Source: Phytoactinopolyspora halophila (GTDB lineage Bacteria; Actinomycetota; Actinomycetes; Jiangellales; Jiangellaceae). From it: 64,000 nt of DNA. Position numbers and translations under genes: made by a program. The notes under the pieces are model-generated. The model worked only from the letters and a program-made list of their open reading frames with translations. It did no database searches and was not told the DNA's origin. Location: assembly GCF_003287285.1 (NCBI RefSeq), contig NZ_QMIG01000001.1, positions 248,001 to 312,000 on the forward strand. Direction: 5' to 3'. This document shows, piece after piece, positions 1 to 64,000 of this stretch (position 1 is the stretch's first letter; each line of letters opens with the position of its first letter).

Positions 1-1
1 G

Positions 2-1297
2 ATGGTCCTGTCCGGACGGCTAGCCCTCGTCGCCGTGCTCGCCGCCGTCGCCGTCGCGACGGTAGCGCCGTCGGCTATCGGCGTGCTGCTCGCGACCTGG
101 CTCATCTTGGTTTTGGGCCTGATCGACACGGCTCTGGCCGGGGCGGTGCGGCAACTCTCGTTCGACCGGTCCGGCGACACCACGGTTCGCCTTGGCGAAA
201 CGGCGACGGTCACGTTGACCATGCACAACCACGGCCGGCGCCGGGTGCGAGGATTGCTCCGGGACGCGTGGCCTCCGTCCGCGGGGGTAGCTACCGACCG
301 GTTCCGCGTGGACGCCCCGGCGGGCGGATGGCACGCATTCGATGTCCGTCTGCACCCCACCCGTCGCGGCGATCGAACCGCCGACCGCGTCACCGTCCGC
401 AGCATGGGCCCGCTCGGCCTGGCCGGGCGGCAAGCCTCCCATGCCGCGGCATGGACGGTGCGAGTGTTGCCGCCATTTCACGCACGCCGGCACCTGCCCG
501 CCAGGCTGGCGCGGCTGCGCGAACTGGACGGGCGTTCGGCCGTGCTCACCCGGGGCGCCGGCACCGAATTCGACTCGCTGCGGGAGTACGTCGTGGGGGA
601 CGACACCCGATCCATCGACTGGCGCGCCACGGCACGGCGCGGCGACGTCGTGGTCCGGACCTGGCGCCCGGAACGCGACCGGCACGTCCTCGTCGTCCTC
701 GACACCGGCCGCACGTCCGCCGCGCGCGTGGGCGACGCGCCCCGGCTCGACGCCGCGATGGACGCCGCCCTGCTACTGGGCACCGTGGCCGCACGGGCCG
801 GCGACCGCGTCGAGTTGCTCGCCTACGACCGCCGCGTCCGCGCGGCAGTCGAGCGTCCTGCAGCCACCGAGATCCTGCCTCGCATGGTCAACGCCCTGGC
901 CACCGTGGAGCCCGAACTGCTCGAAACCGACCATCGCGGGCTTGCCGCCGAGATACGAGCGCGGGCCGGGCGGCACGCGCTCGTGGTACTGATCACCGGC
1001 ATCGACTCGGGCACCGTGGAGCAAGGGCTGCTTCCCCTGGTGAATGGGCTGACGCAACGGCACACCGTTCTCGTCGCATCGGTTGCCGATCCACGCTTGG
1101 CGGAGATGGCGGCCGCTCGGGAGAATGCGTCGGCGGTCTACCGGGCCGCCGCCGCGGAGCACGACCGGCAGGGCCGCGACCAGGTGGCCGATCTCCTCCG
1201 GCAGCGAGGCGCGCACGTGGTCGATGCCGCACCGGGTGAGCTACCACCCGCGCTCGCCGATGCCTACCTGGACCTCAAGGCCGCCGGCCAGCTCTGA
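2..1297 (+). CDS. DUF58 domain-containing protein
   Basis: A 431-residue protein with two N-terminal hydrophobic segments (about residues 5-45) and a DUF58 region around residues 190-235, where the family signature R-x-Y-x-x-GD-x-x-R-x-I-x-W is visible as REYVVGDDTRSIDWRA. The later part has a von Willebrand A-like fold pattern (LVVLDTG). DUF58 proteins usually sit beside a MoxR AAA ATPase and membrane partners; the upstream neighbour is outside the window. The ATG at position 2 gives an N-terminus like that of relatives, but an earlier start outside the window cannot be excluded. SpoIIM and RDD genes that often accompany it lie 5 kb away, beyond a protease and a sugar transporter. The molecular role of the family is poorly known. 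Confidence 0.85.
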   Translation: MVLSGRLALVAVLAAVAVATVAPSAIGVLLATWLILVLGLIDTALAGAVRQLSFDRSGDTTVRLGETATVTLTMHNHGRRRVRGLLRDAWPPSAGVATDRFRVDAPAGGWHAFDVRLHPTRRGDRTADRVTVRSMGPLGLAGRQASHAAAWTVRVLPPFHARRHLPARLARLRELDGRSAVLTRGAGTEFDSLREYVVGDDTRSIDWRATARRGDVVVRTWRPERDRHVLVVLDTGRTSAARVGDAPRLDAAMDAALLLGTVAARAGDRVELLAYDRRVRAAVERPAATEILPRMVNALATVEPELLETDHRGLAAEIRARAGRHALVVLITGIDSGTVEQGLLPLVNGLTQRHTVLVASVADPRLAEMAAARENASAVYRAAAAEHDRQGRDQVADLLRQRGAHVVDAAPGELPPALADAYLDLKAAGQL

Positions 1298-1321
1298 TCC
1301 CCCGGCACATACGAGAAACCG

Positions 1322-1371
1322 TGATCATGAACACTAGCCGGCAATATATGGCCGGCTAGTGTTCATGATCA
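1322..1371. terminator. Bidirectional 21-bp hairpin between convergent genes
   Basis: A perfect inverted repeat with 21-base arms (1322-1342 and 1351-1371) and an 8-base AT-rich loop lies between the stop codons of the DUF58 gene and the oppositely oriented protease gene. Its outer part starts TGATCATGAA, a sequence shared with hairpins at 13306 and 45392. Its position suggests a bidirectional terminator. There is no strong T-tract. Confidence 0.7.
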
Positions 1372-1394
1372 TCGGGGAGGGGGAGGTGGGAGGG

Positions 1395-2540
1395 TTATTG
1401 CGTGACGAGTGTCAGGTTCCACGCGTTCAGCATCGGGTTGACCGGCTGGAAGTAGGTCTGCGGCCGACCACCGGAACCGCAGAAGCCAGAGCCGCCAGAC
1501 GTGACGCCCTGGGCGTTGATCCCCGCCGCGATGAACGACCCACCGGAGTCACCCGGCCGGGCGCAGGCACTCGTCCGGGTCAGCCCGCGCACCGGGCCCT
1601 GCGAGTAGTTCACGGTCTGGTTGTAGGCCTCGATCTGCCCGCACCGGTAGCCGCTGGTCCGCCCGGACCGGCAGGTCGTCGCGCCGATCGGCGCCACGTC
1701 CGAACCGTTCACCTGCGCGTAAGTGCCGTTCCAGCGGGACACCTGGGAGGTCACGCTCCAGTTCTGATTGACCGAGACGTACGCGCCGTCCGAGCCCGGG
1801 AAGACCGACCGCTCGAAGACACCTTGCGAGGCACCGTTGTAACCCGTGGTCGGCGTGCCCACGTTTCCACAGTGCCCGGCGGTCACGAACCCGCGCGGTT
1901 GCACCGCGAAGCCGACCGAACACCCGGAGCCGGGAACGTCGTAGGCCGTCCCGCCAACCACGTCGTAGAACGGCTCGGGAACCGTCTCCGTGGTCTCGAC
2001 CTCGACCAGATCCGCGTCCACGCCGGTTTCCGCAAGCCACTCTGTCGCGGCGTCGTGGGCTCCCTCGGCCGCCTCCACGACGACGGTGTTCGCGGGGACG
2101 TCCACATACCAGCTGTACACTTCGGACGCGTCGGGGGCTTCCGCGTCGTCGAGAGTGGACACGACGTCGGAGAGCTCGTCCGTGCTGTGCTCGACCAGCC
2201 GCGGCGTCGCCCCGGCCCGGCGGACGTCGGCGGCTGCACGCCGGTCGGAGACCGCCACCACCAGCTCGCCGTCATCGATCCATGCTCCGACCTCGGACTC
2301 GTCCAGGGTTTTCTCCAGCCGTTCCTGGGTGTGCATCGCCTGGAGGTCGCTGGCGAACACCTCGATGGCTTCTTGCCTGCTCAGGTCGAGATCACGCTCG
2401 GCCGCGGCGAGCATCTCCGGTGTGGCCAGTTCAGCGACATCCACGTCGTCGCTGGCGGTCGCGCTCGATGTCGTGGTGAGCGCGATGACGACACTCGCGG
2501 ACAGGGTCGCCGCCGCGAGCTTGTGCACTCGTCGATCCAT
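1395..2540 (-). CDS. Secreted S1 serine protease with alpha-lytic-type prodomain (streptogrisin-like)
   Basis: A 381-residue pre-pro-protease. Residues 1-30 form a Sec signal peptide ending near SSATAS. Residues about 35-190 form the alpha-lytic/streptogrisin prodomain, which acts as a folding chaperone in this family. The mature chymotrypsin-fold domain starts near residue 193 and carries the triad His223 (TAGHC), Asp251 (PGSDGAY) and Ser332 (RPGDSGGS). Three Cys pairs are positioned as in streptogrisins. There is no C-terminal anchor, so the enzyme should be released. An SD-like AGGAGA precedes the ATG. It stands alone between the DUF58 gene and a sugar ABC operon. It differs from the anchored proteases at 32-40 kb, which carry stalks and sorting signals. 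Confidence 0.93.
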   Translation of the reverse strand: MDRRVHKLAAATLSASVVIALTTTSSATASDDVDVAELATPEMLAAAERDLDLSRQEAIEVFASDLQAMHTQERLEKTLDESEVGAWIDDGELVVAVSDRRAAADVRRAGATPRLVEHSTDELSDVVSTLDDAEAPDASEVYSWYVDVPANTVVVEAAEGAHDAATEWLAETGVDADLVEVETTETVPEPFYDVVGGTAYDVPGSGCSVGFAVQPRGFVTAGHCGNVGTPTTGYNGASQGVFERSVFPGSDGAYVSVNQNWSVTSQVSRWNGTYAQVNGSDVAPIGATTCRSGRTSGYRCGQIEAYNQTVNYSQGPVRGLTRTSACARPGDSGGSFIAAGINAQGVTSGGSGFCGSGGRPQTYFQPVNPMLNAWNLTLVTQ

Positions 2541-2688
2541 GGGATCTCCTTACGGGACGTGACGAAGGAGGAAGAACCTCCTGGGGGTATCCCGCAACGT
2601 ACGAGAAGCCCGGACATTCGGGTACATATCAGTCGGGTCATATCGCCGTCGTATGGCCACCGATGCCAACGCAACCGGGGCCGAGTTG

Positions 2689-3585
2689 TCATCCTTTGAC
2701 CGCTCCAGCTACCAGTCCCGTGGTCAGCCTCTTGTGCACGAAGAGGAAGAAGACCACCACGGGCAGCGTGAACAGCAGTGACCCGGCCATGATCGCTCCA
2801 TGGTCGACGCGCTCCTGCTCGACGAAGAAGGCGAGCCCGACCGGCAGCGTGCGCAGGGACTCGTTGCGCACGAAGGTCAAGGCAAACAGGAACTCGTTCC
2901 ACGCGGCGATCCACGCGAAGATCGACACCGCAGCGATTCCCGGTCCAGCGAGCGGCAGGACCACCCGGCGCATCGCACCGAACCGGGTGCACCCGTCGAT
3001 CAACGCGGCTTCCTCCATCTCGTTCGGAACGGAGAGGAAGAAGCCGCGAAGAATCCAGATCATCAGCGGCGTAATGAACGCCAAATACGCGACAATCAAA
3101 CCCCAGAGGCTGCCCGTCAATCCGAAGTTGCGCATCACGATAAAGAGCGGGATGAGCAGCACGACGACCGGGAACAGCTGGGTGGCCAGCACGATCAGTG
3201 CCAGATACTTCCGCAACGGGATCCGGAACCGGGCCAGCGCGTACCCGGCCAGCGTGGCGACCACCAGCCCGATGGCGGTCGTACCGAGAGTGACGATCAG
3301 CGAGTTACGCAGATACCTGCCGAAACCCCGGTCGATCACCTGGGGGAACCGATCCCACACCAGCTCTGATGGCCACCAGACCGGGTCGGGTGTGATGATC
3401 TCTTCCTGGGGTTTGATCGCGGTGATGGCCATCCAGTACAGCGGAAAGATCGCGAACAGCCCGACCGCGATGGCCGCGACGTAGATCATGATTCGCGAGG
3501 CCAGTTTCCGGCGGCGGACCTGGCCGGCCGTCTTGTAGTGAGGACCGGATCCGGACGCCGTGGCCGGCGTGAGCGAGCTCGTCAT
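2689..3585 (-). CDS. Carbohydrate ABC transporter permease (MalG/CUT1 type)
   Basis: A 298-residue inner-membrane permease with six predicted transmembrane segments and the CUT1 EAA loop visible as EEAALIDG followed by VVLPLAGPG, which docks to the ATPase. The ATG at 3585 overlaps the upstream permease stop (ATGA), so the two are translationally coupled. It is the last gene of a binding protein-permease-permease operon. No ATPase gene is present, as is common in actinomycetes, where a shared MsiK-type ATPase energises several importers. Much longer in-frame upstream extension exists but overlaps the preceding gene and lacks permease features. Confidence 0.93.
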   Translation of the reverse strand: MTSSLTPATASGSGPHYKTAGQVRRRKLASRIMIYVAAIAVGLFAIFPLYWMAITAIKPQEEIITPDPVWWPSELVWDRFPQVIDRGFGRYLRNSLIVTLGTTAIGLVVATLAGYALARFRIPLRKYLALIVLATQLFPVVVLLIPLFIVMRNFGLTGSLWGLIVAYLAFITPLMIWILRGFFLSVPNEMEEAALIDGCTRFGAMRRVVLPLAGPGIAAVSIFAWIAAWNEFLFALTFVRNESLRTLPVGLAFFVEQERVDHGAIMAGSLLFTLPVVVFFLFVHKRLTTGLVAGAVKG

Positions 3586-4583
3586 GAGATCTGCTCCTCC
3601 TCGCGGATCAACTTGATGTAGACGATCGTGATGGCGATCAATATGAAGAACAGGACCATGGCGAGCGCCGCACCCATGCCCCATTCGCTCTGGGTGATGC
3701 CCTCGACGTACGTGCTGACCGACAGCACCTCCGTACGCCGCGCCGGGCCTCCCCCGGTGAGCACCCAGACCTGGTCGAACATCTTGAAATCCCAGATCGT
3801 CGAGATCACGACGAGCACGAGCAGCAACGGTTTGAGCATCGGCAAGGTGATCATACGCAGCCGCTGCCACGCGTTCGTGCCATCCAGCTTGGAGGCTTCG
3901 ATGACGTCGGCAGGGATCGTCTGAAGGCCTGCGAGCAGGGCGATCGTCACGAACGGGAACGACTGCCAGATGACCACGATTCCGACGACCGCGAACGCCG
4001 TGTAGAACTCCGTGAACCAGGAGAAGTCTTCGAACTGCGCGAACCCGAGCGATGTGAACACCCAGTTGATGACGCCGTATTGCCCATCGAACAGCCACTG
4101 CCACACGAACGACGCCGCGATGTGCGGGATCGCCCATGGAAGCAAGACGAGCACGCCCAACAGGGTGCGGCCCCGGAACGGCTGGTTGAGCAGCAGCGCT
4201 ACGGCAATTCCGAGGACCATGGTTCCGACGACGCAGACCAGCCCGAACACGACGGTCGTGATCGCCGAACGACGCAGGATGGGGTCGGAGAAGATCTCGG
4301 CATAGTTGGCGAGACCAACGAAGTCCATGTCGCCCTCGGTGAGGGCGCGGATACCCGACGCGTCGGTGAACGACAGCCACGCGGTCCGAAAGACCGGGAA
4401 TCCCACCAGCCCGACAATGAACAGGAGGGCCGGAGCGATCAGCAGGAGTGGGAAGATCCTGTCGTCGAAGATCCTCCGCCAGGAACGCCCCGGACGTGGC
4501 GGTGACGGCGCAGGCTCCCCGGGGCCCGGGCCGGAGACGACGGCTGGCCCGCCTCCCCGGCCCGGTATCCGAGACTGGTTCAA
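3582..4583 (-). CDS. Sugar ABC transporter permease (MalF/UgpA type), probable TTG start
   Basis: About 333 residues: a basic, proline-rich N-terminus, then six transmembrane segments starting near FPLLLIAPALL, and the EAA loop (EASKLDG ... ITLPML). It pairs with the permease downstream to form the channel of a CUT1 importer. No ATG or GTG occurs in a sensible position between the end of the binding-protein gene and the first membrane segment. The best start is a TTG at 4583 that overlaps the upstream stop as TTGA. The start is therefore an inference; the rest of the gene is clear. Confidence 0.88.
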   Translation of the reverse strand: MNQSRIPGRGGGPAVVSGPGPGEPAPSPPRPGRSWRRIFDDRIFPLLLIAPALLFIVGLVGFPVFRTAWLSFTDASGIRALTEGDMDFVGLANYAEIFSDPILRRSAITTVVFGLVCVVGTMVLGIAVALLLNQPFRGRTLLGVLVLLPWAIPHIAASFVWQWLFDGQYGVINWVFTSLGFAQFEDFSWFTEFYTAFAVVGIVVIWQSFPFVTIALLAGLQTIPADVIEASKLDGTNAWQRLRMITLPMLKPLLLVLVVISTIWDFKMFDQVWVLTGGGPARRTEVLSVSTYVEGITQSEWGMGAALAMVLFFILIAITIVYIKLIREEEQIS

Positions 4584-5884
4584 CTCGTACCGTCCTCGGC
4601 GCGGCTGCGGATCTCTTCGTCGAGGTTGGCTGCGGCCTCTTCGACCGTGAAGTTGCCGGCCATGAGCTCCTGCAAGGTGTCCTTCACTGCGGTGGCGCCT
4701 TCCATGGCCCCCCACCATCCGGCCACCGGGTAGGCACGAGCGTGCTCGATGAACTGTTCGGCAGCAACCGGGGAGAGCCAGTCGTCCTCGTCGACCGTCG
4801 CCTCGGCCTCGTCAACGGTGCCGGGGAAGAATCCGGTCGTTTCGGCGAAATCCGTGGCCTGTTCGGGCGCAACCACGAACTCCGCGAACGCCGCCGCCAG
4901 TTCTTTCTGCTCCGACTCCTCGAACACGACGAGATGGCTGCCACCCGCGAGCGTGTCGCGGCTACCGCCCGGCCCCTCCGGGAGGAGCACCGCACCGATG
5001 TTGCCCTCCAGGTCCGGATTGTCTTCCACCAGGCCCGTGACCTGCCACGGCAACGCGACAACCATGGCCGACTCTTCGTTCGCGAACTCCTCGGCGAGAC
5101 TCAACGACGTGAAATCGTCGGTCTCCGCATCGGCCGGGCTCCATCCCTTCTCCCACAGGGTCTGGAAGTACTCCAACGCCTGGTGACCGGCATCTGTGTC
5201 GAATCCCGGAACCCAACTGTCACCCTCCTCGGTAGCGATCTCGCCACCGGCCTGCCAGATCAACGGCAGGAAGTAGTGCTGGTTGTTGGCAGCGACCTGG
5301 AACGGCGAGATGTCGAACTCGGCGGCGATCTTCTCTCCGACTTCGAGCATGTCGTCCCAGGTCTGTGGGGGTTCCAGGCCTGCTTCTTCGAAAATGTCGG
5401 TGCGATAGAGCAGGATCCGGGAGCCGCCGTACCACGGATAGCCGTAGGCAGCCCCGTCGAAGATCGCAGACTCTTCCAGAACCGGCACGTAGTCGGTGCC
5501 GCTAAGATCCGCCTCGGCCAGCACGCCTTCCTCGGCGAACTCGGGTGTCCAGGTGTTGCCGGACTCGGCGAGGTCAGGTACTTCTCCGGCAACGATCGCA
5601 TTGGTGTAGTGATCCTTGCCAGCGCTCCAGGGGACGTACTCGATGTTCACGGTGACGTCCTCGTGCTCGGCTTCGAAGGCGTCGGCCATCGAACCGACGC
5701 TGGTACCGACGGGGTCGTCCCCACCCCCCATGATCCAGACGGTGAGCTCGCCAGAGTACCCCTCTTCCGGATCCGGAGCCGCTGCCCCGTCTCCGTCGTC
5801 GTCACCGCCGCACGCCGCCAGCACGAGCGCCAGGGCCGTGGCAACGGTGCCCCCGTTCAGGACTCTCTTGGTGCCAGATCTCAT
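4580..5884 (-). CDS. Sugar ABC transporter lipoprotein substrate-binding protein
   Basis: A 434-residue family-1 extracellular solute-binding protein. The N-terminus is a lipoprotein signal with lipobox VLAACGG (Cys about residue 21), followed by an acidic DDDGDG linker. Typical CUT1 features follow: LTVWIMGG, a WDDM motif and YGYPWYGGS. The ATG at 5884 was chosen because it starts the signal peptide and has purine-rich AGGGG and AAGG sequences just upstream; an in-frame extension to 6064 has no signal-peptide character. It heads a three-gene importer operon. A DasR-like operator lies about 200 bp upstream (6086-6099), which hints at amino-sugar or chito-oligosaccharide uptake, but no enzyme gene in the operon confirms the substrate. 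Confidence 0.92.
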   Translation of the reverse strand: MRSGTKRVLNGGTVATALALVLAACGGDDDGDGAAAPDPEEGYSGELTVWIMGGGDDPVGTSVGSMADAFEAEHEDVTVNIEYVPWSAGKDHYTNAIVAGEVPDLAESGNTWTPEFAEEGVLAEADLSGTDYVPVLEESAIFDGAAYGYPWYGGSRILLYRTDIFEEAGLEPPQTWDDMLEVGEKIAAEFDISPFQVAANNQHYFLPLIWQAGGEIATEEGDSWVPGFDTDAGHQALEYFQTLWEKGWSPADAETDDFTSLSLAEEFANEESAMVVALPWQVTGLVEDNPDLEGNIGAVLLPEGPGGSRDTLAGGSHLVVFEESEQKELAAAFAEFVVAPEQATDFAETTGFFPGTVDEAEATVDEDDWLSPVAAEQFIEHARAYPVAGWWGAMEGATAVKDTLQELMAGNFTVEEAAANLDEEIRSRAEDGTS

Positions 5885-6085
5885 GTCCTTACCCCTTCTA
5901 TCGAGGCGGTGTCCGTCCGCTCGCGCACCACGACCGTCGCTCGCGTTCAGCTCGGTGACGGGGCATGTCGCCCGGCGTCTGGGGCACTTGTGGCGGTACA
6001 CGTGCCATGTCGTACGAGGTTGTCGATCAGCAGACCGGTGGCCCGGCGCCGCAATAGGAAACAAGGTTAACGAATGGTAGTCCCA

Positions 6086-6099
6086 TTGGTCTAGACAGT
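6086..6099. promoter_or_regulatory. DasR/GntR-like operator (dre-like)
   Basis: TTGGTCTAGACAGT is centred on the perfect palindrome GTCTAGAC and closely matches the known DasR dre pattern TGGTCTAGACCA (HutC subfamily of GntR regulators). It lies between the start of the binding-protein gene (5884) and the stop of the SpoIIM gene (6143), in the only place that could control the sugar importer. No GntR gene is in the window. Confidence 0.5.
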
Positions 6100-6142
6100 G
6101 ATCTAAACGAGACTGTCCGGTGTCCGGACTGTTGACCTGGCG

Positions 6143-7144
6143 CTAGGCAGCGGCCGGCAGCGTGCTGCCGCGCAGCGATTCCTCCAGGTCACCCACCTCG
6201 CCGGCCGCAACGGCGCGGCGGCCGAACACCCACACGTACGTCAGGAAGGCCACCTCGGCCAGCACGCCCACACCGACACGGCCCCAGGTGGGAAGGGGAG
6301 ATGGTGTCACGAATCCTTCGATGATTCCGGAAATCAGCAGCACGCCCGCGAGCCCGACGGCCATTCCGACAGCCGCCCGCCCGGCCTGGGCCAGTGCTTC
6401 CGCACGAGTCGACGAACCCGGATCGATCACGGTCCATCCCAGCCGCAGGCCAGCACCGGCCGCCACCAGTACGACGGTGAGCTCCAGCAGGCCATGCGGC
6501 GTGATGAGGCCGAAGAAGACATCGAGCCGACCGGCCGAAGCCATCAGGCCAGCGGCCACCGCGATGTTCATGACGTTGACACCCAAGATGTAGATCACCG
6601 GGATGCCCAGAAAGATTCCAAGTGCGAGACACGCCGCCGCGACCCATGCATTGTTGATCCACACCTGGGTCGCGAACGAACCCGCGGGATGGGCGGAGTA
6701 GTAGTCCTCGAATTCGTGCTCGACGAGTTGGCGGATCTCTTCCGGCGCACCGATGGTGGCCTGTACGGCCGGGGTCGCTTCCACCCACCACGCCACCGCC
6801 ACAGCAGCGATGACGAACGCCGCGGCGACACCCAGCCACCAGTACCTGTTGCGATAGACGGTGGCCGGGAATCCTACGGTGAGAAACCAGAGGACGTCGT
6901 TCCACCCCGGATCGCGGGTCCCCGACACCACGGACCGGGCACGGGCCACGAGACTCGACAACTTGCCGACCAGCACGGGATCGGGCGCCGACGAACGTAC
7001 GATCGCCAGGTGAGTGGACACCTCCCGATACAGCTTCACCAGCTCGTCTGCCTCGGGACCGGAAAGCTTGCCCCGGCGCCGGACCAGCGAGTTCAGCCGG
7101 TTCCACTCCTCCTGATGGGCCGCGATGAACGCATCGACGTCCAC
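6143..7144 (-). CDS. Stage II sporulation protein M (SpoIIM/DUF95) family membrane protein
   Basis: A 333-residue integral membrane protein. Residues 1-85 are a soluble helical domain rich in charged residues, which starts with the family-typical pattern AHQEEWNRLNSLV. Several hydrophobic segments follow from about residue 105 to 320. The family is named after Bacillus SpoIIM, but in actinobacteria it usually sits next to an RDD protein, MoxR and DUF58, as here. It is divergent from the RDD gene at 7399. The start at 7144 gives the expected N-terminus. Confidence 0.9.
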   Translation of the reverse strand: MDVDAFIAAHQEEWNRLNSLVRRRGKLSGPEADELVKLYREVSTHLAIVRSSAPDPVLVGKLSSLVARARSVVSGTRDPGWNDVLWFLTVGFPATVYRNRYWWLGVAAAFVIAAVAVAWWVEATPAVQATIGAPEEIRQLVEHEFEDYYSAHPAGSFATQVWINNAWVAAACLALGIFLGIPVIYILGVNVMNIAVAAGLMASAGRLDVFFGLITPHGLLELTVVLVAAGAGLRLGWTVIDPGSSTRAEALAQAGRAAVGMAVGLAGVLLISGIIEGFVTPSPLPTWGRVGVGVLAEVAFLTYVWVFGRRAVAAGEVGDLEESLRGSTLPAAA

Positions 7145-7398
7145 AAGACTCCCTTCCGAGCGCCCCTCCCGGCTTCCGGCACCCGATCGACATGCTGATC
7201 GGGACGTGCTGATCGGGTGGTCGCCGTACGGCGACCACGGTCATGACGCTATCAAGCGTTTCTCCTGCTGCCACCGTCGCTGGCGGCAGCATGCACTGCC
7301 GGCCCCTCATACTCTGGCGACGAGCACGCCTTGACTCTGCGCGGTATTCGGGAAATGCGCGATGCCCGGCACCGCCCGCATCGGGGAGACTGGTCGGT

Positions 7399-8328
7399 AT
7401 GAGCGATGTGATCACCGGGGAAGCCGTCCCGCTTGAACTGCGCGTGGCCAAACTCCCGTCTCGAGCTCTGGCGATCATCATCGATGCCGCGGTCTACGCC
7501 GCCATCGGCCTCGCATTGTTCATCCTGGTCGGTACGGTCATCCCGGCCGTCGATACCGCGCTGGCCACCGCCCTCGGTCTGGCCGCCGTCATCACGATGC
7601 TCGTCGCCGTGCCCACGGCGGTGGAAACGCTGACGCGGGGCCGTTCGGTCGGCAAGCTCGCCCTGGGACTTCGGGTCGTACGCGACGACGGCGGAGCGAT
7701 CCGCGCGCGGCACGCGCTCGTACGCGCGCTCGCCGGCGTGTTCGCGGACTTCGTGGTCACCCTCGGCGTGGGGGCGGTCTTCTGCTCCATGCTCAACGAA
7801 CGCGGCAAGCGCATCGGTGACGTTCTTGCAGGAACGCTCGTGCTACGCGAACGCGTTCCCGCCTCGTCGGGGCTCCCTCCGATGCCGCCGCAGCTCGCTA
7901 GCTGGGCCTCCGGTCTCGAACTCTCGCAACTACCCGACGATCTCGCACTCTCCGCGCGCAGCTTCGTGAGCCGCCTGCCGCAGCTCTCCCCCCAGGTACG
8001 CGACGATCTCGGAGCTCGGCTCGCCGATCAGGTCGCCACGGTGGTCAGCCCACCCCCGCCGGCGGACGTACCGGCATGGGCCTACCTCGTGGCCGTGCTC
8101 AACGAACGCGCCCGGCGCGACGCGGCTCGGCTCTCGCAGCAAGCGGGCACCCCCGGCCGGTACGAGTCCGGCACGACCGAAGAGTCCAGCCGGAAGCTTC
8201 CGCCCGATCCACCGCAACAGCAGCGCGAACCGGATCACACGCCCGAACCCGACCAGCAGCAGGAACCCGGGAAGGCTCCGGATTCCCCACCGGCTCCTCG
8301 GGGCGGCGGATTCGTTCCGCCCTCGTGA
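7399..8328 (+). CDS. RDD family membrane protein
   Basis: A 309-residue protein with an RDD domain in residues about 10-155. It contains the first-helix motif SRALAIIIDAA, two further hydrophobic segments and the conserved VVRDDGG and GKRIGDVLAGT motifs. The C-terminal half is soluble, Pro/Gln/Glu-rich and probably disordered. The ATG at 7399 follows GGGGAGAC; earlier in-frame starts lack RDD character. RDD domains are thought to transport small molecules, but the substrate is unknown. It is divergently oriented to its usual partner SpoIIM. Confidence 0.9.
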   Translation: MSDVITGEAVPLELRVAKLPSRALAIIIDAAVYAAIGLALFILVGTVIPAVDTALATALGLAAVITMLVAVPTAVETLTRGRSVGKLALGLRVVRDDGGAIRARHALVRALAGVFADFVVTLGVGAVFCSMLNERGKRIGDVLAGTLVLRERVPASSGLPPMPPQLASWASGLELSQLPDDLALSARSFVSRLPQLSPQVRDDLGARLADQVATVVSPPPPADVPAWAYLVAVLNERARRDAARLSQQAGTPGRYESGTTEESSRKLPPDPPQQQREPDHTPEPDQQQEPGKAPDSPPAPRGGGFVPPS

Positions 8329-8425
8329 TTCATACAGCCGACGACGACGCGAACCCGCACGTGTGGAAATGCCATCGATGTCGGAGCACGGACCCGCGTT
8401 CAGCACAGACGCGGGCACGTGGTGA

Positions 8426-9670
8426 TCACATGTTGGGAGTGACGGAGAAGGCCGTTCCCGTTCCGGATACCGACATCAGCCACTCCCCGGCCGGGACGAA
8501 GGCAGCCTGCCCCCGCCGCAATTCGAGCATCGGGCCCGTCGTGTCCTCCGATCGGCCGTCCCGTGCGGCGCCGGCGGGTCCTGTCCGCAGGGATGCGAAC
8601 CCGTCGGTGACGAGGACGATCCGTGGTCCGGCGCCGCTGGGGTGGATCTCGCCGGCGTCCATGTCGAGCCGGCACAGCCGGAACTCGTCCAGAGCGTCCT
8701 GGTGGTAGACATGCTCGCCGGGTCCGGCTTGGCGAATCGGCGGAATCAGCATTGTGTCGTCCTGGGTGGGCGAGTGACCGGAGGCTTCGTAGCGCAGGAT
8801 GCGGTCAACCTCCAGGGTGTCGACGTGCTTGGACGTCAGCCCCGCTCGCAGGGTGTTGTCCGAGCTGGCCTGGATCTCCACGGCAGTGCCGCCGAGGTAT
8901 GCGTGCGGCACGCCCGCACCGACGAAGGCGGCCTCGCCCGGGCCCAGGCTTATGCGCCGCAACATCAGCGCCAGCAGCAGGCCGCGATCACCCGGGTACG
9001 TCTCGGCCAGCCCGGCCACGACGTCGAGGGCCTCGTGTTCCCGGCGCACCGCTTCGGTGGCCGCGGCATCTGTCACGGCCTCCACGAAGGGGGCAATCTG
9101 CGGCTCCGGCAGGGCCAGCCACATCCGCACCAGCTCGCGCAGGCCGTTGTCCGCGACGACGAGCTCGGCCGCCCGTCGGAGTTCGTCCTTTCCCGTGGCG
9201 CGCAACGCTCGCGCCGTGTCCTCCGGGTCCCGGAATCCCACCAGCGCGTCGAAGTCGGTGAGCGCCACGACCATCTCTGGCTTGTGGTTGCGATCCCGGT
9301 ACGAGCGCTCCGGCGAATCCAGCGGAATACCCGACACCTCTTCGGCGGCGTATCCCTGTTTCGCCTGCTCGATCGTGGGGTGCGCCTGGATGGACAGCGG
9401 CTGCTCGACCGCCAGGACCTTCAGCAGATACGGCAGGACCAGCCCGAATCGCTTCACCGTGTGCGATCCGAGCGTGTATCCCGGATCGTCGGCGATGTAT
9501 CGGTCCAGTGTCCGGCCGTCACCCGCGACCGTCGACGGCGACCCGGGATGCGCACCGATCCACAGCTCGGCCTGGGGTTCGCCAGTCGGTTCGACCCCCA
9601 ACAGCTCGGGGATGACGGTCGGCGAGCCCCACGGATACGAACGCACGGGGTTGTCGAGAATCACAGCCAC
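8426..9670 (-). CDS. manA: Mannose-6-phosphate isomerase, class I
   Basis: A 414-residue type I phosphomannose isomerase, which interconverts fructose-6-P and mannose-6-P and feeds GDP-mannose synthesis together with the phosphomannomutase at 19368. Zinc ligands are recognisable as Gln95 and His97 (IQAHP), Glu132 (NHKPEM) and the His of GVPHAYLGG. The conserved ASSDNTLRAGLT follows. The chosen start is GTG at 9670, which places MAVILDNPVRSYPWG at the N-terminus. It lies 11 bp after the GH31 stop, so it may be co-transcribed with the alpha-glucosidase operon. In many actinobacteria manA directly follows the SIS isomerase gene, which is 8 kb away here. Confidence 0.95.
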   Translation of the reverse strand: MAVILDNPVRSYPWGSPTVIPELLGVEPTGEPQAELWIGAHPGSPSTVAGDGRTLDRYIADDPGYTLGSHTVKRFGLVLPYLLKVLAVEQPLSIQAHPTIEQAKQGYAAEEVSGIPLDSPERSYRDRNHKPEMVVALTDFDALVGFRDPEDTARALRATGKDELRRAAELVVADNGLRELVRMWLALPEPQIAPFVEAVTDAAATEAVRREHEALDVVAGLAETYPGDRGLLLALMLRRISLGPGEAAFVGAGVPHAYLGGTAVEIQASSDNTLRAGLTSKHVDTLEVDRILRYEASGHSPTQDDTMLIPPIRQAGPGEHVYHQDALDEFRLCRLDMDAGEIHPSGAGPRIVLVTDGFASLRTGPAGAARDGRSEDTTGPMLELRRGQAAFVPAGEWLMSVSGTGTAFSVTPNM

Positions 9671-9681
9671 GGATGGCCACT

Positions 9682-12078
9682 CTAGCCACCACGCGACGGG
9701 GGTGACTCCCCACTCCCCGATTCCGCCGTCGTGGCGGTGCCGGCCGGATTCGGCTGCGCCTGGACGAACACGGAGGACAGGCGCGGCCAGTCCACGGCAC
9801 GGCAGAGCGCGGGTGGCTGATCGATGGGGGCAGGCAGCGTGATCTCCGCCGGCCCCGTGTAGTTCGTCCCTCGCCACACGTCGACCCACTGCCCCTCCGG
9901 CAGGTAGGCCGCCACCTCGTCGATGCCCGGCTCGATCACCGGCACCACCAGCAAGGCGTCACCGAGCTGGTACTGCAGCGGATACCGCCAGATCATCGGA
10001 TCATCGGGGTGGTCGAAGAACAACCCACGCATGAGGGGCCGGCCATCGCGAATCGCCACGGCGGCCTGCTCCGCGAGGTAGCCGACCAGCCGCTCCCGCA
10101 GGTGTGCCAGCTGCCGGAACACGGGCACGACGCGTTCGTCCCCACGCTGCTCGGCGACGTTCCAGGGCGTGCGGTCGCGCAGCGGCCGGCGGTGATGGTT
10201 GAACTCGGAGTGGTACTGCATGATCGGCATGAAGCAGGCCGCTCCGGCCGCCCTCAGGTACAGCTCCGCATCGGGAACCTCGCCCGAGAAGCCGGCCAGA
10301 TCCCAGCCCCAGTAGACGATGCCGCAGGCCGACGCCGTGATCCCGGCGATCACCGACGAGCGGAACGCCTCCCACGTGGAGTCCTCGTCGCCGGCCCAGA
10401 ACAGCCCGTGCGCCTGCGAGCCGGTGAATCCGGCCCGGGAGAACGTCACTGGCGCCTTCCCCTCGGAGCGCAGCAGGTCGCCGAAGGTGCGTGCGTAGTG
10501 CACCGGATAGAGATTGTTTCCCTCGTTACCACGGCGGCCGTCAGCGTAGCGCAGATCGTGGCCCCAGGCATGCTCGCCGCCATCGGTTTTGAACCCGTCG
10601 ACGTCGAGGCCGCTGACGAGGTAGCGCCGTTTCTCCGCCCACCACTGGCGGGTGCGTTCGACGGACAGGTCGGGCATCAGCGCCTGCGGGAACCACCAGC
10701 CCCGGTTGTGGTAGGGCGTACCGTCGGCTTCCAGTACGGCATGGCCGTCCCGGACCATCGCCTCGCCGTCGCGGATCACCTGGGCGTCGTCGCCGACATC
10801 GTCGCCCAGCTCGTATCGGGTCTTCACCAGCGGGATCTGCCAGAGCAGGACCCTGATGCCACGAGCATGCAGCTCGTCGATCATTCCCTTCGGGTCCGGC
10901 CAGGCACCGTCCGGCGGATAGGTGAAGTCCGACGCGTCGTGTGGTGAGCCGTCCCGGTGCGGCTCGTACATGGCATCGCGAAAGATGGTGAACGTCTGCT
11001 CGTCGCTCCACGCCTCGACGACGACCGCGCCCACCGGGATGTCCAGCTCGCGGTGGCGATCCATCCGTTCCATGACGGCGTGCTGGGTGTTCCACTCGTT
11101 GCCGGACGCCCAGAGCCGGAACACCCAGTCCGGCAGTTCCTCCGCGCGGCCGACCTCCGCGGTGAACGCGGCCAGCACCTCGTGCGGGGCACCCCGGTAG
11201 ACAGCGACATCGACCGACGGGGTAGCCGGCGCGGGCGCCGGGGGGCCGTCCGCCGGTTCGTCGAGAGCGACCTCGACGACGAGCCGGTCCGGTGTGGAAG
11301 CGCCGACATCGAACCAGGTCCGCCGGGACGTGCGCACGTGAAAGCCCCAAGCGTCCCCGGTCTCGGAGATGACGTGTGCAAACGGCATCGGCAGGTAGGT
11401 CCGGCCGTGCCTGCCCTGCGCCTTGTACTGCTCGAACACGACGGCATCCAGCTCCCGGCCGCGCTGATCCACGGCGTCGAAACGTTCCCCGAACCCGACG
11501 ACGTGCTCGTCCGGCTCCAGCCGCATCGCAAACCGGGCGCGGTGCACCCACCCGTCCGCGACGAGCCACTCGACACTGCCGTCCACCAGCCGGTGGAACG
11601 CGTCGTCGACGGTCAACGTGCCGGCGCCGCTCACCCACTCCGCGGGCACCAGTTCATGCCAGTCGCTGCTGGCCTGGCGTCCGTCCCCGGTCCGGGCGTG
11701 GAACCGGTAGCGGTACCGGGTGCCCGCTTCCAGCTCCGGCGTCGTGACCTCCCAGCCACCGTCGCCACCGGCCGCGCGTGCCTGCGCGGCGGCGAGGTGC
11801 CCGTCACCACCGGCGAGGGCGGCCGCATCGGCCGCCGAGACGGCGACCCGTTCCAGGGCAAGGCTTCTGGTCTCCGATACCGCCGGATCATCCATCGGTT
11901 GAGCCACCCACTCGCAGCTCACGGCGACGACATCGGATTCGGCCTCGACACCGAGACGGACCCGTTCACCGACCTCGGGCAGCACTGGGACCCGCTGGTC
12001 CGGCGACGTGGCGTACGGGTGCTCCACCCCGTGCGGGCGGTGCCGGAGCAGCGCGCCCTGGTCGAGGTGCGTGCTCAT
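9682..12078 (-). CDS. Glycoside hydrolase family 31 (alpha-glucosidase/alpha-xylosidase type)
   Basis: A 798-residue GH31 enzyme without a signal peptide, so cytoplasmic. An N-terminal beta-sandwich domain precedes the (beta/alpha)8 barrel. The nucleophile is Asp499 in GFKTDGGE and the likely acid/base is Asp564 in WAGDEDSTW. C-terminal beta domains follow (LLVVPVIEPG). The family hydrolyses alpha-glucosides or alpha-xylosides from the non-reducing end with retention. The start at 12078 overlaps the GH15-like gene as ATGA. The context (ROK repressor, CUT1 importer, GH15, manA) favours imported alpha-linked oligosaccharides; exact specificity cannot be read from the sequence. Confidence 0.93.
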   Translation of the reverse strand: MSTHLDQGALLRHRPHGVEHPYATSPDQRVPVLPEVGERVRLGVEAESDVVAVSCEWVAQPMDDPAVSETRSLALERVAVSAADAAALAGGDGHLAAAQARAAGGDGGWEVTTPELEAGTRYRYRFHARTGDGRQASSDWHELVPAEWVSGAGTLTVDDAFHRLVDGSVEWLVADGWVHRARFAMRLEPDEHVVGFGERFDAVDQRGRELDAVVFEQYKAQGRHGRTYLPMPFAHVISETGDAWGFHVRTSRRTWFDVGASTPDRLVVEVALDEPADGPPAPAPATPSVDVAVYRGAPHEVLAAFTAEVGRAEELPDWVFRLWASGNEWNTQHAVMERMDRHRELDIPVGAVVVEAWSDEQTFTIFRDAMYEPHRDGSPHDASDFTYPPDGAWPDPKGMIDELHARGIRVLLWQIPLVKTRYELGDDVGDDAQVIRDGEAMVRDGHAVLEADGTPYHNRGWWFPQALMPDLSVERTRQWWAEKRRYLVSGLDVDGFKTDGGEHAWGHDLRYADGRRGNEGNNLYPVHYARTFGDLLRSEGKAPVTFSRAGFTGSQAHGLFWAGDEDSTWEAFRSSVIAGITASACGIVYWGWDLAGFSGEVPDAELYLRAAGAACFMPIMQYHSEFNHHRRPLRDRTPWNVAEQRGDERVVPVFRQLAHLRERLVGYLAEQAAVAIRDGRPLMRGLFFDHPDDPMIWRYPLQYQLGDALLVVPVIEPGIDEVAAYLPEGQWVDVWRGTNYTGPAEITLPAPIDQPPALCRAVDWPRLSSVFVQAQPNPAGTATTAESGSGESPPSRGG

Positions 12079-13256
12079 CGCGTCACCTCCGGCAGCAGGC
12101 CGAGCTCGTCGGCCAGGATCAGGTACATCCCATGCGACCAGAGCAGCGGTGTGGCCACCGGTCCCCAGCGGTCCAGCCATTCCTGGCGGTGTTCCGGCGC
12201 CAGGAGGTGGTCCGGCACCTGCTCGGGCAGCTCGCCGTCGTCGGTTGCCTGGGCGGCGATCCAGCGCAGGTGCTGCCACGCGGCCCCGGTCTCTCCCGCC
12301 GCGGCCCGGTTCCATCCCAGAAGCGCCGCGAGCAGCAGCCACTGCCCGCCGCCGTAGAACACGTCGGCGCGGAAGCGGTGTACCCCGCCGTCGACGTCGA
12401 GGTCGCGAGCGACGGCCGCACGCGTAGCGACCGCGATCGGGTCGTCGACGTCGAGCAGGCCGAACGGGACGATGCACGCCGGCAGCGACCCGTCCACGGC
12501 GTCGGTGCCGAGCCACTTGGTCAGATGGCCGCCGGACACACCCTCGTCGAGGACCAGTTTGCGGATCTCACCCGCGGTCTGGGCGGCGCGGGACGTGCGC
12601 TCGTCGTCGAGGACACCCGCAGCGGCGATGGCGGTCAATCCCCCGTACAGGGCACCCAGCGTGGAGACGTGCCGCTGCTCGACGTTCTCTTCCCACCAGT
12701 CGTAGCAGGGACGATGCCAGGCGGAGACGACGTAGTCGTGACACAGCTCGATTCCTGCCCGCCACCTCGACAGATCCACGCCATGCCGCTTGGCGTGGGT
12801 GGCGACCGCCCACAACCACATCCCGTAACCGTCGGTCTGGAAGTCCCACCACGGCACCGAACCGTCGTCGCCGTCGAGTGTGAATCGCGTCGGCAGCATC
12901 CGCTCCATCGGCGTCTCCTCGCCGGCAGCGGTGGCCTGCACCACCTCCCGGATCTGTTCACCGCGCGCGGACAGCACGCCGCAGATCCAGTCGTGGAACC
13001 GGTTGGCGGATTCGGCGTCCCCGTAGCGGGAGATGCCCTCGGCAGTGAACGATCCGTCCCGGAACCAGGCAAATCCCCGGTACGCCGAGAACGTCGGCGA
13101 CGCCGGGTACGCACCCGAGGGGTGCTGGTGCTCGGTGATCACCTGGTGGCTGCGGCGCGCGAGTTCGACCAGGTCAGCGGAGGTATCGCCGGCGGGCGCC
13201 GATGCGGGCACGCCGGAGTCCTCACCGGCCGGTGATGTGGGTGGCATGGCGGTCAT
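12075..13256 (-). CDS. GH15-like glycoside hydrolase (glucoamylase/isomaltase type)
   Basis: About 393 residues with the aromatic-rich (alpha/alpha)6 barrel features of GH15: GFAWFRDGSF, WWDFQTDGYGMWLWA, and DWWEEN, whose glutamates are candidates for the general acid. The protein lacks a signal peptide and the extra N-terminal beta domain of secreted bacterial glucoamylases, so it should act on imported oligosaccharides. ATG at 13256 was chosen; a GTG six codons earlier (13274) is possible, and GAGGGA lies about 10 bases upstream of the ATG. Translationally coupled to the GH31 gene. The pair would trim alpha-1,4 or alpha-1,6 glucosides to glucose. Confidence 0.82.
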   Translation of the reverse strand: MTAMPPTSPAGEDSGVPASAPAGDTSADLVELARRSHQVITEHQHPSGAYPASPTFSAYRGFAWFRDGSFTAEGISRYGDAESANRFHDWICGVLSARGEQIREVVQATAAGEETPMERMLPTRFTLDGDDGSVPWWDFQTDGYGMWLWAVATHAKRHGVDLSRWRAGIELCHDYVVSAWHRPCYDWWEENVEQRHVSTLGALYGGLTAIAAAGVLDDERTSRAAQTAGEIRKLVLDEGVSGGHLTKWLGTDAVDGSLPACIVPFGLLDVDDPIAVATRAAVARDLDVDGGVHRFRADVFYGGGQWLLLAALLGWNRAAAGETGAAWQHLRWIAAQATDDGELPEQVPDHLLAPEHRQEWLDRWGPVATPLLWSHGMYLILADELGLLPEVTR

Positions 13257-13305
13257 ATACGGGGAATCCCTCACGGTCGGCGGGCCAGATTTTCACACAC
13301 CTCCC

Positions 13306-13356
13306 CTGATCATGAAGACTTGTCGACCACATAGGCCGATAAGTCTTCATGATCAG
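13306..13356. terminator. Hairpin after the sugar-binding protein gene
   Basis: A perfect 16-bp stem (13306-13321 with 13341-13356), extended inward by four more mostly paired bases, lies 14 bp beyond the stop of the binding-protein gene and before the GH15 gene. The outer sequence CTGATCATGAA matches the hairpins at 1322 and 45392. It could attenuate read-through so that the transporter and enzyme genes are expressed at different levels. Confidence 0.65.
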
Positions 13357-13369
13357 CGGAAAGTGGGGG

Positions 13370-14641
13370 TCAGAGGAGGGCGTTGACGCGTTCCTCCGCG
13401 TCGTCGAGCGCGTCCTCGACGCTCTTCCGCCCGGCTGCGGCGCTTTCCAGCTCCTCGGTGACGATGTCCTGCATCTCCTGCTGGCGCTCGATCACCGGGG
13501 GCAGGACCACATTATCCAGGGAGTCGAGCACGGCCTGCCGGTTATCCGGCGGCGTGACATCGAGATAGTCGCTCAGCTTCGACTCGTCCGCCACCGGAGG
13601 CAGCTCCCACGATGCGTCAAGGCGGACCTGCGTAGTGACGTCGGAGGCAGCCAGGAAGTCAATCCATGCCTGCGCGGCCTCGGGATGCTCGGTGCTCTCG
13701 GACACGACGGCGCCGTTGGCGAACATCGCCGACGCCTTCTCCGCGTCACCCGGTTCGACGACGACATCCCACTCGAAGTCGACGTCGGCCATCGCACCGA
13801 ACATCCAGATGCCGGTGTGCCACATGGCCAGCTTCCCGTCGGCGAACAGATCCGAGTCGAAATCCGGCGTGCCCGCGCCGTCCGCCTCGGTCGGCATGCT
13901 GGTCCCCGACTTCTCCACCAGCCAGGTCGCGGCCCGCACGCCCTCCGGCGAGTTGAAGCGCGCCTCGGACGCGTCGTCGTCGAGGAATTCGCCGCCGGCC
14001 TGCGCCAGCGTCTTGTAGAACTCGTGGAAGCTCACCGGCTGGTAGTCACCCCAGATACCCGCGTCGGCGTCGGTCAGCTGCTCGGCCGCCTCCCGCTCGT
14101 CCTCCCAGGTCCACTCGTCCGTCGGCGGGTCGACACCCGCCTCCTCGAACAGCGTCTCGTTGTAGAACAGCACGACGTTGGAGAACGATGTCGGGACGCC
14201 ATACTGCGCGCCGTCCCGGTTGAACGCCTCCAGCAGCGAGTCCTGGTAGGCGCTGCCGTCGATGTCGTCAAGCGGCGCGAGCGAGCCGTTCTCCGCATAG
14301 GTCACGAAGTTCTCGTAATTCAGCTCGAACGTGTCGGCGACGGTACCGCCCGCGACCGCTGTCTGCAGGACCGTGAAGTACTCATCGAACGGGTACGTCT
14401 CGACCTCGACCTCGATGCCGTCGTGGGCCTCCTCGAATGCCGCCACGATCTCGTCGAGGTTCTCCTCGTTCCCGTCGTTGGCGGAGAAGTTCATGTACCG
14501 GATCGTGGCGCTCTCTCCTGCCGCATCGCTCGTGTCCTCGGAGCGGGTGGCCGAGCCTTGCGAGCACGCGGCGAGCACGAGGGCGAGGCCGCCGACGGCG
14601 GCGCCCGCCGTGGTGAAGCGAGTGGGACGTTGTCGCACCAT
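13370..14641 (-). CDS. Sugar ABC transporter lipoprotein substrate-binding protein
   Basis: A 423-residue family-1 solute-binding protein with signal peptide and lipobox VLAACSQG (Cys about residue 26). Features include ATIRYMNFSAND at the mature N-terminus, FEEAHDGIEVEVE, and the YGVPTSFSNVVLFYNE stretch typical of CUT1 oligosaccharide binders. AAAGGA lies seven bases before the ATG. It is fourth in the ROK-led operon and captures the oligosaccharide later cut by the GH15 and GH31 enzymes. A hairpin follows the stop codon. Confidence 0.93.
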   Translation of the reverse strand: MVRQRPTRFTTAGAAVGGLALVLAACSQGSATRSEDTSDAAGESATIRYMNFSANDGNEENLDEIVAAFEEAHDGIEVEVETYPFDEYFTVLQTAVAGGTVADTFELNYENFVTYAENGSLAPLDDIDGSAYQDSLLEAFNRDGAQYGVPTSFSNVVLFYNETLFEEAGVDPPTDEWTWEDEREAAEQLTDADAGIWGDYQPVSFHEFYKTLAQAGGEFLDDDASEARFNSPEGVRAATWLVEKSGTSMPTEADGAGTPDFDSDLFADGKLAMWHTGIWMFGAMADVDFEWDVVVEPGDAEKASAMFANGAVVSESTEHPEAAQAWIDFLAASDVTTQVRLDASWELPPVADESKLSDYLDVTPPDNRQAVLDSLDNVVLPPVIERQQEMQDIVTEELESAAAGRKSVEDALDDAEERVNALL

Positions 14642-14681
14642 GACGAGTCCTTTCAGTGAATCGGGACGGCGCAGGTTCCGG

Positions 14682-15575
14682 TCATTTCAGGCCGGTATGC
14701 GCCATACCGGCAATGACGTGGCGCTGTGCGAAGAGGTAGACGATCGCGATCGGCAGGATCGACACCACCGAGCCGGCCATCACGACGTTCCAATCCGTCG
14801 TGAACTGGCCCTGCAGGGTGGACAGACCCAATGGCAGCGTCATCAGCTCGGGCGAGCGGATGACCACCAGGGGCCATATGAAGCTGTTCCAACTGGCCAT
14901 GAAGGCGAACACGGTCAGGGTCGCGAGCGCGGGCCGGACCAGTGGCAGGATGATCGTCGCGTAGATCCGCAGGTGGCTGGCGCCGTCGATGGTCGCCGCC
15001 TCGTCCAGCTCTCGCGGCACGCTCTCCATCGCCTGTTTGAGCAGGAAGATTCCGAACGCCGACGCGATCGACGGCGCCAGCAGCGCGAAGTACGTGTCGT
15101 TCAGATTGAACCGGGTCATCTGGATGAACAGCGGGACCACCAGGACCTGGAGCGGGACCATCAGCGTGGCCAGGTACAGGCCGAAGATGACGTTCTTGCC
15201 CCGGAACCGCAGCCGGGCGAAACCGTAGGCGGCCATCGAGCCGGTCAGGAGCTGGAAGAACGTCGACGCGATGGCGATGCCGAACGAGTTCGCGACGATG
15301 CGCCACATGGGCAGCGCGTCGAACAGCGTCCGGTAGGCATCGAGGGTGGGCTCCTCGGGCACCAGCGTGGGCCCGCCGGAGAGGTTGCCCCGCGTGGTGA
15401 TGGACGTGACCACCGTCCACAGGAACGGGAACAGCATCATGAACGCGCCGGCGACGACTCCCGCATACAGCAGTACCCGGCCCAGGCGGGGCCGATGCCG
15501 CGACGCCTCCACGGCGTCCCCGGTCCGGGCGACGCCCGGACCCGCCGGCGGTGTGGTCACGGTCGTGTCAGGCAT
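14682..15575 (-). CDS. Carbohydrate ABC transporter permease (MalG type)
   Basis: A 297-residue CUT1 permease with six membrane segments and EAA loop DEAATIDGASH ... TIILPLVRP. It overlaps the upstream permease gene by 8 bp (15568-15575) and is followed after 40 bp by the binding-protein gene. No dedicated ATPase is encoded in the operon, so a shared MsiK-like ATPase elsewhere is expected. Confidence 0.94.
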   Translation of the reverse strand: MPDTTVTTPPAGPGVARTGDAVEASRHRPRLGRVLLYAGVVAGAFMMLFPFLWTVVTSITTRGNLSGGPTLVPEEPTLDAYRTLFDALPMWRIVANSFGIAIASTFFQLLTGSMAAYGFARLRFRGKNVIFGLYLATLMVPLQVLVVPLFIQMTRFNLNDTYFALLAPSIASAFGIFLLKQAMESVPRELDEAATIDGASHLRIYATIILPLVRPALATLTVFAFMASWNSFIWPLVVIRSPELMTLPLGLSTLQGQFTTDWNVVMAGSVVSILPIAIVYLFAQRHVIAGMAHTGLK

Positions 15576-16530
15576 AGTGCACCCACCGTCGCTGTCCGCG
15601 GATCTGGATCACGGTCACGGCGAGGATCACGAGGAAGAGCAGCCAGGACAGCGCCGACGCCTCGCCGGCCCGCCCGTAGCGGAACGTCAGCTCGTAGATC
15701 TCCCCGACCACTACCTGGCTGGCACCGGCAGGCCCGCCCCCGGTCATGACGTAGACCTGATCGAACACCTGAAAACCGTTGATCAGCGAGATGACGACGA
15801 CGAAGAACGTCGCCGGCGAGAGCAGCGGCAGGGTGACGTGCCGGAATACCTTCCAGCCCGACGCGCCGTCGATACGCGCCGCCTCGTAGAGCTCGTGCGG
15901 GATGGTCTGCAACCCGGCGAGGAGGATCACCATGACGAAGCCGAGATCCTTCCATGCCGACGCGAGAATCACCGACGGCATGGCCCACGCCGGATCGGTC
16001 CACCACCCCGGCTCGTAGAGGTTGAAGAACCCCAGAATCTGGTTGATCAGGCCATTCGACGGGTTGAGCAACCACTGCCAGACGAGCGCGACGACGACCC
16101 AGCTCGTGACGACCGGCAAGAAGTATGCGGCGCGGAAGAACGACCGCCCCGCCAGCTTGCGGTTGAGCACGATGGCCAATCCCAGCCCGCCGATGTAGAC
16201 CAGCGGGAAGTACCCGACGATGTAGAAGATGGTGTTGGCGAACACTCGCCGGGTGCCCGGGTCGGTGAGCAAGTGGGCATAGTTGTCCAGCCCGACCCAT
16301 TTCATCGGCGAGATGAGGTTCCACTCGTGCAGGCTCACCCACGCCGACGAAACCATCGGGAGGAACGTGAACAGCAGCAGCGGAATGCCGCTGGGCAGCA
16401 GGAAGAACAGGATCCATCCGACGTGACGCGACCTCGACGAGGCCCGGCGATGCCACCCGGGCCGCCCCTTCCCCTCCGGCCGAATCGTGCCGGACGGTGC
16501 CAGTTGCGGCTCGCCAGCGCGCGGCGTCAT
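15568..16530 (-). CDS. Sugar ABC transporter permease (MalF/UgpA type)
   Basis: A 320-residue CUT1 permease. After a basic N-terminus, six membrane segments begin at [16 protein letters not shown], and the EAA loop is [11 protein letters not shown] ... VTLPLLSP. The ATG at 16530 overlaps the ROK stop codon (ATGA), so repressor and transporter are produced from one message. A longer in-frame extension lies wholly within the ROK gene and was not used. Confidence 0.94.
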
Positions 16531-17756
16531 GGCTGGGTCCCAGCGCGATCGGCAGGGTTCGCGTGCAGCCGCTCGCGTACCAGCCGGCCCTGGTCGCCAC
16601 TGGTTCCCAGCACGTCGAAAGGCGAGGCCAAGACGAGTGCGGCAGCACCGAGCGCCCACTTGTCCTCGGCCCACGGCTCGACCACATAGGTCAGCCCGCG
16701 CCGTGCCGGGATGAGATGCCGGCGAAACGCCGCCTCGAATCCAGGTTCCCAGTACTGCCAGGCCTCGATTCCCTCACCCAGGATGATGATCATCTCGGGG
16801 TCGACGGTGTGCACGATGCCGGCCAGCGCGCGGCCGAGGAGCTCTCCGGCCTCGGCATAGATCTGCCGCGCCGCCTCGGTCCCATCCTCGGCTGCCTGGA
16901 GCAGGCCACGCGATGTGCCCCGGGGGCCGACGATGCCGGATTCGAGCGCCCGGCGCACAAGCGCGGCATCCCCGATGTGCGCTTCGAGGCAGCCATACGA
17001 TCCGCAGCCGCACAACGGCCCGTCGACGGTGATGGGGATGTGGCCGATCTCGCCTGCCCCACCGCCGGCGCCTCGATAGACCGCTCCGTCGACCACGAGG
17101 CCGCAGCCGATGCCACGTCCGATCGTCACGACGAGGTATGACGAGTGAGACCGGCCGACCCCGTAGAGCCGCTCGGCCACGGCGAGCGTGTTGACGTCGT
17201 TCTCGACCAGCACCGGCACGCCCAGCGTCGAGCGCAGGATCGGCCCGACGTGCGCGTCAGTCCAGCCCAGCGTGGGCGCCGAGACGATGCCGACGGCCTG
17301 CTCGTCGACCGAGCCGGGGATGCCGACGCCAATTCCGAGCAGGTTGCGCTCGCCGTGATCGTCGACGGCGGCGCCCAGGATGTCGGCCAGCTGATCCAGC
17401 GCCGTCGGCGAGTCAGGATCGAACGGGTATGACACGGAGCTACGCACGCTGCCGTCGAGTTCGACGTCGACAACGGCGACGTGATCGGCAGTGACCTTGG
17501 CGCCGAGCGCGCCACCGGCCGAGCGCACGAGCCCGAGCAGCCGGGCCGGGCGGCCTCCCTGGGAGCGCACCTGGTCGAGCTCGGTCACCAGGCCGCGCGC
17601 GATCAGGCCTTTCGTCACCTGCGTGACCGTGGCCGGGTTGATGTCGAGGCTCCGCGCGATCTCCGCCCGCGACGTCGGGCCACGCGTGCCCAGCAGGCCG
17701 AGGATGGCCGACGGCACGAGGTCACCGCGCGCTGCGGGGCCGCTAGATCCGGACAT
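16527..17756 (-). CDS. ROK family transcriptional regulator
   Basis: A 409-residue ROK repressor: N-terminal winged-helix domain (residues about 12-70, with [20 protein letters not shown] as recognition region) followed by the sugar-kinase-like ROK domain. The ROK zinc motif is intact as GEIGHIPI ... [12 protein letters not shown]. First gene of the operon, so it is probably autoregulated. An AT-rich imperfect palindrome overlaps the predicted -10 box (17775-17796). The inducer is likely a mono- or disaccharide from the alpha-glucan substrate, which is inferred from the downstream GH15 and GH31 genes. Confidence 0.93.
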
Positions 17757-17774
17757 TGACCACTCCGTTTGGAA

Positions 17775-17796
17775 GTAAATTTAGAGAAAAATTAAC
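17775..17796. promoter_or_regulatory. Candidate ROK operator
   Basis: An AT-rich imperfect palindrome, GTAAATTT (17775-17782) and AAATTAAC (17789-17796), with 7 of 8 matching positions, lies 19 bp upstream of the ROK start and over the proposed -10 element. ROK repressors of the NagC/XylR kind bind AT-rich palindromes of this type. Confidence 0.5.
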
Positions 17797-17817
17797 AGCA
17801 AAATAATCCCCCGTCAA
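17789..17817 (-). promoter_or_regulatory. Candidate sigma-70 promoter of the ROK/alpha-glucoside operon
   Basis: On the minus strand TTGACG (17817-17812) is followed after exactly 17 bases by TAATTT (17794-17789), close to consensus for a vegetative actinobacterial promoter. It lies just upstream of the ROK gene. The unusually AT-rich stretch contrasts with the surrounding GC-rich DNA. Confidence 0.55.
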
Positions 17818-17836
17818 CGAGTCGAACTAGACACGC

Positions 17837-17890
17837 TTCGCCACCTGCCCCGGCCATCGCCGATTTCGCCACCTACTCCGGCCATCGCCG
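17837..17890. repeat. 26-bp direct repeat, two copies
   Basis: The segment 17837-17862 (starts TTCGCCACCT) is repeated at 17865-17890 with two mismatches, period 28. It sits in the 352-bp gap 17757-18108 between the ROK gene and the SIS gene. No gene is visible here. Confidence 0.7.
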
Positions 17891-17910
17891 GTGCTGCCCG
17901 CGCGAGATCA

Positions 17911-17986
17911 GCCATGCCGTGCACGGCGAATCCACGTAAGAAAGCGCTTTCCGCTGCCAATCCACGTGGCGTCAGCGTGCACGGCA
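17911..17986 (-). repeat. Dispersed intergenic repeat element, copy 1
   Basis: Read on the minus strand this roughly 75-bp segment aligns closely with plus-strand positions 53359-53427. Shared blocks are GTGCACGCTGA, CCACG, ATTGG, GGAAAGCGCT, ATTC and CCGTGCA. The AAAGCGCTTT core is self-complementary. The module TCAGCGTGCACGG recurs at 17972, 18046 and 18069. Function unknown. Confidence 0.65.
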
Positions 17987-18000
17987 TGCAGCGTCACCGT

Positions 18001-18042
18001 GCACGGGCACGGGCACGGGCACGGGCACGGGCACGGGCACGG
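18001..18042. repeat. Hexanucleotide tandem repeat (GCACGG)7
   Basis: Seven perfect, uninterrupted copies of GCACGG. The unit is the end of the neighbouring GTGCACGG module, so it probably arose by slippage within the dispersed repeat. It is a likely hypervariable locus. The rest of the gap to 18108 holds two more GTGCACGG modules and no gene. Confidence 0.9.
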
Positions 18043-18108
18043 AAATCAGCGTGCACGGGTACGACCCCTCAGCGTGCACGGCACGGGGGGCCTCCTACAG
18101 CCGGCGGA

Positions 18109-19122
18109 TCACGCGGGGCGGCCGAGCCCCAGGGCGAGGTAGGCGGCAGCGTAGCGCCCGATCGCGAGCAAACTGGCGAACCGGACGATCTCGGCCCCCT
18201 TTACCGCGTTCACGGTATGGGTGCGCACCGAGGCCGTCTCCGCCACCTCGCGCAACCGCTGGCGCGCCGCATCGATCACCGGTGATTCGGTGCCGTCCTC
18301 CAGCATGACCAAGGCTGGCCGGTTTGGCTCCGGGCCATCCTCGAACGGATCGGCGAAGACGTCGACCTCGGGTGCACTCGACAGCAGCGGCACGAGCTGA
18401 TCGTCGTCACCGGCCACGGCCGGGCGCCCGCTGGCCACCCGGAAGCCTTCGGCGATCCGGCGGGCGGCGCGCGCGGCCAGCACCGATCCTCCCCAGACCA
18501 GCGGGGTGGCATCGGCAAGGACGAGGGCGAGTTCCTTCGCGGGGTTCTGGTCGACGCTCACGGCAGGAGCGCACCGTTCCGCGACGTCGTCCAGGGCCAG
18601 GGCGACCTGCTCGGCGTCCACGTCGGGCCCGAGCCCGAGCTGGTGCAAGGCTCGCAGGATGGGCACCGCCAGTGCCGTCGGGTCGCTGCTGCCCGCCGGA
18701 AGGAAGATGGTGTCGCGACCCGCGGTCGCCGCATGCATCGGCGAGTCTTCCGGCGCCGTCACAAGCATCGAACAGCCACGCCTGCGTGCCTCGGCGACAG
18801 CAGACAGCTCTTCGTCTCCCACACCACCGGGCGAGACCACGACGACCCGATCCAGCGGCCCTGCCCAGCCCGGAAGACCGGGATGTGGCCAGGCCACGAA
18901 CGGTACCGGGCAGACAGGCTCCAAGACCGCCCGGAACAGCCGGCCCTCGGTACCACCGGCGACGACGGCCCGCGGGCGGTCATCGACCTCGATCGTTTCC
19001 AGCACCTCGGCGGCGGCCATGTGGGCGTGGCGAATGTGCGCTCCCCATGTCGCGACACCACGCAACGTGTCGTCGATACGGGCAAGCTCTTGCGGGTCTT
19101 CGAGCGATGCGTCGAAGAACAT
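18109..19122 (-). CDS. SIS domain protein, bifunctional phosphoglucose/phosphomannose isomerase-like
   Basis: A 337-residue protein with the two-lobe sugar isomerase (SIS) architecture: WPHPGLPGWAGPLDRVVVVSPGG in the first lobe and NPAKELALVLADATPLVWGG in the second. It matches the gene regularly found between Trm112 and manA in actinobacteria (as in mycobacteria between pmmA and manA). The ATG at 19122, two bases after the Trm112 stop, starts MFFDASLEDP; a longer in-frame reading runs into Trm112. Several relatives are annotated as PGI/PMI, but activity of this branch is uncertain. Confidence 0.82.
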   Translation of the reverse strand: MFFDASLEDPQELARIDDTLRGVATWGAHIRHAHMAAAEVLETIEVDDRPRAVVAGGTEGRLFRAVLEPVCPVPFVAWPHPGLPGWAGPLDRVVVVSPGGVGDEELSAVAEARRRGCSMLVTAPEDSPMHAATAGRDTIFLPAGSSDPTALAVPILRALHQLGLGPDVDAEQVALALDDVAERCAPAVSVDQNPAKELALVLADATPLVWGGSVLAARAARRIAEGFRVASGRPAVAGDDDQLVPLLSSAPEVDVFADPFEDGPEPNRPALVMLEDGTESPVIDAARQRLREVAETASVRTHTVNAVKGAEIVRFASLLAIGRYAAAYLALGLGRPA

Positions 19123-19124
19123 GA

Positions 19125-19364
19125 TCAGACCTGCCGGGATTCGTTGACGAGAAGTACAGGAATGCCATCGCGGACCGGATATGCGTGCCCGCACGACCCG
19201 CACGTGAGGGCCGCGTCAGCGTGCCCGGCGAACCGCTGCGCCGTGATGCCGCCATCATCCCGATCGCCGGCGGCCTCTGGCAGCCCACCTGGATCCAGGG
19301 GCCGCAGGCTCGCCCGACACACGGGGCAGGCCAGGACGTCCAACAAAACCGGATCGAGCGTCAT
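19125..19364 (-). CDS. Trm112 family zinc-ribbon protein
   Basis: A 79-residue protein with zinc ligands CPVC (residues about 13-16) and CGSC (about 55-58) and the C-terminal YPVRDGIPVLL typical of Trm112/YcaR proteins. Eukaryotic Trm112 activates methyltransferases; the bacterial role is unclear. It starts three bases after the phosphomannomutase stop and is embedded in the conserved phosphomannomutase-Trm112-SIS block. Confidence 0.93.
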   Translation of the reverse strand: MTLDPVLLDVLACPVCRASLRPLDPGGLPEAAGDRDDGGITAQRFAGHADAALTCGSCGHAYPVRDGIPVLLVNESRQV

Positions 19365-19367
19365 ACC

Positions 19368-20876
19368 TCACCTCCCCTGGCTGGCATGGGCATCCTCCGA
19401 TTCTCCGGGCACTCGTGGCCCTGGAAGTCCTTCCCCGGATTCGCCGTTCACCACGGCCAGCACCTCGTCGCGGATGCGCTCCATGGTGGACCGGTCCGTT
19501 CCTTCCACGTTGAGCCGCAACAGCGGTTCGGTGTTGGACGGGCGGAGGTTGAACCACCACATGGGAGATCCGGTGTGGTGGACCGTCAGACCGTCCAGGT
19601 GATCCACCTCGACGGCTCCCCGGCCCGATGCTCCGAATGCCGTTTCGACGGCTCGCAGCGTGCCCGGCACGTCGTCCACCCGGCTGTTGATCTCACCCGA
19701 GGCGGCATACCGCTGATACGGCGCCAGCAACGACGACAGATCGTCGTCTCCGGATCCCAGGGCGGCCAACGTGTGCAACGCGGCCAGCATACCCGAGTCG
19801 GCGCGCCAGAAATGCCGAAAGTAGAAGTGCGCGGAATGCTCACCACCGAAGATCGCGTCGGTCTCGGCCATCCGCTGCTTGATGAGCGAATGTCCCACTG
19901 CCGTGCGTACCGGTACACCCCCGTGCTCGGCGATGATCTCGGGCACGGCGCGCGAGGTGATGAGATTGTGCACCACGGCGGAACCGGGCTCGCGGCGCAG
20001 CTCGCGGACGGCGATCAGTGCAGTGAGCGCCGACGGTGACACCACCTCGCCATGCTCATCGACGACGAAACACCGGTCAGCGTCACCGTCGAAGGCCAGG
20101 CCGATGTCTGCGCCGTGTTCGAGGACCGCGCGCTGCAGGTCGACCATGTTCGCGGCCTCGATCGGGTTGGCTTCATGGTTCGGGAACGTGCCGTCGAGCT
20201 GGAAGTACAGCGGGACCACAGTGAGCCCGGGCACGTCCAGGACCGCCGGCACGGTATGCCCGGCCATGCCGTTACCGGCGTCGACCACGACGGTCAGCGG
20301 CCGGATGTCGGAGAGATCGACCAGCTGGTGGAGGTACTCCGAGTACTCTCCGAGCATGTCCCGGCGGTGGACACGACCGGGCGCGACGGCCTGGCTGTAC
20401 AGGCTTCGCTCGGCCTGGGTCTGCACGCTGTGCACCCACCCCACCCGCTGGGGCCCGCCGTCACCGGGGAGCATCTCGCCCGCGAGTTCCCGGATCTTCG
20501 CCAGACCCGTGTCGCGGCCCACCGGCGCGGCCCCGGCCCGGCAGAACTTGATGCCGTTGTACTCGGCCGGGTTGTGGCTGGCGGTGAACATCGCGCCGGG
20601 CAGGTCCAGCATGCCACTGACGAAGTACAGCTGGTCGGTAGAGGCCAGGCCGATCAGCACGACGTCGACACCTCGCGACGTCACGCCATCGCAGAACGCT
20701 GCCACCAGGCTGGGCGACGTCGGACGCATGTCGTGGCCCACCACCATCGCCGAGGCCTCTCCGGCGAGCACGCCCGCGGCGGCCGCGCCGAACGCCCGCG
20801 CCACGTCCACGTCCCAGTCGTCGGGAACCTTGCCGCGGACGTCGTATGCCTTGACTATCGCACCCAGATCACGCAC
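19368..20876 (-). CDS. manB: Phosphomannomutase/phosphoglucomutase
   Basis: A 502-residue alpha-D-phosphohexomutase. The phosphoserine loop is FTASHNP with Ser100, the metal site is DGDADR, and the sugar-binding loop GGEHSAH and C-terminal RPSNTEPLLRLNVEG phosphate-binding loop are present. The enzyme interconverts mannose-6-P and mannose-1-P (and usually the glucose forms), which supplies GDP-mannose for glycolipids and glycoproteins. First of a three-gene set with Trm112 and SIS. Confidence 0.95.
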   Translation of the reverse strand: MRDLGAIVKAYDVRGKVPDDWDVDVARAFGAAAAGVLAGEASAMVVGHDMRPTSPSLVAAFCDGVTSRGVDVVLIGLASTDQLYFVSGMLDLPGAMFTASHNPAEYNGIKFCRAGAAPVGRDTGLAKIRELAGEMLPGDGGPQRVGWVHSVQTQAERSLYSQAVAPGRVHRRDMLGEYSEYLHQLVDLSDIRPLTVVVDAGNGMAGHTVPAVLDVPGLTVVPLYFQLDGTFPNHEANPIEAANMVDLQRAVLEHGADIGLAFDGDADRCFVVDEHGEVVSPSALTALIAVRELRREPGSAVVHNLITSRAVPEIIAEHGGVPVRTAVGHSLIKQRMAETDAIFGGEHSAHFYFRHFWRADSGMLAALHTLAALGSGDDDLSSLLAPYQRYAASGEINSRVDDVPGTLRAVETAFGASGRGAVEVDHLDGLTVHHTGSPMWWFNLRPSNTEPLLRLNVEGTDRSTMERIRDEVLAVVNGESGEGLPGPRVPGESEDAHASQGR

Positions 20877-20914
20877 GCCGAGACTCTATCGCGGGAACGG
20901 GACAGCACACCTGA

Positions 20915-21370
20915 TCAATCATGAAGACGTTCGAGAAAAGCTGTGAACTGGGCGAGTTCCTCGTCGTTGAACCTGCTGATCATGTAGTCCAAGACACCCC
21001 GGTGGTGCGTCCCGGTCGCCTCCTCCAATCGTTTGCGCCCCGGCTCGGCGAGGATCGCATAGAATCCGCGCGCGTCCTTCTCGACCGGGATGCGCCGGAT
21101 GAGCCCTTCCTTGATCATCCGGTCGACGAGGCGACTCAGCCCGCTGGGAGACAGCATCACCATGTCCGCGAGTTGGGACATGCGCAGCTTGTGCCCTTCC
21201 GCCTCCGAGAGCCGGGCCAGGACTTCATACCAGGCCAATGGCAGGCGGTGCAGCTCGACGAGATCAGCTTCCAGTTGTTCGCTGACCCGACCGTAAGCGC
21301 GCTCGAACGCTCTCCAGACCCGCAACTGCTCAGGACTGATGCGTTCGTCGAAACCGAACATGATGCCCAT
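20915..21370 (-). CDS. MarR family transcriptional regulator
   Basis: A 151-residue winged-helix protein: residues 20-60 dimer helices, residues 60-110 HTH and wing (MSQLADMVMLSPSGLSRLVDRMIKEG, then the DARG wing turn). The target is unknown. It lies 38 bp upstream of the phosphomannomutase gene on the same strand, so co-transcription is possible. The start used is ATG 21370; ATG 21361 is equally possible. Confidence 0.9.
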   Translation of the reverse strand: MGIMFGFDERISPEQLRVWRAFERAYGRVSEQLEADLVELHRLPLAWYEVLARLSEAEGHKLRMSQLADMVMLSPSGLSRLVDRMIKEGLIRRIPVEKDARGFYAILAEPGRKRLEEATGTHHRGVLDYMISRFNDEELAQFTAFLERLHD

Positions 21371-21478
21371 CGCTCACATGATCATAAGGCCGACTATTTC
21401 AAGATCAAGAAGGCGCGCCCGATGCCCCAACAGTAGGCGTCCCGAGCACGTGGATCTAGTCCTGACACCGTCCCTTAC

Positions 21479-21534
21479 CCATGATCATCGAGGACTCTAC
21501 TGACCATGACACTCACCACCCACGACGATCATGG
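21479..21534. terminator. Imperfect hairpin downstream of lysA
   Basis: CCATGATCATCG (21479-21490) pairs with 21523-21534 with one wobble. It lies 9 bp past the lysA stop and carries the ATGATCAT motif seen in the other hairpins of this window. The loop is long (32 bases), so the structure is weaker. Confidence 0.4.
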
Positions 21535-21542
21535 TCGGCACG

Positions 21543-22955
21543 TCAGCCGACGTCGAGCGCGAGCAGATCGTCCTCGGTCTCCCGCCGGATGATCACCCGG
21601 GCGGTGCCGTCGCGAACCGCGAGCACGGGTGGGCGCGGCACGTGGTTGTACGTGTTGGCCAGGCTGCGGCAGTAGGCGCCGGTACCCGGAACGGCGACCA
21701 GGTCACCGGGCTCGACGTCGGCCGGCAGGAACTCGTCTTTGACCACGATGTCCCCGCTCTCACAATGCTTGCCGACCACGCGCGCCAGCACCGGTTCGGC
21801 ATCCGAGCGGCGCGATGCGAGCGTGCACGAGTAATCCGCGTCGTACAGCGCGGCACGGACGTTGTCGCTCATGCCACCGTCCACGGACACATACCTGCGT
21901 ACCGCTCCGCCGTCGAGCTCGACAGCCTTCACGGTGCCCACCTCGTAGAGGGTGAACGTACTCGGCCCCGCGATGGCACGTCCCGGTTCGACACTCACGC
22001 GCGGCATCGCGAGCCCGTGCGCGGCGCACTCGTGCCGGATAATGGCCGCCATGCCCGCCGCCAGCTCTTCTGGTGGTTGGGGGTCGTCCTGGCTGGTGTA
22101 GGCGATCCCGTATCCACCACCGAGATCCAGCTCGGCCAGTTCGACGCCGTGCTCATCGCGGATGTCCTTGTGCAAGTCGAGCAGCCGGCGGGCGGCGACC
22201 TCGAACGCCGAGGTGTCGTAGATCTGCGACCCGATGTGCGAGTGCAGCCCCGCGAGCTCCAGCGACGGCTCGGCGAGGATACGCCGCACGGCCTGGGCCG
22301 CTGTCCCGCCCGCGAGCGAGAACCCGAACTTCTGGTCCTCGTGGGCGGTGGCGATGTACTCGTGGGTATGCGCCTCCACGCCGACCGTGACCCGGATCAT
22401 GACCGTCGCCCGGACTCCGCGCGCAGCCGCCAGCTGCGACACCCGGGCAATCTCGTCGAACGAATCAACGACGATCCGGCCCACGCCCGCGTCCAGAGCT
22501 CGCGACAACTCGGCGATCGACTTGTTGTTGCCGTGCAGGGCGATGCGTTCTGGTGGAAAACCCGCCCGCAATGCCACGGCCAGTTCGCCACCCGAACACA
22601 CGTCGAGGCTCAAACCTTCCTCCGCAACCCAGCGGGCAACCTCGGTGCAGAGGAACGCCTTGCCCGCGTAATACACCTCTGCACCGTCGAACGCCGTGGC
22701 GAACGCGTCCGCAAACGCGCGGGCGCGCGAGCGGAAGTCGACCTCGTCGACGACGTAGGCCGGCGTGCCGAACTCCTCGGCCAGCTTGCGTACGTCGATC
22801 CCGGCGACGCCAAGCACGCCGTCCTCACCTCGCTGGACGGTGGCCGGCCACAGCCCGGGGAAGAGCGCGTTGACGTCGTCGGGCACCTGCAACCACGCCG
22901 GACGGCGACGCTGGCCAGCCTCCGCGTGCAGGGCGCCTGCCTCGTGTGTATGCAT
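21543..22955 (-). CDS. lysA: Diaminopimelate decarboxylase
   Basis: A 470-residue PLP enzyme of fold III, which makes lysine from meso-diaminopimelate. The PLP lysine is Lys99 in YYAGKAFL. Substrate and dimer residues are in HSHIGSQIYD, the GGGYGIAY loop and VGKHCESGD. The start is the ATG at 22955, which overlaps the argS stop as TGATG; a GTG one codon earlier is possible. Argument for an operon: argS-lysA is a conserved pair in actinobacteria, often followed by hom and thrC, which are missing here. Confidence 0.96.
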   Translation of the reverse strand: MHTHEAGALHAEAGQRRRPAWLQVPDDVNALFPGLWPATVQRGEDGVLGVAGIDVRKLAEEFGTPAYVVDEVDFRSRARAFADAFATAFDGAEVYYAGKAFLCTEVARWVAEEGLSLDVCSGGELAVALRAGFPPERIALHGNNKSIAELSRALDAGVGRIVVDSFDEIARVSQLAAARGVRATVMIRVTVGVEAHTHEYIATAHEDQKFGFSLAGGTAAQAVRRILAEPSLELAGLHSHIGSQIYDTSAFEVAARRLLDLHKDIRDEHGVELAELDLGGGYGIAYTSQDDPQPPEELAAGMAAIIRHECAAHGLAMPRVSVEPGRAIAGPSTFTLYEVGTVKAVELDGGAVRRYVSVDGGMSDNVRAALYDADYSCTLASRRSDAEPVLARVVGKHCESGDIVVKDEFLPADVEPGDLVAVPGTGAYCRSLANTYNHVPRPPVLAVRDGTARVIIRRETEDDLLALDVG

Positions 22956-24613
22956 CACATTCGCTCCGGAGCCGACACACCCAACATTTCCAAGCCATTG
23001 GCCAGCACCACCCGGGTCGCGTCGATCAGCCAGAGCCGGGCCCGGTGCGTGGCCGTCGCGTCCTCGTCACCCCTCGGCAGCACGCGGCACTCGTCGTAGA
23101 ACTTGTGGAACGTCGACGCCGTGTCTTCCAAGTACCGGGCGATCCTGTGCGGCTCGCGATGCTCGGCCGCCGTCGCGACAACGCGGGGAAATTCCGCCAG
23201 GGCGGCCAGCAGCACCGATTCCCGCTCGTGATCGAGCAGCTCGGCCTGCAATTCTCCCCGTTCGACGCCCAATTCGGCCGCGTTACGCAGGATCGACGAC
23301 AGCCGCGCGTGCGCGTACTGCACGTAGAACACCGGGTTGTCCGACGTCTGCTTGGTGATCTGCTCGACATCGAGCGTGAGCGAGGAATCCACCGGGTACC
23401 GGCACAACGAGTACCGCAGCGCGTCGACTCCGGCAGCGTCGACCACCTCGCCCAGAGTGATCATGGTGCCGGCCCGCTTGGAGAGCTTCATCTCCTGGCC
23501 GGCATGCATGATCTTGACCAGTTGCCCGATGAGGACCTCGACGTTGTACTCCGGGTCGTCGCCGACGCAGGCAGCCATCGCCTTGAGCCGCCCCACGTAC
23601 CCGTGGTGATCCGCACCCAGCAGATACAGGCACACGTCGAAGCCGCGTTCCCGCTTGTCGACGTAATATGCGGTGTCCGAGGCGAAATACGTGTACTCGC
23701 CGTCCCGCTTGACCAGGACCCGGTCCTTGTCATCACCGAAATCCGTCGTGCGCATCCACAGCGCGCCCTCCGCCTCGGTGAGATGGCCCTGCTGCCGCAG
23801 GACATCCAGGCCATGATCGACCTTGCCGGACTCGTGCAGGGTGCGCTCGGAAAACCAGACGTCGAAATGGGTGCGGAACCCGTCGAGCTGCCGACGCTGC
23901 TCGTCGAGCTGGAGCCGGTAACCCCGCTCGCGGAACTCGGCCAGCTGTTCGGCCTCGGGCCACGTGATGATCTCCGGCCGGGCGGCGAGGATGGCCTGTG
24001 CCAGATCGGTTATGTACTCGCCGTGATAGCCATCCTCCGGGGCCTCCCGACCGTGCGCCCGGGCCATGATGGACGCACCGAAGCGGTCCATCTGTGTCCC
24101 CCGGTCGTTGACGTAGAACTCGCGAGTGACCTCCGCGCCAGCGGCCTCGAGGACGCGCGCGATGGCGTCGCCGACCGCCGCCCAGCGCACGTGTCCGAGA
24201 TGCAAGGGACCCGTGGGGTTGGCCGAGATGAACTCGACGTTCATCCGCGTGCCGCGCAGCGTCTCGGTATGCCCGTACGCCTGTCCCGCCTCGACGATGG
24301 TGTGCGCGAGCTCGCCTTGGGCCGAGGCCGCCACGGTCAGATTCAGAAAGCCGGGACCGGCGACGTCGGCCGACTCCACACCGGCGACGTCGCGGAGCCG
24401 GCGCGCGAGCACCTCAGCAAGCTCGCGGGGCGGCATGCCCGCTTGTTTGGCCAGCTGCATGGCCACGTTCGTGGCATAGTCGCCGTGTTCGCGGCTCCGA
24501 GGGCGTTCGACGGTCACGTCGTCCGGCACGCCGCCCGGCAGGGTCACCTCACCGGCGTCGCATGCCGCGGCCAGTACGTCGCGTACCGACTGCGAAATCT
24601 GCTCAGGGGTCAC
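22955..24613 (-). CDS. argS: Arginyl-tRNA synthetase
   Basis: A 552-residue class I synthetase. The N-terminal Arg-S domain covers residues about 1-100, the HIGH motif appears as PLHLGHVRW, and the KMSKS equivalent is degenerate (MKLSKRAGTMITL). The C-terminal DALR anticodon-binding domain includes YVQYAHARLSSILR. GTG at 24613 begins MTPEQISQSV and gives the usual length; the longer in-frame extension is not conserved in character. It charges the tRNA-Arg encoded at 26274 among others. It is divergent from the DoxX gene. Confidence 0.95.
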   Translation of the reverse strand: MTPEQISQSVRDVLAAACDAGEVTLPGGVPDDVTVERPRSREHGDYATNVAMQLAKQAGMPPRELAEVLARRLRDVAGVESADVAGPGFLNLTVAASAQGELAHTIVEAGQAYGHTETLRGTRMNVEFISANPTGPLHLGHVRWAAVGDAIARVLEAAGAEVTREFYVNDRGTQMDRFGASIMARAHGREAPEDGYHGEYITDLAQAILAARPEIITWPEAEQLAEFRERGYRLQLDEQRRQLDGFRTHFDVWFSERTLHESGKVDHGLDVLRQQGHLTEAEGALWMRTTDFGDDKDRVLVKRDGEYTYFASDTAYYVDKRERGFDVCLYLLGADHHGYVGRLKAMAACVGDDPEYNVEVLIGQLVKIMHAGQEMKLSKRAGTMITLGEVVDAAGVDALRYSLCRYPVDSSLTLDVEQITKQTSDNPVFYVQYAHARLSSILRNAAELGVERGELQAELLDHERESVLLAALAEFPRVVATAAEHREPHRIARYLEDTASTFHKFYDECRVLPRGDEDATATHRARLWLIDATRVVLANGLEMLGVSAPERM

Positions 24614-24733
24614 CGGGCCAGCGTAGCTAGTCGACACGCGTGGTTGTCGCGCGCGTTCGTTGCCCCGTCCAACACGTGAGATGCCGGATCGACGATCTCC
24701 AGGCCGCCATCCGTTTACTGGGCACCCGTCTGG

Positions 24734-24776
24734 ATATATAAACGATCTAGGGATACACATGAATCGTCGCCGGTAG
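24734..24776 (+). promoter_or_regulatory. Possible leader peptide MNRRR upstream of doxX-like gene
   Basis: TATATA (24735-24740) could be a -10 box. AGGGA (24749-24753) lies five bases before ATG 24759, and the frame reads Met-Asn-Arg-Arg-Arg-stop with three different arginine codons (CGT, CGC, CGG), ending at 24776. It precedes the DoxX gene by 45 bp and faces argS in the opposite direction. It may be an arginine-sensing leader or chance. Confidence 0.25.
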
Positions 24777-24821
24777 GCGTCATCATCGGCGGTGTTTACC
24801 GCAGACCTGAGGAGGCGTGCT

Positions 24822-25238
24822 ATGGACGTGGTCGTCCTCATCGGGCGAATTCTCTTCGTGCTCCTGTTCCTCGGCTCGGGAGTCAACCACCTGACGCAGA
24901 GCCAGGCGATGGCGGGCTACGCGAGTCATCGAGGTGTTCCCGCTGCCAGGGCGGCGGTCGTGGTCTCCGGAATCGTCATGCTCGTCGGCGCGCTGATGGT
25001 CCTGCTCGGCATATGGGCAGATCTGGGTGCGCTGCTTCTACTGATCTTCCTGGTGCCTACGGCCGTTCTCATGCATGCCTTTTGGAGGGAGAGCGACGCC
25101 CAGGCCCGGCAGAGCGAGCAGATCCAGTTCATGAAAGACGTGGCCCTGGCAGGTGCCGCGCTCGCGCTGTTCGCCTTCTTCGCCCACGTCGACGGTCTCG
25201 GATTGACCATCACCGACCCCCTGTTCTCCCTCGGTTGA
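24822..25238 (+). CDS. DoxX family membrane protein
   Basis: A 138-residue protein with four hydrophobic helices (residues about 3-22, 45-68, 72-92, 110-130), the DoxX pattern IGRILFVLLFLGSGVNHL at the N-terminus and a conserved GxxLLxIFLVPTAxxMHxFW stretch. Start ATG 24822 follows a strong GGAGG at 24811-24815. DoxX-like proteins are linked to redox stress and quinone-associated complexes in mycobacteria; the role here is unknown. It is monocistronic, with two hairpins downstream. Confidence 0.9.
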   Translation: MDVVVLIGRILFVLLFLGSGVNHLTQSQAMAGYASHRGVPAARAAVVVSGIVMLVGALMVLLGIWADLGALLLLIFLVPTAVLMHAFWRESDAQARQSEQIQFMKDVALAGAALALFAFFAHVDGLGLTITDPLFSLG

Positions 25239-25263
25239 TACTGCACTGCAGTGTTTCGGCCCG

Positions 25264-25340
25264 ACGTGCCTGCCGGCGGCCATTGCGCGGCCGGCAGGCA
25301 TGTGCGGGCGCCAGCACGGCCTGCAGGCACGTGCTGGCGT
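25264..25340 (+). terminator. Tandem hairpins after doxX-like gene
   Basis: Hairpin 1 has an 11-bp perfect GC-rich stem (25267-25277 with 25290-25300), extended by three more pairs. Hairpin 2 has a 10-bp stem (25308-25317 with 25331-25340). Both lie between the DoxX stop and the map gene and are the probable transcription end. Confidence 0.7.
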
Positions 25341-25439
25341 CGGCAACGGCGGCGGCCACCGGCGGTATAGTTGGCGCTCCCGAACCAACCCCGATCGTCA
25401 CGCGGCGAGCCAGGGCCCAGACCGGCATCAGGAATCCAC

Positions 25440-26249
25440 ATGGTCGAACTCAAGACACCTGCCGAGATCGATGCTATGGCGGAAGCGGGGAAGATCGTTG
25501 CCGCCGTGCATGCCGAGGTCCGCGCGCACGCGACGATCGGCGTGTCACTACTGGAACTCGACGAGGTCGCGCGTCAGATGATCGACGCCGCGGGCGCGAC
25601 GTCGTCGTTCCTCGGCTATCAGCCCACGTTCGCCGCCTCGCCATATCCTGCCGTGCTCAACACCTCAGTCAACGACGTCATGCTGCACGGCATCCCGACG
25701 GACTACCGGCTCCGCGACGGTGACGTACTCAGCGTCGACTTCGGCGCCCACATCGACGGCTGGCATGCCGACGCGGCCGTCACCTACATCGTGGGAACGC
25801 CCGATCCGGAAGACGAGAAGCTGATCGAGATGACCGAACGGATGCTGCGGGCAGGCATCAACGCGGCACAGCCCGGCGGACGAATGGGAGACATCAGCCA
25901 CGCGATGTCCGTGATCGGCCGGGCCGCCGGCTATGGAATCCAGACCGACTTCGGCGGGCACGGAATCGGGCGCGCCATGCACGAGGAGCCGTTCGTCCCC
26001 AACGAAGGTGCACCAGGCCGGGGATGGCCGTTGCGTCCTGGCCTGGTCATCGCCATCGAGCCCAGCCTCATGGCCGGTGGAGACGACACCTACCTCGTCG
26101 CCCCCGACGGCTGGTCGCTGTGCACTGGCGACGGCAGCCGCGGCGCGCACGCCGAGCACACCGTCGCGATCACCGAGGACGGTCCGCGCATCCTCACCGC
26201 ACCCGAGCCAGGAATCCCCGGTACTACCGATTGGGGATCTGGGCCCTGA
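25440..26249 (+). CDS. map: Methionine aminopeptidase, type I
   Basis: A 269-residue type I enzyme that removes the initiator methionine. Metal ligands are visible: Asp in SVDFGAHIDGWHADA (two Asp), His in FGGHGIGRAMHEE, and Glu residues in IAIEPSL and HAEHTVAI. It lacks the N-terminal SH3-binding extension of the longer actinobacterial paralog. ATG 25440 is preceded by AGGA. Its stop is 24 bp before tRNA-Arg. Confidence 0.94.
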   Translation: MVELKTPAEIDAMAEAGKIVAAVHAEVRAHATIGVSLLELDEVARQMIDAAGATSSFLGYQPTFAASPYPAVLNTSVNDVMLHGIPTDYRLRDGDVLSVDFGAHIDGWHADAAVTYIVGTPDPEDEKLIEMTERMLRAGINAAQPGGRMGDISHAMSVIGRAAGYGIQTDFGGHGIGRAMHEEPFVPNEGAPGRGWPLRPGLVIAIEPSLMAGGDDTYLVAPDGWSLCTGDGSRGAHAEHTVAITEDGPRILTAPEPGIPGTTDWGSGP

Positions 26250-26273
26250 TCCTGATACCCTTTTGACGTCCCG

Positions 26274-26346
26274 GCCCTCGTAGCTCAGGGGATAGAGCGT
26301 CTGCCTCCGGAGCAGAAAGTCGCAGGTTCGAATCCTGCCGAGGGCG
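26274..26346 (+). tRNA. tRNA-Arg (anticodon CCG)
   Basis: A full cloverleaf: acceptor GCCCTCG/CGAGGGC (26274-26280 with 26339-26345), D arm GCTC/GAGC, anticodon stem TCTGC/GCAGA with loop CTCCGGA, and T arm GCAGG/CCTGC with TTCGAAT. The anticodon CCG reads CGG arginine codons, which are frequent in this GC-rich genome. CCA is not encoded. Confidence 0.97.
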
Positions 26347-26366
26347 CCCCAGTTCAGCGCATATGT

Positions 26367-26386
26367 CGATCTTCTTTTCAAGATCG
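26367..26386 (+). terminator. Terminator-like hairpin after tRNA-Arg
   Basis: CGATCTT (26367-26373) pairs perfectly with AAGATCG (26380-26386) around a six-base loop, 20 bp after the tRNA. Confidence 0.55.
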
Positions 26387-26409
26387 TACGACCACTTTAC
26401 GGCCATGAT

Positions 26410-26607
26410 TCACTTCGTCGTGCCGAAGACGGCGGCGTGAGTAGATGTGAGGCAACCAAATTCATCGCCGCGCAGGACGCTGCGCCGCATCAGCGAGAGC
26501 AACCGGGCCGACGCAGGCTTCTGCCGCACGGCGCCGACATCGACACCCACACGTGCGAGAACGGCCCCACATCGGCGAATAAATGCACGTTTCAGCATCA
26601 AAGTCAT
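26410..26607 (-). pseudogene. Short open frame on duplicated 5' gene fragment
   Basis: A 65-codon frame beginning MTLMLKRAFIRRCGAVL, with a good ribosome site (GAGGG five bases before the ATG). Its first 27 codons lie in the duplicated segment 26524-26632, whose second copy lies 929 bp away. The downstream sequence after the duplicated part differs between copies, so both look like the 5' end of one ancestral gene joined to unrelated DNA. The product is a basic, amphipathic start that faintly resembles N-termini of some methyltransferases. No function is assigned. Apart from this frame and a repeat, the 363-bp gap 26347-26709 holds only the tRNA terminator. Confidence 0.35.
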
Positions 26608-26632
26608 GCCACCCTCACTGCCACCAACGAAC
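26524..26632 (-). repeat. 109-bp direct repeat, copy A (ribosome site plus 5' coding fragment)
   Basis: It matches 27453-27561 over 109 bases with about five differences, in the same orientation. The repeat holds, on the minus strand, a GAGGG ribosome site, a start codon (ATG here, GTG in copy B) and about 27 codons. The two copies bracket the vapBC genes. Confidence 0.9.
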
Positions 26633-26709
26633 TCGGGTCCCTTCCTGGCGTGTTCAGGTGAAGATCAAAGAGACCGTCGTGGAGTTGCCGCTCTCGGGTG
26701 CTTCCGTCG

Positions 26710-27153
26710 TCATGGTCGACCGGTGTGAGACGAAACGTCCGGCAGCAGAGTGAGTGATGTGACGTGGTTCGGACGCACGACGCGGAAATGGCGGTGGTCG
26801 ATGGTTGCAACCTCGGTGATCTTCATCCGTTCCGATATCGCGATCACGCAGGCGTCGGCGCCGCCAAGCGGAAGGTCCGTGTACGTGTCGACCAGTTGAG
26901 CCATTCGCCGAAGATCCTCGGGCTCGACATCGACAATCTGCCCGTACAAACCGTCACCGAGATCATCGAGGAAAGCAGACTCGACACGTGTGCCATAGCG
27001 TTTCCAGATTACGTAGCAAGCTTCTGAGATCAGCGGAGCTGGGATACCCAGATCCTGTTCGTCCACGCTGAGAAACCATGCTTGACACGCCTCATGGCGC
27101 TCGTCCGAAGCGTTCACCAGGGCGACGAGCACCCCCGTATCGACCAGGATCAC
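26710..27153 (-). CDS. vapC: PIN domain toxin (VapC family)
   Basis: A 147-residue PIN-domain ribonuclease. Conserved acidic residues are Asp5 (LVDTGVLVAL), Glu about 45 (ISEACYV), the Asp of GGADACVIAISE and Asp/His of TIDHRHF, consistent with a Mg2+-dependent RNase active site. The ATG overlaps the antitoxin stop as ATGA, the usual type II arrangement. The targets of VapC toxins are tRNA or rRNA; this one is unknown. Confidence 0.9.
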   Translation of the reverse strand: MILVDTGVLVALVNASDERHEACQAWFLSVDEQDLGIPAPLISEACYVIWKRYGTRVESAFLDDLGDGLYGQIVDVEPEDLRRMAQLVDTYTDLPLGGADACVIAISERMKITEVATIDHRHFRVVRPNHVTSLTLLPDVSSHTGRP

Positions 27154-27371
27154 TCGCCGAAACCCTCGGCCAGGGTCTCGTCAACCCGGGAGGAGTCATC
27201 ACGGCCGCCTCGCGCCATGCCCAGCGACCTCGGAAGACGCCGCTGCCGTTTCGGCTCGGTCATGGTGGACAGCGCTTCGGCCGCCCGATCGAGTTCTTCC
27301 GGGCGGATGCGTTCGACCATGTTGTGCAGGTCCTCACGCGTCACCGTCATGACTCCCAGGATACTTGACAT
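27150..27371 (-). CDS. Type II antitoxin partner of the PIN toxin
   Basis: About 73 residues. The N-terminus contains MTVTREDLHNMVERIRPEEL, and the C-terminal tail with SSRVDETLAEGFGE is a common VapB-type toxin-binding end. ATG 27371 was chosen because a perfect 7-1-7 palindrome abuts it; ATG 27350 (66 aa) is also possible. The same frame is open upstream to a GTG at 27536, inside repeat copy B, so a 128-residue fused form is conceivable. Overlap with the toxin gene implies co-translation. Confidence 0.75.
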   Translation of the reverse strand: MSSILGVMTVTREDLHNMVERIRPEELDRAAEALSTMTEPKRQRRLPRSLGMARGGRDDSSRVDETLAEGFGE

Positions 27372-27386
27372 CCGAGCACTGCTCGG
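27372..27386. promoter_or_regulatory. Candidate antitoxin autoregulation operator
   Basis: CCGAGCA-C-TGCTCGG is a perfect palindrome directly upstream of the antitoxin start. Type II antitoxins normally repress their own promoter through such sites. Confidence 0.5.
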
Positions 27387-27452
27387 CTTGTGATTTTCAT
27401 TGGTGTGTTCGTACGCCGTCACAGTTTCCGATGGTGCGGTGCTCTGGTGGTT

Positions 27453-27561
27453 CCGCACGGCGACGACATCGACACCCACACGTGCAAGAACAGCCCCACA
27501 TCGGCGAATAAATGCACGTTTCAGCATCAAAGTCACGCCACCCTCGCTGCCACCAACGAAC
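27453..27561 (-). repeat. 109-bp direct repeat, copy B
   Basis: Second copy of the segment at 26524-26632, about 95% identical, upstream of the antitoxin gene. Here the start codon is GTG (27536) and its frame runs on without a stop into the antitoxin. Confidence 0.9.
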
Positions 27562-27622
27562 GTCATTAACCGGAGTCGTCTAGGGTAAGCCGGGGTAAGC
27601 CAGTACGGGTTACGTGACGTTA

Positions 27623-27645
27623 CAGGTCCGGATTCTGCGAAGGGC
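27623..27645. other. Degenerate copy of the tRNA-Arg 3' end (possible att remnant)
   Basis: Positions 27623-27645 match 18 of 23 bases of the tRNA-Arg T-arm and acceptor 3' strand (26323-26345) in the same orientation: CAGGT-C-G-AT-CTGC then AGGGC. The DNA between holds vapBC and the 109-bp duplications. This is what an old integration event at the tRNA would leave; no integrase remains. Confidence 0.4.
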
Positions 27646-27650
27646 ATCAC

Positions 27651-28481
27651 ATGGCTGTTGATCTCGGCACGTTCGGCATCTGGCAACCGGCCAGCCTGCT
27701 CGACGTGCACCGTGCGGCGGAAGCAGAACGTCTTGGCTACGGAACGGTCTGGATCGGGGGTTCGCCACCGGCCGATCTCGGTCTCGCGGAGGAACTACTC
27801 GACGCGACCAGCACCATCACGGTGGCAACCGGGATCGTGAACATCTGGCAGGCTGACCCGCACACGGTCGCGTCGTCGTACCACCGCATCGCGGAGAAGC
27901 ATGCTGGCCGCTTCCTGCTAGGTGTGGGAATCGGCCATCCCGAGGCCACCAGGCAGTACCAGAAGCCGTACGACACCGTCGTCAACTACCTCGACCGCCT
28001 GGACGACGAAGGTGTGCCCGTCGAGGATCGTGCGCTCGCCGCGCTAGGTCCGCGGATGCTCCGGCTCGCCGCCGAACGCACCGCCGGCGCCCATCCTTAC
28101 CTGACGACACCCGCGCACACCCGCCGGGCACGAGAGATCATGGGCCCGCGAGCGCTCGTGGCACCCGAACACAAGGTCGTGCTGGACACTGACGTCGAGC
28201 GGGCACGAACGGTCGGCAGGCAGGCGATCGGCGACTCGTATCTGCAGCTGACAAACTACGCCACCAACGTGCGCCGGCTCGGCTACTCCGACGCGGATCT
28301 CGCTGCCGGGGGCAGCGATCAACTGATCGACGCTCTCGTGCTTCACGGTGACACTGCCACCGTCGCTCGAAAGCTCGGGGAGCACGTGACGGCCGGAGCC
28401 GACCATGTTTGTGTCCAGGTACTCGGCGACGACCGTTGGGACGGATACCGCTCGCTGGCCACCGCCCTCACCAGTGACTGA
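27651..28481 (+). CDS. LLM class, probably F420-dependent, oxidoreductase
   Basis: A 276-residue luciferase-like monooxygenase (TIM barrel). Typical features are AAEAERLGYGTVWIGG, TITVATGIVNIW and GRFLLGVGIGHPE. The pattern resembles the TIGR03620-type F420 family rather than FMN luciferases, which is an inference. AAGGG lies six bases before the ATG. The substrate is unknown. It starts six bases after the tRNA-like remnant. Confidence 0.87.
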   Translation: MAVDLGTFGIWQPASLLDVHRAAEAERLGYGTVWIGGSPPADLGLAEELLDATSTITVATGIVNIWQADPHTVASSYHRIAEKHAGRFLLGVGIGHPEATRQYQKPYDTVVNYLDRLDDEGVPVEDRALAALGPRMLRLAAERTAGAHPYLTTPAHTRRAREIMGPRALVAPEHKVVLDTDVERARTVGRQAIGDSYLQLTNYATNVRRLGYSDADLAAGGSDQLIDALVLHGDTATVARKLGEHVTAGADHVCVQVLGDDRWDGYRSLATALTSD

Positions 28482-28610
28482 ACGTTCCTGCGCATCGCCG
28501 CCGTGGCCCGTCCGGTGCCGAGGCTCGCCACGGCGACAAACGGGACATGACGGAATTCGGAACCGTCCTCATGACTAGCGGTCATCAGCAATACACCGTA
28601 GATTTCCATC

Positions 28611-29567
28611 ATGGAGATCGAACTGCGGCATTTGCGAATTGTGTGCACGATCGCGGAGACGGGAAGTCTGACCAAGGCCGCGGCGGCGCTCGGCCTTGCG
28701 CAACCCGCGGTCACTTCCCAGCTCAAGCGGATCGAGAGGCTCTTGGGTGGCCCGATCTTCATCCGCGACCGGCATGGGGCCCGCCCGACCGAGCTCGGGG
28801 AGATGGTTCTCGCCCGGGCGCGGATGTTGCTACCCGCCGCGCAAGAGCTCCAGAACGACGTGACCAGGCTGGCCAACAGTCCTGACGAGGATCGTCACTG
28901 GCGTATCGGTGCCACGGCAGGCCCGGTGTTCGGCCCTCTCGTCCATCGCCTCGCCACCGAAGACCCGACCGCGTCCGTCACCACCCATGCCACCTGGTCG
29001 TCCGGCGAGCTCGCCACGATGCTCAGCGAGGGACGGCTCGACTACGCCCTCACCGGCGTGTGCGGTGACGCCGAGCCGCCCGGTGACGACGTCGTGTGGA
29101 CGACCATCGCCACCGACGCGGTGTTTGTCATGCTCGACGATCGCCACCCGCTGGCCGGCGCTCCATCCGTCGAGCTCGCCGAACTCTCGGAAGCGTTGTG
29201 GCTGGCGATGCCCGGCGACGGCTGCTTTGCCGACTGTTTCGCGGCCTCCTGCGCTCGCGCAGGTTTCGCCCCCAAGGCCCTGCACGAGATGGATCCGCCG
29301 TCGTGCGTCTACCTGGTCCGGACCGGCCGCGCGATCGCGCTCTGCCAACCTGCATTTCGGCCTCCCGCAGGAGTCGTCACTGTTCCGATTTCCGAGGCAC
29401 CCCTACGGTGGCGTCAGCTCATTGGCTACCGCCCCTCGTCCGCGGCAAATTCCAGCTCGGCCGCGGTGATGGAGCATGCCCGAAAGGCATACCAGGACGC
29501 GGTCGACGACAACGTCCGCTACCACGAATGGCTGCGGTGGCACCGCCAGTTCGGACTGGCCGCCTAG
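28611..29567 (+). CDS. LysR family transcriptional regulator
   Basis: A 318-residue LTTR. The N-terminal HTH is ELRHLRIVCTIAETGSLTKAAAALGLAQPAVTSQLKRIE (the recognition helix includes QPAVTSQLK). The effector-binding domain covers residues about 95-300. It lies between the LLM gene and a secreted protease gene, all on the plus strand. Either may be a target; the 180-bp gap before the protease suggests its own promoter there. Confidence 0.93.
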   Translation: MEIELRHLRIVCTIAETGSLTKAAAALGLAQPAVTSQLKRIERLLGGPIFIRDRHGARPTELGEMVLARARMLLPAAQELQNDVTRLANSPDEDRHWRIGATAGPVFGPLVHRLATEDPTASVTTHATWSSGELATMLSEGRLDYALTGVCGDAEPPGDDVVWTTIATDAVFVMLDDRHPLAGAPSVELAELSEALWLAMPGDGCFADCFAASCARAGFAPKALHEMDPPSCVYLVRTGRAIALCQPAFRPPAGVVTVPISEAPLRWRQLIGYRPSSAANSSSAAVMEHARKAYQDAVDDNVRYHEWLRWHRQFGLAA

Positions 29568-29747
29568 ACGGTTGATTCTGTGACAACAGTCAATCCGGGT
29601 GACGCTGCGCTGGATCGACGAGGGCATAACACGGCGCTAGGGGGATCTTGGTAGCTCCGTCGCCGGGACCTGCCGGGCTACGGTTTTGCGCAACCGTACC
29701 CGCCGAGGCACGGGCCTCGGCTCACCGTCCCATCGGAGGAGACCTTC

Positions 29748-31160
29748 ATGAGCTCCAGACCGAAACAAGCGATCGCGGCGTTCGCGAGCGCCGCGATCGC
29801 CTTCGTCCCCCTCTCCACCGCCGATGCGAGCGACTCCGCCTCCACCGGGGTTGCTCCGGAAACGTCCGACACGTCGGTCGACTCGCAACACGAGGCCAGC
29901 CTCACGGCCGAAGCGCTCGAGGCCGCCATGGGCGAAAGCTATGCCGGCGCCTGGATCGACGACGCCGGTGACCTCAACGTCGCGACCACCGACCCCGCCG
30001 ACTCCAGCGTCTCCATCCTCACCGCTGACGCCGAGGTCGACGTCGTACCCGTCGAGCGCAGCCTGTCGCACCTCGGCGACATCACGGCTGAGCTCGCCGA
30101 CACCGACGCCCCCGAGTCGGTCGCGTCGTGGGGACCGGATGCGCCCACCAACCAGGTCGTGGTCTTCACATCCGACACGGATGCGGCCTCCGAATGGGTC
30201 GCAGCCACCGACGTCGATCCCCAGGCGGTGCGATACGAGGTGTCGCACGAGGACCCGGAACTGTTCCAGTCGGATATTCGCGGTGGTGACGCGTACTACT
30301 TCGGGCAAGGCCGATGCTCCATCGGCTTCGCCGTCACCGGTGCCGTCGACGGTTACGTCTCCGCAGGTCACTGTGGCTCGCCCGGGCAGAGCGTGCAGGG
30401 CCACAATCAACAGTCGCAAGGGACCATCGTCGAGAACAACTTCCCCGGTGACGACTACAACCTGGTGCAGATAAACCAGAACTGGCATGTCACCCCCCTG
30501 GTGAACACCTATTCCGGCACGATGGAGGTCGAAGGCAGCACCGCCGCGCCCGTCGGGGCGGATCTGTGCCGGTCCGGCTCCACCAGCGGCTTCACCTGCC
30601 AGGGCGAGATCCTGCAGCACGATACCTGCGTCACCTACCAGGAAGGCACCGTGTGCGGGCTGACCCGCACCACCGTCCCGGCCTCGCCCGGTGACTCGGG
30701 CGGCTCCATCATCACACCTGATGGCCAGGCACAGGGCATGACATCAGGAGGCGGCGGTGGAGTGATGTACTACCAGCCCGTCAACGAGGCGTTGCAGGCG
30801 TTGGGTGTCTCGCTTGTCACGGAGGACAACGGCGGAGACCCGCCGCCCGATCCCGAGCCCGACGGCTGCGAGGACTACGACGAGACCTACAGCGGCTCGC
30901 TCTCCCAGGGCAGCGCCTACCACCCGGAAGGCGGCTACACCGCAGGAGCTGGCACGCACGAGGTCTGCCTGTCGGCGCCCCAAGGGTTCATCGTGTTCCT
31001 GGAACGGCAGTTCGGCAACCAGTGGTTCTACGTGAACTACGTCACGGGAGCTGGTGATACGGACACGTCCTTCCAGTACAACGGGGCCTCCGGCACGTAC
31101 CGGCTGCACGTGCAGACCTGGGGTGAAGGCAACTACACGGTCGGTCTCAACCGGCCATAG
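29748..31160 (+). CDS. Secreted S1 serine protease with C-terminal beta domain
   Basis: A 470-residue pre-pro-protease. Signal peptide residues 1-28. Short prodomain with AGAWIDDAGDLNVATTD and the EWVAATDVD repeat-like end (residues about 50-175). The chymotrypsin-fold domain carries His208 (SAGHCGS), Asp236 (PGDDYNLV) and Ser317 (SPGDSGGS). After a Pro-rich linker (DPPPDPEPDG), a C-terminal domain of about 95 residues with two Cys and pattern YSGSLSQGSAY resembles pre-peptidase C-terminal or binding modules. No sorting signal, so secreted free. GGAGGAGA precedes the ATG. Two tandem hairpins follow. Confidence 0.93.
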   Translation: MSSRPKQAIAAFASAAIAFVPLSTADASDSASTGVAPETSDTSVDSQHEASLTAEALEAAMGESYAGAWIDDAGDLNVATTDPADSSVSILTADAEVDVVPVERSLSHLGDITAELADTDAPESVASWGPDAPTNQVVVFTSDTDAASEWVAATDVDPQAVRYEVSHEDPELFQSDIRGGDAYYFGQGRCSIGFAVTGAVDGYVSAGHCGSPGQSVQGHNQQSQGTIVENNFPGDDYNLVQINQNWHVTPLVNTYSGTMEVEGSTAAPVGADLCRSGSTSGFTCQGEILQHDTCVTYQEGTVCGLTRTTVPASPGDSGGSIITPDGQAQGMTSGGGGGVMYYQPVNEALQALGVSLVTEDNGGDPPPDPEPDGCEDYDETYSGSLSQGSAYHPEGGYTAGAGTHEVCLSAPQGFIVFLERQFGNQWFYVNYVTGAGDTDTSFQYNGASGTYRLHVQTWGEGNYTVGLNRP

Positions 31161-31163
31161 ACG

Positions 31164-31225
31164 CTCGGGTCCCGATACCCGAGACACCGTCCGGCGGGCG
31201 CGGAATACCGCGGCCGCCGGACGGT
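31164..31225 (+). terminator. Double hairpin terminator after the protease gene
   Basis: Perfect 7-bp stem (31164-31170 with 31177-31183), then a perfect 12-bp GC-rich stem (31186-31197 with 31214-31225). Both start within 30 bp of the stop codon. Confidence 0.75.
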
Positions 31226-31285
31226 CATTCGTTCGGGCAGGGGCACCCGCGCGACGAGCGCGATCAAGCTAGGCTGGTGTCCCAC

Positions 31286-32140
31286 ATGGACAGAGAAATC
31301 GCGAGCCGGCGCCGACGGACCACGCCGTGGTCACGGTCGATGCTGACCCTCGGCGTGGCGACGATGGCCGTCGCCATTTCGGCCACGTTTGTCACCGCCG
31401 TCTCCGGCCACAATCCGCTCCACTACCTTGCGGGGTCGGATTCGACCGGCACGGGGCTCGCGTCGCCTGTCCGGCCCCCGTCGGCGTCGCTCGGTCCGGA
31501 TCGTGCAGACCGGCGCGGGCAGTCCCGCGGGATGGGGGCGGAACTGCCCATCACCGCCTCGGTGTCCGGACCGGAGGTGAACGGCCGCACCCAACCGGCA
31601 CCGGTGGAGCCACCCGACGCCGGCACGGGCGAGTACGAGATCGTACCCGGCGACGACGCGCCGCCCGAGGACGGCTCGGGGGAGACGATACGATATATCG
31701 TCGAGGTCGAAGGTGACCTGCCGTTCGACGCCGACGAGTTCGGCTCCGACGTTCACACCATCCTGAACGATGAGCGCGGATGGGGACACGAAGACAACAT
31801 GCGCTTCGCCCGCGTCGACAGCGAACCCGTTGCGTTCCGCGTCTCGCTTTCCAGCCCGGATCTCACGGATGATCAATGTTATCCGCTACTCACCCGGGGC
31901 AAGGTCTCGTGCTGGAACGGAACCCGCGCCGTGATCAATGCGCTGCGCTGGGGAGCCGGAGCCGACACGTACGACGGCGACATCCTCAGCTATCGCGAGT
32001 ACTTGATCAACCATGAAGTCGGGCACGCCCTCGGTCACGGTCACGCGAACTGCCCCGAGGACGGCGCGCTCGCGCCCGTCATGGTCCAGCAGTCGAAGTC
32101 GCTGGAAGGATGCGAGCCCAACCCGTGGCCATCGCGCTGA
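31286..32140 (+). CDS. DUF3152 protein, membrane-anchored putative metalloprotease
   Basis: A 284-residue protein. One N-terminal membrane helix (residues about 18-42) is followed by a Pro/Gly-rich linker and a DUF3152 domain (about 125-284). It contains HEVGHALGHGH, the zincin-like HExxHxxGxxH pattern expected for a zinc peptidase. Four Cys in the domain (CYPLL, CWNG, CPED, CEPN) could form disulfides outside the cell. ATG 31286 was preferred over a GTG three codons earlier. Proteolytic activity of this actinobacterial family is unproven to my knowledge. Confidence 0.85.
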   Translation: MDREIASRRRRTTPWSRSMLTLGVATMAVAISATFVTAVSGHNPLHYLAGSDSTGTGLASPVRPPSASLGPDRADRRGQSRGMGAELPITASVSGPEVNGRTQPAPVEPPDAGTGEYEIVPGDDAPPEDGSGETIRYIVEVEGDLPFDADEFGSDVHTILNDERGWGHEDNMRFARVDSEPVAFRVSLSSPDLTDDQCYPLLTRGKVSCWNGTRAVINALRWGAGADTYDGDILSYREYLINHEVGHALGHGHANCPEDGALAPVMVQQSKSLEGCEPNPWPSR

Positions 32141-32176
32141 CGGTCCGGATGTCACAACGCGAGTGCCCGACGGCTC

Positions 32177-32560
32177 TCAGGCCACGTTGCGCGCGTGGTG
32201 CACGCCGATGCCCTCTCCTTCGACGAGCCCCCACGTGATGATTCTGCGGGGATGAAGCCTGATCCGAGCCTGATCGCCAGTCACCGCCTCGGCATCTCCG
32301 CGAATCTCCACACCACGGGGCTGCCATGGCGGCAGCACGTCATCGACTACCAATGCGGCCTTGCCGGTACGTGTCACGTCACGAAACTTCTTCGTCCTGG
32401 CAAAGTCCATCCCGCCGATCTCGATGATCGACGCATCGTCGCTCAGCGACCATCCCACCGGCGCCACGTGGGGCATCCCGTCCGCACCCACGGTTGCCAG
32501 GCGAGCCAGGCGACGCTCTCCTCGCAGGTAGTCCAACTCGAGCTCCGTGAACACACCCAT
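32177..32560 (-). CDS. PPOX class, probably F420-dependent, oxidoreductase
   Basis: A 127-residue split-barrel flavoprotein: start MGVFTELELDYLRG, then RLARLATVGADGMPHVAPVGW and GKAALVVDDVLPPWQPRGVEIRG, all typical of the PPOX/pyridoxamine-oxidase-like family, often using F420 in actinobacteria. Short, single domain, soluble. The substrate is unknown. It lies after the terminator of the cell-wall protease array and is convergent with the DUF3152 gene. Confidence 0.87.
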   Translation of the reverse strand: MGVFTELELDYLRGERRLARLATVGADGMPHVAPVGWSLSDDASIIEIGGMDFARTKKFRDVTRTGKAALVVDDVLPPWQPRGVEIRGDAEAVTGDQARIRLHPRRIITWGLVEGEGIGVHHARNVA

Positions 32561-32612
32561 CCGTCTCTCCCGGCGTTGTCCGGCACAAAATTGCTGGTCA
32601 GATACAAAAACA

Positions 32613-32647
32613 AGTGGTCCGCCCCGGATGTTCCGGGGCGGACCACT
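32613..32647 (-). terminator. Rho-independent terminator of the protease array
   Basis: A perfect 16-bp GC-rich stem (32613-32628 with 32632-32647) with a 3-base loop, followed in the minus direction by TTGTTTTTGT. It lies 33 bp past the stop of the first anchored protease gene. This is the most canonical terminator in the window. Confidence 0.9.
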
Positions 32648-32679
32648 CGGATTCTTCAGTAGCGACCTAGGCAGCTACC

Positions 32680-34953
32680 TCAGGCGTTCGTCGCCTGACG
32701 ACGCGCCCGCAGCGCAACCGCGGCACCACCGGCGGCCAGCAGGCCAGCACCAAGGACGATCAGCATGATGTTGCCAGCACCCGTGTCGGGCAGGTCATCT
32801 TCATCGCCGTCGTCGTCGCCGCCGCCAGCAACGACCGTGAACGTGACCGCGTCCTCGGAGTCGGTCAGCTCGGGGTCGCCTTCGGCCGTGGCCTGAGCGG
32901 TCACCGTGTACTCGCCTTCGGTCAGCTCCTCGTCGGGGACGAACGTCCAGTTGCCGTCCTCGTCGATGTCGAACTCGCCTTCCCAGACGCCCATGTCCTC
33001 GTCCTCGACGGTCGAGCCCTCGGACAGCATCTGCGCGGAGGTGTTGTCGCCCTCTTCCCCGGCCTCGGCGGGCTTCAGGATCAGGCTCAGCTCCGCACCG
33101 GCGAAGGCGGTGCCCTCGAAGGTCACGTCACCGGCCACCTCGGCGCCGTCCTCGGGTGCGGTGATGCTCACCTCCGGAAGGCTGATGCCCAGGTCGGTGA
33201 TGGTCACCTCCTGGACGTCCTCGCCGGCGGTCTGCGTCACGGTGGCGTCGAAACGCTCACCACGCGGCAGGTCGCTGTCCGGCTCGATCTCCCAGTCGCC
33301 CTCGTCGCTGACGGTGGCGCCACCGAACTCGTCATCGCCGACGCTCAACGCGACCTCGGCGCCGGGCTCACCGGTGCCCTCGAACGGCGGGCGGGTGTTG
33401 CTGGTGGTCTGCCCATCGCTCGGGGAATCCACGACGAGCTCCTCGGCCTCGGGCTCCTCCGGGGCTTCCTCGACGGTGAAGGAGTCCTCGACAACCTCCG
33501 AGAACGAGTGTTCCGCGTTCCGGCCGTAGAAGGCCTGGGCGGTGAACTGGTACTCGGTACCGACCTCGAGTGCCTCGTCGATCTCGATGACGAACTCGCC
33601 GTCGCCGTCGAGCTCGATGTCCTCGTAGGCGTTCACGCCGTCGACGTGCACGTCCACGTGGTGGTTCGGGCCGGCGTTCTCGACCGAACCCGAGATGGTG
33701 GCGCCCTCTTCGTCGGCGGTCACCTGATCGATCACCGGCTCGTTGACCTCAACGTTCAGCTCCCACTCGGCGCCGAACAGGTCGAAGGCGTTGTACTCGC
33801 CGCTGGAGACCGCGTAGGCCAGCGCGGAGTGCGCCTCAGGATCCCAGTCCCCGCAATCCGACTCTGGAGGCAGGGTGGAACCACCGGAGTTGACACCCAG
33901 CGCGTAGTTGCCGACGACGACCGAGCCGCCGCTGTCACCTCCGAGCACGCAGGCATCGAACGTCGGGCCCGTGGTGGTGGACACCACGTTGCCTTGCCTG
34001 TCCTGCAGTTCCCAGGTTTCTTCCTCGGACTCGATCTCACCGCACGTCCAGCCGGTGGTGGCACCCGAGGAGCAGACATCGGCTCCGACAACGGGGTCGA
34101 TGGAGTCGTAGATGGTGATGGCGCCGTCGGCGGGATTGCCTTGGCCACCGCCCCACTCGGAGACCTGGGGCACGCCAGTCCAGGCATCCGAGGTCACGTC
34201 CACGAGACCACCATCGTGATGCACGTCGACGCCGAAGTGATTCGACCCTGCAACGATCGGGCCGATCTTCTCACCGGCAGCGTCGTCTGGCACCTCGCCG
34301 TTTCCGCCGATGGGCTCGTCGAGGTCGAGGTGGTAGGCGTCCTCGTACTCCTCGCCGGTGCTGAAGTCGGCGAGGCCGCAGTGCCCGGCACTGAGGAAGC
34401 GATCGTTGCCGCCCCCGTCGTAACCCGAGAAGCCGAGCGAGCAACGCGAGTAGATCTGATTGCCGATGGCCATGCCGTAGCCATAGCCACCCTTGAGGTC
34501 TTCGAGGACCTGGTAGTCGCCGTCGTACTCGGGCGTCTCCGGCTCGCCGACCTCGACCGTCGCGCCAGCCACCTCGAGATCGACCTCGGCACCCACGTAG
34601 TAGGTGACATCTTGGCCGTCGATCTCGACGCCCTTGATGTCGACACCGCTGGCCTCGAGACGCTGCGCAGCGTCCGAGGCGACCTTGGTGGCCTCGGCGT
34701 TGGCCAGGTACTCGGCAGGCGAGATGTTCAGATCCCGCTCGATGGCCGTCTGCAGCCCCTCTGGGAGCTCAGCAGCCTGGGAGGCGAACTCGCTTGCGTC
34801 GAAGGGTTCCAGTGTTACTTCAGGTAGGGGTTCTTCTTCTGCTTGCGCGACGCCTGTCGCGGCGACGGCGCCCGTGCCGACGACAGCGGTGGCTGCGATC
34901 ACGCTCGACAGCCGCCTGGCACCGCGCCGGAAGCGGAGCTTGGAGTTACTCAC
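32680..34953 (-). CDS. Cell-wall-anchored S1 protease with Ig-like stalk (LPDTG), paralog 1
   Basis: About 757 residues from a GTG start. Layout: signal peptide (about 1-38), prodomain with LPEGLQTAIERDLNISPAEY (60-80) shared by all three paralogs, S1 domain (about 150-390) with His191 (SAGHCG), Asp247 (HHDGGLV) and Ser341 (LGGDSGGS), two Ig-like repeats (about 405-490 and 500-590, the second with DGQTTSNTRPPF), a third beta domain, an acidic DDDGDEDD stretch, LPDTG at about 721, membrane helix, and RARRQ tail. The GTG is favoured over ATG 34959 because GGAG lies six bases before it, as in paralog 2. Substrate unknown; sortase-anchored on the outer surface. Confidence 0.9.
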   Translation of the reverse strand: MSNSKLRFRRGARRLSSVIAATAVVGTGAVAATGVAQAEEEPLPEVTLEPFDASEFASQAAELPEGLQTAIERDLNISPAEYLANAEATKVASDAAQRLEASGVDIKGVEIDGQDVTYYVGAEVDLEVAGATVEVGEPETPEYDGDYQVLEDLKGGYGYGMAIGNQIYSRCSLGFSGYDGGGNDRFLSAGHCGLADFSTGEEYEDAYHLDLDEPIGGNGEVPDDAAGEKIGPIVAGSNHFGVDVHHDGGLVDVTSDAWTGVPQVSEWGGGQGNPADGAITIYDSIDPVVGADVCSSGATTGWTCGEIESEEETWELQDRQGNVVSTTTGPTFDACVLGGDSGGSVVVGNYALGVNSGGSTLPPESDCGDWDPEAHSALAYAVSSGEYNAFDLFGAEWELNVEVNEPVIDQVTADEEGATISGSVENAGPNHHVDVHVDGVNAYEDIELDGDGEFVIEIDEALEVGTEYQFTAQAFYGRNAEHSFSEVVEDSFTVEEAPEEPEAEELVVDSPSDGQTTSNTRPPFEGTGEPGAEVALSVGDDEFGGATVSDEGDWEIEPDSDLPRGERFDATVTQTAGEDVQEVTITDLGISLPEVSITAPEDGAEVAGDVTFEGTAFAGAELSLILKPAEAGEEGDNTSAQMLSEGSTVEDEDMGVWEGEFDIDEDGNWTFVPDEELTEGEYTVTAQATAEGDPELTDSEDAVTFTVVAGGGDDDGDEDDLPDTGAGNIMLIVLGAGLLAAGGAAVALRARRQATNA

Positions 34954-35235
34954 GCACATCTCCAGTTCTGTGTCATGAACTTCACGTTCCGAATACCTTC
35001 ACCGCTCGTGAGCGGCGATCCGCCAACACTTGCCGACGGACCGGAACCGGGGTCACGCTACCGGACCGAGCCTGTGGATAGCACCTGCCCCCACGCCCTT
35101 TTCTTGATAAACATTTGGTAACGAATCTTGGACCTGCGGATCCTTCTCCAGGGTGTGGCCAGAGAAAATTAGAGATAATCCTGTGACTTGAGTGGCGTAA
35201 TATACCGGATGTCACGGTATTTCCTTTTTGACCCA

Positions 35236-37140
35236 TCAACTAACCCATCCCAACCGGCGCCGCACGGACGCCCACATGCCCACGGCAATCCCCGCACACG
35301 CCAGGCCGACGCCGACGAGTGCCACCGCGTGCCAGTCGACGCCGGTGTCAGGGAGCTCCTCCCCATCACCGCCGGACCCGTCGTCGCCAGGCGCGTCATC
35401 GCCACGGTCCTCCGCCTCGTCCGAGCCGTTGGAGCCGTCGGAGCCGCTACCGGACTCGCCCGGATCACCGTCGCGCCCGTTCTCGGCAGGCTCGTCGTCG
35501 CCGTCTTCGCCCTCGTCGTCGGCGCGCTCGTCCTCGTCGCGCTGATCGTCGACGTCCTCGCCGGGATCGGCCGCAGAACCGTCGCCTTCGGCCGCACCCT
35601 CGGCGTCCGGTGGAGCGCTGGCCTGGAGAGTGCCCTCGACGATGTCGGATCGCGAGTGCACGCCGTAGCGTGCCTGGGCCGCGAATCGATGGACGCCCTC
35701 CGCCGGCCGCGGGTCGTCGATCCTGATGGAGAACGTGCCGTCAGCGGAGATGGCCTCGGAGTACACCTGCTCATCCACACGTACGCCGATGACGTGGTGG
35801 GGCCCCGCATGTTCGACCTCGCCCTCGATCACTGGCGCTCCGGAATCGTCCTGCCTGACCGTGATGTCTGGGGTACTGACGGCGACAGCCAGCTCCCATT
35901 CGCCATCGGTGTAGAACTCGTCCGCGCTGAACCGGCTCCCGGAAAGCGCATAGCCGAAGCTGACGTGCTTTTCCGGGTCCCAGTCCGCACATTGGCCGGA
36001 CTCGGGGCCGCCGGCGCCGCTCAACATGCCCACCGCGTGCGTTCCGGAGACGAACGGGCCGCCGCTGTCGCCGGGAGCGCTGCAGGCGGACGTCAGGAAG
36101 CCGGTGACCGACGCGGAACCGTACTCCACCCCGTAGTCCACCTCGTGATCGACCGCGAGGACCTCGCCGCACTGGTAGCCGCTGGTGATGCCCGAGCGGC
36201 ACACGGGCTGTCCGACGATCGGTGCTGCCTGGTCCGTGATCTCGATCTCGCCAGCGCGGGGATCGCCGTCCCCGCCGTCCCACGTCGTGATGGCGGGTAC
36301 CGGCGTCCAGTCCGGCTCGGTCACCCGGAACAGGCCGACGTCGTGACCGTCCGCGAACTGCCAGGCTCCACCGGAACCGATGCCGAGATCGGCTCCGGGT
36401 TCGGGCCATCCAGGCGTGTCGGGCGTCCACGGCTCTTCGGTCTCGATGTGCACCCAGCGGGTGTCATCTCCAGCATCCGGAAAGCAGTGCCCCGCGGTGA
36501 TCACGACGGGTTCCCCGTCGGTGCTATACCCGTTGAACCCGGCCGAACAGTAACTCGAAAGAGTGCCATCCTCCTGCGGCTCGCCGTATCCGTAGCCGCC
36601 CTTGAACTCGTCATGCGGCACGATCGGCGCGTTCACATCCGGACTCTCGGGTGGCTCGTCGAGCACGACGGCGCCGGTAGCTTCGATCGCCTCCACGCTC
36701 TCGCCGTCGGCGTCGGCCGGCAAGATCCCGAGGGATCCTTCGTCCCTGTCGAAGACGGCGGCCGCGACGCCAACACCCTCCGCGCGCAACGATTCGACCA
36801 CGTGCGACGCTGAGCGGGCCGTGGCGGCATCCGCCAGGAACTCCTCGACCGTGCCCCCGAGATCACGCTCAACGGCCTCGTGCAGCCCAGATGGAAGCTC
36901 CAGGGCCTGGTTCACGAAGTCCAGCGGCTCGAACGTCTGCCACGTCACCGGGAGGTGGATCGCGTGGTCTTCGCTGTCGACATCCGAGGGGATCTCGTCG
37001 GAGGCTGTCGGTTCTCCGTCAGCCGGCACTGCCATCGCCGATCCGGCCAGCGCCGGCATCGCGGTCCCAGCCATCACGGCGACCACCAGGCGGCAGGCAG
37101 CATCTCGGACCATCCGGCGGCGGGGCAAGGTCACACTCAC
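35236..37140 (-). CDS. Cell-wall-anchored S1 protease with acidic stalk (LPDTG), paralog 2
   Basis: About 634 residues from a GTG start with GGAG six bases upstream. Signal peptide (1-38); prodomain with LPSGLHEAVERDL (82-94); S1 domain (about 185-410) with His218 (TAGHCF), Asp267 (DGHDVGLF) and Ser359 (PGDSGGP). Only one Ig-like domain (about 415-505) follows. It is succeeded by some 85 residues of almost pure Asp/Glu/Gly/Ser stalk, then LPDTG at about 596, a membrane helix and a VRRRLG tail. The triad is complete, so it should be active. The acidic stalk probably spans the peptidoglycan. Confidence 0.9.
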   Translation of the reverse strand: MSVTLPRRRMVRDAACRLVVAVMAGTAMPALAGSAMAVPADGEPTASDEIPSDVDSEDHAIHLPVTWQTFEPLDFVNQALELPSGLHEAVERDLGGTVEEFLADAATARSASHVVESLRAEGVGVAAAVFDRDEGSLGILPADADGESVEAIEATGAVVLDEPPESPDVNAPIVPHDEFKGGYGYGEPQEDGTLSSYCSAGFNGYSTDGEPVVITAGHCFPDAGDDTRWVHIETEEPWTPDTPGWPEPGADLGIGSGGAWQFADGHDVGLFRVTEPDWTPVPAITTWDGGDGDPRAGEIEITDQAAPIVGQPVCRSGITSGYQCGEVLAVDHEVDYGVEYGSASVTGFLTSACSAPGDSGGPFVSGTHAVGMLSGAGGPESGQCADWDPEKHVSFGYALSGSRFSADEFYTDGEWELAVAVSTPDITVRQDDSGAPVIEGEVEHAGPHHVIGVRVDEQVYSEAISADGTFSIRIDDPRPAEGVHRFAAQARYGVHSRSDIVEGTLQASAPPDAEGAAEGDGSAADPGEDVDDQRDEDERADDEGEDGDDEPAENGRDGDPGESGSGSDGSNGSDEAEDRGDDAPGDDGSGGDGEELPDTGVDWHAVALVGVGLACAGIAVGMWASVRRRLGWVS

Positions 37141-37426
37141 ACGTATCTCCAGCTCGAACACGAGGAACGCTGACGCGCCGATGTGGCGCGACTCGATAGC
37201 TCAGGTCGGATCTACGCTACGCGCAACAAGGCCCGTACGCAGCAAAGTTGTACGAAGCGAGCGAAGCTTTCCAGAGGCTATTTACGGCATTTCCCGCCAA
37301 ATACGGGCACCCTCGATCGCAAAAATGCGCGATCGGGCCGGAGACGCATGGGCCGTTCGACCTATTCGACGTCCTCGCGAAGGCCGGCGGTGGATCTGGC
37401 GTCCCGCCACAGAACGACGGCCGCGA

Positions 37427-39835
37427 TCAGGCGCCGCGGACCGCTCGCCGCCGCCACCAGAGGCCCACGGAGCCCAGACCGAAGAGGAGGAGACCACCCA
37501 GGATCGGCAGCAAGAGCGACGTCCCCGTCTCGGCGAGATCGTCCTCATCCGCGTCGACGCCACGCCGTTCACCCGTAGGAGGCCCGACGATCTCGAACGT
37601 GACCGACGCCGAACGCTCGGACTTGAGGTCGTCCACCGCCTGGATCGCACTCACCGTGTACCGGCCAGGAGGCAACCCTTCGAGCTCGACCTCCCAGTTT
37701 CCTTCCTCATCCGTGGTGGCGATGCGTTCACGTTCCGACTCCGCGTCGGTCGCGGGCTCCGGCGAGCCTTCCCGCTCCTCCGATGACGGCTGGATACGCG
37801 CCGCGACCGTACTTCCGGGTATGCCCGTTCCCGAGATGACATCGCGGGCGGTGACCTCTCCTCCGGGGCCGACAACCACAGGCGCACCGGGCACGATGCC
37901 GACACCTTCGATCGACGTGTTAGCAGTGCCGCCCCCGGTTTCCTGCGTGATCATCGCGTCGAAGCGGCCCGCGCGGGGCCCCTCCGGAGGGGCGATCGAC
38001 CACGTACCGTCCGCATCGACCACCGTGGAGGTCATCTCGTCGTCGAATTCCAGGGTGATCCGCGCGCCGGGGTCGCCGGTGCCGGTGAAGCTCGGCCGTA
38101 CGTTGCTCGTCGTCTCGCCGTCCGCAGGGCTCTGCACGACCAGGGATGCGACCTCGGCTACCTCGAATGTCTCGGTGACCGCCTCCGAGGTGGTCGCGTC
38201 GCCGGCCAACGAGGGCGCATGTGATGCGGCGACGGTGTAGGTGTGCCGGCCGGGTGAGAGCGATTCCTCGATCGGCGCCCGCCACGTACCGTCCGCTTGC
38301 ACCTCCGCTTCGACCGGCTCGGCCCCGTCCACGTCGACGACGACGGTAGCGCCCGCGGCAGCGTCGACCCGACCCCGGACGGTCGGTTCCTTACCGGTGA
38401 CATCCCCTTCGACCGGAGCGGTCACATCAGGTGTACCCACGTGGACCGCGAGGTTCCACTCGTCGCCGTAACGTTCGCGTACCGTGTCGGGACCACCGGC
38501 CAGGGCGTAGGCGAGCGTGACGGGTTGGCCGGTGGCATCACGGTCGTCCGCCTCGTCACATTCGCTCCCGGCCTGTGTCGACCCCGAGGTGATACCGATG
38601 GCGTAGTTGCCCGACACGACGGGTCCACCCATGTCGCCCGGCAGCGAGCACGCATCGAGCATGAAGCCCGACACCTCCTCGTCGCCGACGGGTACGCTCA
38701 TCTCGGTCCCGAGAACCGAGCCACACGTCCAGTCAGACACCGCACCGGACGAGCACACGGGCGCTCCCGAGATCGGCAGGGTGGAATCGTAGATGGGCAC
38801 CTGTGGCCCTTGTTCGCCTTCGCCCACCTCGGTGGCCACGCTCGGGGTGGGCGTCCAGGCGGTGGTGCTGACAGCCAGCTGGGCAACGTCATGGCCATCG
38901 CCGATTCCGATGCTGTCCTCGACGAACCGGGCAAAGGGCCCGGTTTCCCCATCTCCGTGATCGTCGGGATCATGGCGGTGAACGTCGTCGCGCTGCTCGT
39001 CCAAGTTCGGGGGGTCAGCGGTGTCTTCGTGCCCGTCGCCGCCGTCTTCGTGCCCGTCGCCGTCCTTGTCGGAGTCCTGCTCGGAGGCTCCGGACGACAG
39101 CAGGCCGTCGAGCAGTCCGACAACTCCGTCCAGCAGCCCGGACTCACCCTGGCTGCACTGTCCGGAGGTCAGCGTGCGTGGGTTGCCGTCCGGGCCCGTC
39201 CCGTTGAATGCCGCCGTACACCGAAAGACGGAATCCCCTTCGACGATTCCGTATCCGAACCCTCCGTGCACATCTCCCTCGGGCTGGGCTCCGTTCTGGT
39301 CCGGATCGTGCTCCTCCTCGTACGGGCCCCCCGTGAACTCGGCTTCCAGTGGACGCACACTGTCCGTCTCGCGATCGGCGATGGCCAGGCGGCCCTGCTG
39401 GCGAGCGGCGTCGACCGCGTCGGTGAGGGAATCTCCGACGTGAACCTCGGCACCAGTAGCAGCGGCGGCCGGCTCGTCAGCACGGTCCTCGACGACGACA
39501 TGGAGCGTCGATCCGTCGAGCCAGGCCGCGGTAACGATGTCGCCCAACTCGTTCACGACGTCAGCGGCGTTCTTCGCGGCCGCCGCCTGGGCGAGATAAC
39601 GTTCGGGCGAGACGTCCAGATCGCGTTCGATGGCTTCGACCAGGCCGGGAGGAAGGTCGTCAGCTTGTTCTTCGAAATCAGCAGTGTCGTACTCGTGCAT
39701 CCGCACGTCCGCGACGGGCGAGTCTGCTGAGCTGGCATCATCACTGGCCGTGGCGCTGCCCAACGTAGTTGCAAAGATCAGTGATGACGCCACACTCGTG
39801 AGCGCGAACCGCCTACCGACCGCTGCAACGCTCAT
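37427..39835 (-). CDS. Cell-wall-anchored S1 pseudoprotease (LAETG), paralog 3
   Basis: 802 residues from ATG 39835, which has GGGAG six bases upstream. Layout as in paralog 1: signal peptide (1-31), prodomain LPPGLVEAIERDLDVSPERY (61-80), S1-like domain (about 190-450), three beta domains including DGETTSNVRPSF, then LAETG at about 767, membrane helix and WWRRRAVRG tail. The catalytic His is Gln226 (TSGQCS, codon 39160-39158 CAG) and the Ser is Met402 (PGDMGGP, codon ATG at 38632-38630). Asp316 remains. About 70 residues rich in Asp, Gly and His are inserted just after the dead His. It should fold and be displayed but not cleave. Confidence 0.9.
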   Translation of the reverse strand: MSVAAVGRRFALTSVASSLIFATTLGSATASDDASSADSPVADVRMHEYDTADFEEQADDLPPGLVEAIERDLDVSPERYLAQAAAAKNAADVVNELGDIVTAAWLDGSTLHVVVEDRADEPAAAATGAEVHVGDSLTDAVDAARQQGRLAIADRETDSVRPLEAEFTGGPYEEEHDPDQNGAQPEGDVHGGFGYGIVEGDSVFRCTAAFNGTGPDGNPRTLTSGQCSQGESGLLDGVVGLLDGLLSSGASEQDSDKDGDGHEDGGDGHEDTADPPNLDEQRDDVHRHDPDDHGDGETGPFARFVEDSIGIGDGHDVAQLAVSTTAWTPTPSVATEVGEGEQGPQVPIYDSTLPISGAPVCSSGAVSDWTCGSVLGTEMSVPVGDEEVSGFMLDACSLPGDMGGPVVSGNYAIGITSGSTQAGSECDEADDRDATGQPVTLAYALAGGPDTVRERYGDEWNLAVHVGTPDVTAPVEGDVTGKEPTVRGRVDAAAGATVVVDVDGAEPVEAEVQADGTWRAPIEESLSPGRHTYTVAASHAPSLAGDATTSEAVTETFEVAEVASLVVQSPADGETTSNVRPSFTGTGDPGARITLEFDDEMTSTVVDADGTWSIAPPEGPRAGRFDAMITQETGGGTANTSIEGVGIVPGAPVVVGPGGEVTARDVISGTGIPGSTVAARIQPSSEEREGSPEPATDAESERERIATTDEEGNWEVELEGLPPGRYTVSAIQAVDDLKSERSASVTFEIVGPPTGERRGVDADEDDLAETGTSLLLPILGGLLLFGLGSVGLWWRRRAVRGA

Positions 39836-40071
39836 CAACGTCTCCCATGTCCCCGTTCAACTGGCCATTCCTACGAAACCGCGACACTAGCGGACATACC
39901 GGGACTCGCTACACGGTGGGCCAGGTCCCAAACCCGCCTCACATTACCCGGCCGGATCCGAGGACGCATCAAGAACGGAACCGGGCGACATGTTTTCCCT
40001 GTTCACTCAGCATACGCCTGCCGAGTACACAACGGTTCGAATTCAGACATGACCGTCGAAAGTGGGGCATC

Positions 40072-40725
40072 TCACGGAACCATATCGACCAGACGGTCGG
40101 CCCAGACATCGAGAAGTTCACGGTCGTGACTCACAGCGAGCACACCCATGCCGCGCTCGGCGACTTCGTCGTTCACGACTCGTACCAGAGCCGCCGCCGT
40201 GGACGCGTCGAGCATGGACGTCATCTCGTCACATACCAGATATCTCGGCTGCCAGGCCAGCGCCCGGGCAAGACATGCACGCTGCAACTGCCCGTCACTA
40301 ATCTCATGCGCGCGCCGGCTCAGCAGGTCCCGGGCGAGGTCGACCCGGGTGATGAGCTCCACGACGCGTGCCTCCACGTCCCGCTCGGGAGCACCACCGG
40401 AGCGCAGCGGCTCGGCGACCGTATCGGCCACGGTGAACCGGGGATCGACGGACCGCCTGGGGGACTGAAACGTCACACCGACGGCCGTGCGGAGCCGCCT
40501 GGGTGCCCGGTGCCGAACCCGCGTGGCGCACTCACCGTCCAGCTCCACGCGGCCCGACCACGGGGCCAGCAAGAGCGCCAGCACGCGTGCAAGCGTCGAC
40601 TTGCCACACCCGCTCGGGCCAACCAGCCCGACGACCTCGCCTGGCGCTACCGTCACACGCGCCCCGTCGAGTACCGGCTTCTCACGCCGATAACCCACCG
40701 TCACATCCACAGCTGTCAACGACAT
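40072..40725 (-). CDS. Peptide/nickel-type ABC transporter ATPase (second, DppF/NikE-like)
   Basis: A 217-residue ATPase. Walker A is GPSGCGKST (about 35-43), the signature is unusual (ISDGQLQR instead of LSGGQ), Walker B is YLVCDEMTSMLD, and the H-loop SHD is present. It lacks the C-terminal oligopeptide-binding extension of full DppF. Start overlaps the first ATPase by 10 bp. Last gene of the five-gene importer operon. Confidence 0.9.
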   Translation of the reverse strand: MSLTAVDVTVGYRREKPVLDGARVTVAPGEVVGLVGPSGCGKSTLARVLALLLAPWSGRVELDGECATRVRHRAPRRLRTAVGVTFQSPRRSVDPRFTVADTVAEPLRSGGAPERDVEARVVELITRVDLARDLLSRRAHEISDGQLQRACLARALAWQPRYLVCDEMTSMLDASTAAALVRVVNDEVAERGMGVLAVSHDRELLDVWADRLVDMVP

Positions 40726-41651
40726 GCCACCGCTCGCCCTCCGTGCCAGGTCAGAGTCGGATCACCCGAGCACTCGCCGGGCACCCGCCGGTGAAACGCA
40801 CATCCGGACGCGAGCTCCGTCAGGGAGGGCGGGTGCCCGGGTAGCGGTTGCAGGCCACCGGAGGGCAGGGCCGCCAGCAATCCCCGCGTGTAGTCGTGCC
40901 AGGGATCGGCGAGCACCTCCCGGGCCGGGCCAAGCTCGAGCAGCCGCCCCGCGTACATGACGGCCAGATGATCGGCGACGCGCCCGGCCGCGGCCAGGTC
41001 GTGGGTGATGAAGAGCACCGCCCGTCCGGTGCCGGCCACGAAACGGAAGAGATCGACCGTGTGGTCCACGAGCGCCCGGTCGAGCCCGGCCGTGGGCTCG
41101 TCGGCCACGAGAACGAGCGGATTGCCTGCCAGCGCCAGCGCCGTGACCACGCGCTGTGTCATCCCGCCAGAAAGCTCGTGCGGATAGCCGTACAGATCGT
41201 CCGGGTCCAGGCCCACCTGCTGGGCCAGCTCGTCGACCCGGCTGGCGATCTCGGCACCGCCGCCCTCGCTGCCGTGGTGGGCGAGCGCCTCGGCGAGCTG
41301 CGAACGAGCCGTGCGTACCGGGGTGAGATGTGTGCCAGCAGACTGTGGAATCAGCCCGATCCGTCGCCCACGAACCCGGGTGGCCAGTTCGTGCTCCGGC
41401 GCGCGAAGCAGTTCGGTCCGGGCAGCCGCGTCGTCCAGCCAGACCTGTCCACGCACCTGGGCGTTACCCGGAAGCAGCCCGAGAATCGTCGAAGCGAGAA
41501 CGGACTTGCCACACCCGCTTTCACCGACCAGCGCCAGCACCTCCCCTGCTCGCACCGTGCAGGACAGGCCGGTGACAGCGGACACGAACCGGCCGCCGGG
41601 AAGGCGCAGCCGCACCGACAGGTTGTCGAGCTGCAGCACACCGGCCGTCAC
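40716..41651 (-). CDS. Peptide/nickel-type ABC transporter ATPase (first, DppD/NikD-like)
   Basis: A 311-residue ATPase with Walker A GESGCGKSV, Q-loop IPQSAGTHLTPV, signature LSGGMTQR and Walker B LVADEPTAGLD. The C-terminal CAFHRRVPGECSGDPTL carries Cys residues placed like the Fe-S or oligopeptide-associated C-terminal motif of DppD-type ATPases, though with fewer cysteines. GTG start at 41651 overlaps the permease stop as GTGA. Confidence 0.92.
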   Translation of the reverse strand: MTAGVLQLDNLSVRLRLPGGRFVSAVTGLSCTVRAGEVLALVGESGCGKSVLASTILGLLPGNAQVRGQVWLDDAAARTELLRAPEHELATRVRGRRIGLIPQSAGTHLTPVRTARSQLAEALAHHGSEGGGAEIASRVDELAQQVGLDPDDLYGYPHELSGGMTQRVVTALALAGNPLVLVADEPTAGLDRALVDHTVDLFRFVAGTGRAVLFITHDLAAAGRVADHLAVMYAGRLLELGPAREVLADPWHDYTRGLLAALPSGGLQPLPGHPPSLTELASGCAFHRRVPGECSGDPTLTWHGGRAVACR

Positions 41652-42646
41652 GGCAGCTCCTCGGAACGGCGCCTCGGCAGCACGTGATCCCGCCAGGCAG
41701 CTCCACACGCTGCTATCGCGAGCGTCGCCGCCACGAGCATCAACGACGGAAACACCAGCGTCCACCAGGATCCGAGCAGCAAGGACTCGCGCGCCTCGTC
41801 CAGGAGAGTTCCCAAGCTCGCCCGATGCGGCGGCAGGCCGAGGCCGAGGAAGCTCAACGCCGATTCGTGCCATACGGCATGCGGTAACAGCAACGCGGCG
41901 GCGACGACGGCTTGCGGCACGATGGCTGGCACGAAATGCCGGCGAATCACCCAGATGCGCCCGGCGCCACCCGAGATCGCCGCGTCCACGAACTCCCGCT
42001 GGCGCAGTGACAGCACCTCGGAACGGATCAACCGCGCCACCGGCGCCCAGTGGGTCAACGTGATAGACGCCACGATGGCGATCACGTTGCCCCGGTAGAG
42101 CGCGACAATCACGATGCCGAGCAGTAGGTGCGGGATCGCGTTCACGGTGTCCACCAGCCGCATCACGATCCGGTCCACCCACCGCCCGAGCCCGCCAGCC
42201 AGGACGCCGACGAGCACGCCCAGCACGGTGGACAGGATCGCACACGTGCCGGCGATGAGCAGCGAGATACGCAGCCCGGCCGCCGCACGCACGAAGAGGT
42301 CGCGCCCGGCCATGTCCGTGCCGAACGGCTGCGCCCACGACGGCGGCATGCCGGAGGCGGACAGGTCCACGGCGCGCTCGTCGAAGCCAGCCACGATCGG
42401 AACCGCGACCGCGTACGCCACGAGCGCGATCACGACGCCGATCCCGACGGCCAGCCGCTGACGTGCCGACAACCGCAGCCGCGACCGCCGCGCGCGCGTC
42501 CACGGGCGGCCCGCGTCGATCCATCCGTGCTCGTCAGCCGCCGTTTCCCCGGTTCGCTGCGCGGCGTCGGCGGGCGCGCTCGTCTCGTGTGGCCCGCCAG
42601 CCCTGCCGGGCGACGTTCGCTTCGTCCGAGCCGCGGCGTCACCCAT
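41648..42646 (-). CDS. Peptide/nickel-type ABC permease (DppC/NikC-like)
   Basis: A 332-residue permease: charged N-terminal tail, first membrane helix near residue 75, periplasmic loop with PSWAQPFGTDMAGRDLF (the GTD-x-x-GRD motif of DppC/NikC), and five further helices with EAA-type loop EFVDAAISGGAGRIWVIRRHFVP. ATG 42646 overlaps the partner permease by 8 bp. Confidence 0.93.
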   Translation of the reverse strand: MGDAAARTKRTSPGRAGGPHETSAPADAAQRTGETAADEHGWIDAGRPWTRARRSRLRLSARQRLAVGIGVVIALVAYAVAVPIVAGFDERAVDLSASGMPPSWAQPFGTDMAGRDLFVRAAAGLRISLLIAGTCAILSTVLGVLVGVLAGGLGRWVDRIVMRLVDTVNAIPHLLLGIVIVALYRGNVIAIVASITLTHWAPVARLIRSEVLSLRQREFVDAAISGGAGRIWVIRRHFVPAIVPQAVVAAALLLPHAVWHESALSFLGLGLPPHRASLGTLLDEARESLLLGSWWTLVFPSLMLVAATLAIAACGAAWRDHVLPRRRSEELP

Positions 42647-43664
42647 CGGTTGCCACCCGAGGATCCAGGACGGCGTAGAGAACATCGGCAAGCAGGGAGC
42701 CGAGCAGGACGGCCACCGCGGCGAGGAGCGTCAGCGCCGCGAGGAGGGCGAAATCGACCTCGACGGCCGCCCGCACGACGGCGTCGGCCACGCCTGGCCA
42801 GGAGAACACCGATTCCACCAGGATCGCTCCCGTCACGAGCTCTGGCAGCCGCACACCAACCAGGGTGACGAAAGGCAACAGGGCCGTCGGCAGCGCATGG
42901 CGCAAGACGATCACCGGAAGGGGCAGGCCCCGTGCCCGGGCGCCGGTGACATAGTCCTCCCCCAGTGCCGCGATCATCGACTGCCGCACGTGCAACAGCA
43001 ACCAGGGAACCTGAGAACAGGCCAGCACGCTGGCCGGCAACGCCATGTGCGTGACGACCTGGCCGAACGTCACATCCGCGCCGGGCTCCGTGAGCCCGGC
43101 GACGGGAAACCAGGACAACCCCAGGGCGAAGATCCCGATCGCCGCCAGAGCCACCACGAACGGAGGGATGCCCTCGACGGCATGGGCCAGGCCGGCCACC
43201 AGGCGGTCCAGCATTCCGCCGTGCCGCCACGCCGACCACACTCCGAGGCACAACGCGACGACGATCGCGAGCGCCAGAGCAGTCCCGGCCAGCAGCACTG
43301 TCCACGGCAGCCGCTCGGCCAGCACGTCGACCACGGGCTGCCCGTACACGCGCGACGTACCCAGATCGCCGGACAGCAGCGTCGTCACCCACTGGCCGTA
43401 CTGGGCATACCACGGGTCATCCAGGCCCAACGTTCCACGAAGCCGCTCCTGTTCGTCCGCGCCAGCAGTCAGGTAACGATCACCGAGATAACCAGCAAGC
43501 GGATCGAACGGCGACGCCGCCGCCAGGACGAAGACGATCACCGATGTCAGCGCCACGACCGGCACCATCATCACCAGACGGCGCAGCACCATCCAGCCGA
43601 TCGCGCGACGCCGGTCGGCTCGCGTCACCGACCGCATCAGGAAGCGATCGGCCTGCGCACACAC
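42639..43664 (-). CDS. Peptide/nickel-type ABC permease (DppB/NikB-like)
   Basis: A 341-residue permease with six membrane segments, the DppB-type N-terminus (RRLVMMVPVVALTSVIVFVL), the long periplasmic loop with LGLDDPWYAQYGQWV and GDLGTSRV, and cytoplasmic ALGEDYVTGARARGLP. GTG 43664 was used; ATG 43637 lacks a ribosome site. It follows the binding-protein gene by 50 bp. Confidence 0.92.
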   Translation of the reverse strand: MCAQADRFLMRSVTRADRRRAIGWMVLRRLVMMVPVVALTSVIVFVLAAASPFDPLAGYLGDRYLTAGADEQERLRGTLGLDDPWYAQYGQWVTTLLSGDLGTSRVYGQPVVDVLAERLPWTVLLAGTALALAIVVALCLGVWSAWRHGGMLDRLVAGLAHAVEGIPPFVVALAAIGIFALGLSWFPVAGLTEPGADVTFGQVVTHMALPASVLACSQVPWLLLHVRQSMIAALGEDYVTGARARGLPLPVIVLRHALPTALLPFVTLVGVRLPELVTGAILVESVFSWPGVADAVVRAAVEVDFALLAALTLLAAVAVLLGSLLADVLYAVLDPRVATDG

Positions 43665-43714
43665 TCCGTCATCACCAGTTCCCCGTCGTCGCGGCGCGCG
43701 TCACCGCCGGCAGC

Positions 43715-45343
43715 TCACTCGTCATCGGCATGCCAATCGGCGACGTTCCACCACGGCCCCCACGACACCCCGTGCGCATGGGGCTCGACGATCGGCCGCA
43801 TACCGGCCCAGCCACGGTCCCGCATGACATAAGTGTGGTCGAGGAACGCGAGCATCACATACGCCGGATCATCGACATATTCCTGCTGCACCTCCCGATA
43901 CGACTCGACCCGGCGCTCATCGTCCACGCTGTTCCGGCCTCGATCCAGCGCATCGTCGACCGCATCGTTGCGGTAGGCACTCGGATTCAGGAACGGGTTG
44001 GTCTCGTCGTAGTCGGCGTATTGCGAGTGCAGTGCCGTGTACACCTGGGGATCGGGGTCGAACGGGAACTCGCCCCCGCCGAGCATGCCGGCGTCGTCGG
44101 GAATCCTGGGGCGAAACTCCGTGCGGTCGACGGCCTCGAGTGACACCTCGATCCCGATGCCGCGAGCATCGGAAACGAAGGCCTGCCCCAGGTCGCGACG
44201 TATGGTCTCGTCGGGGAAGTACATCAGGGTGAACTCGGCGCGCACACCGTCCTTCTCCCGGACGCCGTCGTCCCCCTCGGTCCAGCCGGCCTCGTCGAGA
44301 AGCCGCCGTGCGGCCTCGGGGTCGTGCTCGAACACCGCTCCGGGGTCGTGATACTCACCGAACACTTCCGGTATCGGTGTGTACGCCGGAACGCCGTATC
44401 CGGCGAGCACCGCATCGATCATCGATTCACGATCGACGGCGAGGTTCAGCGCCTCGCGGATGTCGCGGTCGCCGGTGACGGGATGCCCGGACGGCATGGT
44501 GACACCTCGCCAGTCGGCACTCGGGTACGTCACCACATCGACGCCGTCCACCTCGTCGAACGTCTCGGCGAGCTTCGGGGGCAACCACGCGCCGTCGAAA
44601 TCTCCGGCCTGCATTCGTTGGGCACGCGTGTTGTCGTCCGGCGCGATCGCGACGGTCAGCCGCCGCACCTCTGGTGCACCACCCCAGTAGTCGTCGTTCG
44701 CTTCCAGGACCACCTGCTCGCCACGTCGCCACTCCGCCAGCTCGTAGGGACCGGTCCCGATCGGCTCGGTGTTGAGCGCGGACTCTTCGACCGGCACGGG
44801 ATCGTCCAGCGCCTCTTCGGGGGCGATACCCAGCAGCATTCGCGTGTCGAACGCAGCATAAGGGGATGCCAGGTGAAACCGGACGGTATGCTCGTCGACC
44901 TTCTCCACCTCGTCGAGCATCGCGTACGCCGTCGCGAGCGGCGAGGCGTATTCGGGGTCCAGGACCGCCTCGAACGTGGCCACAACGTCGTCGGCGTCGA
45001 ACCGCGAGTCGTCGTGAAACCGCACGTCGTCACGCAGACGCACGGTCCACTCGGTGGCGTCATCGTTGACCTCCGGCATGTCCGCGGCAAGTGCCGGCTC
45101 CAGCGCCGGCGTCCCGTCCGCGTCAGCGGTCAGGCGGAGCAGGCCATCATAGATTTTCGAGGATCCATCCTCGCCGTGCCCGCCGATGGGGTTGAATCCC
45201 TCGGGCTCGAAAGAGTCGGCGAGAACCAGCTCGTCGTCAGGTGCGTTGGCGTCGTCGCCGGATGGATCGCCACACGATGTCACGAACAGTGCAGTCACGA
45301 ACAGTGCACCAATGACCAAAACGGAATGAGCCAGGCGTCTCAC
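43715..45343 (-). CDS. Family 5 substrate-binding lipoprotein (peptide/nickel importer)
   Basis: A 542-residue SBP_bac_5 protein. Lipobox VTSCGDP (Cys about 24), then LVLADSFEPEGFNPIGGHGEDGSSKIYDGLLRL, VRLRDDVRFHDDSRFDADDVVATF and the YDETNPF stretch. These are typical of the nickel/metallophore-dipeptide branch, but substrate choice cannot be proved by sequence alone. GTG 45343 has GAGGG just upstream. First gene of the operon; a perfect ArsR-type palindrome lies 15 bp upstream, which supports a metal or metal chelate as substrate. Confidence 0.9.
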   Translation of the reverse strand: MRRLAHSVLVIGALFVTALFVTSCGDPSGDDANAPDDELVLADSFEPEGFNPIGGHGEDGSSKIYDGLLRLTADADGTPALEPALAADMPEVNDDATEWTVRLRDDVRFHDDSRFDADDVVATFEAVLDPEYASPLATAYAMLDEVEKVDEHTVRFHLASPYAAFDTRMLLGIAPEEALDDPVPVEESALNTEPIGTGPYELAEWRRGEQVVLEANDDYWGGAPEVRRLTVAIAPDDNTRAQRMQAGDFDGAWLPPKLAETFDEVDGVDVVTYPSADWRGVTMPSGHPVTGDRDIREALNLAVDRESMIDAVLAGYGVPAYTPIPEVFGEYHDPGAVFEHDPEAARRLLDEAGWTEGDDGVREKDGVRAEFTLMYFPDETIRRDLGQAFVSDARGIGIEVSLEAVDRTEFRPRIPDDAGMLGGGEFPFDPDPQVYTALHSQYADYDETNPFLNPSAYRNDAVDDALDRGRNSVDDERRVESYREVQQEYVDDPAYVMLAFLDHTYVMRDRGWAGMRPIVEPHAHGVSWGPWWNVADWHADDE

Positions 45344-45358
45344 AGCCCTCGACCATAG

Positions 45359-45374
45359 CTGAACAATTGTTCAG
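45359..45374. promoter_or_regulatory. ArsR/SmtB-type operator
   Basis: CTGAACAATTGTTCAG is a perfect 16-bp palindrome with the TGAACA/TGTTCA half-sites known from SmtB/ZiaR-type operators. It lies in the divergent region between the importer and the ArsR gene, 16 bp from the binding-protein start. Confidence 0.7.
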
Positions 45375-45391
45375 TCGTGAAGGTCTCTACC

Positions 45392-45444
45392 CATGATCAT
45401 GAACACAAGCGCTCTCTATAGGTCTATATGTGTTCATGATCATG
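45392..45444. repeat. TGATCATGAA-family inverted repeat in a divergent promoter region
   Basis: Perfect 16-base arms (45392-45407 and 45429-45444), each carrying ATGATCATGAACA or its complement, around a 21-base loop that has its own TATAG/CTATA stem. Unlike the other family members it sits between divergent genes, just upstream of the ArsR start. It also holds widely spaced TGAACA/TGTTCA half-sites. Confidence 0.75.
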
Positions 45445-45459
45445 AGGTAGTGGGGCAGG

Positions 45460-45819
45460 ATGACGGATGTGCCTGACGTTCCGGCAATCGATCCAGCAAA
45501 GCGGGCCGAAGCCGCAGCCGCGCTCCAGGAGGATCACACGATCGACGAATGGGCGCGACGGTTCGCCCTGCTGTCCGACCCCAATCGGTTGCGGCTCCTG
45601 TTCTGCCTTCACCGCGCGCCCGGCATCGCCGTCTCCGACCTCGCCGCTGCCGTGGGCATGAGCGACACATCCGTCTCGCACGCCCTGCGCCTGCTGCGTA
45701 GTAGCGGCTGGGTCAGCTCACAGCGTTCCGGACGAGCGATCCTCTACTCCCTGGCCGACGACACCATCCACGACATCCTGCACCGTCTCGGCGCCACTCA
45801 TTCTGACGAGAGCGGTTGA
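45460..45819 (+). CDS. ArsR/SmtB family metal-sensing repressor
   Basis: A 119-residue winged-helix regulator with HTH VSDLAAAVGMSDTSVSHALRLL. The alpha-3 position lacks the CxC of ArsR/CadC (VSDL instead). The C-terminal helix DDTIHDILHRLGATHSDE has Asp and three His residues, placed like the alpha-5 site of CzrA/SmtB/NmtR sensors for Zn, Co or Ni. ATG 45460 chosen. It is divergent from the importer and probably controls it through the palindrome at 45359, although ArsR proteins more often control efflux. Confidence 0.92.
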   Translation: MTDVPDVPAIDPAKRAEAAAALQEDHTIDEWARRFALLSDPNRLRLLFCLHRAPGIAVSDLAAAVGMSDTSVSHALRLLRSSGWVSSQRSGRAILYSLADDTIHDILHRLGATHSDESG

Positions 45820-45850
45820 CGAGCTCCGGGTCATCCGCGTTCAGCCGTAC

Positions 45851-45906
45851 TACGTTTTCTCGGGCCGCACTACGTCTACAGACGTGTTACGGCCCGAGGA
45901 AACGTA
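45851..45906. terminator. Long hairpin after the ArsR gene
   Basis: 17-bp arms with one mismatch (45851-45867 with 45890-45906), and an inner perfect stem ACGTCT/AGACGT, make almost the whole segment base-paired. It starts 31 bp after the ArsR stop. Confidence 0.75.
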
Positions 45907-45910
45907 CCAA

Positions 45911-46363
45911 CCCTCGGTCACGCTCGCCGCCTCCGTCGTCCCTCCTCCAGCGGCTCGCCGTTCCAACCCCTCGGTCACGCTCGCCGCCTCCGTCGTCCCT
46001 CCTCCAGCGGCTCGCCGTTCCAACCCCTCGGTCACGCTCGCCGCCTCCGTCGTCCCTCCTCCAGCGGCTCGCCGTTCCAACCCCTCGGTCACGCTCGCCG
46101 CCTCCGTCGTCCCTCCTCCAGCGGCTCGCCGTTCCAACCCCTCGGTCACGCTCGCCGCCTCCGTCGTCCCTCCTCCAGCGGCTCGCCGTTCCAACCCCTC
46201 GGTCACGCTCGCCGCCTCCGTCGTCCCTCCTCCAGCGGCTCGCCGTTCCAACCCCTCGGTCACGCTCGCCGCCTCCGTCGTCCCTCCTCCAGCGGCTCGC
46301 CGTTCCAACCCCTCGGTCACGCTCGCCGCCTCCGTCGTCCCTCCTCCAGCGGCTCGCCGTTCC
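45911..46363. repeat. 57-bp tandem repeat, eight near-perfect copies
   Basis: A 57-bp unit beginning CCCTCGGTCACGCTCGCC is repeated eight times without visible differences (the last copy stops at base 54). It fills most of the 553-bp gap between two convergent genes. The minus strand is purine- and G-rich (clusters GGAGGAGGG, GGAGGCGG, GAGGGG). As 57 is divisible by three, several frames stay open and give 19-residue repeats, but none has a convincing gene start. No spacers, so not CRISPR. Confidence 0.97.
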
Positions 46364-46372
46364 GGCACATGA

Positions 46373-49204
46373 TCATTCGGAAGTGGCGGTGTCCAGGAGT
46401 TCGAGTACGTGGTGGTACTCCTCGCCAGTGGCCCGCGCCATGCCCATCTCGCAGGTCCGGTTGGACGACACGTATCCGGTGACGTCCACGCCGGCCAGCT
46501 CGGCGGCTTCCGCCTCCGTCGCCCCCTCGGTGAGCTCGGGGTAGAACAGCCCGCGGTCCCCGGCGAACCCGCAACACCCCCACGACGTGGGCACCACGAC
46601 GTCGTCCGCGACCACGCCGGCCACGGCACGCACGTCGTCGACCGTGCCCATGTGCACCGACGAGCACGTCGGGTGGACCGCCAGCGATGGCAGCCGGCGG
46701 CGCACGCGAAGCCTCGGCAGGAGGGACTCGCGCGCGAACGTGACGGCATCGACGATCGTCAGCCGTGCGAAGCGCTCCCCCTCCTCGCCGCTCAGGGCAT
46801 CGCCAATGCCCTCGAGGCCGTGCGCGCACGACGACGCGTCGCACGCCACCGGCAGTTCACCGAACCGCGACGCCTCCCAGAGCCCGGCGAACACCTGCCG
46901 TGCCATCTCCGCGTATCCCCGGGTGAAACCCTTCGAGGCCCACGGCGTGCCACAGCACATATTGGCGATGCCCTCGGGGATCGCGACCTCGAGGCCGGCA
47001 CGCTCGCACAGCTTCAGGAACGCCGACGACGACCCGGCGCCGGCCAGCTCACCGCCGGCCGGCCCGAAGATCGCACCGATGCAGGCCGGGAAGAACACCA
47101 CCGACGCACCCGCAGGGCGCCGCGGTGCCGGGCGTCGCCGCCCAGCCTTTGGCAGCCCACCGCCGGCATCCGGGACCATCCCGGGCCCGAACGCCCGGCG
47201 TCCGGCCGAGCTCGCCCGCGCGAGCAGCGGGTCCGGTATCGCTTCGGACACCTTCAGCCCGGCCCGAACGCCGTCCACGGCGCGTCCCCAGTGCCGCGCC
47301 GCCGTGACACCCGCCCGTTGCGCAGCGCTGCCGTGCTGCTGCGCGCGCATGCCCTTCATTACCGTGCCGGTGTCGATGTTCACCGGGCAGGCGGAGACGC
47401 ACAGCGAATCCGCCGCGCAGGTGTCGACGGCGGCATACTCGTATTCCTCCTCCAGCTGGCGGCGCCGCTCGCCCGATGCCGCGGCGATCTCGCGCATCAG
47501 CACGATCCGCTGCCGCGGCGTGGTGGTCGTGTTGCGCGAGGGGCAGACCGGCTCGCAGTATCCGCATTCCACGCAGCTGTCCACCGCCGGGTCCACCACG
47601 GGGAGGGTCTTGAGGTTCTTCAGATGCGCGTCGGGATCGTCGTTCAGGAGGACGCCGGGGTTGAGCACCTCGTCCGGGTCAAAGAGCCGTTTGATCTCCC
47701 GCATGATCTCGTAGAGATCGTCACCGAACTGCCGGCGCACGAACGGAGCCATGATCCGGCCGGTGCCGTGCTCGGCCTTGAGCGACCCGTCCCGGCCGAG
47801 GACGAGGTCGACGAGGTCGTCGGTGAACGCCCGATACCGGGCGAGCTCGCGCGCGTCGCCCAGCATCGGATTGATCATGAAGTGCAGGTTGCCGTCCTTG
47901 GCGTGACCGAAGATGACGGCATCGGTGTACCCGTGCCGGTCGAAGAGACCGATCAGCTCGTTCACCGTCTCGGTTAGCACGGGCACCGGCACCACAACGT
48001 CTTCGAGCAGCGCTGTGGAGCCGACGGGCCGGGCGCCTGCCACCGCCGTGTACAGGCCCTTGCGCACTCGCCAGAGCTGCGCGCGGGCCGCAGCATCGCG
48101 AGGCAACGCCGCCGGCGCATCCAGCCGCAAGCCATCCAGCGCCCGGCGAGCGGACCCGGTGATCTCGTCCAGTTCCCCTATCGATCCGGCCTGGTATTCG
48201 ACGAGCAGTGCGGTGTGTTCGGCGACGTCGATTCCCGTGATCGCGTCCGGCGCGCCCGGGTCGTTCTGGGCAACGCGCAGCGACGACGCGTCGAGCAGTT
48301 CGATAGCCCGGGCGCCGGAGGCGACGAGCGATTCCAGGGCGTCGGTGGCGCGCGGCAGCGAATCGAACACCAGCAACGTGGTGGCCGCGTGTGGCAACAC
48401 GGGCACGGTGCGCATCGTCACCTCGGCAACGAACCCCAGGGTGCCCTCACTGCCGACGACGAGACGCGTGAGAATGTCGACCGGATCCGTCACGTCGAGG
48501 AAGGCGTTGAGCCCGTAACCCATCGTGTTCTTCATGGAGAACTGGTGCTCGATGGTCTGGCGCAGTGCCGAACTGGAGCGGATCCGGTCTCGCAACCGGA
48601 TCAGTCCCGCGTGCAGCTCGGGTTCGTAAGCGCGCAACTGGGCCTCGGCGTCCGCGTCTCCGGTGTCGAGGACGGTGCCGCTGGGCAAGACCAGCACCAT
48701 CGACTCGATGGTGCGATAGGCGGTGTCCCGGGTTCCGCAGGACATCCCGCTGGAATTGTTCGCCACGACGCCGCCGATCGTGCAGGCCGTCTCGCTCGCG
48801 GGATCGGGGCCGAGCCTGCGCCCGTAGGCGGCCAGCCGGGCGTTGACCTGGCGCAGCGTCAGCCCGGGTTGCAGCCGCACCCTGCCCCCGTCGTCGAGCA
48901 CCTCCATCGCCGAGAAGTGCCGCCTCGTGTCGACCAGCAGGCCAGCCGTCGACGCCTGGCCGGATAGGCTCGTTCCGGCGGAGCGGAAGGTCACCGGCAG
49001 CCGGTGCCTCCGGGCGATCCGCAACGCGTCCGCCACTTCTGCGGCGTCCCGGGCGGTGTATACGGCTTGCGGGTGCAGCAGGTAGTGCGATGCGTCGTGT
49101 GCCATGGCCGCGGTGTCCGTGGCTGACGTGCGCACTGCGTCGCCACCCGCGAGCGTGCGCAAATCCGAAACGGCAGCGTCATTCTCGATAAAGGCCCCGG
49201 TCAT
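46373..49204 (-). CDS. FAD-binding and Fe-S-binding oxidoreductase (D-lactate/2-hydroxyacid dehydrogenase type)
   Basis: A 943-residue fusion. Residues about 40-270 are the PCMH-type FAD domain (GTSLSGQA, VANNSSGMSCGTRD). Residues 270-530 are the GlcD-type FAD-linked oxidase C-terminal domain (HAKDGNLHFMINP, EHGTGRIMAPF). Around 545-640 there is a two-cluster ferredoxin segment (CVECGYCEPVCP and CAADSLCVSACP). The C-terminal part has paired-cysteine CCG motifs (ANMCCGTPW, GCCGFAGD). This is the layout of quinone-linked D-lactate dehydrogenases (Dld-II) and related enzymes. Its stop is 10 bp from the 57-bp repeat array. Confidence 0.93.
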   Translation of the reverse strand: MTGAFIENDAAVSDLRTLAGGDAVRTSATDTAAMAHDASHYLLHPQAVYTARDAAEVADALRIARRHRLPVTFRSAGTSLSGQASTAGLLVDTRRHFSAMEVLDDGGRVRLQPGLTLRQVNARLAAYGRRLGPDPASETACTIGGVVANNSSGMSCGTRDTAYRTIESMVLVLPSGTVLDTGDADAEAQLRAYEPELHAGLIRLRDRIRSSSALRQTIEHQFSMKNTMGYGLNAFLDVTDPVDILTRLVVGSEGTLGFVAEVTMRTVPVLPHAATTLLVFDSLPRATDALESLVASGARAIELLDASSLRVAQNDPGAPDAITGIDVAEHTALLVEYQAGSIGELDEITGSARRALDGLRLDAPAALPRDAAARAQLWRVRKGLYTAVAGARPVGSTALLEDVVVPVPVLTETVNELIGLFDRHGYTDAVIFGHAKDGNLHFMINPMLGDARELARYRAFTDDLVDLVLGRDGSLKAEHGTGRIMAPFVRRQFGDDLYEIMREIKRLFDPDEVLNPGVLLNDDPDAHLKNLKTLPVVDPAVDSCVECGYCEPVCPSRNTTTTPRQRIVLMREIAAASGERRRQLEEEYEYAAVDTCAADSLCVSACPVNIDTGTVMKGMRAQQHGSAAQRAGVTAARHWGRAVDGVRAGLKVSEAIPDPLLARASSAGRRAFGPGMVPDAGGGLPKAGRRRPAPRRPAGASVVFFPACIGAIFGPAGGELAGAGSSSAFLKLCERAGLEVAIPEGIANMCCGTPWASKGFTRGYAEMARQVFAGLWEASRFGELPVACDASSCAHGLEGIGDALSGEEGERFARLTIVDAVTFARESLLPRLRVRRRLPSLAVHPTCSSVHMGTVDDVRAVAGVVADDVVVPTSWGCCGFAGDRGLFYPELTEGATEAEAAELAGVDVTGYVSSNRTCEMGMARATGEEYHHVLELLDTATSE

Positions 49205-49318
49205 AGATCAACCGTACCGGCACATCCGCCGCGCGTCCGAGATGGCCGGGAGCGTGAACCGGTGCCCTCCTCGACACGGCCCCATCCCCCGACACGGCCC
49301 ATCCTCGATACTGGGCGG

Positions 49319-50440
49319 ATGTCCACCTTCCAGAATTCACGGAATCCGGATGCGCACTCGCCTGGTACTCGCTGTGGCGGGCTGAGCCCGCAGAGCCGGC
49401 TCGTCGCCGGAGGGCGGCCGGAACCGGTTGCCGACGCTCCGCTCAACGAGCCGGTCACGCTCGCCTCCACCTACCACGCGGGCGGCGAGCGCGGTTACGG
49501 CCGTTACGGGAACCCGACGTGGGAGGCATTCGAGGACGTTCTCGGCGACCTCGAAGGCGGCAGCGCGCTAGCCTTCGCGTCCGGCATGGCGGCGTCGACC
49601 GCCGTACTGGAGCTGCTGCCCGCGGGAGCCGTCGTCGTCGCGCCGGATTGCGCCTATCTCGGTGTCCTCGAGCAGATGCGGGAGCGCCACGAGGCCAGGC
49701 GCATCGAGTTGCGCCAGGTCGACGTGAGCGACACCCCAGCCGTGCGGGCCGCGCTCGCGGGCGCGTCCATGGTCTGGCTGGAGTCGCCGACCAACCCCAA
49801 GCTCGACATCGCCGACGTGGCCGCCATCGGCGCCGCCGCCCACGAGGCCGGTGCACTGACCGTCGTCGACAACACGTTCGCCACGCCGCTGCTCCAGCAG
49901 CCCCTCCAGCTCGGTGCCGACGTCGTCGTCCACAGCGTGACCAAGCTCCTGAGCGGGCACTCGGACGTCGTCGCCGGTGCCACTGTGACCAGCGACGACG
50001 GCGTGTCCGCCCGCCTCGATCGGCACCGGCGGCTGCACGGTGCGACACCCAGCCCGATGGACACCTATCTCGCCCTCCGGGGGATGCGCACCCTGGGCGT
50101 GCGTCTCGACCGCGCCCAGGCGAACGCGGCCGAGCTCACCCGGCGGCTTTCCGAACATCCGGCCGTGACCAGGGTGCGCTATCCGGGGTGGGGCAGCATC
50201 TGCTCCATCGAGGTCGTCGGTGGCGCCCCGGGAGCGGACGCGGTGGTTGACGCGGTGCAGCTCTGGGTCAACACGACGAGTCTCGGCGGCGTCGAGTCCA
50301 CCCTGGAACGTCGCCGGCGGTGGCCAGCGGAGAGCCACACGGTCGACGAGTCACTGATCAGGCTCTCCGTCGGCATCGAAGATCCGGACGACCTCTGGCA
50401 GGATCTCAGCCGGGCACTCGACGCTGCCCGGCGCCACTGA
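49319..50440 (+). CDS. PLP-dependent trans-sulfuration enzyme (cystathionine gamma-synthase/lyase family)
   Basis: A 373-residue Cys/Met metabolism PLP enzyme. The PLP lysine is Lys209 in SVTKLLSGHSD, with ERGYGRYGNPTWEAFE, ASGMAAST and WLESPTNP. The family includes gamma-synthase, gamma-lyase and methionine gamma-lyase, which cannot be separated by eye. ATG 49319 was chosen. Convergent with the MFS gene, with a 35-bp overlap of the two 3' ends. Confidence 0.92.
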   Translation: MSTFQNSRNPDAHSPGTRCGGLSPQSRLVAGGRPEPVADAPLNEPVTLASTYHAGGERGYGRYGNPTWEAFEDVLGDLEGGSALAFASGMAASTAVLELLPAGAVVVAPDCAYLGVLEQMRERHEARRIELRQVDVSDTPAVRAALAGASMVWLESPTNPKLDIADVAAIGAAAHEAGALTVVDNTFATPLLQQPLQLGADVVVHSVTKLLSGHSDVVAGATVTSDDGVSARLDRHRRLHGATPSPMDTYLALRGMRTLGVRLDRAQANAAELTRRLSEHPAVTRVRYPGWGSICSIEVVGGAPGADAVVDAVQLWVNTTSLGGVESTLERRRRWPAESHTVDESLIRLSVGIEDPDDLWQDLSRALDAARRH

Positions 50441-51821
50441 CGGATCGTCGCCGCGCACCCTGTACGGCCAGCGCTAGCGCCGCGATGAGCGCGCAAAGCA
50501 CCGCCATGCCCAGGGCGGCACGCATCCCGGAGAGCCCGTAACCACCCAGCGACCACACCACGATGGCCGCCGCCGAACCCAGGGCGAAACCGAGCTGACG
50601 CACCGTGCTCATCGACGCCGACACCGTGCCGAGCAGCTCCCGTGGTGCCGCACCGATGGCCAGCGTCATGAGTGGCCCGGTGATCAAGCCGGAACCGATC
50701 CCGATGATCGCCAGCCGCCACGCGACCTCCGGCGTCGACCACCCGGCATCCAGCGGCGCCAGGAGGAGCAGCCCGGTTCCCATCCCGATCGAGCCCACGA
50801 ACGACGTACGGCGCGCGCCGTAGCGATCGGCCAGCCAGCCGCCGACCAATCCCAGCGCAGCCGTGCCGAGCGGCATCGCCAGCATCGTCGTGCCCGTCTG
50901 GCTCGGCGGCACGCCGAGTTCGCGCTGCAGGTAGAACGGGATGAGGAACAGCACGGCCATGCTCGCTACCGCGAACGTGAGCAGCGCCACGTGCGCGGCG
51001 GAGACTCCGCGAGTACGGAGCAGCCGGACCACGGCGTCGCTGTTCGGGGTCCGCAACCATGCCATGACGAGCGGGACGGCCACGAGCGCCAGCGCCAGCC
51101 AGCCGAATCCCGTCTCGGCGCCCAGCGAGAAGGCCAGCAGCAGGACGATGCTGGCCCCGCCGAGCAAGGCGATCTCGCCCGCCCAGGTCCGATCCGGCCA
51201 CCGTAGGTGGCCGCCATGGTTCATCATCACCATCGCGACAGCCACGACCGCGACCACAATGGGGACGTTGACGTAGAAGATCCACCGCCAGCTCAGGTGT
51301 TCAACGAGCAGCCCTCCGAGCGCCGGTCCCGCCACCGCACCGAGCGGACCGACGGTGGAGACCAGCCCCATGGCCCGGCCCCGCGCCGTGTCGCTCACCG
51401 CCATCGTGGCGACGACCGGACCGATCGCGAACAGGACGGCACCGAAACCGCCTTGGAGCACCCGGGCGACCACGAGCCAGGCGAACGACGGCGCGACCGC
51501 CACCAGCACGCTGGACACCCCGAAACCGACCAGGGCGAGGATGAATGCCGGCCGCCGGCCGACCGTGTCCAGCCATCGGCCGCTCGGGATGGTCAAGGCG
51601 ATGAGCGGGACCATGTAGCCGAGGACGACCCAACCGGTACTTCCGGTTGGGGTGTCGAACGAATCCTCGATGCTCGGCAGCGCGACGGTCACGATCGTCG
51701 AGTCCAATGTGGCCATGAAGACGACCAGGCCGGCGGCGATCACCAGCCACCACCGGTTCACACCGGCGGCCGCACCACCCGAAGTGTTCACTCCAGTCGA
51801 GTGAGCGTCCGTCTGGGGCAC
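50406..51821 (-). CDS. MFS multidrug transporter (DHA2/EmrB-like)
   Basis: A 471-residue protein with about 14 hydrophobic segments. Motifs include DSTIVTVALPSIEDSF in helix 1 (the LD-x-T-I-V-N/T-V-A-LP signature of DHA2), GRWLDTVGRRPAF in loop 2-3 and GPALGGLLVEHLSWRWIFYVNVP (motif C region). It probably exports drugs or hydrophobic metabolites. GTG start 51821. Divergent from a MarR gene with two palindromes between, so it is likely the MarR target. Confidence 0.93.
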   Translation of the reverse strand: MPQTDAHSTGVNTSGGAAAGVNRWWLVIAAGLVVFMATLDSTIVTVALPSIEDSFDTPTGSTGWVVLGYMVPLIALTIPSGRWLDTVGRRPAFILALVGFGVSSVLVAVAPSFAWLVVARVLQGGFGAVLFAIGPVVATMAVSDTARGRAMGLVSTVGPLGAVAGPALGGLLVEHLSWRWIFYVNVPIVVAVVAVAMVMMNHGGHLRWPDRTWAGEIALLGGASIVLLLAFSLGAETGFGWLALALVAVPLVMAWLRTPNSDAVVRLLRTRGVSAAHVALLTFAVASMAVLFLIPFYLQRELGVPPSQTGTTMLAMPLGTAALGLVGGWLADRYGARRTSFVGSIGMGTGLLLLAPLDAGWSTPEVAWRLAIIGIGSGLITGPLMTLAIGAAPRELLGTVSASMSTVRQLGFALGSAAAIVVWSLGGYGLSGMRAALGMAVLCALIAALALAVQGARRRSVSGAGQRRVPG

Positions 51822-51851
51822 GGAACTTCCCTTCCCTCAGAAATAATGAGC

Positions 51852-51867
51852 CGGCTATCATTAGCCG
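51852..51867. promoter_or_regulatory. Candidate MarR operator 1
   Basis: CGGCTA-TCAT-TAGCCG, a perfect 6-4-6 inverted repeat, lies 31 bp upstream of the MFS start and shares the TAGC half-site with the second palindrome at 51886. Confidence 0.5.
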
Positions 51868-51885
51868 AGAAATGATTTCTTCGAT

Positions 51886-51903
51886 ACGTTAGCTGGCTAA
51901 CGT
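51886..51903. promoter_or_regulatory. Candidate MarR operator 2
   Basis: ACGTTAGC-TG-GCTAACGT, a perfect 8-2-8 palindrome in the MFS/MarR divergent region. TTAGC/GCTAA half-sites are typical of MarR-family operators. Confidence 0.6.
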
Positions 51904-51976
51904 TTTCGGGTCAACCTGGTCCCCGGGTAACGTCCTCTCTGACAGGACTCGCAGGGACGACGGAGGCGGCGCGGAC

Positions 51977-52495
51977 ATGGATGGCCAGGCGACGGGATCC
52001 GAGGGGCACCCCCTTCACCCTCCTGCGACCGGCCCGTTCGCCGATCTCGAGCCGGATCACCACGAAACCCCGTCGGTGACGGAGCGATTTCAGCAGGTCT
52101 TCTGGGCTGCGAAGAAGGCCATGACCGACGCCGCGGAGACCGCGTACCGCCGGCACGGCGTGCGGTCGGGACAGCAGTTCATCTTGATGGCGCTCTGGGA
52201 GGAGGACGGGCTCAGCCCCGGCGAGCTCGCCCGCCGCCTCCAGCTCGCCACGCCCACCGTGACCAAGGCCACCGCTCGCATGGAGCTCGCCGGCCTGGTG
52301 GAACGCCGCCCGCACCCGAGCGATCGCAGGCTCGTCCGGATCCACCTCACCGACGCCGGCTTGCAGCTGCGACGCGTGATGGCAGACGAGATGCGCGCGC
52401 TCTCCGAACGTGCCCTCACCTCCCTGGACGAATCCGAACGGGAGGACTTCGTCCGCTTCCTCGCTCAGCTACGCACCAACGTCACCCCGCCATGA
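51977..52495 (+). CDS. MarR family regulator, divergent from the MFS exporter
   Basis: A 172-residue regulator: about 40 N-terminal residues of low complexity, then a MarR winged helix with LSPGELARRLQLATPTVTKATARMELAGLVERR and the wing PSDRRLVRIHLT. ATG 51977 gives the longest form; ATG 52121 is an alternative. It overlaps the GNAT gene by four bases (ATGA). It probably represses the exporter and itself through the palindromes at 51852 and 51886. Confidence 0.92.
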   Translation: MDGQATGSEGHPLHPPATGPFADLEPDHHETPSVTERFQQVFWAAKKAMTDAAETAYRRHGVRSGQQFILMALWEEDGLSPGELARRLQLATPTVTKATARMELAGLVERRPHPSDRRLVRIHLTDAGLQLRRVMADEMRALSERALTSLDESEREDFVRFLAQLRTNVTPP

Positions 52496-53325
52496 CGCCA
52501 GAAGACACGAACGACCCGCCGCGTACCGGCCACGACGGGACGACGGGCGCGGGATCGATGCGGCCACGCCCACTGGCATCGGTCGACGACGTCGCATCGG
52601 CGACGGCAGGCGATGCCCTCGCGTGCTGGGCAGCACAGCGTCTCGACCGGACGGGATCGGCGTTCGCGGCCGGCGACGCGGTCGCGGTGGCCGCACCCGA
52701 TCTCGCACGACGTGACCGGCTCGTCGTCCGCGGATCGGTGGCAGACACCACCGAGCTGGTTCGATCCCTCCTCGGTACGCTGCCGTCCAGCTACCGCGTC
52801 ATGGGCTCCGCGCAACTCGTTCGGGCCATGGCCGATGCCATCTCGGACCTCGACGTCAGGGGCACGTTCGGGTGGATGGAAACGCGCACCCCCGCACCGG
52901 TACCGGACAACCCCGCCACGTGGCTCGACGGTGCCGAGCTCGGTGAAGCCGCCGAGCTGGTCCGGCGGGTCTATCCGGACTCATATGCCGTTCCCGGCGC
53001 CGATCCGGAACACCGCTGGGCCGGGGTCCGCGACGCCGCCGGCCGGCTCGTCGCCGTGGCCTGCGACGCCTGGACCGGCGGTGGCGTCGGCTTCGTATCC
53101 GGCGTCGTCACCGACCCCCGTGCGCGCAGAAGCGGCCTCGGCCGGGCGGTCACCGCGTTCGTCGCCCGGGAACTGTGGGCGAAATACGAGCGCGTGGCAC
53201 TGATGGTCGACTCCAGTAACCACGCGGCGATCCGCCTGTATGAAGGGCTCGGCTTCACCGGCGAGAACGTGGCCGTGGCGACCTCTGCCGCGGCCGCTGC
53301 TGAGACCACGCGCCGTGCATGCTGA
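52492..53325 (+). CDS. GNAT family N-acetyltransferase
   Basis: A 277-residue protein. Its C-terminal half (about 145-265) is a GNAT domain with acetyl-CoA motif GVVTDPRARRSGLGRAVTAFVAREL and the following SNHAAIRLYEGLGF. The N-terminal half resembles the N-lobe seen in FR47-like two-domain acetyltransferases. It is translationally coupled to the MarR gene, which suggests a role in resistance. The final codons (ETTRRAC, stop) lie inside the 22-bp tandem repeat, so the C-terminal tail was probably replaced or extended by repeat expansion. Confidence 0.87.
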   Translation: MTPEDTNDPPRTGHDGTTGAGSMRPRPLASVDDVASATAGDALACWAAQRLDRTGSAFAAGDAVAVAAPDLARRDRLVVRGSVADTTELVRSLLGTLPSSYRVMGSAQLVRAMADAISDLDVRGTFGWMETRTPAPVPDNPATWLDGAELGEAAELVRRVYPDSYAVPGADPEHRWAGVRDAAGRLVAVACDAWTGGGVGFVSGVVTDPRARRSGLGRAVTAFVARELWAKYERVALMVDSSNHAAIRLYEGLGFTGENVAVATSAAAAAETTRRAC

Positions 53326-53382
53326 GACCACGTGCCGTGCATGCTGAGACCACGTGCCGTGCACGCTGAGACCACGCGAATT
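53299..53382. repeat. 22-bp tandem repeat, three copies plus partial
   Basis: GCTGAGACCACG followed by YGCCGTGCAY, repeated at 53299, 53321 and 53343, with an 18-base partial copy at 53365. It overlaps the end of the GNAT gene. The complement contains TCAGCGTGCACGG, also present three times at 17972-18081. Confidence 0.9.
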
Positions 53383-53427
53383 GGGCGTGGAAAGCGCTCT
53401 CTCGCGTGCATTCACCGTGCAAGGCCC
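53359..53427 (+). repeat. Dispersed intergenic repeat element, copy 2
   Basis: Closely matches the complement of 17911-17986 along about 70 bases: GTGCACGCTGA, CCACG, ATTGG, GGAAAGCGCT, GTGCATTC-CCGTGCA. It lies between the GNAT gene and the kinase operon end, in opposite orientation to copy 1. Confidence 0.65.
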
Positions 53428-53482
53428 CATCCCGTACACTGCGACGCGCCCAGCGCGGTTTCCACGGTCGCGCCCAGCCCGG

Positions 53483-54982
53483 CTAGGAAGGGGCTCGCTG
53501 CTCCTGCAAGCGGGCGAGCCGGTGCACGTGCTCTCGCGTCGCCGGATACAGCTCCCGGTACGTCGCGTACAAGTCGTCGTAGACCTCGCGCACCGACTCG
53601 TCCGGCGTGACGGTCCGATCGATCGTCGACCAGTCGGTTCCCGGTTCGAGGAGGCCGGCACCGATCCCCGCCAACAGCGCATCACCGTAGCTGGCACCGA
53701 TGGTTTCTCGCGGCAGGACCTGGGTTCGGCCGCAGACGTCGCTGACGATCTGCGTCCACAGCCGGCTCTGCGTACCGCCACCAACGGCGATCAGCTGTGC
53801 TGGTCGCTCGGAGGCATCGTCGAGCAGCTCCAGGATCTCGCGGGTACCGAAGGCGATCCCTTCATAAGCCGCACGGAACAGGTGGCCCCGCGTGTGCCGC
53901 AGGCTGAGCCCGGCGACGACACCGCGCGCCCGCGCGTCGAAGTGCGGCGTGCGCTCGCCGGCGAAGTACGGCAACATAACGAGGCCCTCCGAACCGGCCG
54001 GAATCTGTTGCGCCTCGCCGACCAGCTGTTCGAAGGGAACGCCACCGACGATGTCCTGCAACCAGCCGGTCAGGCTGCCCGACGTGGCCATACCCGCCGC
54101 CAACGTGTACGTGTCCGGCTCGACACCGGACGTGGTCCACAGGGTCGAATCGACACGGGGCTCGCTCAGCTGGCCCACGAAGAACACGGTCGACCCATAC
54201 ATGATCATCAAGTCGCCGGGACGGCGCACACCCGCACTGAACGCTTCCGCCCACGCGTCGACGGTGCCCGCCGACACCGGCGTCCCCTCGGCCAGCCCGG
54301 TTTCCGCGGCGGCCCGGCGGGTGACCTTCCCGACGATTTCACCCGACCACGCCAGCTCCGGCAGCGGCAGCTCGCCCACGATTTCCGCGGCCCACTCCCG
54401 GTTCCAGTCCCGGGCCCGGATGTCGTAGAGCGGATCGCACTGGCTCGCCGTCAGATGATCCAGGACGTACTCGCCGGTCAGCCGGGCCGTGATGAACGAA
54501 CTCGAGCCGTACCACCGAGACGCGCGTTCCCACACCTCCGGCTCGTGTCGACGCGCCCACAACAATTTCGGTCCCACTGCCTGAGAGGAGAGTGCCTTCC
54601 CGCACCGGCGTACCACCTCGTCCGCGCCAAACCGGTGGGTGAGCTCCTCGATCTCGGCGGTGGCCCGGCTGTCGATGCCGTAAAGAATGGCCGGGCGGAC
54701 CGGGCGCGCATCGCCAGTACACAGGACGAGACACGGACCGACACCGCTGACGCAGACACCGGCGATCCGGCTGCCGCCGCGGCCGACGAGCTCGCGGGCG
54801 ACGTCAACAACGTCGCCCCACCAGACCTGTTCGGCATCGACCTCTGCCCACCCCGGACGCGGCAGTGACATCGCGTGCGAGCGGGTGGTACTGGCAACGA
54901 TCTCGCCGTCCGGCGTGGTGAGCGCCCCTTTGCTGCTGCTGGTGCCCATGTCGATGCCGAGAAGGAGCTCGTCCATGTCCAT
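53483..54982 (-). CDS. FGGY family carbohydrate kinase
   Basis: A 499-residue xylulokinase-like kinase of the ASKHA fold: N-terminal phosphate-1 loop LLLGIDMGTSSSKGAL, TVDAWAEAFSAG, and C-terminal adenosine motif AVGGGTQSRLWTQIVSDV with ETIGASYGDALLAG. Likely substrates are ketoses or polyols (xylulose, erythritol-type). Start chosen at ATG 54982, which leaves MDMDELLLGID; GTG codons just upstream are possible. Last gene of the polyol operon, 61 bp after the RpiB-type gene. Confidence 0.92.
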   Translation of the reverse strand: MDMDELLLGIDMGTSSSKGALTTPDGEIVASTTRSHAMSLPRPGWAEVDAEQVWWGDVVDVARELVGRGGSRIAGVCVSGVGPCLVLCTGDARPVRPAILYGIDSRATAEIEELTHRFGADEVVRRCGKALSSQAVGPKLLWARRHEPEVWERASRWYGSSSFITARLTGEYVLDHLTASQCDPLYDIRARDWNREWAAEIVGELPLPELAWSGEIVGKVTRRAAAETGLAEGTPVSAGTVDAWAEAFSAGVRRPGDLMIMYGSTVFFVGQLSEPRVDSTLWTTSGVEPDTYTLAAGMATSGSLTGWLQDIVGGVPFEQLVGEAQQIPAGSEGLVMLPYFAGERTPHFDARARGVVAGLSLRHTRGHLFRAAYEGIAFGTREILELLDDASERPAQLIAVGGGTQSRLWTQIVSDVCGRTQVLPRETIGASYGDALLAGIGAGLLEPGTDWSTIDRTVTPDESVREVYDDLYATYRELYPATREHVHRLARLQEQRAPS

Positions 54983-55043
54983 CACCACGATCGTCAGGCT
55001 GGCTGCACCACATCCTAGACAGCGGTGGCGGACGGGCGGGAGG

Positions 55044-55532
55044 TCAGGAGCACATGTTGGCTGCGTCACCGCCGGTTTCGAACTCGGAGATGATCGCCAC
55101 CTTGCGGGCCGACGCCGAGCCCGCATCGAACTCCAGACCCAGCCATTCCGACACGAGGAGCCGGGCCAGTTCCGGTCCGACGACCCGGGCGCCGAGCGTC
55201 AGCACCTGGCAATCGTTCGACAGCACCGAACGCTGCACCGAGTAGCTGTCGTGGGCCACGGTCGCGCGCACACCCGTGACCTTGTTCGCCGCGATCGCCA
55301 TGCCGATGCCGGTTCCGCACACCAGAACGGCGCGGTCGGCGTCGCCACGGGCGACAGCCTCGGCCGCGGCCAGCCCGACGTCGGGATACACGCGATCGTC
55401 GGCGGTGTCGTGCACCCCGACGTTCGTGACGACCTCGACCCGGCCATCTGCCCGGAGCGTGTCGGCAAGTAGATCCTTGAGCTGCAAGCCGGCGTCATCC
55501 GCGCCGACCACGATCCGCCATGTCCGACTCAT
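55044..55532 (-). CDS. RpiB/LacA/LacB family sugar-phosphate isomerase
   Basis: A 162-residue isomerase with the active-site Cys72 in VLVCGTGIGMAIAANKV, GADDAGLQLKDLLAD at the N-terminus and the conserved NDCQVLTLGARV. In the same operon as a DhaK-type kinase it fits an erythrulose-4-phosphate isomerase rather than housekeeping ribose-5-phosphate isomerase. Start overlaps the kinase stop (ATGA). Confidence 0.92.
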   Translation of the reverse strand: MSRTWRIVVGADDAGLQLKDLLADTLRADGRVEVVTNVGVHDTADDRVYPDVGLAAAEAVARGDADRAVLVCGTGIGMAIAANKVTGVRATVAHDSYSVQRSVLSNDCQVLTLGARVVGPELARLLVSEWLGLEFDAGSASARKVAIISEFETGGDAANMCS

Positions 55533-57310
55533 GCTTTCGCTCCCGTCGTGTCGTGCTTGCTTCCGGAGTCCGTCTCGCCCAGGACGCCCACCCCGGTGAG
55601 CGCCGCGCTGGCCGCGCGTGCGGCGGCTGCCAGGGACACGGCGCCCGGATCGGGGGTGCCGTCGCTGCGATCACCCAGCCGCGCCGCCCGGCCACGCAGT
55701 GCCGTCATATCCGCGGTGGCCTCGGCCGCGAGCTCGGCGGCGGAGGCTGCTCGTTCCCACGCCCGGGCGATGCCGGCACCGTCGGCGACGGCCGACCGGA
55801 ACGTCTCCACCAGCGGATGCAAGGCGTCGACCAGCGTCTTGTCCCCTGGCTGGCTCTGCCCGAGGCGGATCACCGCCTGTTCGGCCGCTTCCAACGCGGC
55901 CGCGAGCGATGCCGGCTCCGGGCCGTCCCCGGGCGCATCCCGGATCGCGTTGCCGACCGTCGTCAGGCCGGCTCCCCATAGCGCACCCGATGCCCCGCCG
56001 GCGGCATCGGCGAACGCCATTCCCGCCGCCGCGAGCACGTCCGAGGCGTCCGGACCGGCACGGTCCGCCGCGTCCACCGCGGCGTCGATGCCGCGCGTCA
56101 TCGTGGTGCCGTGATCACCGTCAGCTGCCACCGCATCGAGCGCGCCCAGATGCTCTTCCAGCTCGCGCATGCGGCGAGCTACCGCGGCCAGGCCGGTACG
56201 GGCCGCACGCCCGGAAGCCGTCAACGACGACTCCGGCCAACGCTCCACCCGATGCTCCTCGACACCGGTCGAACCGAGCTGGGCGAGGGGCGCCACATCG
56301 AGTGGCAGTTGACGCGGTCTCTGGTAGCCCGGTGCATTTGCCGGTGTGGACAGCAGTTCCTCGAGTTCGTCATCGGTCCACACCAGCGTGATCGAGCATC
56401 CGGCCATGTCCATCGAGGTCACGAACTCACCGACATCGGGCTCGGTGAGGGTGATGCCAGCACGATCGGCGAGCCGGGCCAGCGCGCGGTAAAGCACGAA
56501 CAGTTCCTCGTATTTGACCCGGCCCAGGCCGTTCACCAGGATTCGCGCCCGGTCCGCTCCCGCGGGACGCTCGGCCATCAGCCGGTCGAGCAGCAGCTCG
56601 GCCAGCTCGTCTGCGCTCGATCGCGGAAGCTCCAGGATGCCCGGCTCGCCGTGAATGCCCAGGCCGAGCACCATCGATCCGGGCTCGACGGTGAACAATG
56701 GCTCGGATCGGCCCGGCAGCGTGCACCCGTCGAAGCCGACGCCGAGGCTGCGGCAGCGGTCGTTGCAGTGCCGTGCGATCCGTTCCACCTCGTCCAGCCC
56801 GTCACCCCGGTGTGCCGCCGCCGCTGCGGCACGGAACACGAAGAAGTCCCCTGCGATGCCACGGCGCTCGTGGAGGCGTTCGGGCGGGGCGGAGGCGATG
56901 TCATCGGTGACGAGCGTGATGCGCGCGTCGATCCCGTCCCGGGCCGCCGCCTGGTCCGCAGCGAGCCCGAAATGCATCACGTCACCGGCGTAATTGCCGA
57001 ACAGCATGAGCACGCCCGCCCCACCGTCGACGGCGCGGATCGTGCGGTAGACCTGCTCGGCCGACGGGCTGGTGAAGATGTCCCCGCACACGGCGGCGTC
57101 GGCCAGCCCAGGACCGACGAGCCCGGCAAATGTCGGATAGTGGCCGGAGCCGCCGCCGACGATCGTCGCTACCCGGCCCCGCGTGGGCGCGGTCACCGAG
57201 GCGATCGCCGAGGTCCGCGGAATGCGCCGGATGAAACGGTGGTAGGCGGTGACGAGGCCGTCGAGCGCCTCGTCCTTGAATGCGCGTCCGGTGTTGTACA
57301 CGTATGTCAC
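55529..57310 (-). CDS. DhaK-DhaL fused dihydroxyacetone/erythrulose kinase
   Basis: A 593-residue fusion. DhaK (about 1-330): GGGSGHYPTFAGLVGPGL, NYAGDVMHFGLA, and covalent-binding His220 in GLGIHGEPGI. DhaL (about 385-580): Mg-ADP ligands in AVAADGDHGTTMTRG and GGASGALWGAGL. The ATP-dependent single-chain form (Citrobacter DHA kinase, mycobacterial LerK/DerK type) phosphorylates short ketoses. GTG 57310 has GGAGG six bases upstream. Between the ATPase genes and the RpiB isomerase it suggests tetrulose phosphorylation. Confidence 0.93.
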   Translation of the reverse strand: MTYVYNTGRAFKDEALDGLVTAYHRFIRRIPRTSAIASVTAPTRGRVATIVGGGSGHYPTFAGLVGPGLADAAVCGDIFTSPSAEQVYRTIRAVDGGAGVLMLFGNYAGDVMHFGLAADQAAARDGIDARITLVTDDIASAPPERLHERRGIAGDFFVFRAAAAAAHRGDGLDEVERIARHCNDRCRSLGVGFDGCTLPGRSEPLFTVEPGSMVLGLGIHGEPGILELPRSSADELAELLLDRLMAERPAGADRARILVNGLGRVKYEELFVLYRALARLADRAGITLTEPDVGEFVTSMDMAGCSITLVWTDDELEELLSTPANAPGYQRPRQLPLDVAPLAQLGSTGVEEHRVERWPESSLTASGRAARTGLAAVARRMRELEEHLGALDAVAADGDHGTTMTRGIDAAVDAADRAGPDASDVLAAAGMAFADAAGGASGALWGAGLTTVGNAIRDAPGDGPEPASLAAALEAAEQAVIRLGQSQPGDKTLVDALHPLVETFRSAVADGAGIARAWERAASAAELAAEATADMTALRGRAARLGDRSDGTPDPGAVSLAAAARAASAALTGVGVLGETDSGSKHDTTGAKA

Positions 57311-57430
57311 GTCCGGCCTCCCTGGAGCCTTGTGGTCTCGGTCGTCATGCGATCTCGGCGCTTGGCCCGGACCATCCATGTCGCGTGCGGCAGCGATCCT
57401 TCCCCTGCTCGACAGCCCGGTTCGGCAGCG

Positions 57431-58555
57431 TCATCGCAGCCGCTCGCCGGTCTCGGTGTCGAAGAGATAGACACGTTCCGGTGCGGCCGTGAAGCGAATG
57501 GGATCGGCCCGTGTCCACCGGTGGCCCGCGGGTGTCTGCACCACCATGGCGTCGTCGACGCCGGGGACGTTCACCGTCGCCTGGCCGAATTCGAGCAGGT
57601 TCTCGTAGACCTTGATCTCGCCTTCGAGACACGGCGCAGCGGGCGACACGTCGGTCCGGCAGTCCTGTGGGCGCAGCCCGACGGTGACCTGCTGATCGTG
57701 CTGCACGATTCGCGACGCCGTCACGAGCTCCCCGGCCCGGCCGATGTGCACCATGGTCCGATCACCGTCGATTCGCACGGTGCCACCCACAAGATTGATC
57801 TTCGGCTCCCCGACGAAGTCGGCAACGAACTGGTTGTCCGGATCGTCGAAGATCTCGTCAGGTGAGCCGAACTGCCGGATGACCCCGGCGTCCATGACCG
57901 CCATGCGATCCGCCAGGCTCAGCGCTTCGAGCTGATCGTGCGTGACGACGATCGTCGTGTATCCGAACTCGCGCTGCAGGACCTTGAGCTCGCGCCGCAC
58001 GTGCTGGCGCTGCGAGGCGTCGAGGTGCGAGAGCGGCTCGTCCAGCAGCAGCACCGGTGGATTGCGGATCAAGGCCCGGGCCAGCGCGATTCGCTGTTTC
58101 TGCCCGCTCGACAGGGCGGCCGGGCGAAGGTCGAGCAGGTCGGTCATGCCGAGACGCTGGGCCATGCTATCGACACGCTGATCGACGTTCTTGGCCCGGC
58201 GGGCCTTCAACCCGTACGCCAGATTCTCGCGCACGGACAGCGGCGGGTAGAGCGCGTAACTCTCGAACCCGACGCCGACGTTACGGCGCTTCGCCGGCAG
58301 CGACGCCACCGACGTCTCGCCGATGCGGATGTCGCCGGATGTGACCGCTTCCAGCCCGGCGATCATGCGCAGCGTGGTCGTCTTGCCACAGCCCGACGGC
58401 CCGAGCAGCGCCACCATCTCGCCGGGCTCGATATCCAGGTCGATTCCCCGCACCGCCGCGAACGACTCGCGGTTGCGGCTCTCGAAGGTTTTGTACAGGC
58501 GGTCCAGCACCAGGCGCTGCGCAGTGCTGACGGCGGTGTCGGTCGTGGTCGTCAT
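57431..58555 (-). CDS. Sugar ABC transporter ATPase 2 (CUT1, MalK/UgpC type)
   Basis: A 374-residue ATPase with Walker A GPSGCGKTT, Q-loop-like FESYALYP (Gln replaced by Glu), signature LSSGQKQR, Walker B LLLDEPLSHLD and H-loop VTHDQ. The C-terminal regulatory TOBE domain (about 240-374) is present. Together with the neighbouring ATPase it implies a heterodimeric motor, as in some polyol importers. Coupled to ATPase 1 by ATGA. Confidence 0.93.
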   Translation of the reverse strand: MTTTTDTAVSTAQRLVLDRLYKTFESRNRESFAAVRGIDLDIEPGEMVALLGPSGCGKTTTLRMIAGLEAVTSGDIRIGETSVASLPAKRRNVGVGFESYALYPPLSVRENLAYGLKARRAKNVDQRVDSMAQRLGMTDLLDLRPAALSSGQKQRIALARALIRNPPVLLLDEPLSHLDASQRQHVRRELKVLQREFGYTTIVVTHDQLEALSLADRMAVMDAGVIRQFGSPDEIFDDPDNQFVADFVGEPKINLVGGTVRIDGDRTMVHIGRAGELVTASRIVQHDQQVTVGLRPQDCRTDVSPAAPCLEGEIKVYENLLEFGQATVNVPGVDDAMVVQTPAGHRWTRADPIRFTAAPERVYLFDTETGERLR

Positions 58556-59688
58556 GCTTGCTTCCCCAGTTCGATTCCGGCAGCTCCCAGCCGGGGCGTG
58601 TCCACGTCGGGCTCCCCGCCGGCGAAGACGTGCACGTGTTCCAGCGCGATGTCCAGATCCACCTCGTCACCCTCTGGACGCGCGTTGTCACTGGATACGA
58701 CGACGATCACGGGTGTTCCCGCGACGTCGACGCTCATCTCGACCGACCGGCCCAGCCGTTCGGCCAGCCGCACCGTCCCGCGCATTCGCAGCCGTCCCGG
58801 GGGCTCCGCCCCCGGATCCGCTCCGGTGGAGATGTCGCGCGGGCGCAGGCCCACCCGGACCGCCTGTCTCTGTTGGACTCCCAGCGCGGGCGGCACGGGG
58901 ATGCTCACCGTCCCGCCGGCCACCCGGATCCGCCCGCCGTCGACCCGGCCGTCCAGAAGGTTCATCTCGGGCTGGCCCAACGCGCGGGCCACGAACGTGT
59001 CGACCGGCTGATGCCAGACCTGCTCCGGCGTGTCGACCTGGACGATCCGGCCGTCACGGAGCACGGCCACGCGATCTCCCAGCGCGAGCGCCTCCTGGTA
59101 GTCGTGCGTCACGTACAGCGTCGTGATATCAGCGAGCTCGCCGAGCTGCTTCAGCTCCGCTCGCATCGCCGCACGCAACTTCGCGTCGAGATGCGAGAGC
59201 GGCTCGTCCAGCAAGTAGACGTCGGCCGGGCGGACCAGGACCCGGCCGAGCGCGACGCGCTGGCGCTGGCCGTTCGACAGCTCACGCGGAAACCTCTCCC
59301 AGAGGTGCGAGATGCCGAGCGTGTCCGTGACGGTCTGGATGCGCCGGCGCCGTTCCTCCGCGCCATACCGGCCGGTCCGGCCCGATCGCAACGGCGAGGC
59401 CAGGTTCTCGAACACGGTCTTCTGCGGATACAAGGCGTAGCTTTCGAACGCCATCGCCACGTTGCGGTGGTAGGGCTCGACGCCACTCATGTTCCGCCCG
59501 GCGATCTCGATCCAGCCGTCGTCGAACTCGAGGAGCCCGGCGATGCATTTCAACGTCGTGGTCTTGCCGGCACCCGAGGGACCGAGAACGACGAAGAACT
59601 CGCCGTTCTCGACCGCCAGGTCCACACCGTCGACGGCCGTGGTTTTCCCGTACTTCTTGCGCAATCCCTGCACTTTCAACGTGCCCAT
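58552..59688 (-). CDS. Sugar ABC transporter ATPase 1 (CUT1 type)
   Basis: A 378-residue ATPase: Walker A GPSGAGKTT, FESYALYPQKTV after Walker A, signature LSNGQRQR, Walker B YLLDEPLSHLD, H-loop VTHDY and a TOBE C-terminus. Both ATPases carry Glu where the usual Q-loop Gln stands, and non-LSGGQ signatures. Overlaps the permease stop by one base (TGATG). Confidence 0.93.
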   Translation of the reverse strand: MGTLKVQGLRKKYGKTTAVDGVDLAVENGEFFVVLGPSGAGKTTTLKCIAGLLEFDDGWIEIAGRNMSGVEPYHRNVAMAFESYALYPQKTVFENLASPLRSGRTGRYGAEERRRRIQTVTDTLGISHLWERFPRELSNGQRQRVALGRVLVRPADVYLLDEPLSHLDAKLRAAMRAELKQLGELADITTLYVTHDYQEALALGDRVAVLRDGRIVQVDTPEQVWHQPVDTFVARALGQPEMNLLDGRVDGGRIRVAGGTVSIPVPPALGVQQRQAVRVGLRPRDISTGADPGAEPPGRLRMRGTVRLAERLGRSVEMSVDVAGTPVIVVVSSDNARPEGDEVDLDIALEHVHVFAGGEPDVDTPRLGAAGIELGKQA

Positions 59689-60554
59689 CAGGCCTTCACC
59701 GCCCCGAACGACAGACCGCGCACCAGATACCGCTGGATGGTGAGTGCGAGGATCAACGGAGGCAGCGCCGCGATCACCGCGGCCGCCGCCGTGAGGTTGT
59801 AATACGCCTGGCCCCCGCCCCCGAGGAACTTCGTGATCGCCACCGTGACCGTGTTGGCCTCGTTACCGGTGAGGATCAGCGCGAAGACGTAGTTGTTCCA
59901 CGCGAAGATGAACGCCAGGAGCGCGGCGGCCGCGATCCCCGGGCGCACCAGGGGTAGCGCCACGGTGAGGAACGTCCGGCGCCGGGTGTAGCCGTCCAGG
60001 AGGGCCGCCTGCTCCAGATCTTCGGGGAGATCCTGGAAGTACGAGCGCAGGATCCACACCACGAGCGGCATCGTGACGAGCTGCAACACCCAGATCAGCC
60101 CGACCCTGGTGTCGAACAGTCCGATCTGGTGATAGATCACGAACAGCGGCACGACCACCATCAGCTCCGGCGCGAACCGGAACGACAGGATGGTGAACAT
60201 GACGTCGTTCGAGCCCCGGTACTTCCAGCGTCCTGCGGCATAGGCCGCGGGCACGCCGATGATCAGCGAGACCAGCACCGCCCCAACACAACTGACGACG
60301 CTAGTGATCAGCGTGCTGGTGAAATCTACGCTGGTCAGCTCCGTTCCGCGCGCGCTGAGGACGGTTCCGAAATTCTCCAGCGTCGGGGAGAAGGCGAAGT
60401 AGGTCGACGTCTGCTCTGCCGACGTCTTCAGGGCGAGCAGGACCATCCACAGGATCGGGAACAGGGCGAAGGTGAACCAGGCCAGGAGGGCGAGGTCGGC
60501 GAGCACGGACGTCAGCGTGAACCTGCGCCGGCCCGGAAGCAGTTCCGTCGACAT
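59688..60554 (-). CDS. Sugar ABC transporter permease (MalG type)
   Basis: A 288-residue CUT1 permease with six membrane segments and EAA loop EQAALLDGYTR ... VALPLVRPG. It starts three bases after its partner permease ends. Confidence 0.94.
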   Translation of the reverse strand: MSTELLPGRRRFTLTSVLADLALLAWFTFALFPILWMVLLALKTSAEQTSTYFAFSPTLENFGTVLSARGTELTSVDFTSTLITSVVSCVGAVLVSLIIGVPAAYAAGRWKYRGSNDVMFTILSFRFAPELMVVVPLFVIYHQIGLFDTRVGLIWVLQLVTMPLVVWILRSYFQDLPEDLEQAALLDGYTRRRTFLTVALPLVRPGIAAAALLAFIFAWNNYVFALILTGNEANTVTVAITKFLGGGGQAYYNLTAAAAVIAALPPLILALTIQRYLVRGLSFGAVKA

Positions 60555-60557
60555 GCC

Positions 60558-61508
60558 TCAGCCCTCCGCTCCTGCTGCCCGGCGCTGCGCCTTGCCCAGC
60601 ACGCTCACGAGGTAGCGCGCCGTGATGAAGACGAGGATCCACAGGAGAAACATGTAGGTGCTCCCCAGCGAGTAGTTCAGGTTGATAATCGAGTCCTCGT
60701 AGGCGCCGATCTGCAGCGTCCGCGTCGCGGCGCCCGGACCGCCAGCTGTCAGGACATAGATGTGGTCGAAGATCTTCAAGCAGTCCATGAACCGGAAGAT
60801 CACCGCAACCAGGATGTAGGGCCAGATCATCGGCAGCGTCAGCCGCCGGAACGTGTAGAACCAGCTGGCGCCGTCCACCTCGGACGCCTCGAACGGATCG
60901 CGCGGCAGGGACCGGATACCGGCCAGCACGAGGATGGCGACGAACGGCGTGAAGATCCAGATGTCGACGAGAATGACCGACCACAGCGCCAGGTCGGTAC
61001 TCAACCAGTTGAAGGTCGAGCCGAGACCGAAGACGTAGTTGAGCACGCCGAACTGGGGGTTATACATCAGACCCCAGATGACGCCGGCAATCACCGGAGC
61101 GACCATCAGGGGAAGGATGAGCACCCGCTCGAAGATCCGCCCCACCCTGCTGGCCCGGTTGAGCAACAAGGCGACCCCGACCCCCAGGACCATCTCCGCG
61201 CCGGTGGCGACGACGGCGAAGACCAGCGTCACCCGCACGCTGCCCCAGAACTGGCTGTCGGTGAGGACCCGCGCGAAGTTCTCGAGGCCGACGAAGATCG
61301 GCTCGGGGTTGATCGCCGAATAGTTCAGCACGCCGTAGTAGGCGCCGAGGAAGAACGGGTAGAGGATTCCCGCGATGATGAGAACCGCGGGGATCGACAG
61401 CACGTAGGGCCGGGCCTTGCGGCGCCACGCCGGCACCGATGGCGGCCGCTCCGGTTCCTCCTGGACCGGCGCCGGCTCGTGGGTCCGTCCAGTGACCGTG
61501 GTGGACAC
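60558..61508 (-). CDS. Sugar ABC transporter permease (MalF type)
   Basis: A 316-residue CUT1 permease. N-terminal Pro/Glu-rich tail, membrane segments from YVLSIPAVLIIAGILYPF, and EAA loop FEASEVDGASW ... LTLPMIWP. GTG 61508 was chosen because GGAGGT lies five bases before it. The in-frame extension upstream overlaps the binding-protein gene. Confidence 0.93.
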   Translation of the reverse strand: MSTTVTGRTHEPAPVQEEPERPPSVPAWRRKARPYVLSIPAVLIIAGILYPFFLGAYYGVLNYSAINPEPIFVGLENFARVLTDSQFWGSVRVTLVFAVVATGAEMVLGVGVALLLNRASRVGRIFERVLILPLMVAPVIAGVIWGLMYNPQFGVLNYVFGLGSTFNWLSTDLALWSVILVDIWIFTPFVAILVLAGIRSLPRDPFEASEVDGASWFYTFRRLTLPMIWPYILVAVIFRFMDCLKIFDHIYVLTAGGPGAATRTLQIGAYEDSIINLNYSLGSTYMFLLWILVFITARYLVSVLGKAQRRAAGAEG

Positions 61509-61546
61509 CGGCGACCTCCTTTCGTGTCGGATCGAGCCGCAGGCCC

Positions 61547-62992
61547 TCAGGCGTTGACCTCGTCCGTGTTGGACTCCGCCAGCGCGTCGAGCCGGCTCCG
61601 GGCGTCCTCTCCGGAGTAGATGTCCTGGAGCGCGACCGCCCAGTTCTCGGTGGTCTCGAAGAACTTCGTTTGCGGCGTGAACTGGATTTCCGTGCTGTCG
61701 ATGACTTTCTCGAAGGTTTCGAGATAGCCCGGGAAATCGCCGAGTGTCTCCTTGAACGCTCCATCGAAGACGGATGCGCGGGTGGGATCCGCGAAGGCCG
61801 ACTCGCGCACGGCGTCCGACATCGCTTCCTTGCCCGTCGCCCACTGGATGAACAGCCACGCGGCGAGCTTCTTCTGCGACGCAGAGTTCATCGCCAGCGA
61901 CCACGTCCACAGATTCGTCGCGTAGCTGCCGTCGGGACCGGCCGGACCGGGATGCCAGGCGAGGTTCCCGGCTTCCTGGCTTTCACCCGGCCGGTTCTGC
62001 GGATACGTCGCGGAATCGGCGTCGAACACCATCATCGCCGTGCCGTTGCCGAGATCACGAGTGGCGTCCGGGTACTCGTACGTGGTCCACGACGTCGGCC
62101 CGGCCTCCCGGGCGAGCTCCACCCACTTGCGGGTGAAGTCCACCGCCTTCTCCGAGTTCATCGCCGCGACGAGCTCGTCGCCGTCGACCTCGTAGTCGAC
62201 CGCGCCCTCTCGGCTGTACTGGGTCATGAACCCGGGATGGATCGTCGCCCATGACCGCGATCCGCGGAACGCCACACCGTAGCGGCTCTCCGACCGGTCG
62301 GTGAGATCGATGGCCAGCTGGATGAAATCGTCGAACGTCTCCGCTGGCTTGATGCCCCGCCGATCGAACTCCGCCTTGTTGTACGCGACGACGTTGGTCT
62401 CGAAGCCCCAGGGGATCGCCCACTGACCTCCGGTGCCCAGCGGGCTTCCTTGCTGGAAGTCCCACCGCGTGGCCATGCGCAAGCCCTCGTAGATGTCCTC
62501 GAAGTCGTACTCGTCGCTGGTGGCCGAGGAATTCTCCAGCCACGGATCGAGATCTTCCAGCCACCCTGGAGGGCCGTATGTCCAGATGAAGTAGGCACCG
62601 ATCATAAAGACGTCGTGCTCGCCACTGCCGCCAGCGAGTTCGGTGTTCAGCTTGGTGAAGTAATCCGCCTCGGGCACGAGCTCGGTCTCGACCTCGATCC
62701 CGGTCAGCTCGGTGAAGTCCTTCAGCAAGGGCTGGAAGCTCTGCTGGTAGGGATGCGGTGTCTGGAGGATCTTGATGCTCTCCCCCTCCGCCTTCTTCCA
62801 GTCAAAGCCGCCGCTCACCTCGTCGGCGGCGCTGCCTTCGTCGCTCGTCGTGCCGCCGCCGACACCGCACGCGGGCAGCAGGGAAGCCAGTGCCGCACCT
62901 CCACCGGCGACGCCCAGGTACTTGAGAAGATCACGACGGCCTAGGCGGCGGCCGCCGTTCTGCGGTTGGAACGAAGAGCTGCGTACGGTCAT
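61547..62992 (-). CDS. Tat-exported lipoprotein sugar/polyol-binding protein
   Basis: A 481-residue solute-binding protein. Its N-terminus has a twin-arginine signal (GRRDLLKYLG) and lipobox LLPACGVG (Cys about 42), so it is predicted to be exported folded and lipid-anchored. It resembles the SmoE-like polyol binders: HPYQQSFQPLLKDF, GSGEHDVFMIGAY, WAIPWGFETNVVAYNK and YGVAFRGSRSW. It belongs to the importer encoded just downstream. Confidence 0.92.
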   Translation of the reverse strand: MTVRSSSFQPQNGGRRLGRRDLLKYLGVAGGGAALASLLPACGVGGGTTSDEGSAADEVSGGFDWKKAEGESIKILQTPHPYQQSFQPLLKDFTELTGIEVETELVPEADYFTKLNTELAGGSGEHDVFMIGAYFIWTYGPPGWLEDLDPWLENSSATSDEYDFEDIYEGLRMATRWDFQQGSPLGTGGQWAIPWGFETNVVAYNKAEFDRRGIKPAETFDDFIQLAIDLTDRSESRYGVAFRGSRSWATIHPGFMTQYSREGAVDYEVDGDELVAAMNSEKAVDFTRKWVELAREAGPTSWTTYEYPDATRDLGNGTAMMVFDADSATYPQNRPGESQEAGNLAWHPGPAGPDGSYATNLWTWSLAMNSASQKKLAAWLFIQWATGKEAMSDAVRESAFADPTRASVFDGAFKETLGDFPGYLETFEKVIDSTEIQFTPQTKFFETTENWAVALQDIYSGEDARSRLDALAESNTDEVNA

Positions 62993-63096
62993 GTCACTGC
63001 TCCAGTCAGGTCAGATGGTCTCGGGGATGTCGGCTGGTGTGCTCGAACGTCGAACCTTCGCGCTCCGCCACGGGGACGTCATGTGCGAAGAGCACG

Positions 63097-64000
63097 TCAC
63101 TCGGGAATGAGGGAAACCTTGATGGACTGCGTGCCGTCGGCCACGAGCTCCAGTCCGTCCTGGAAATCCGCGAGCGGAAGCTGGTGGGTGCAGATCTCGT
63201 TCATGGGCAATCGCCCGGACTCGACCATGCGGATCGCTGCTGGCCAGCACTCGGGGCCGAGATGAGCGCCCAGGACGTCGAGCTCCTTGTCGTCGCTGAT
63301 GATGCTCCAATCGACCGTTACGTCATCCTTGAACACGCTGTACTCGACGAAGGTGCCGAGCTTGCGCAACAGGTTGAGCCCTTGCGGCACGGCTGATGGA
63401 TGTCCCGTGCCTTCGAGGTAGACGTCGGCGCCATATCCCCCGGTCAAATCGCGCACGATGGGTTCGGGGTCAGTGTTCGAGACGTTGACGGTGAGATCGG
63501 CGCCACACTTCTCGGCCAGGGCGAGCTTCGCGTCGGATACGTCGAGGGCGACCACGCGAGCCGGGAACTTCGCGACCGCACCCGCGATCATGCCGAGCCC
63601 GATCGGGCCGCAGCCCGCGACCACCACCACATCGTCGAACCGGATGCCTGCGCGCTCCACGGCGTGCAGCGCGCAGGAGAGCGGCTCGACGAAGGCGGCA
63701 TGGGCGGGCGAGAGTTCGCCACTCACGCGATAGACGCGTGCTTCCGGCGGGAAGGTCATGTACGACGCCATCGCGCCCGGGGTGCGGCGCTTGAACCCGT
63801 AGAGGTCGTGTGGTGCGCACATCCAGTACTGACCGCGCGTGCAATACCGGCACTGCCAGCACGGCACGATCTGTTCCGAGACGACACGATCTCCGGGCTC
63901 GACACCCCACTTCTCGCGCGCCGCGTCGTCGAGAGCGACGACCCGTCCGGTGAACTCGTGGCCCGGGATGACCCGGGTCTCGGCCCAGGCGGGCCGGATG
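63097..64000 (-). CDS. Zinc-dependent dehydrogenase (sorbitol/threonine dehydrogenase family), partial
   Basis: The 3' 301 codons of an MDR-superfamily dehydrogenase whose start lies beyond the window. Visible parts are GHEFTG (catalytic zinc His-Glu), the structural zinc Cys set PCWQCRYCTRG...WMC, and a Rossmann domain with VVVVAGCGPIGLGMIAGAVAKF and ALDVSDAKL. The protein likely oxidises a polyol to a ketose using NAD. It is upstream of and co-directional with the importer and kinases, so it supplies the first catabolic step. Confidence 0.92.
   Translation of the reverse strand, partial: IRPAWAETRVIPGHEFTGRVVALDDAAREKWGVEPGDRVVSEQIVPCWQCRYCTRGQYWMCAPHDLYGFKRRTPGAMASYMTFPPEARVYRVSGELSPAHAAFVEPLSCALHAVERAGIRFDDVVVVAGCGPIGLGMIAGAVAKFPARVVALDVSDAKLALAEKCGADLTVNVSNTDPEPIVRDLTGGYGADVYLEGTGHPSAVPQGLNLLRKLGTFVEYSVFKDDVTVDWSIISDDKELDVLGAHLGPECWPAAIRMVESGRLPMNEICTHQLPLADFQDGLELVADGTQSIKVSLIPE

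Follow-up and report, generated by a model that had tools for sequence, protein, structure and literature searches.

A predicted wall-anchored S1 protease and its neighboring paralog, apparently inactive in one clade, form a conserved gene pair in the Jiangellaceae

We find that two genes encoding paralogous chymotrypsin-fold proteins, here called P3 and P1, are the conserved unit of a Jiangellaceae gene array, and that the triplet in which they occur in the source genome is not. P1 and P2 (the gene that lies between the pair in this genome) are best read from their sequences as wall-anchored proteases. P3 has the same build, and in the source genome it has almost certainly lost catalysis. We give an even chance to the overall reading that the array consists of active, sortase-anchored surface proteases together with a paralog that, in the clade of the source genome, now acts as a non-catalytic partner.

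Three neighboring genes of common build

The window, meaning the whole stretch of 64,000 nucleotides that we analyzed (C12:248001-312000), belongs to the 5.04 Mb draft genome, 99% complete, of a soil actinomycete. The original prediction placed three neighboring minus-strand genes between positions 32680 and 39835, and open reading frames are present there as described. The upper limit fits the ATG of P3 at 39835, which is immediately preceded by a TTG that is the other candidate start (from 39838). The relevant features of the window are listed here.

32680..34959, minus strand: P1, 759 aa, predicted to be an S1 protease of the active type; prodomain (N-lobe) at about 50-140, followed by S1 at about 155-400 and an Ig-type stalk that reaches to about 710; catalytic residues His193, Asp249 and Ser343; C-terminus with LPDTG at 723-727, TM and basic tail
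35236..37161, minus strand: P2, predicted active-type S1 protease, 641 aa; GHC at 224-226, GDSGG at 364-368; stalk made up of a single Ig-like segment and an acidic, Gly-rich stretch; LPDTG at 603-607
37427..39838, minus strand: P3, predicted pseudoprotease, 803 aa; GQC at 226-228, GDMGG at 401-405; His57-Asp102 loop 88 residues long, acidic and His-rich; Ig-type stalk; LAETG at 768-772
39158..39160, minus strand: codon CAG in P3, giving Gln where the catalytic His would be
38630..38632, minus strand: codon ATG in P3, giving Met where the catalytic Ser would be
32611..32649, minus strand: strong terminator-like hairpin, 18 pairs with a T-run, just 3' of P1
29748..31160, plus strand: released-type S1 protease, 470 aa, full prodomain (PF02983); for comparison, outside the array
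1395..2540, minus strand: released-type S1 protease, 381 aa, full prodomain (PF02983); for comparison, outside the array

The genes would be transcribed in the order P3 (39838-37427), P2 (37161-35236) and P1 (34959-32680). No terminator-like hairpins were found on the minus strand between them, and this, together with the hairpin after P1, allows a single transcript without proving one. All three proteins have the parts originally described: a hydrophobic N-terminus, a prodomain with the shared LPxGLxxAxERDL motif, an S1 domain, an Ig-like or acidic stalk, and a sorting motif (LPDTG in P1 and P2, LAETG in P3) followed by a hydrophobic helix and a basic tail.

The two released-type S1 genes had also been recognized in the original prediction, and both match the Pro_Al_protease and Trypsin families. 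Directly after the one on the plus strand lies a gene for a DUF3152 protein (31277-32140, plus strand; PF11350, E 1e-41) with the matrixin-like zinc protease motif HEVGHALGHGH; homologs of either gene were not seen in the array loci of relatives. Directly upstream of P3 is a complete oligopeptide ABC transporter operon (40072-45343, minus strand) encoding an SBP_bac_5 protein, two permeases and two ATPases. We considered whether array and transporter form a conserved operon, and we rejected this candidate: the transporter operon lies near the array in the source genome and in three Phytoactinopolyspora only (G004, G007 and G014), and its orientation differs in G014.

Assignment to the alpha-lytic protease group

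By sequence, P1, P2 and P3 are assigned to the S1 chymotrypsin fold and to its alpha-lytic/streptogrisin branch, with P3 filed as a pseudoprotease homolog. In sequence searches against solved structures, all three match NAPase, Thermobifida protease A, Cellulomonas protease and alpha-lytic protease; homology of the S1 domain was detected by phmmer to NAPase (2oua) and TFPA (2pfe), with E values down to 1e-14 when a profile was used. The best solved relatives of the array are 2oua, 2pfe, 2ea3 and alpha-lytic protease. The array shares with this group the S1 fold, the N-lobe of the prodomain and, in P1 and P2, the GHC-D-GDSGG signature. It differs in lacking the PF02983 C-lobe of the prodomain, in having 45-58 residues rather than 26 in the His57-Asp102 loop, in the added Ig or acidic stalk and sorting signal, and in the predicted catalytic death of P3. 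The prodomain difference is visible in hhalign comparisons with 49 released-type prodomains, in which the first half (N-lobe) alone aligned (probability 95-96%). The C-lobe is absent from P1-P3 and from their aligned relatives, but each of the two released-type S1 proteins in the window has it.

In the AlphaFold model of P1 the S1 domain has moderate confidence and resembles alpha-lytic protease in Foldseek (TMt 0.79, rmsd 3.7). The S1 domain of P3 is poorly modeled (pLDDT below 50), and we therefore withhold structural claims about it. The stalks of P1 and P3 are predicted with high confidence as beta-rich, Ig-type domains; they are homologous and comparable, at about 300 residues each. Consequently, the proposal that the three stalks differ in length holds for P2, with its single Ig-like segment and acidic, Gly-rich stretch, but not for P1 against P3, and the further proposal that the proteins stand at different depths is not supported.

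The pair, not the triplet, is conserved

Each of the 20 well-complete family genomes (the source genome and 19 relatives from the genera Jiangella, Phytoactinopolyspora and Haloactinopolyspora) has members of the array, which were absent in two small family genomes that are 75-81% complete. In 18/18 genomes that carry the two genes on a single contig, P3 precedes P1 on the same strand, with varying genes on either side. In one further genome (G001) a contig break falls between the two genes, and in another (G009) P3 was not found and the contig ends upstream of P1. The adjacency is direct except in the source genome and one Phytoactinopolyspora (G004), the only two genomes that have P2 as a separate gene, where it lies between P3 and P1. 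The original expectation that the tandem would be kept in relatives is thus upheld for the pair but not for the triplet.

Two observations concern related genes. The P2 ortholog of G004 (L035:7821-9413, minus strand) has an intact triad and would be released, since no sorting signal was found at its C-terminus in any frame examined. Jiangella and Haloactinopolyspora have a second, lone P1-type gene elsewhere in the genome (L054-L067), with S1 domains that are more uniform than those of array P1.

Catalytic residues are lost in P3 of one clade

The GDMGG of P3 aligns onto the GDSGG of solved proteases. Because P3 of the source genome is without the catalytic His and Ser (residues Q-D-M in place of the triad), at most two of the three proteins can be classical proteases, and the original description of three anchored proteases has to be amended accordingly. 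Triads are intact in 22/22 array copies of P1, 2/2 of P2 and 14/14 lone P1-type copies, and in 12 of the 19 P3 sequences; these counts leave out one wrong ORF (L065) that had been taken as a P1-type row (H-Q-R). Comparing 38/38 intact P1, P2 and lone copies with 12/19 P3 in a Fisher test gives 2e-4, a value that serves as a guide only, as the sequences are related.

The seven compromised P3 proteins read Q-D-M (the source genome), R-D-G (one), H-D-G (four) and H-S-S (one). Six of them, from the source genome and five Phytoactinopolyspora, form one clade with support of 100/100, and the seventh, from a Jiangella (G011), is nested among active copies, which implies at least two independent losses. 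The His57-Asp102 loop is deformed in exactly these seven proteins: it has 45-58 residues in all intact anchored copies of the family, 75-88 in the clade of six, and 23 in G011. The long loop of the clade is of low complexity and rich in Asp/Glu (28-36%). Metal binding by this loop was suggested by its six His residues in the source genome; this candidate is not supported, the His count ranging from 1 to 6 in the same loop across the clade. The catalytic Ser codon is AGC in 12/12 intact P3 genes and TCG in G004, where the Asp is lost (H-S-S), which suggests that the Ser position has been free to change in that clade.

Loss of the triad has not been accompanied by loss of the gene. Reading frames are open in all 19 P3 genes, at 737-853 aa. 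For one pair of dead P3 genes (G010 and G012) dN/dS comes to 0.29 overall and to 0.36 within S1, as calculated from divergent pairs and similar to the values of active pairs. At about 0.3, this ratio indicates purifying selection on dead P3.

A variable catalytic domain in a constant frame

P1 shows a mosaic pattern of identity. Between two Jiangella (G006 and G015) its prodomain is 72% identical and its stalk and anchor 81%, with only 41% in the S1 domain; for P3 of the same two genomes, identity in S1 is 71%. The P1 S1 domains of G001 and G006 are nearer to P2 of the source genome (52%), and the branch leading to this G001/G006 type measures 2.77 in the S1 tree versus 0.099 in the stalk tree. 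Sliding identity along P1 falls near the start of S1 and recovers after S1 in one pair of genomes and after the first Ig domain in another. The two tandem P1 copies of G010 share 52% identity in S1 but 83% in the stalk. The S1 domain of P1 thus looks like a cassette that has been exchanged, or has undergone directed diversification, within a constant frame of prodomain and stalk. Exchange may have produced the mosaic, though rapid divergence could explain part of it.

Predicted anchoring to the cell wall

The original prediction depended on the presence of a sortase gene, and this check was passed. Two sortases of the source genome belong to class E, scoring 208 and 203 bits against a cut-off of 160, and a further, class F-like enzyme falls below the cut-off. 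A class E sortase is present in 20/20 well-complete family genomes. In the source genome P1, P2 and P3 each have an LxxTG-type motif, hydrophobic helix and basic tail; among shuffled tails of the same composition, a full sorting signal arose in 2 of 30,000 trials. PF00746 matches 16/16 P1-type proteins, and LPDTG is found in all P1 copies with complete C-termini. P1 is very probably anchored, and we predict covalent attachment to peptidoglycan for all three proteins.

In P3 a recognizable LxxTG motif is missing in 10 of 19 proteins, mostly from Jiangella, in which the membrane helix and basic tail are kept; P3 would then be only membrane-anchored in most Jiangella. All six compromised P3 of the source-genome clade have kept their sorting signals. 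Most sorting signals of the source genome are LPDTG. Class E sortases have been reported to prefer LAXTG (PMC5148588), which the LAETG of P3 fits. The suggestion that LPDTG and LAETG proteins are handled by different sortases follows from motif logic only and is neither supported nor contradicted by our results.

We also note that one class E sortase gene of the source genome has, at a distance of about 3 kb, a gene for an LPDTG protein (about 800 aa) in which a metzincin-like HELGHELGLEHHG motif occurs (G000:C25:300870-304212; L165, L001). An LPDTG protein of 800 aa is likewise encoded near a class E sortase in G005 (C266, L072).

Relation to known systems

A full-length profile matched 29 of the 395 genomes of the class, and the matches outside the family cover S1 and at most some neighboring residues, not stalk and anchor. 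Proteins composed of signal, prodomain, S1, stalk and LADTG are nonetheless encoded in Arthrobacter sp. NIO-1057 (L096:7278-9464) and in a genome of another genus (G023, L161:3868-6054), and these homologs rule out an architecture unique to Jiangellaceae. Like the array proteins, they combine a signal, a prodomain whose relationship is clear in Arthrobacter, an S1 domain with its triad intact, a stalk and an anchor; they differ in being single in the examined locus, in having a PTE-rich or Ala/Pro-rich stalk, and in that no dead partner was seen. On this sequence evidence, anchored S1 proteases are a wider actinobacterial kind, and the tandem with P3 is particular to Jiangellaceae as far as we have searched. 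A second tandem S1 arrangement was noticed in a different family of the class, where two S1 genes that lack sorting signals lie side by side (L068, L162, L163 and L164; G051, G339, G111 and G395).

In the literature that we searched there was no description of a wall-anchored (sortase/LPXTG) streptogrisin, alpha-lytic or chymotrypsin-like protease. The original view that anchored S1 proteases with prodomains were undescribed fits that search, but it has to be tempered by the LADTG homologs and by an S1 family peptidase of Streptomyces africanus (WP_086565138.1), for which tail anchoring was shown by reporter assay (PMC10924467). The latter is likewise an actinobacterial S1 protein with a C-terminal membrane helix, but its listed C-tail has no sorting motif, and that work presents it as a single, Tat-dependent protein. 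Streptococcal sortase-anchored S8 subtilases (PMC9082167) are also held on the cell wall by a C-terminal sorting signal; they have the subtilisin fold and are without tandem S1 paralogs or a dead partner.

The nearest working analogue, though not a relative, is the clostridial Csp system, in which the CspB protease is accompanied by the pseudoproteases CspC and CspA; CspC of Clostridium difficile has two triad mutations, and the C. perfringens ortholog is competent (PMC4619724). As with P3-P1, an active protease has a pseudoprotease paralog, and lineages differ in whether the orthologous partner is competent or carries two triad mutations. Csp proteins are of subtilisin fold, located in the spore and independent of sortase, as opposed to the chymotrypsin fold of the array, and the case for P3-P1 consists of adjacency and selection, not of regulation.

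What P3 may do beside P1

We envisage that P1 and P2 are exported as pro-enzymes. Their prodomain, of N-lobe type, is a probable folding aid that the S1 domain of the same molecule then probably cuts off. The mature enzyme would be carried on its Ig or acidic stalk and joined to peptidoglycan by a sortase, most likely of class E, since the source genome has just class E enzymes and the class F-like one. Exchange or diversification of the P1 catalytic domain as a unit would alter cleavage specificity and leave display unchanged. P3 would be an old paralog, kept upstream beside P1, that lost catalysis and retained fold, stalk and anchor; its most likely role would be that of a non-catalytic surface partner of P1, which may bind a substrate, an inhibitor or P1 itself, or assist P1 maturation. 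Adjacency, retention of the fold and selection together point to such a partner working without catalysis in this clade, and we put the chance of this at somewhat below even. As P3 is intact in 12 of 19 cases, catalytic loss is not family-wide, and the function shared across the family may not need it. The adjacency could also stem from tandem duplication and little rearrangement, though the flanks do rearrange.

A dead S1 fold might instead have been reused as a binding domain, as in azurocidin-like S1 homologs, in which case P3 would recognize an environmental ligand or a metal and work independently of P1. The long acidic loop beside the lost active site in the six compromised P3 and the continuing purifying selection would suit an independent surface binder, but this reading accounts poorly for a gene order kept in 18/18 testable genomes while the flanks change, and the loop is of low complexity and inconstant in His content. 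We consider it rather unlikely. That P3 is a decaying paralog, its function lost in this clade and the gene heading to a pseudogene, we judge quite improbable. Its lesions do differ between neighboring species, the G004 gene combines an Asp change with the TCG serine codon, and the sorting motif has been lost in most Jiangella P3, yet the frames remain open in all 19 genes, the dead pair G010/G012 is under constraint in S1 as well as overall, and the clade of six has retained both its sorting signals and the synteny of the pair.

An ordinary expansion of nutrient proteases is an unlikely account as well. P1, P2 and P3 would here be surface digestive enzymes feeding the nearby oligopeptide ABC transporter, and the changes in P3 incidental. 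The Dpp/Opp-type operon directly precedes P3 on the same strand (45343 to 40072) and has counterparts near the array in the three Phytoactinopolyspora named above, but no transporter genes were found next to the arrays of Jiangella and Haloactinopolyspora, those of G014 have the opposite orientation, and a dead P3 is left unexplained. We continue to prefer a non-catalytic partner of P1 as the reading of P3.

Implications

Joining these strands, the array may represent a wall protease with an exchangeable cassette that is controlled or aided by a dedicated neighboring paralog, a pseudoprotease in one clade, making a protease/pseudoprotease pair of chymotrypsin fold on the bacterial surface; we offer this as a tentative proposal that is somewhat unlikely to hold in full. 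Bacterial pseudoproteases with known active partners are few, and the examples in the literature that we examined are subtilisins. Because orthologs of P3 at the same locus are predicted to be active in some species and dead in others, the role of the pseudoprotease would be testable by swapping them. The constant frame and variable catalytic domain of P1 would amount to a natural display scaffold for proteases in this family. The sortases serving it are probably of class E, for which enzymes as substrates have received little study.
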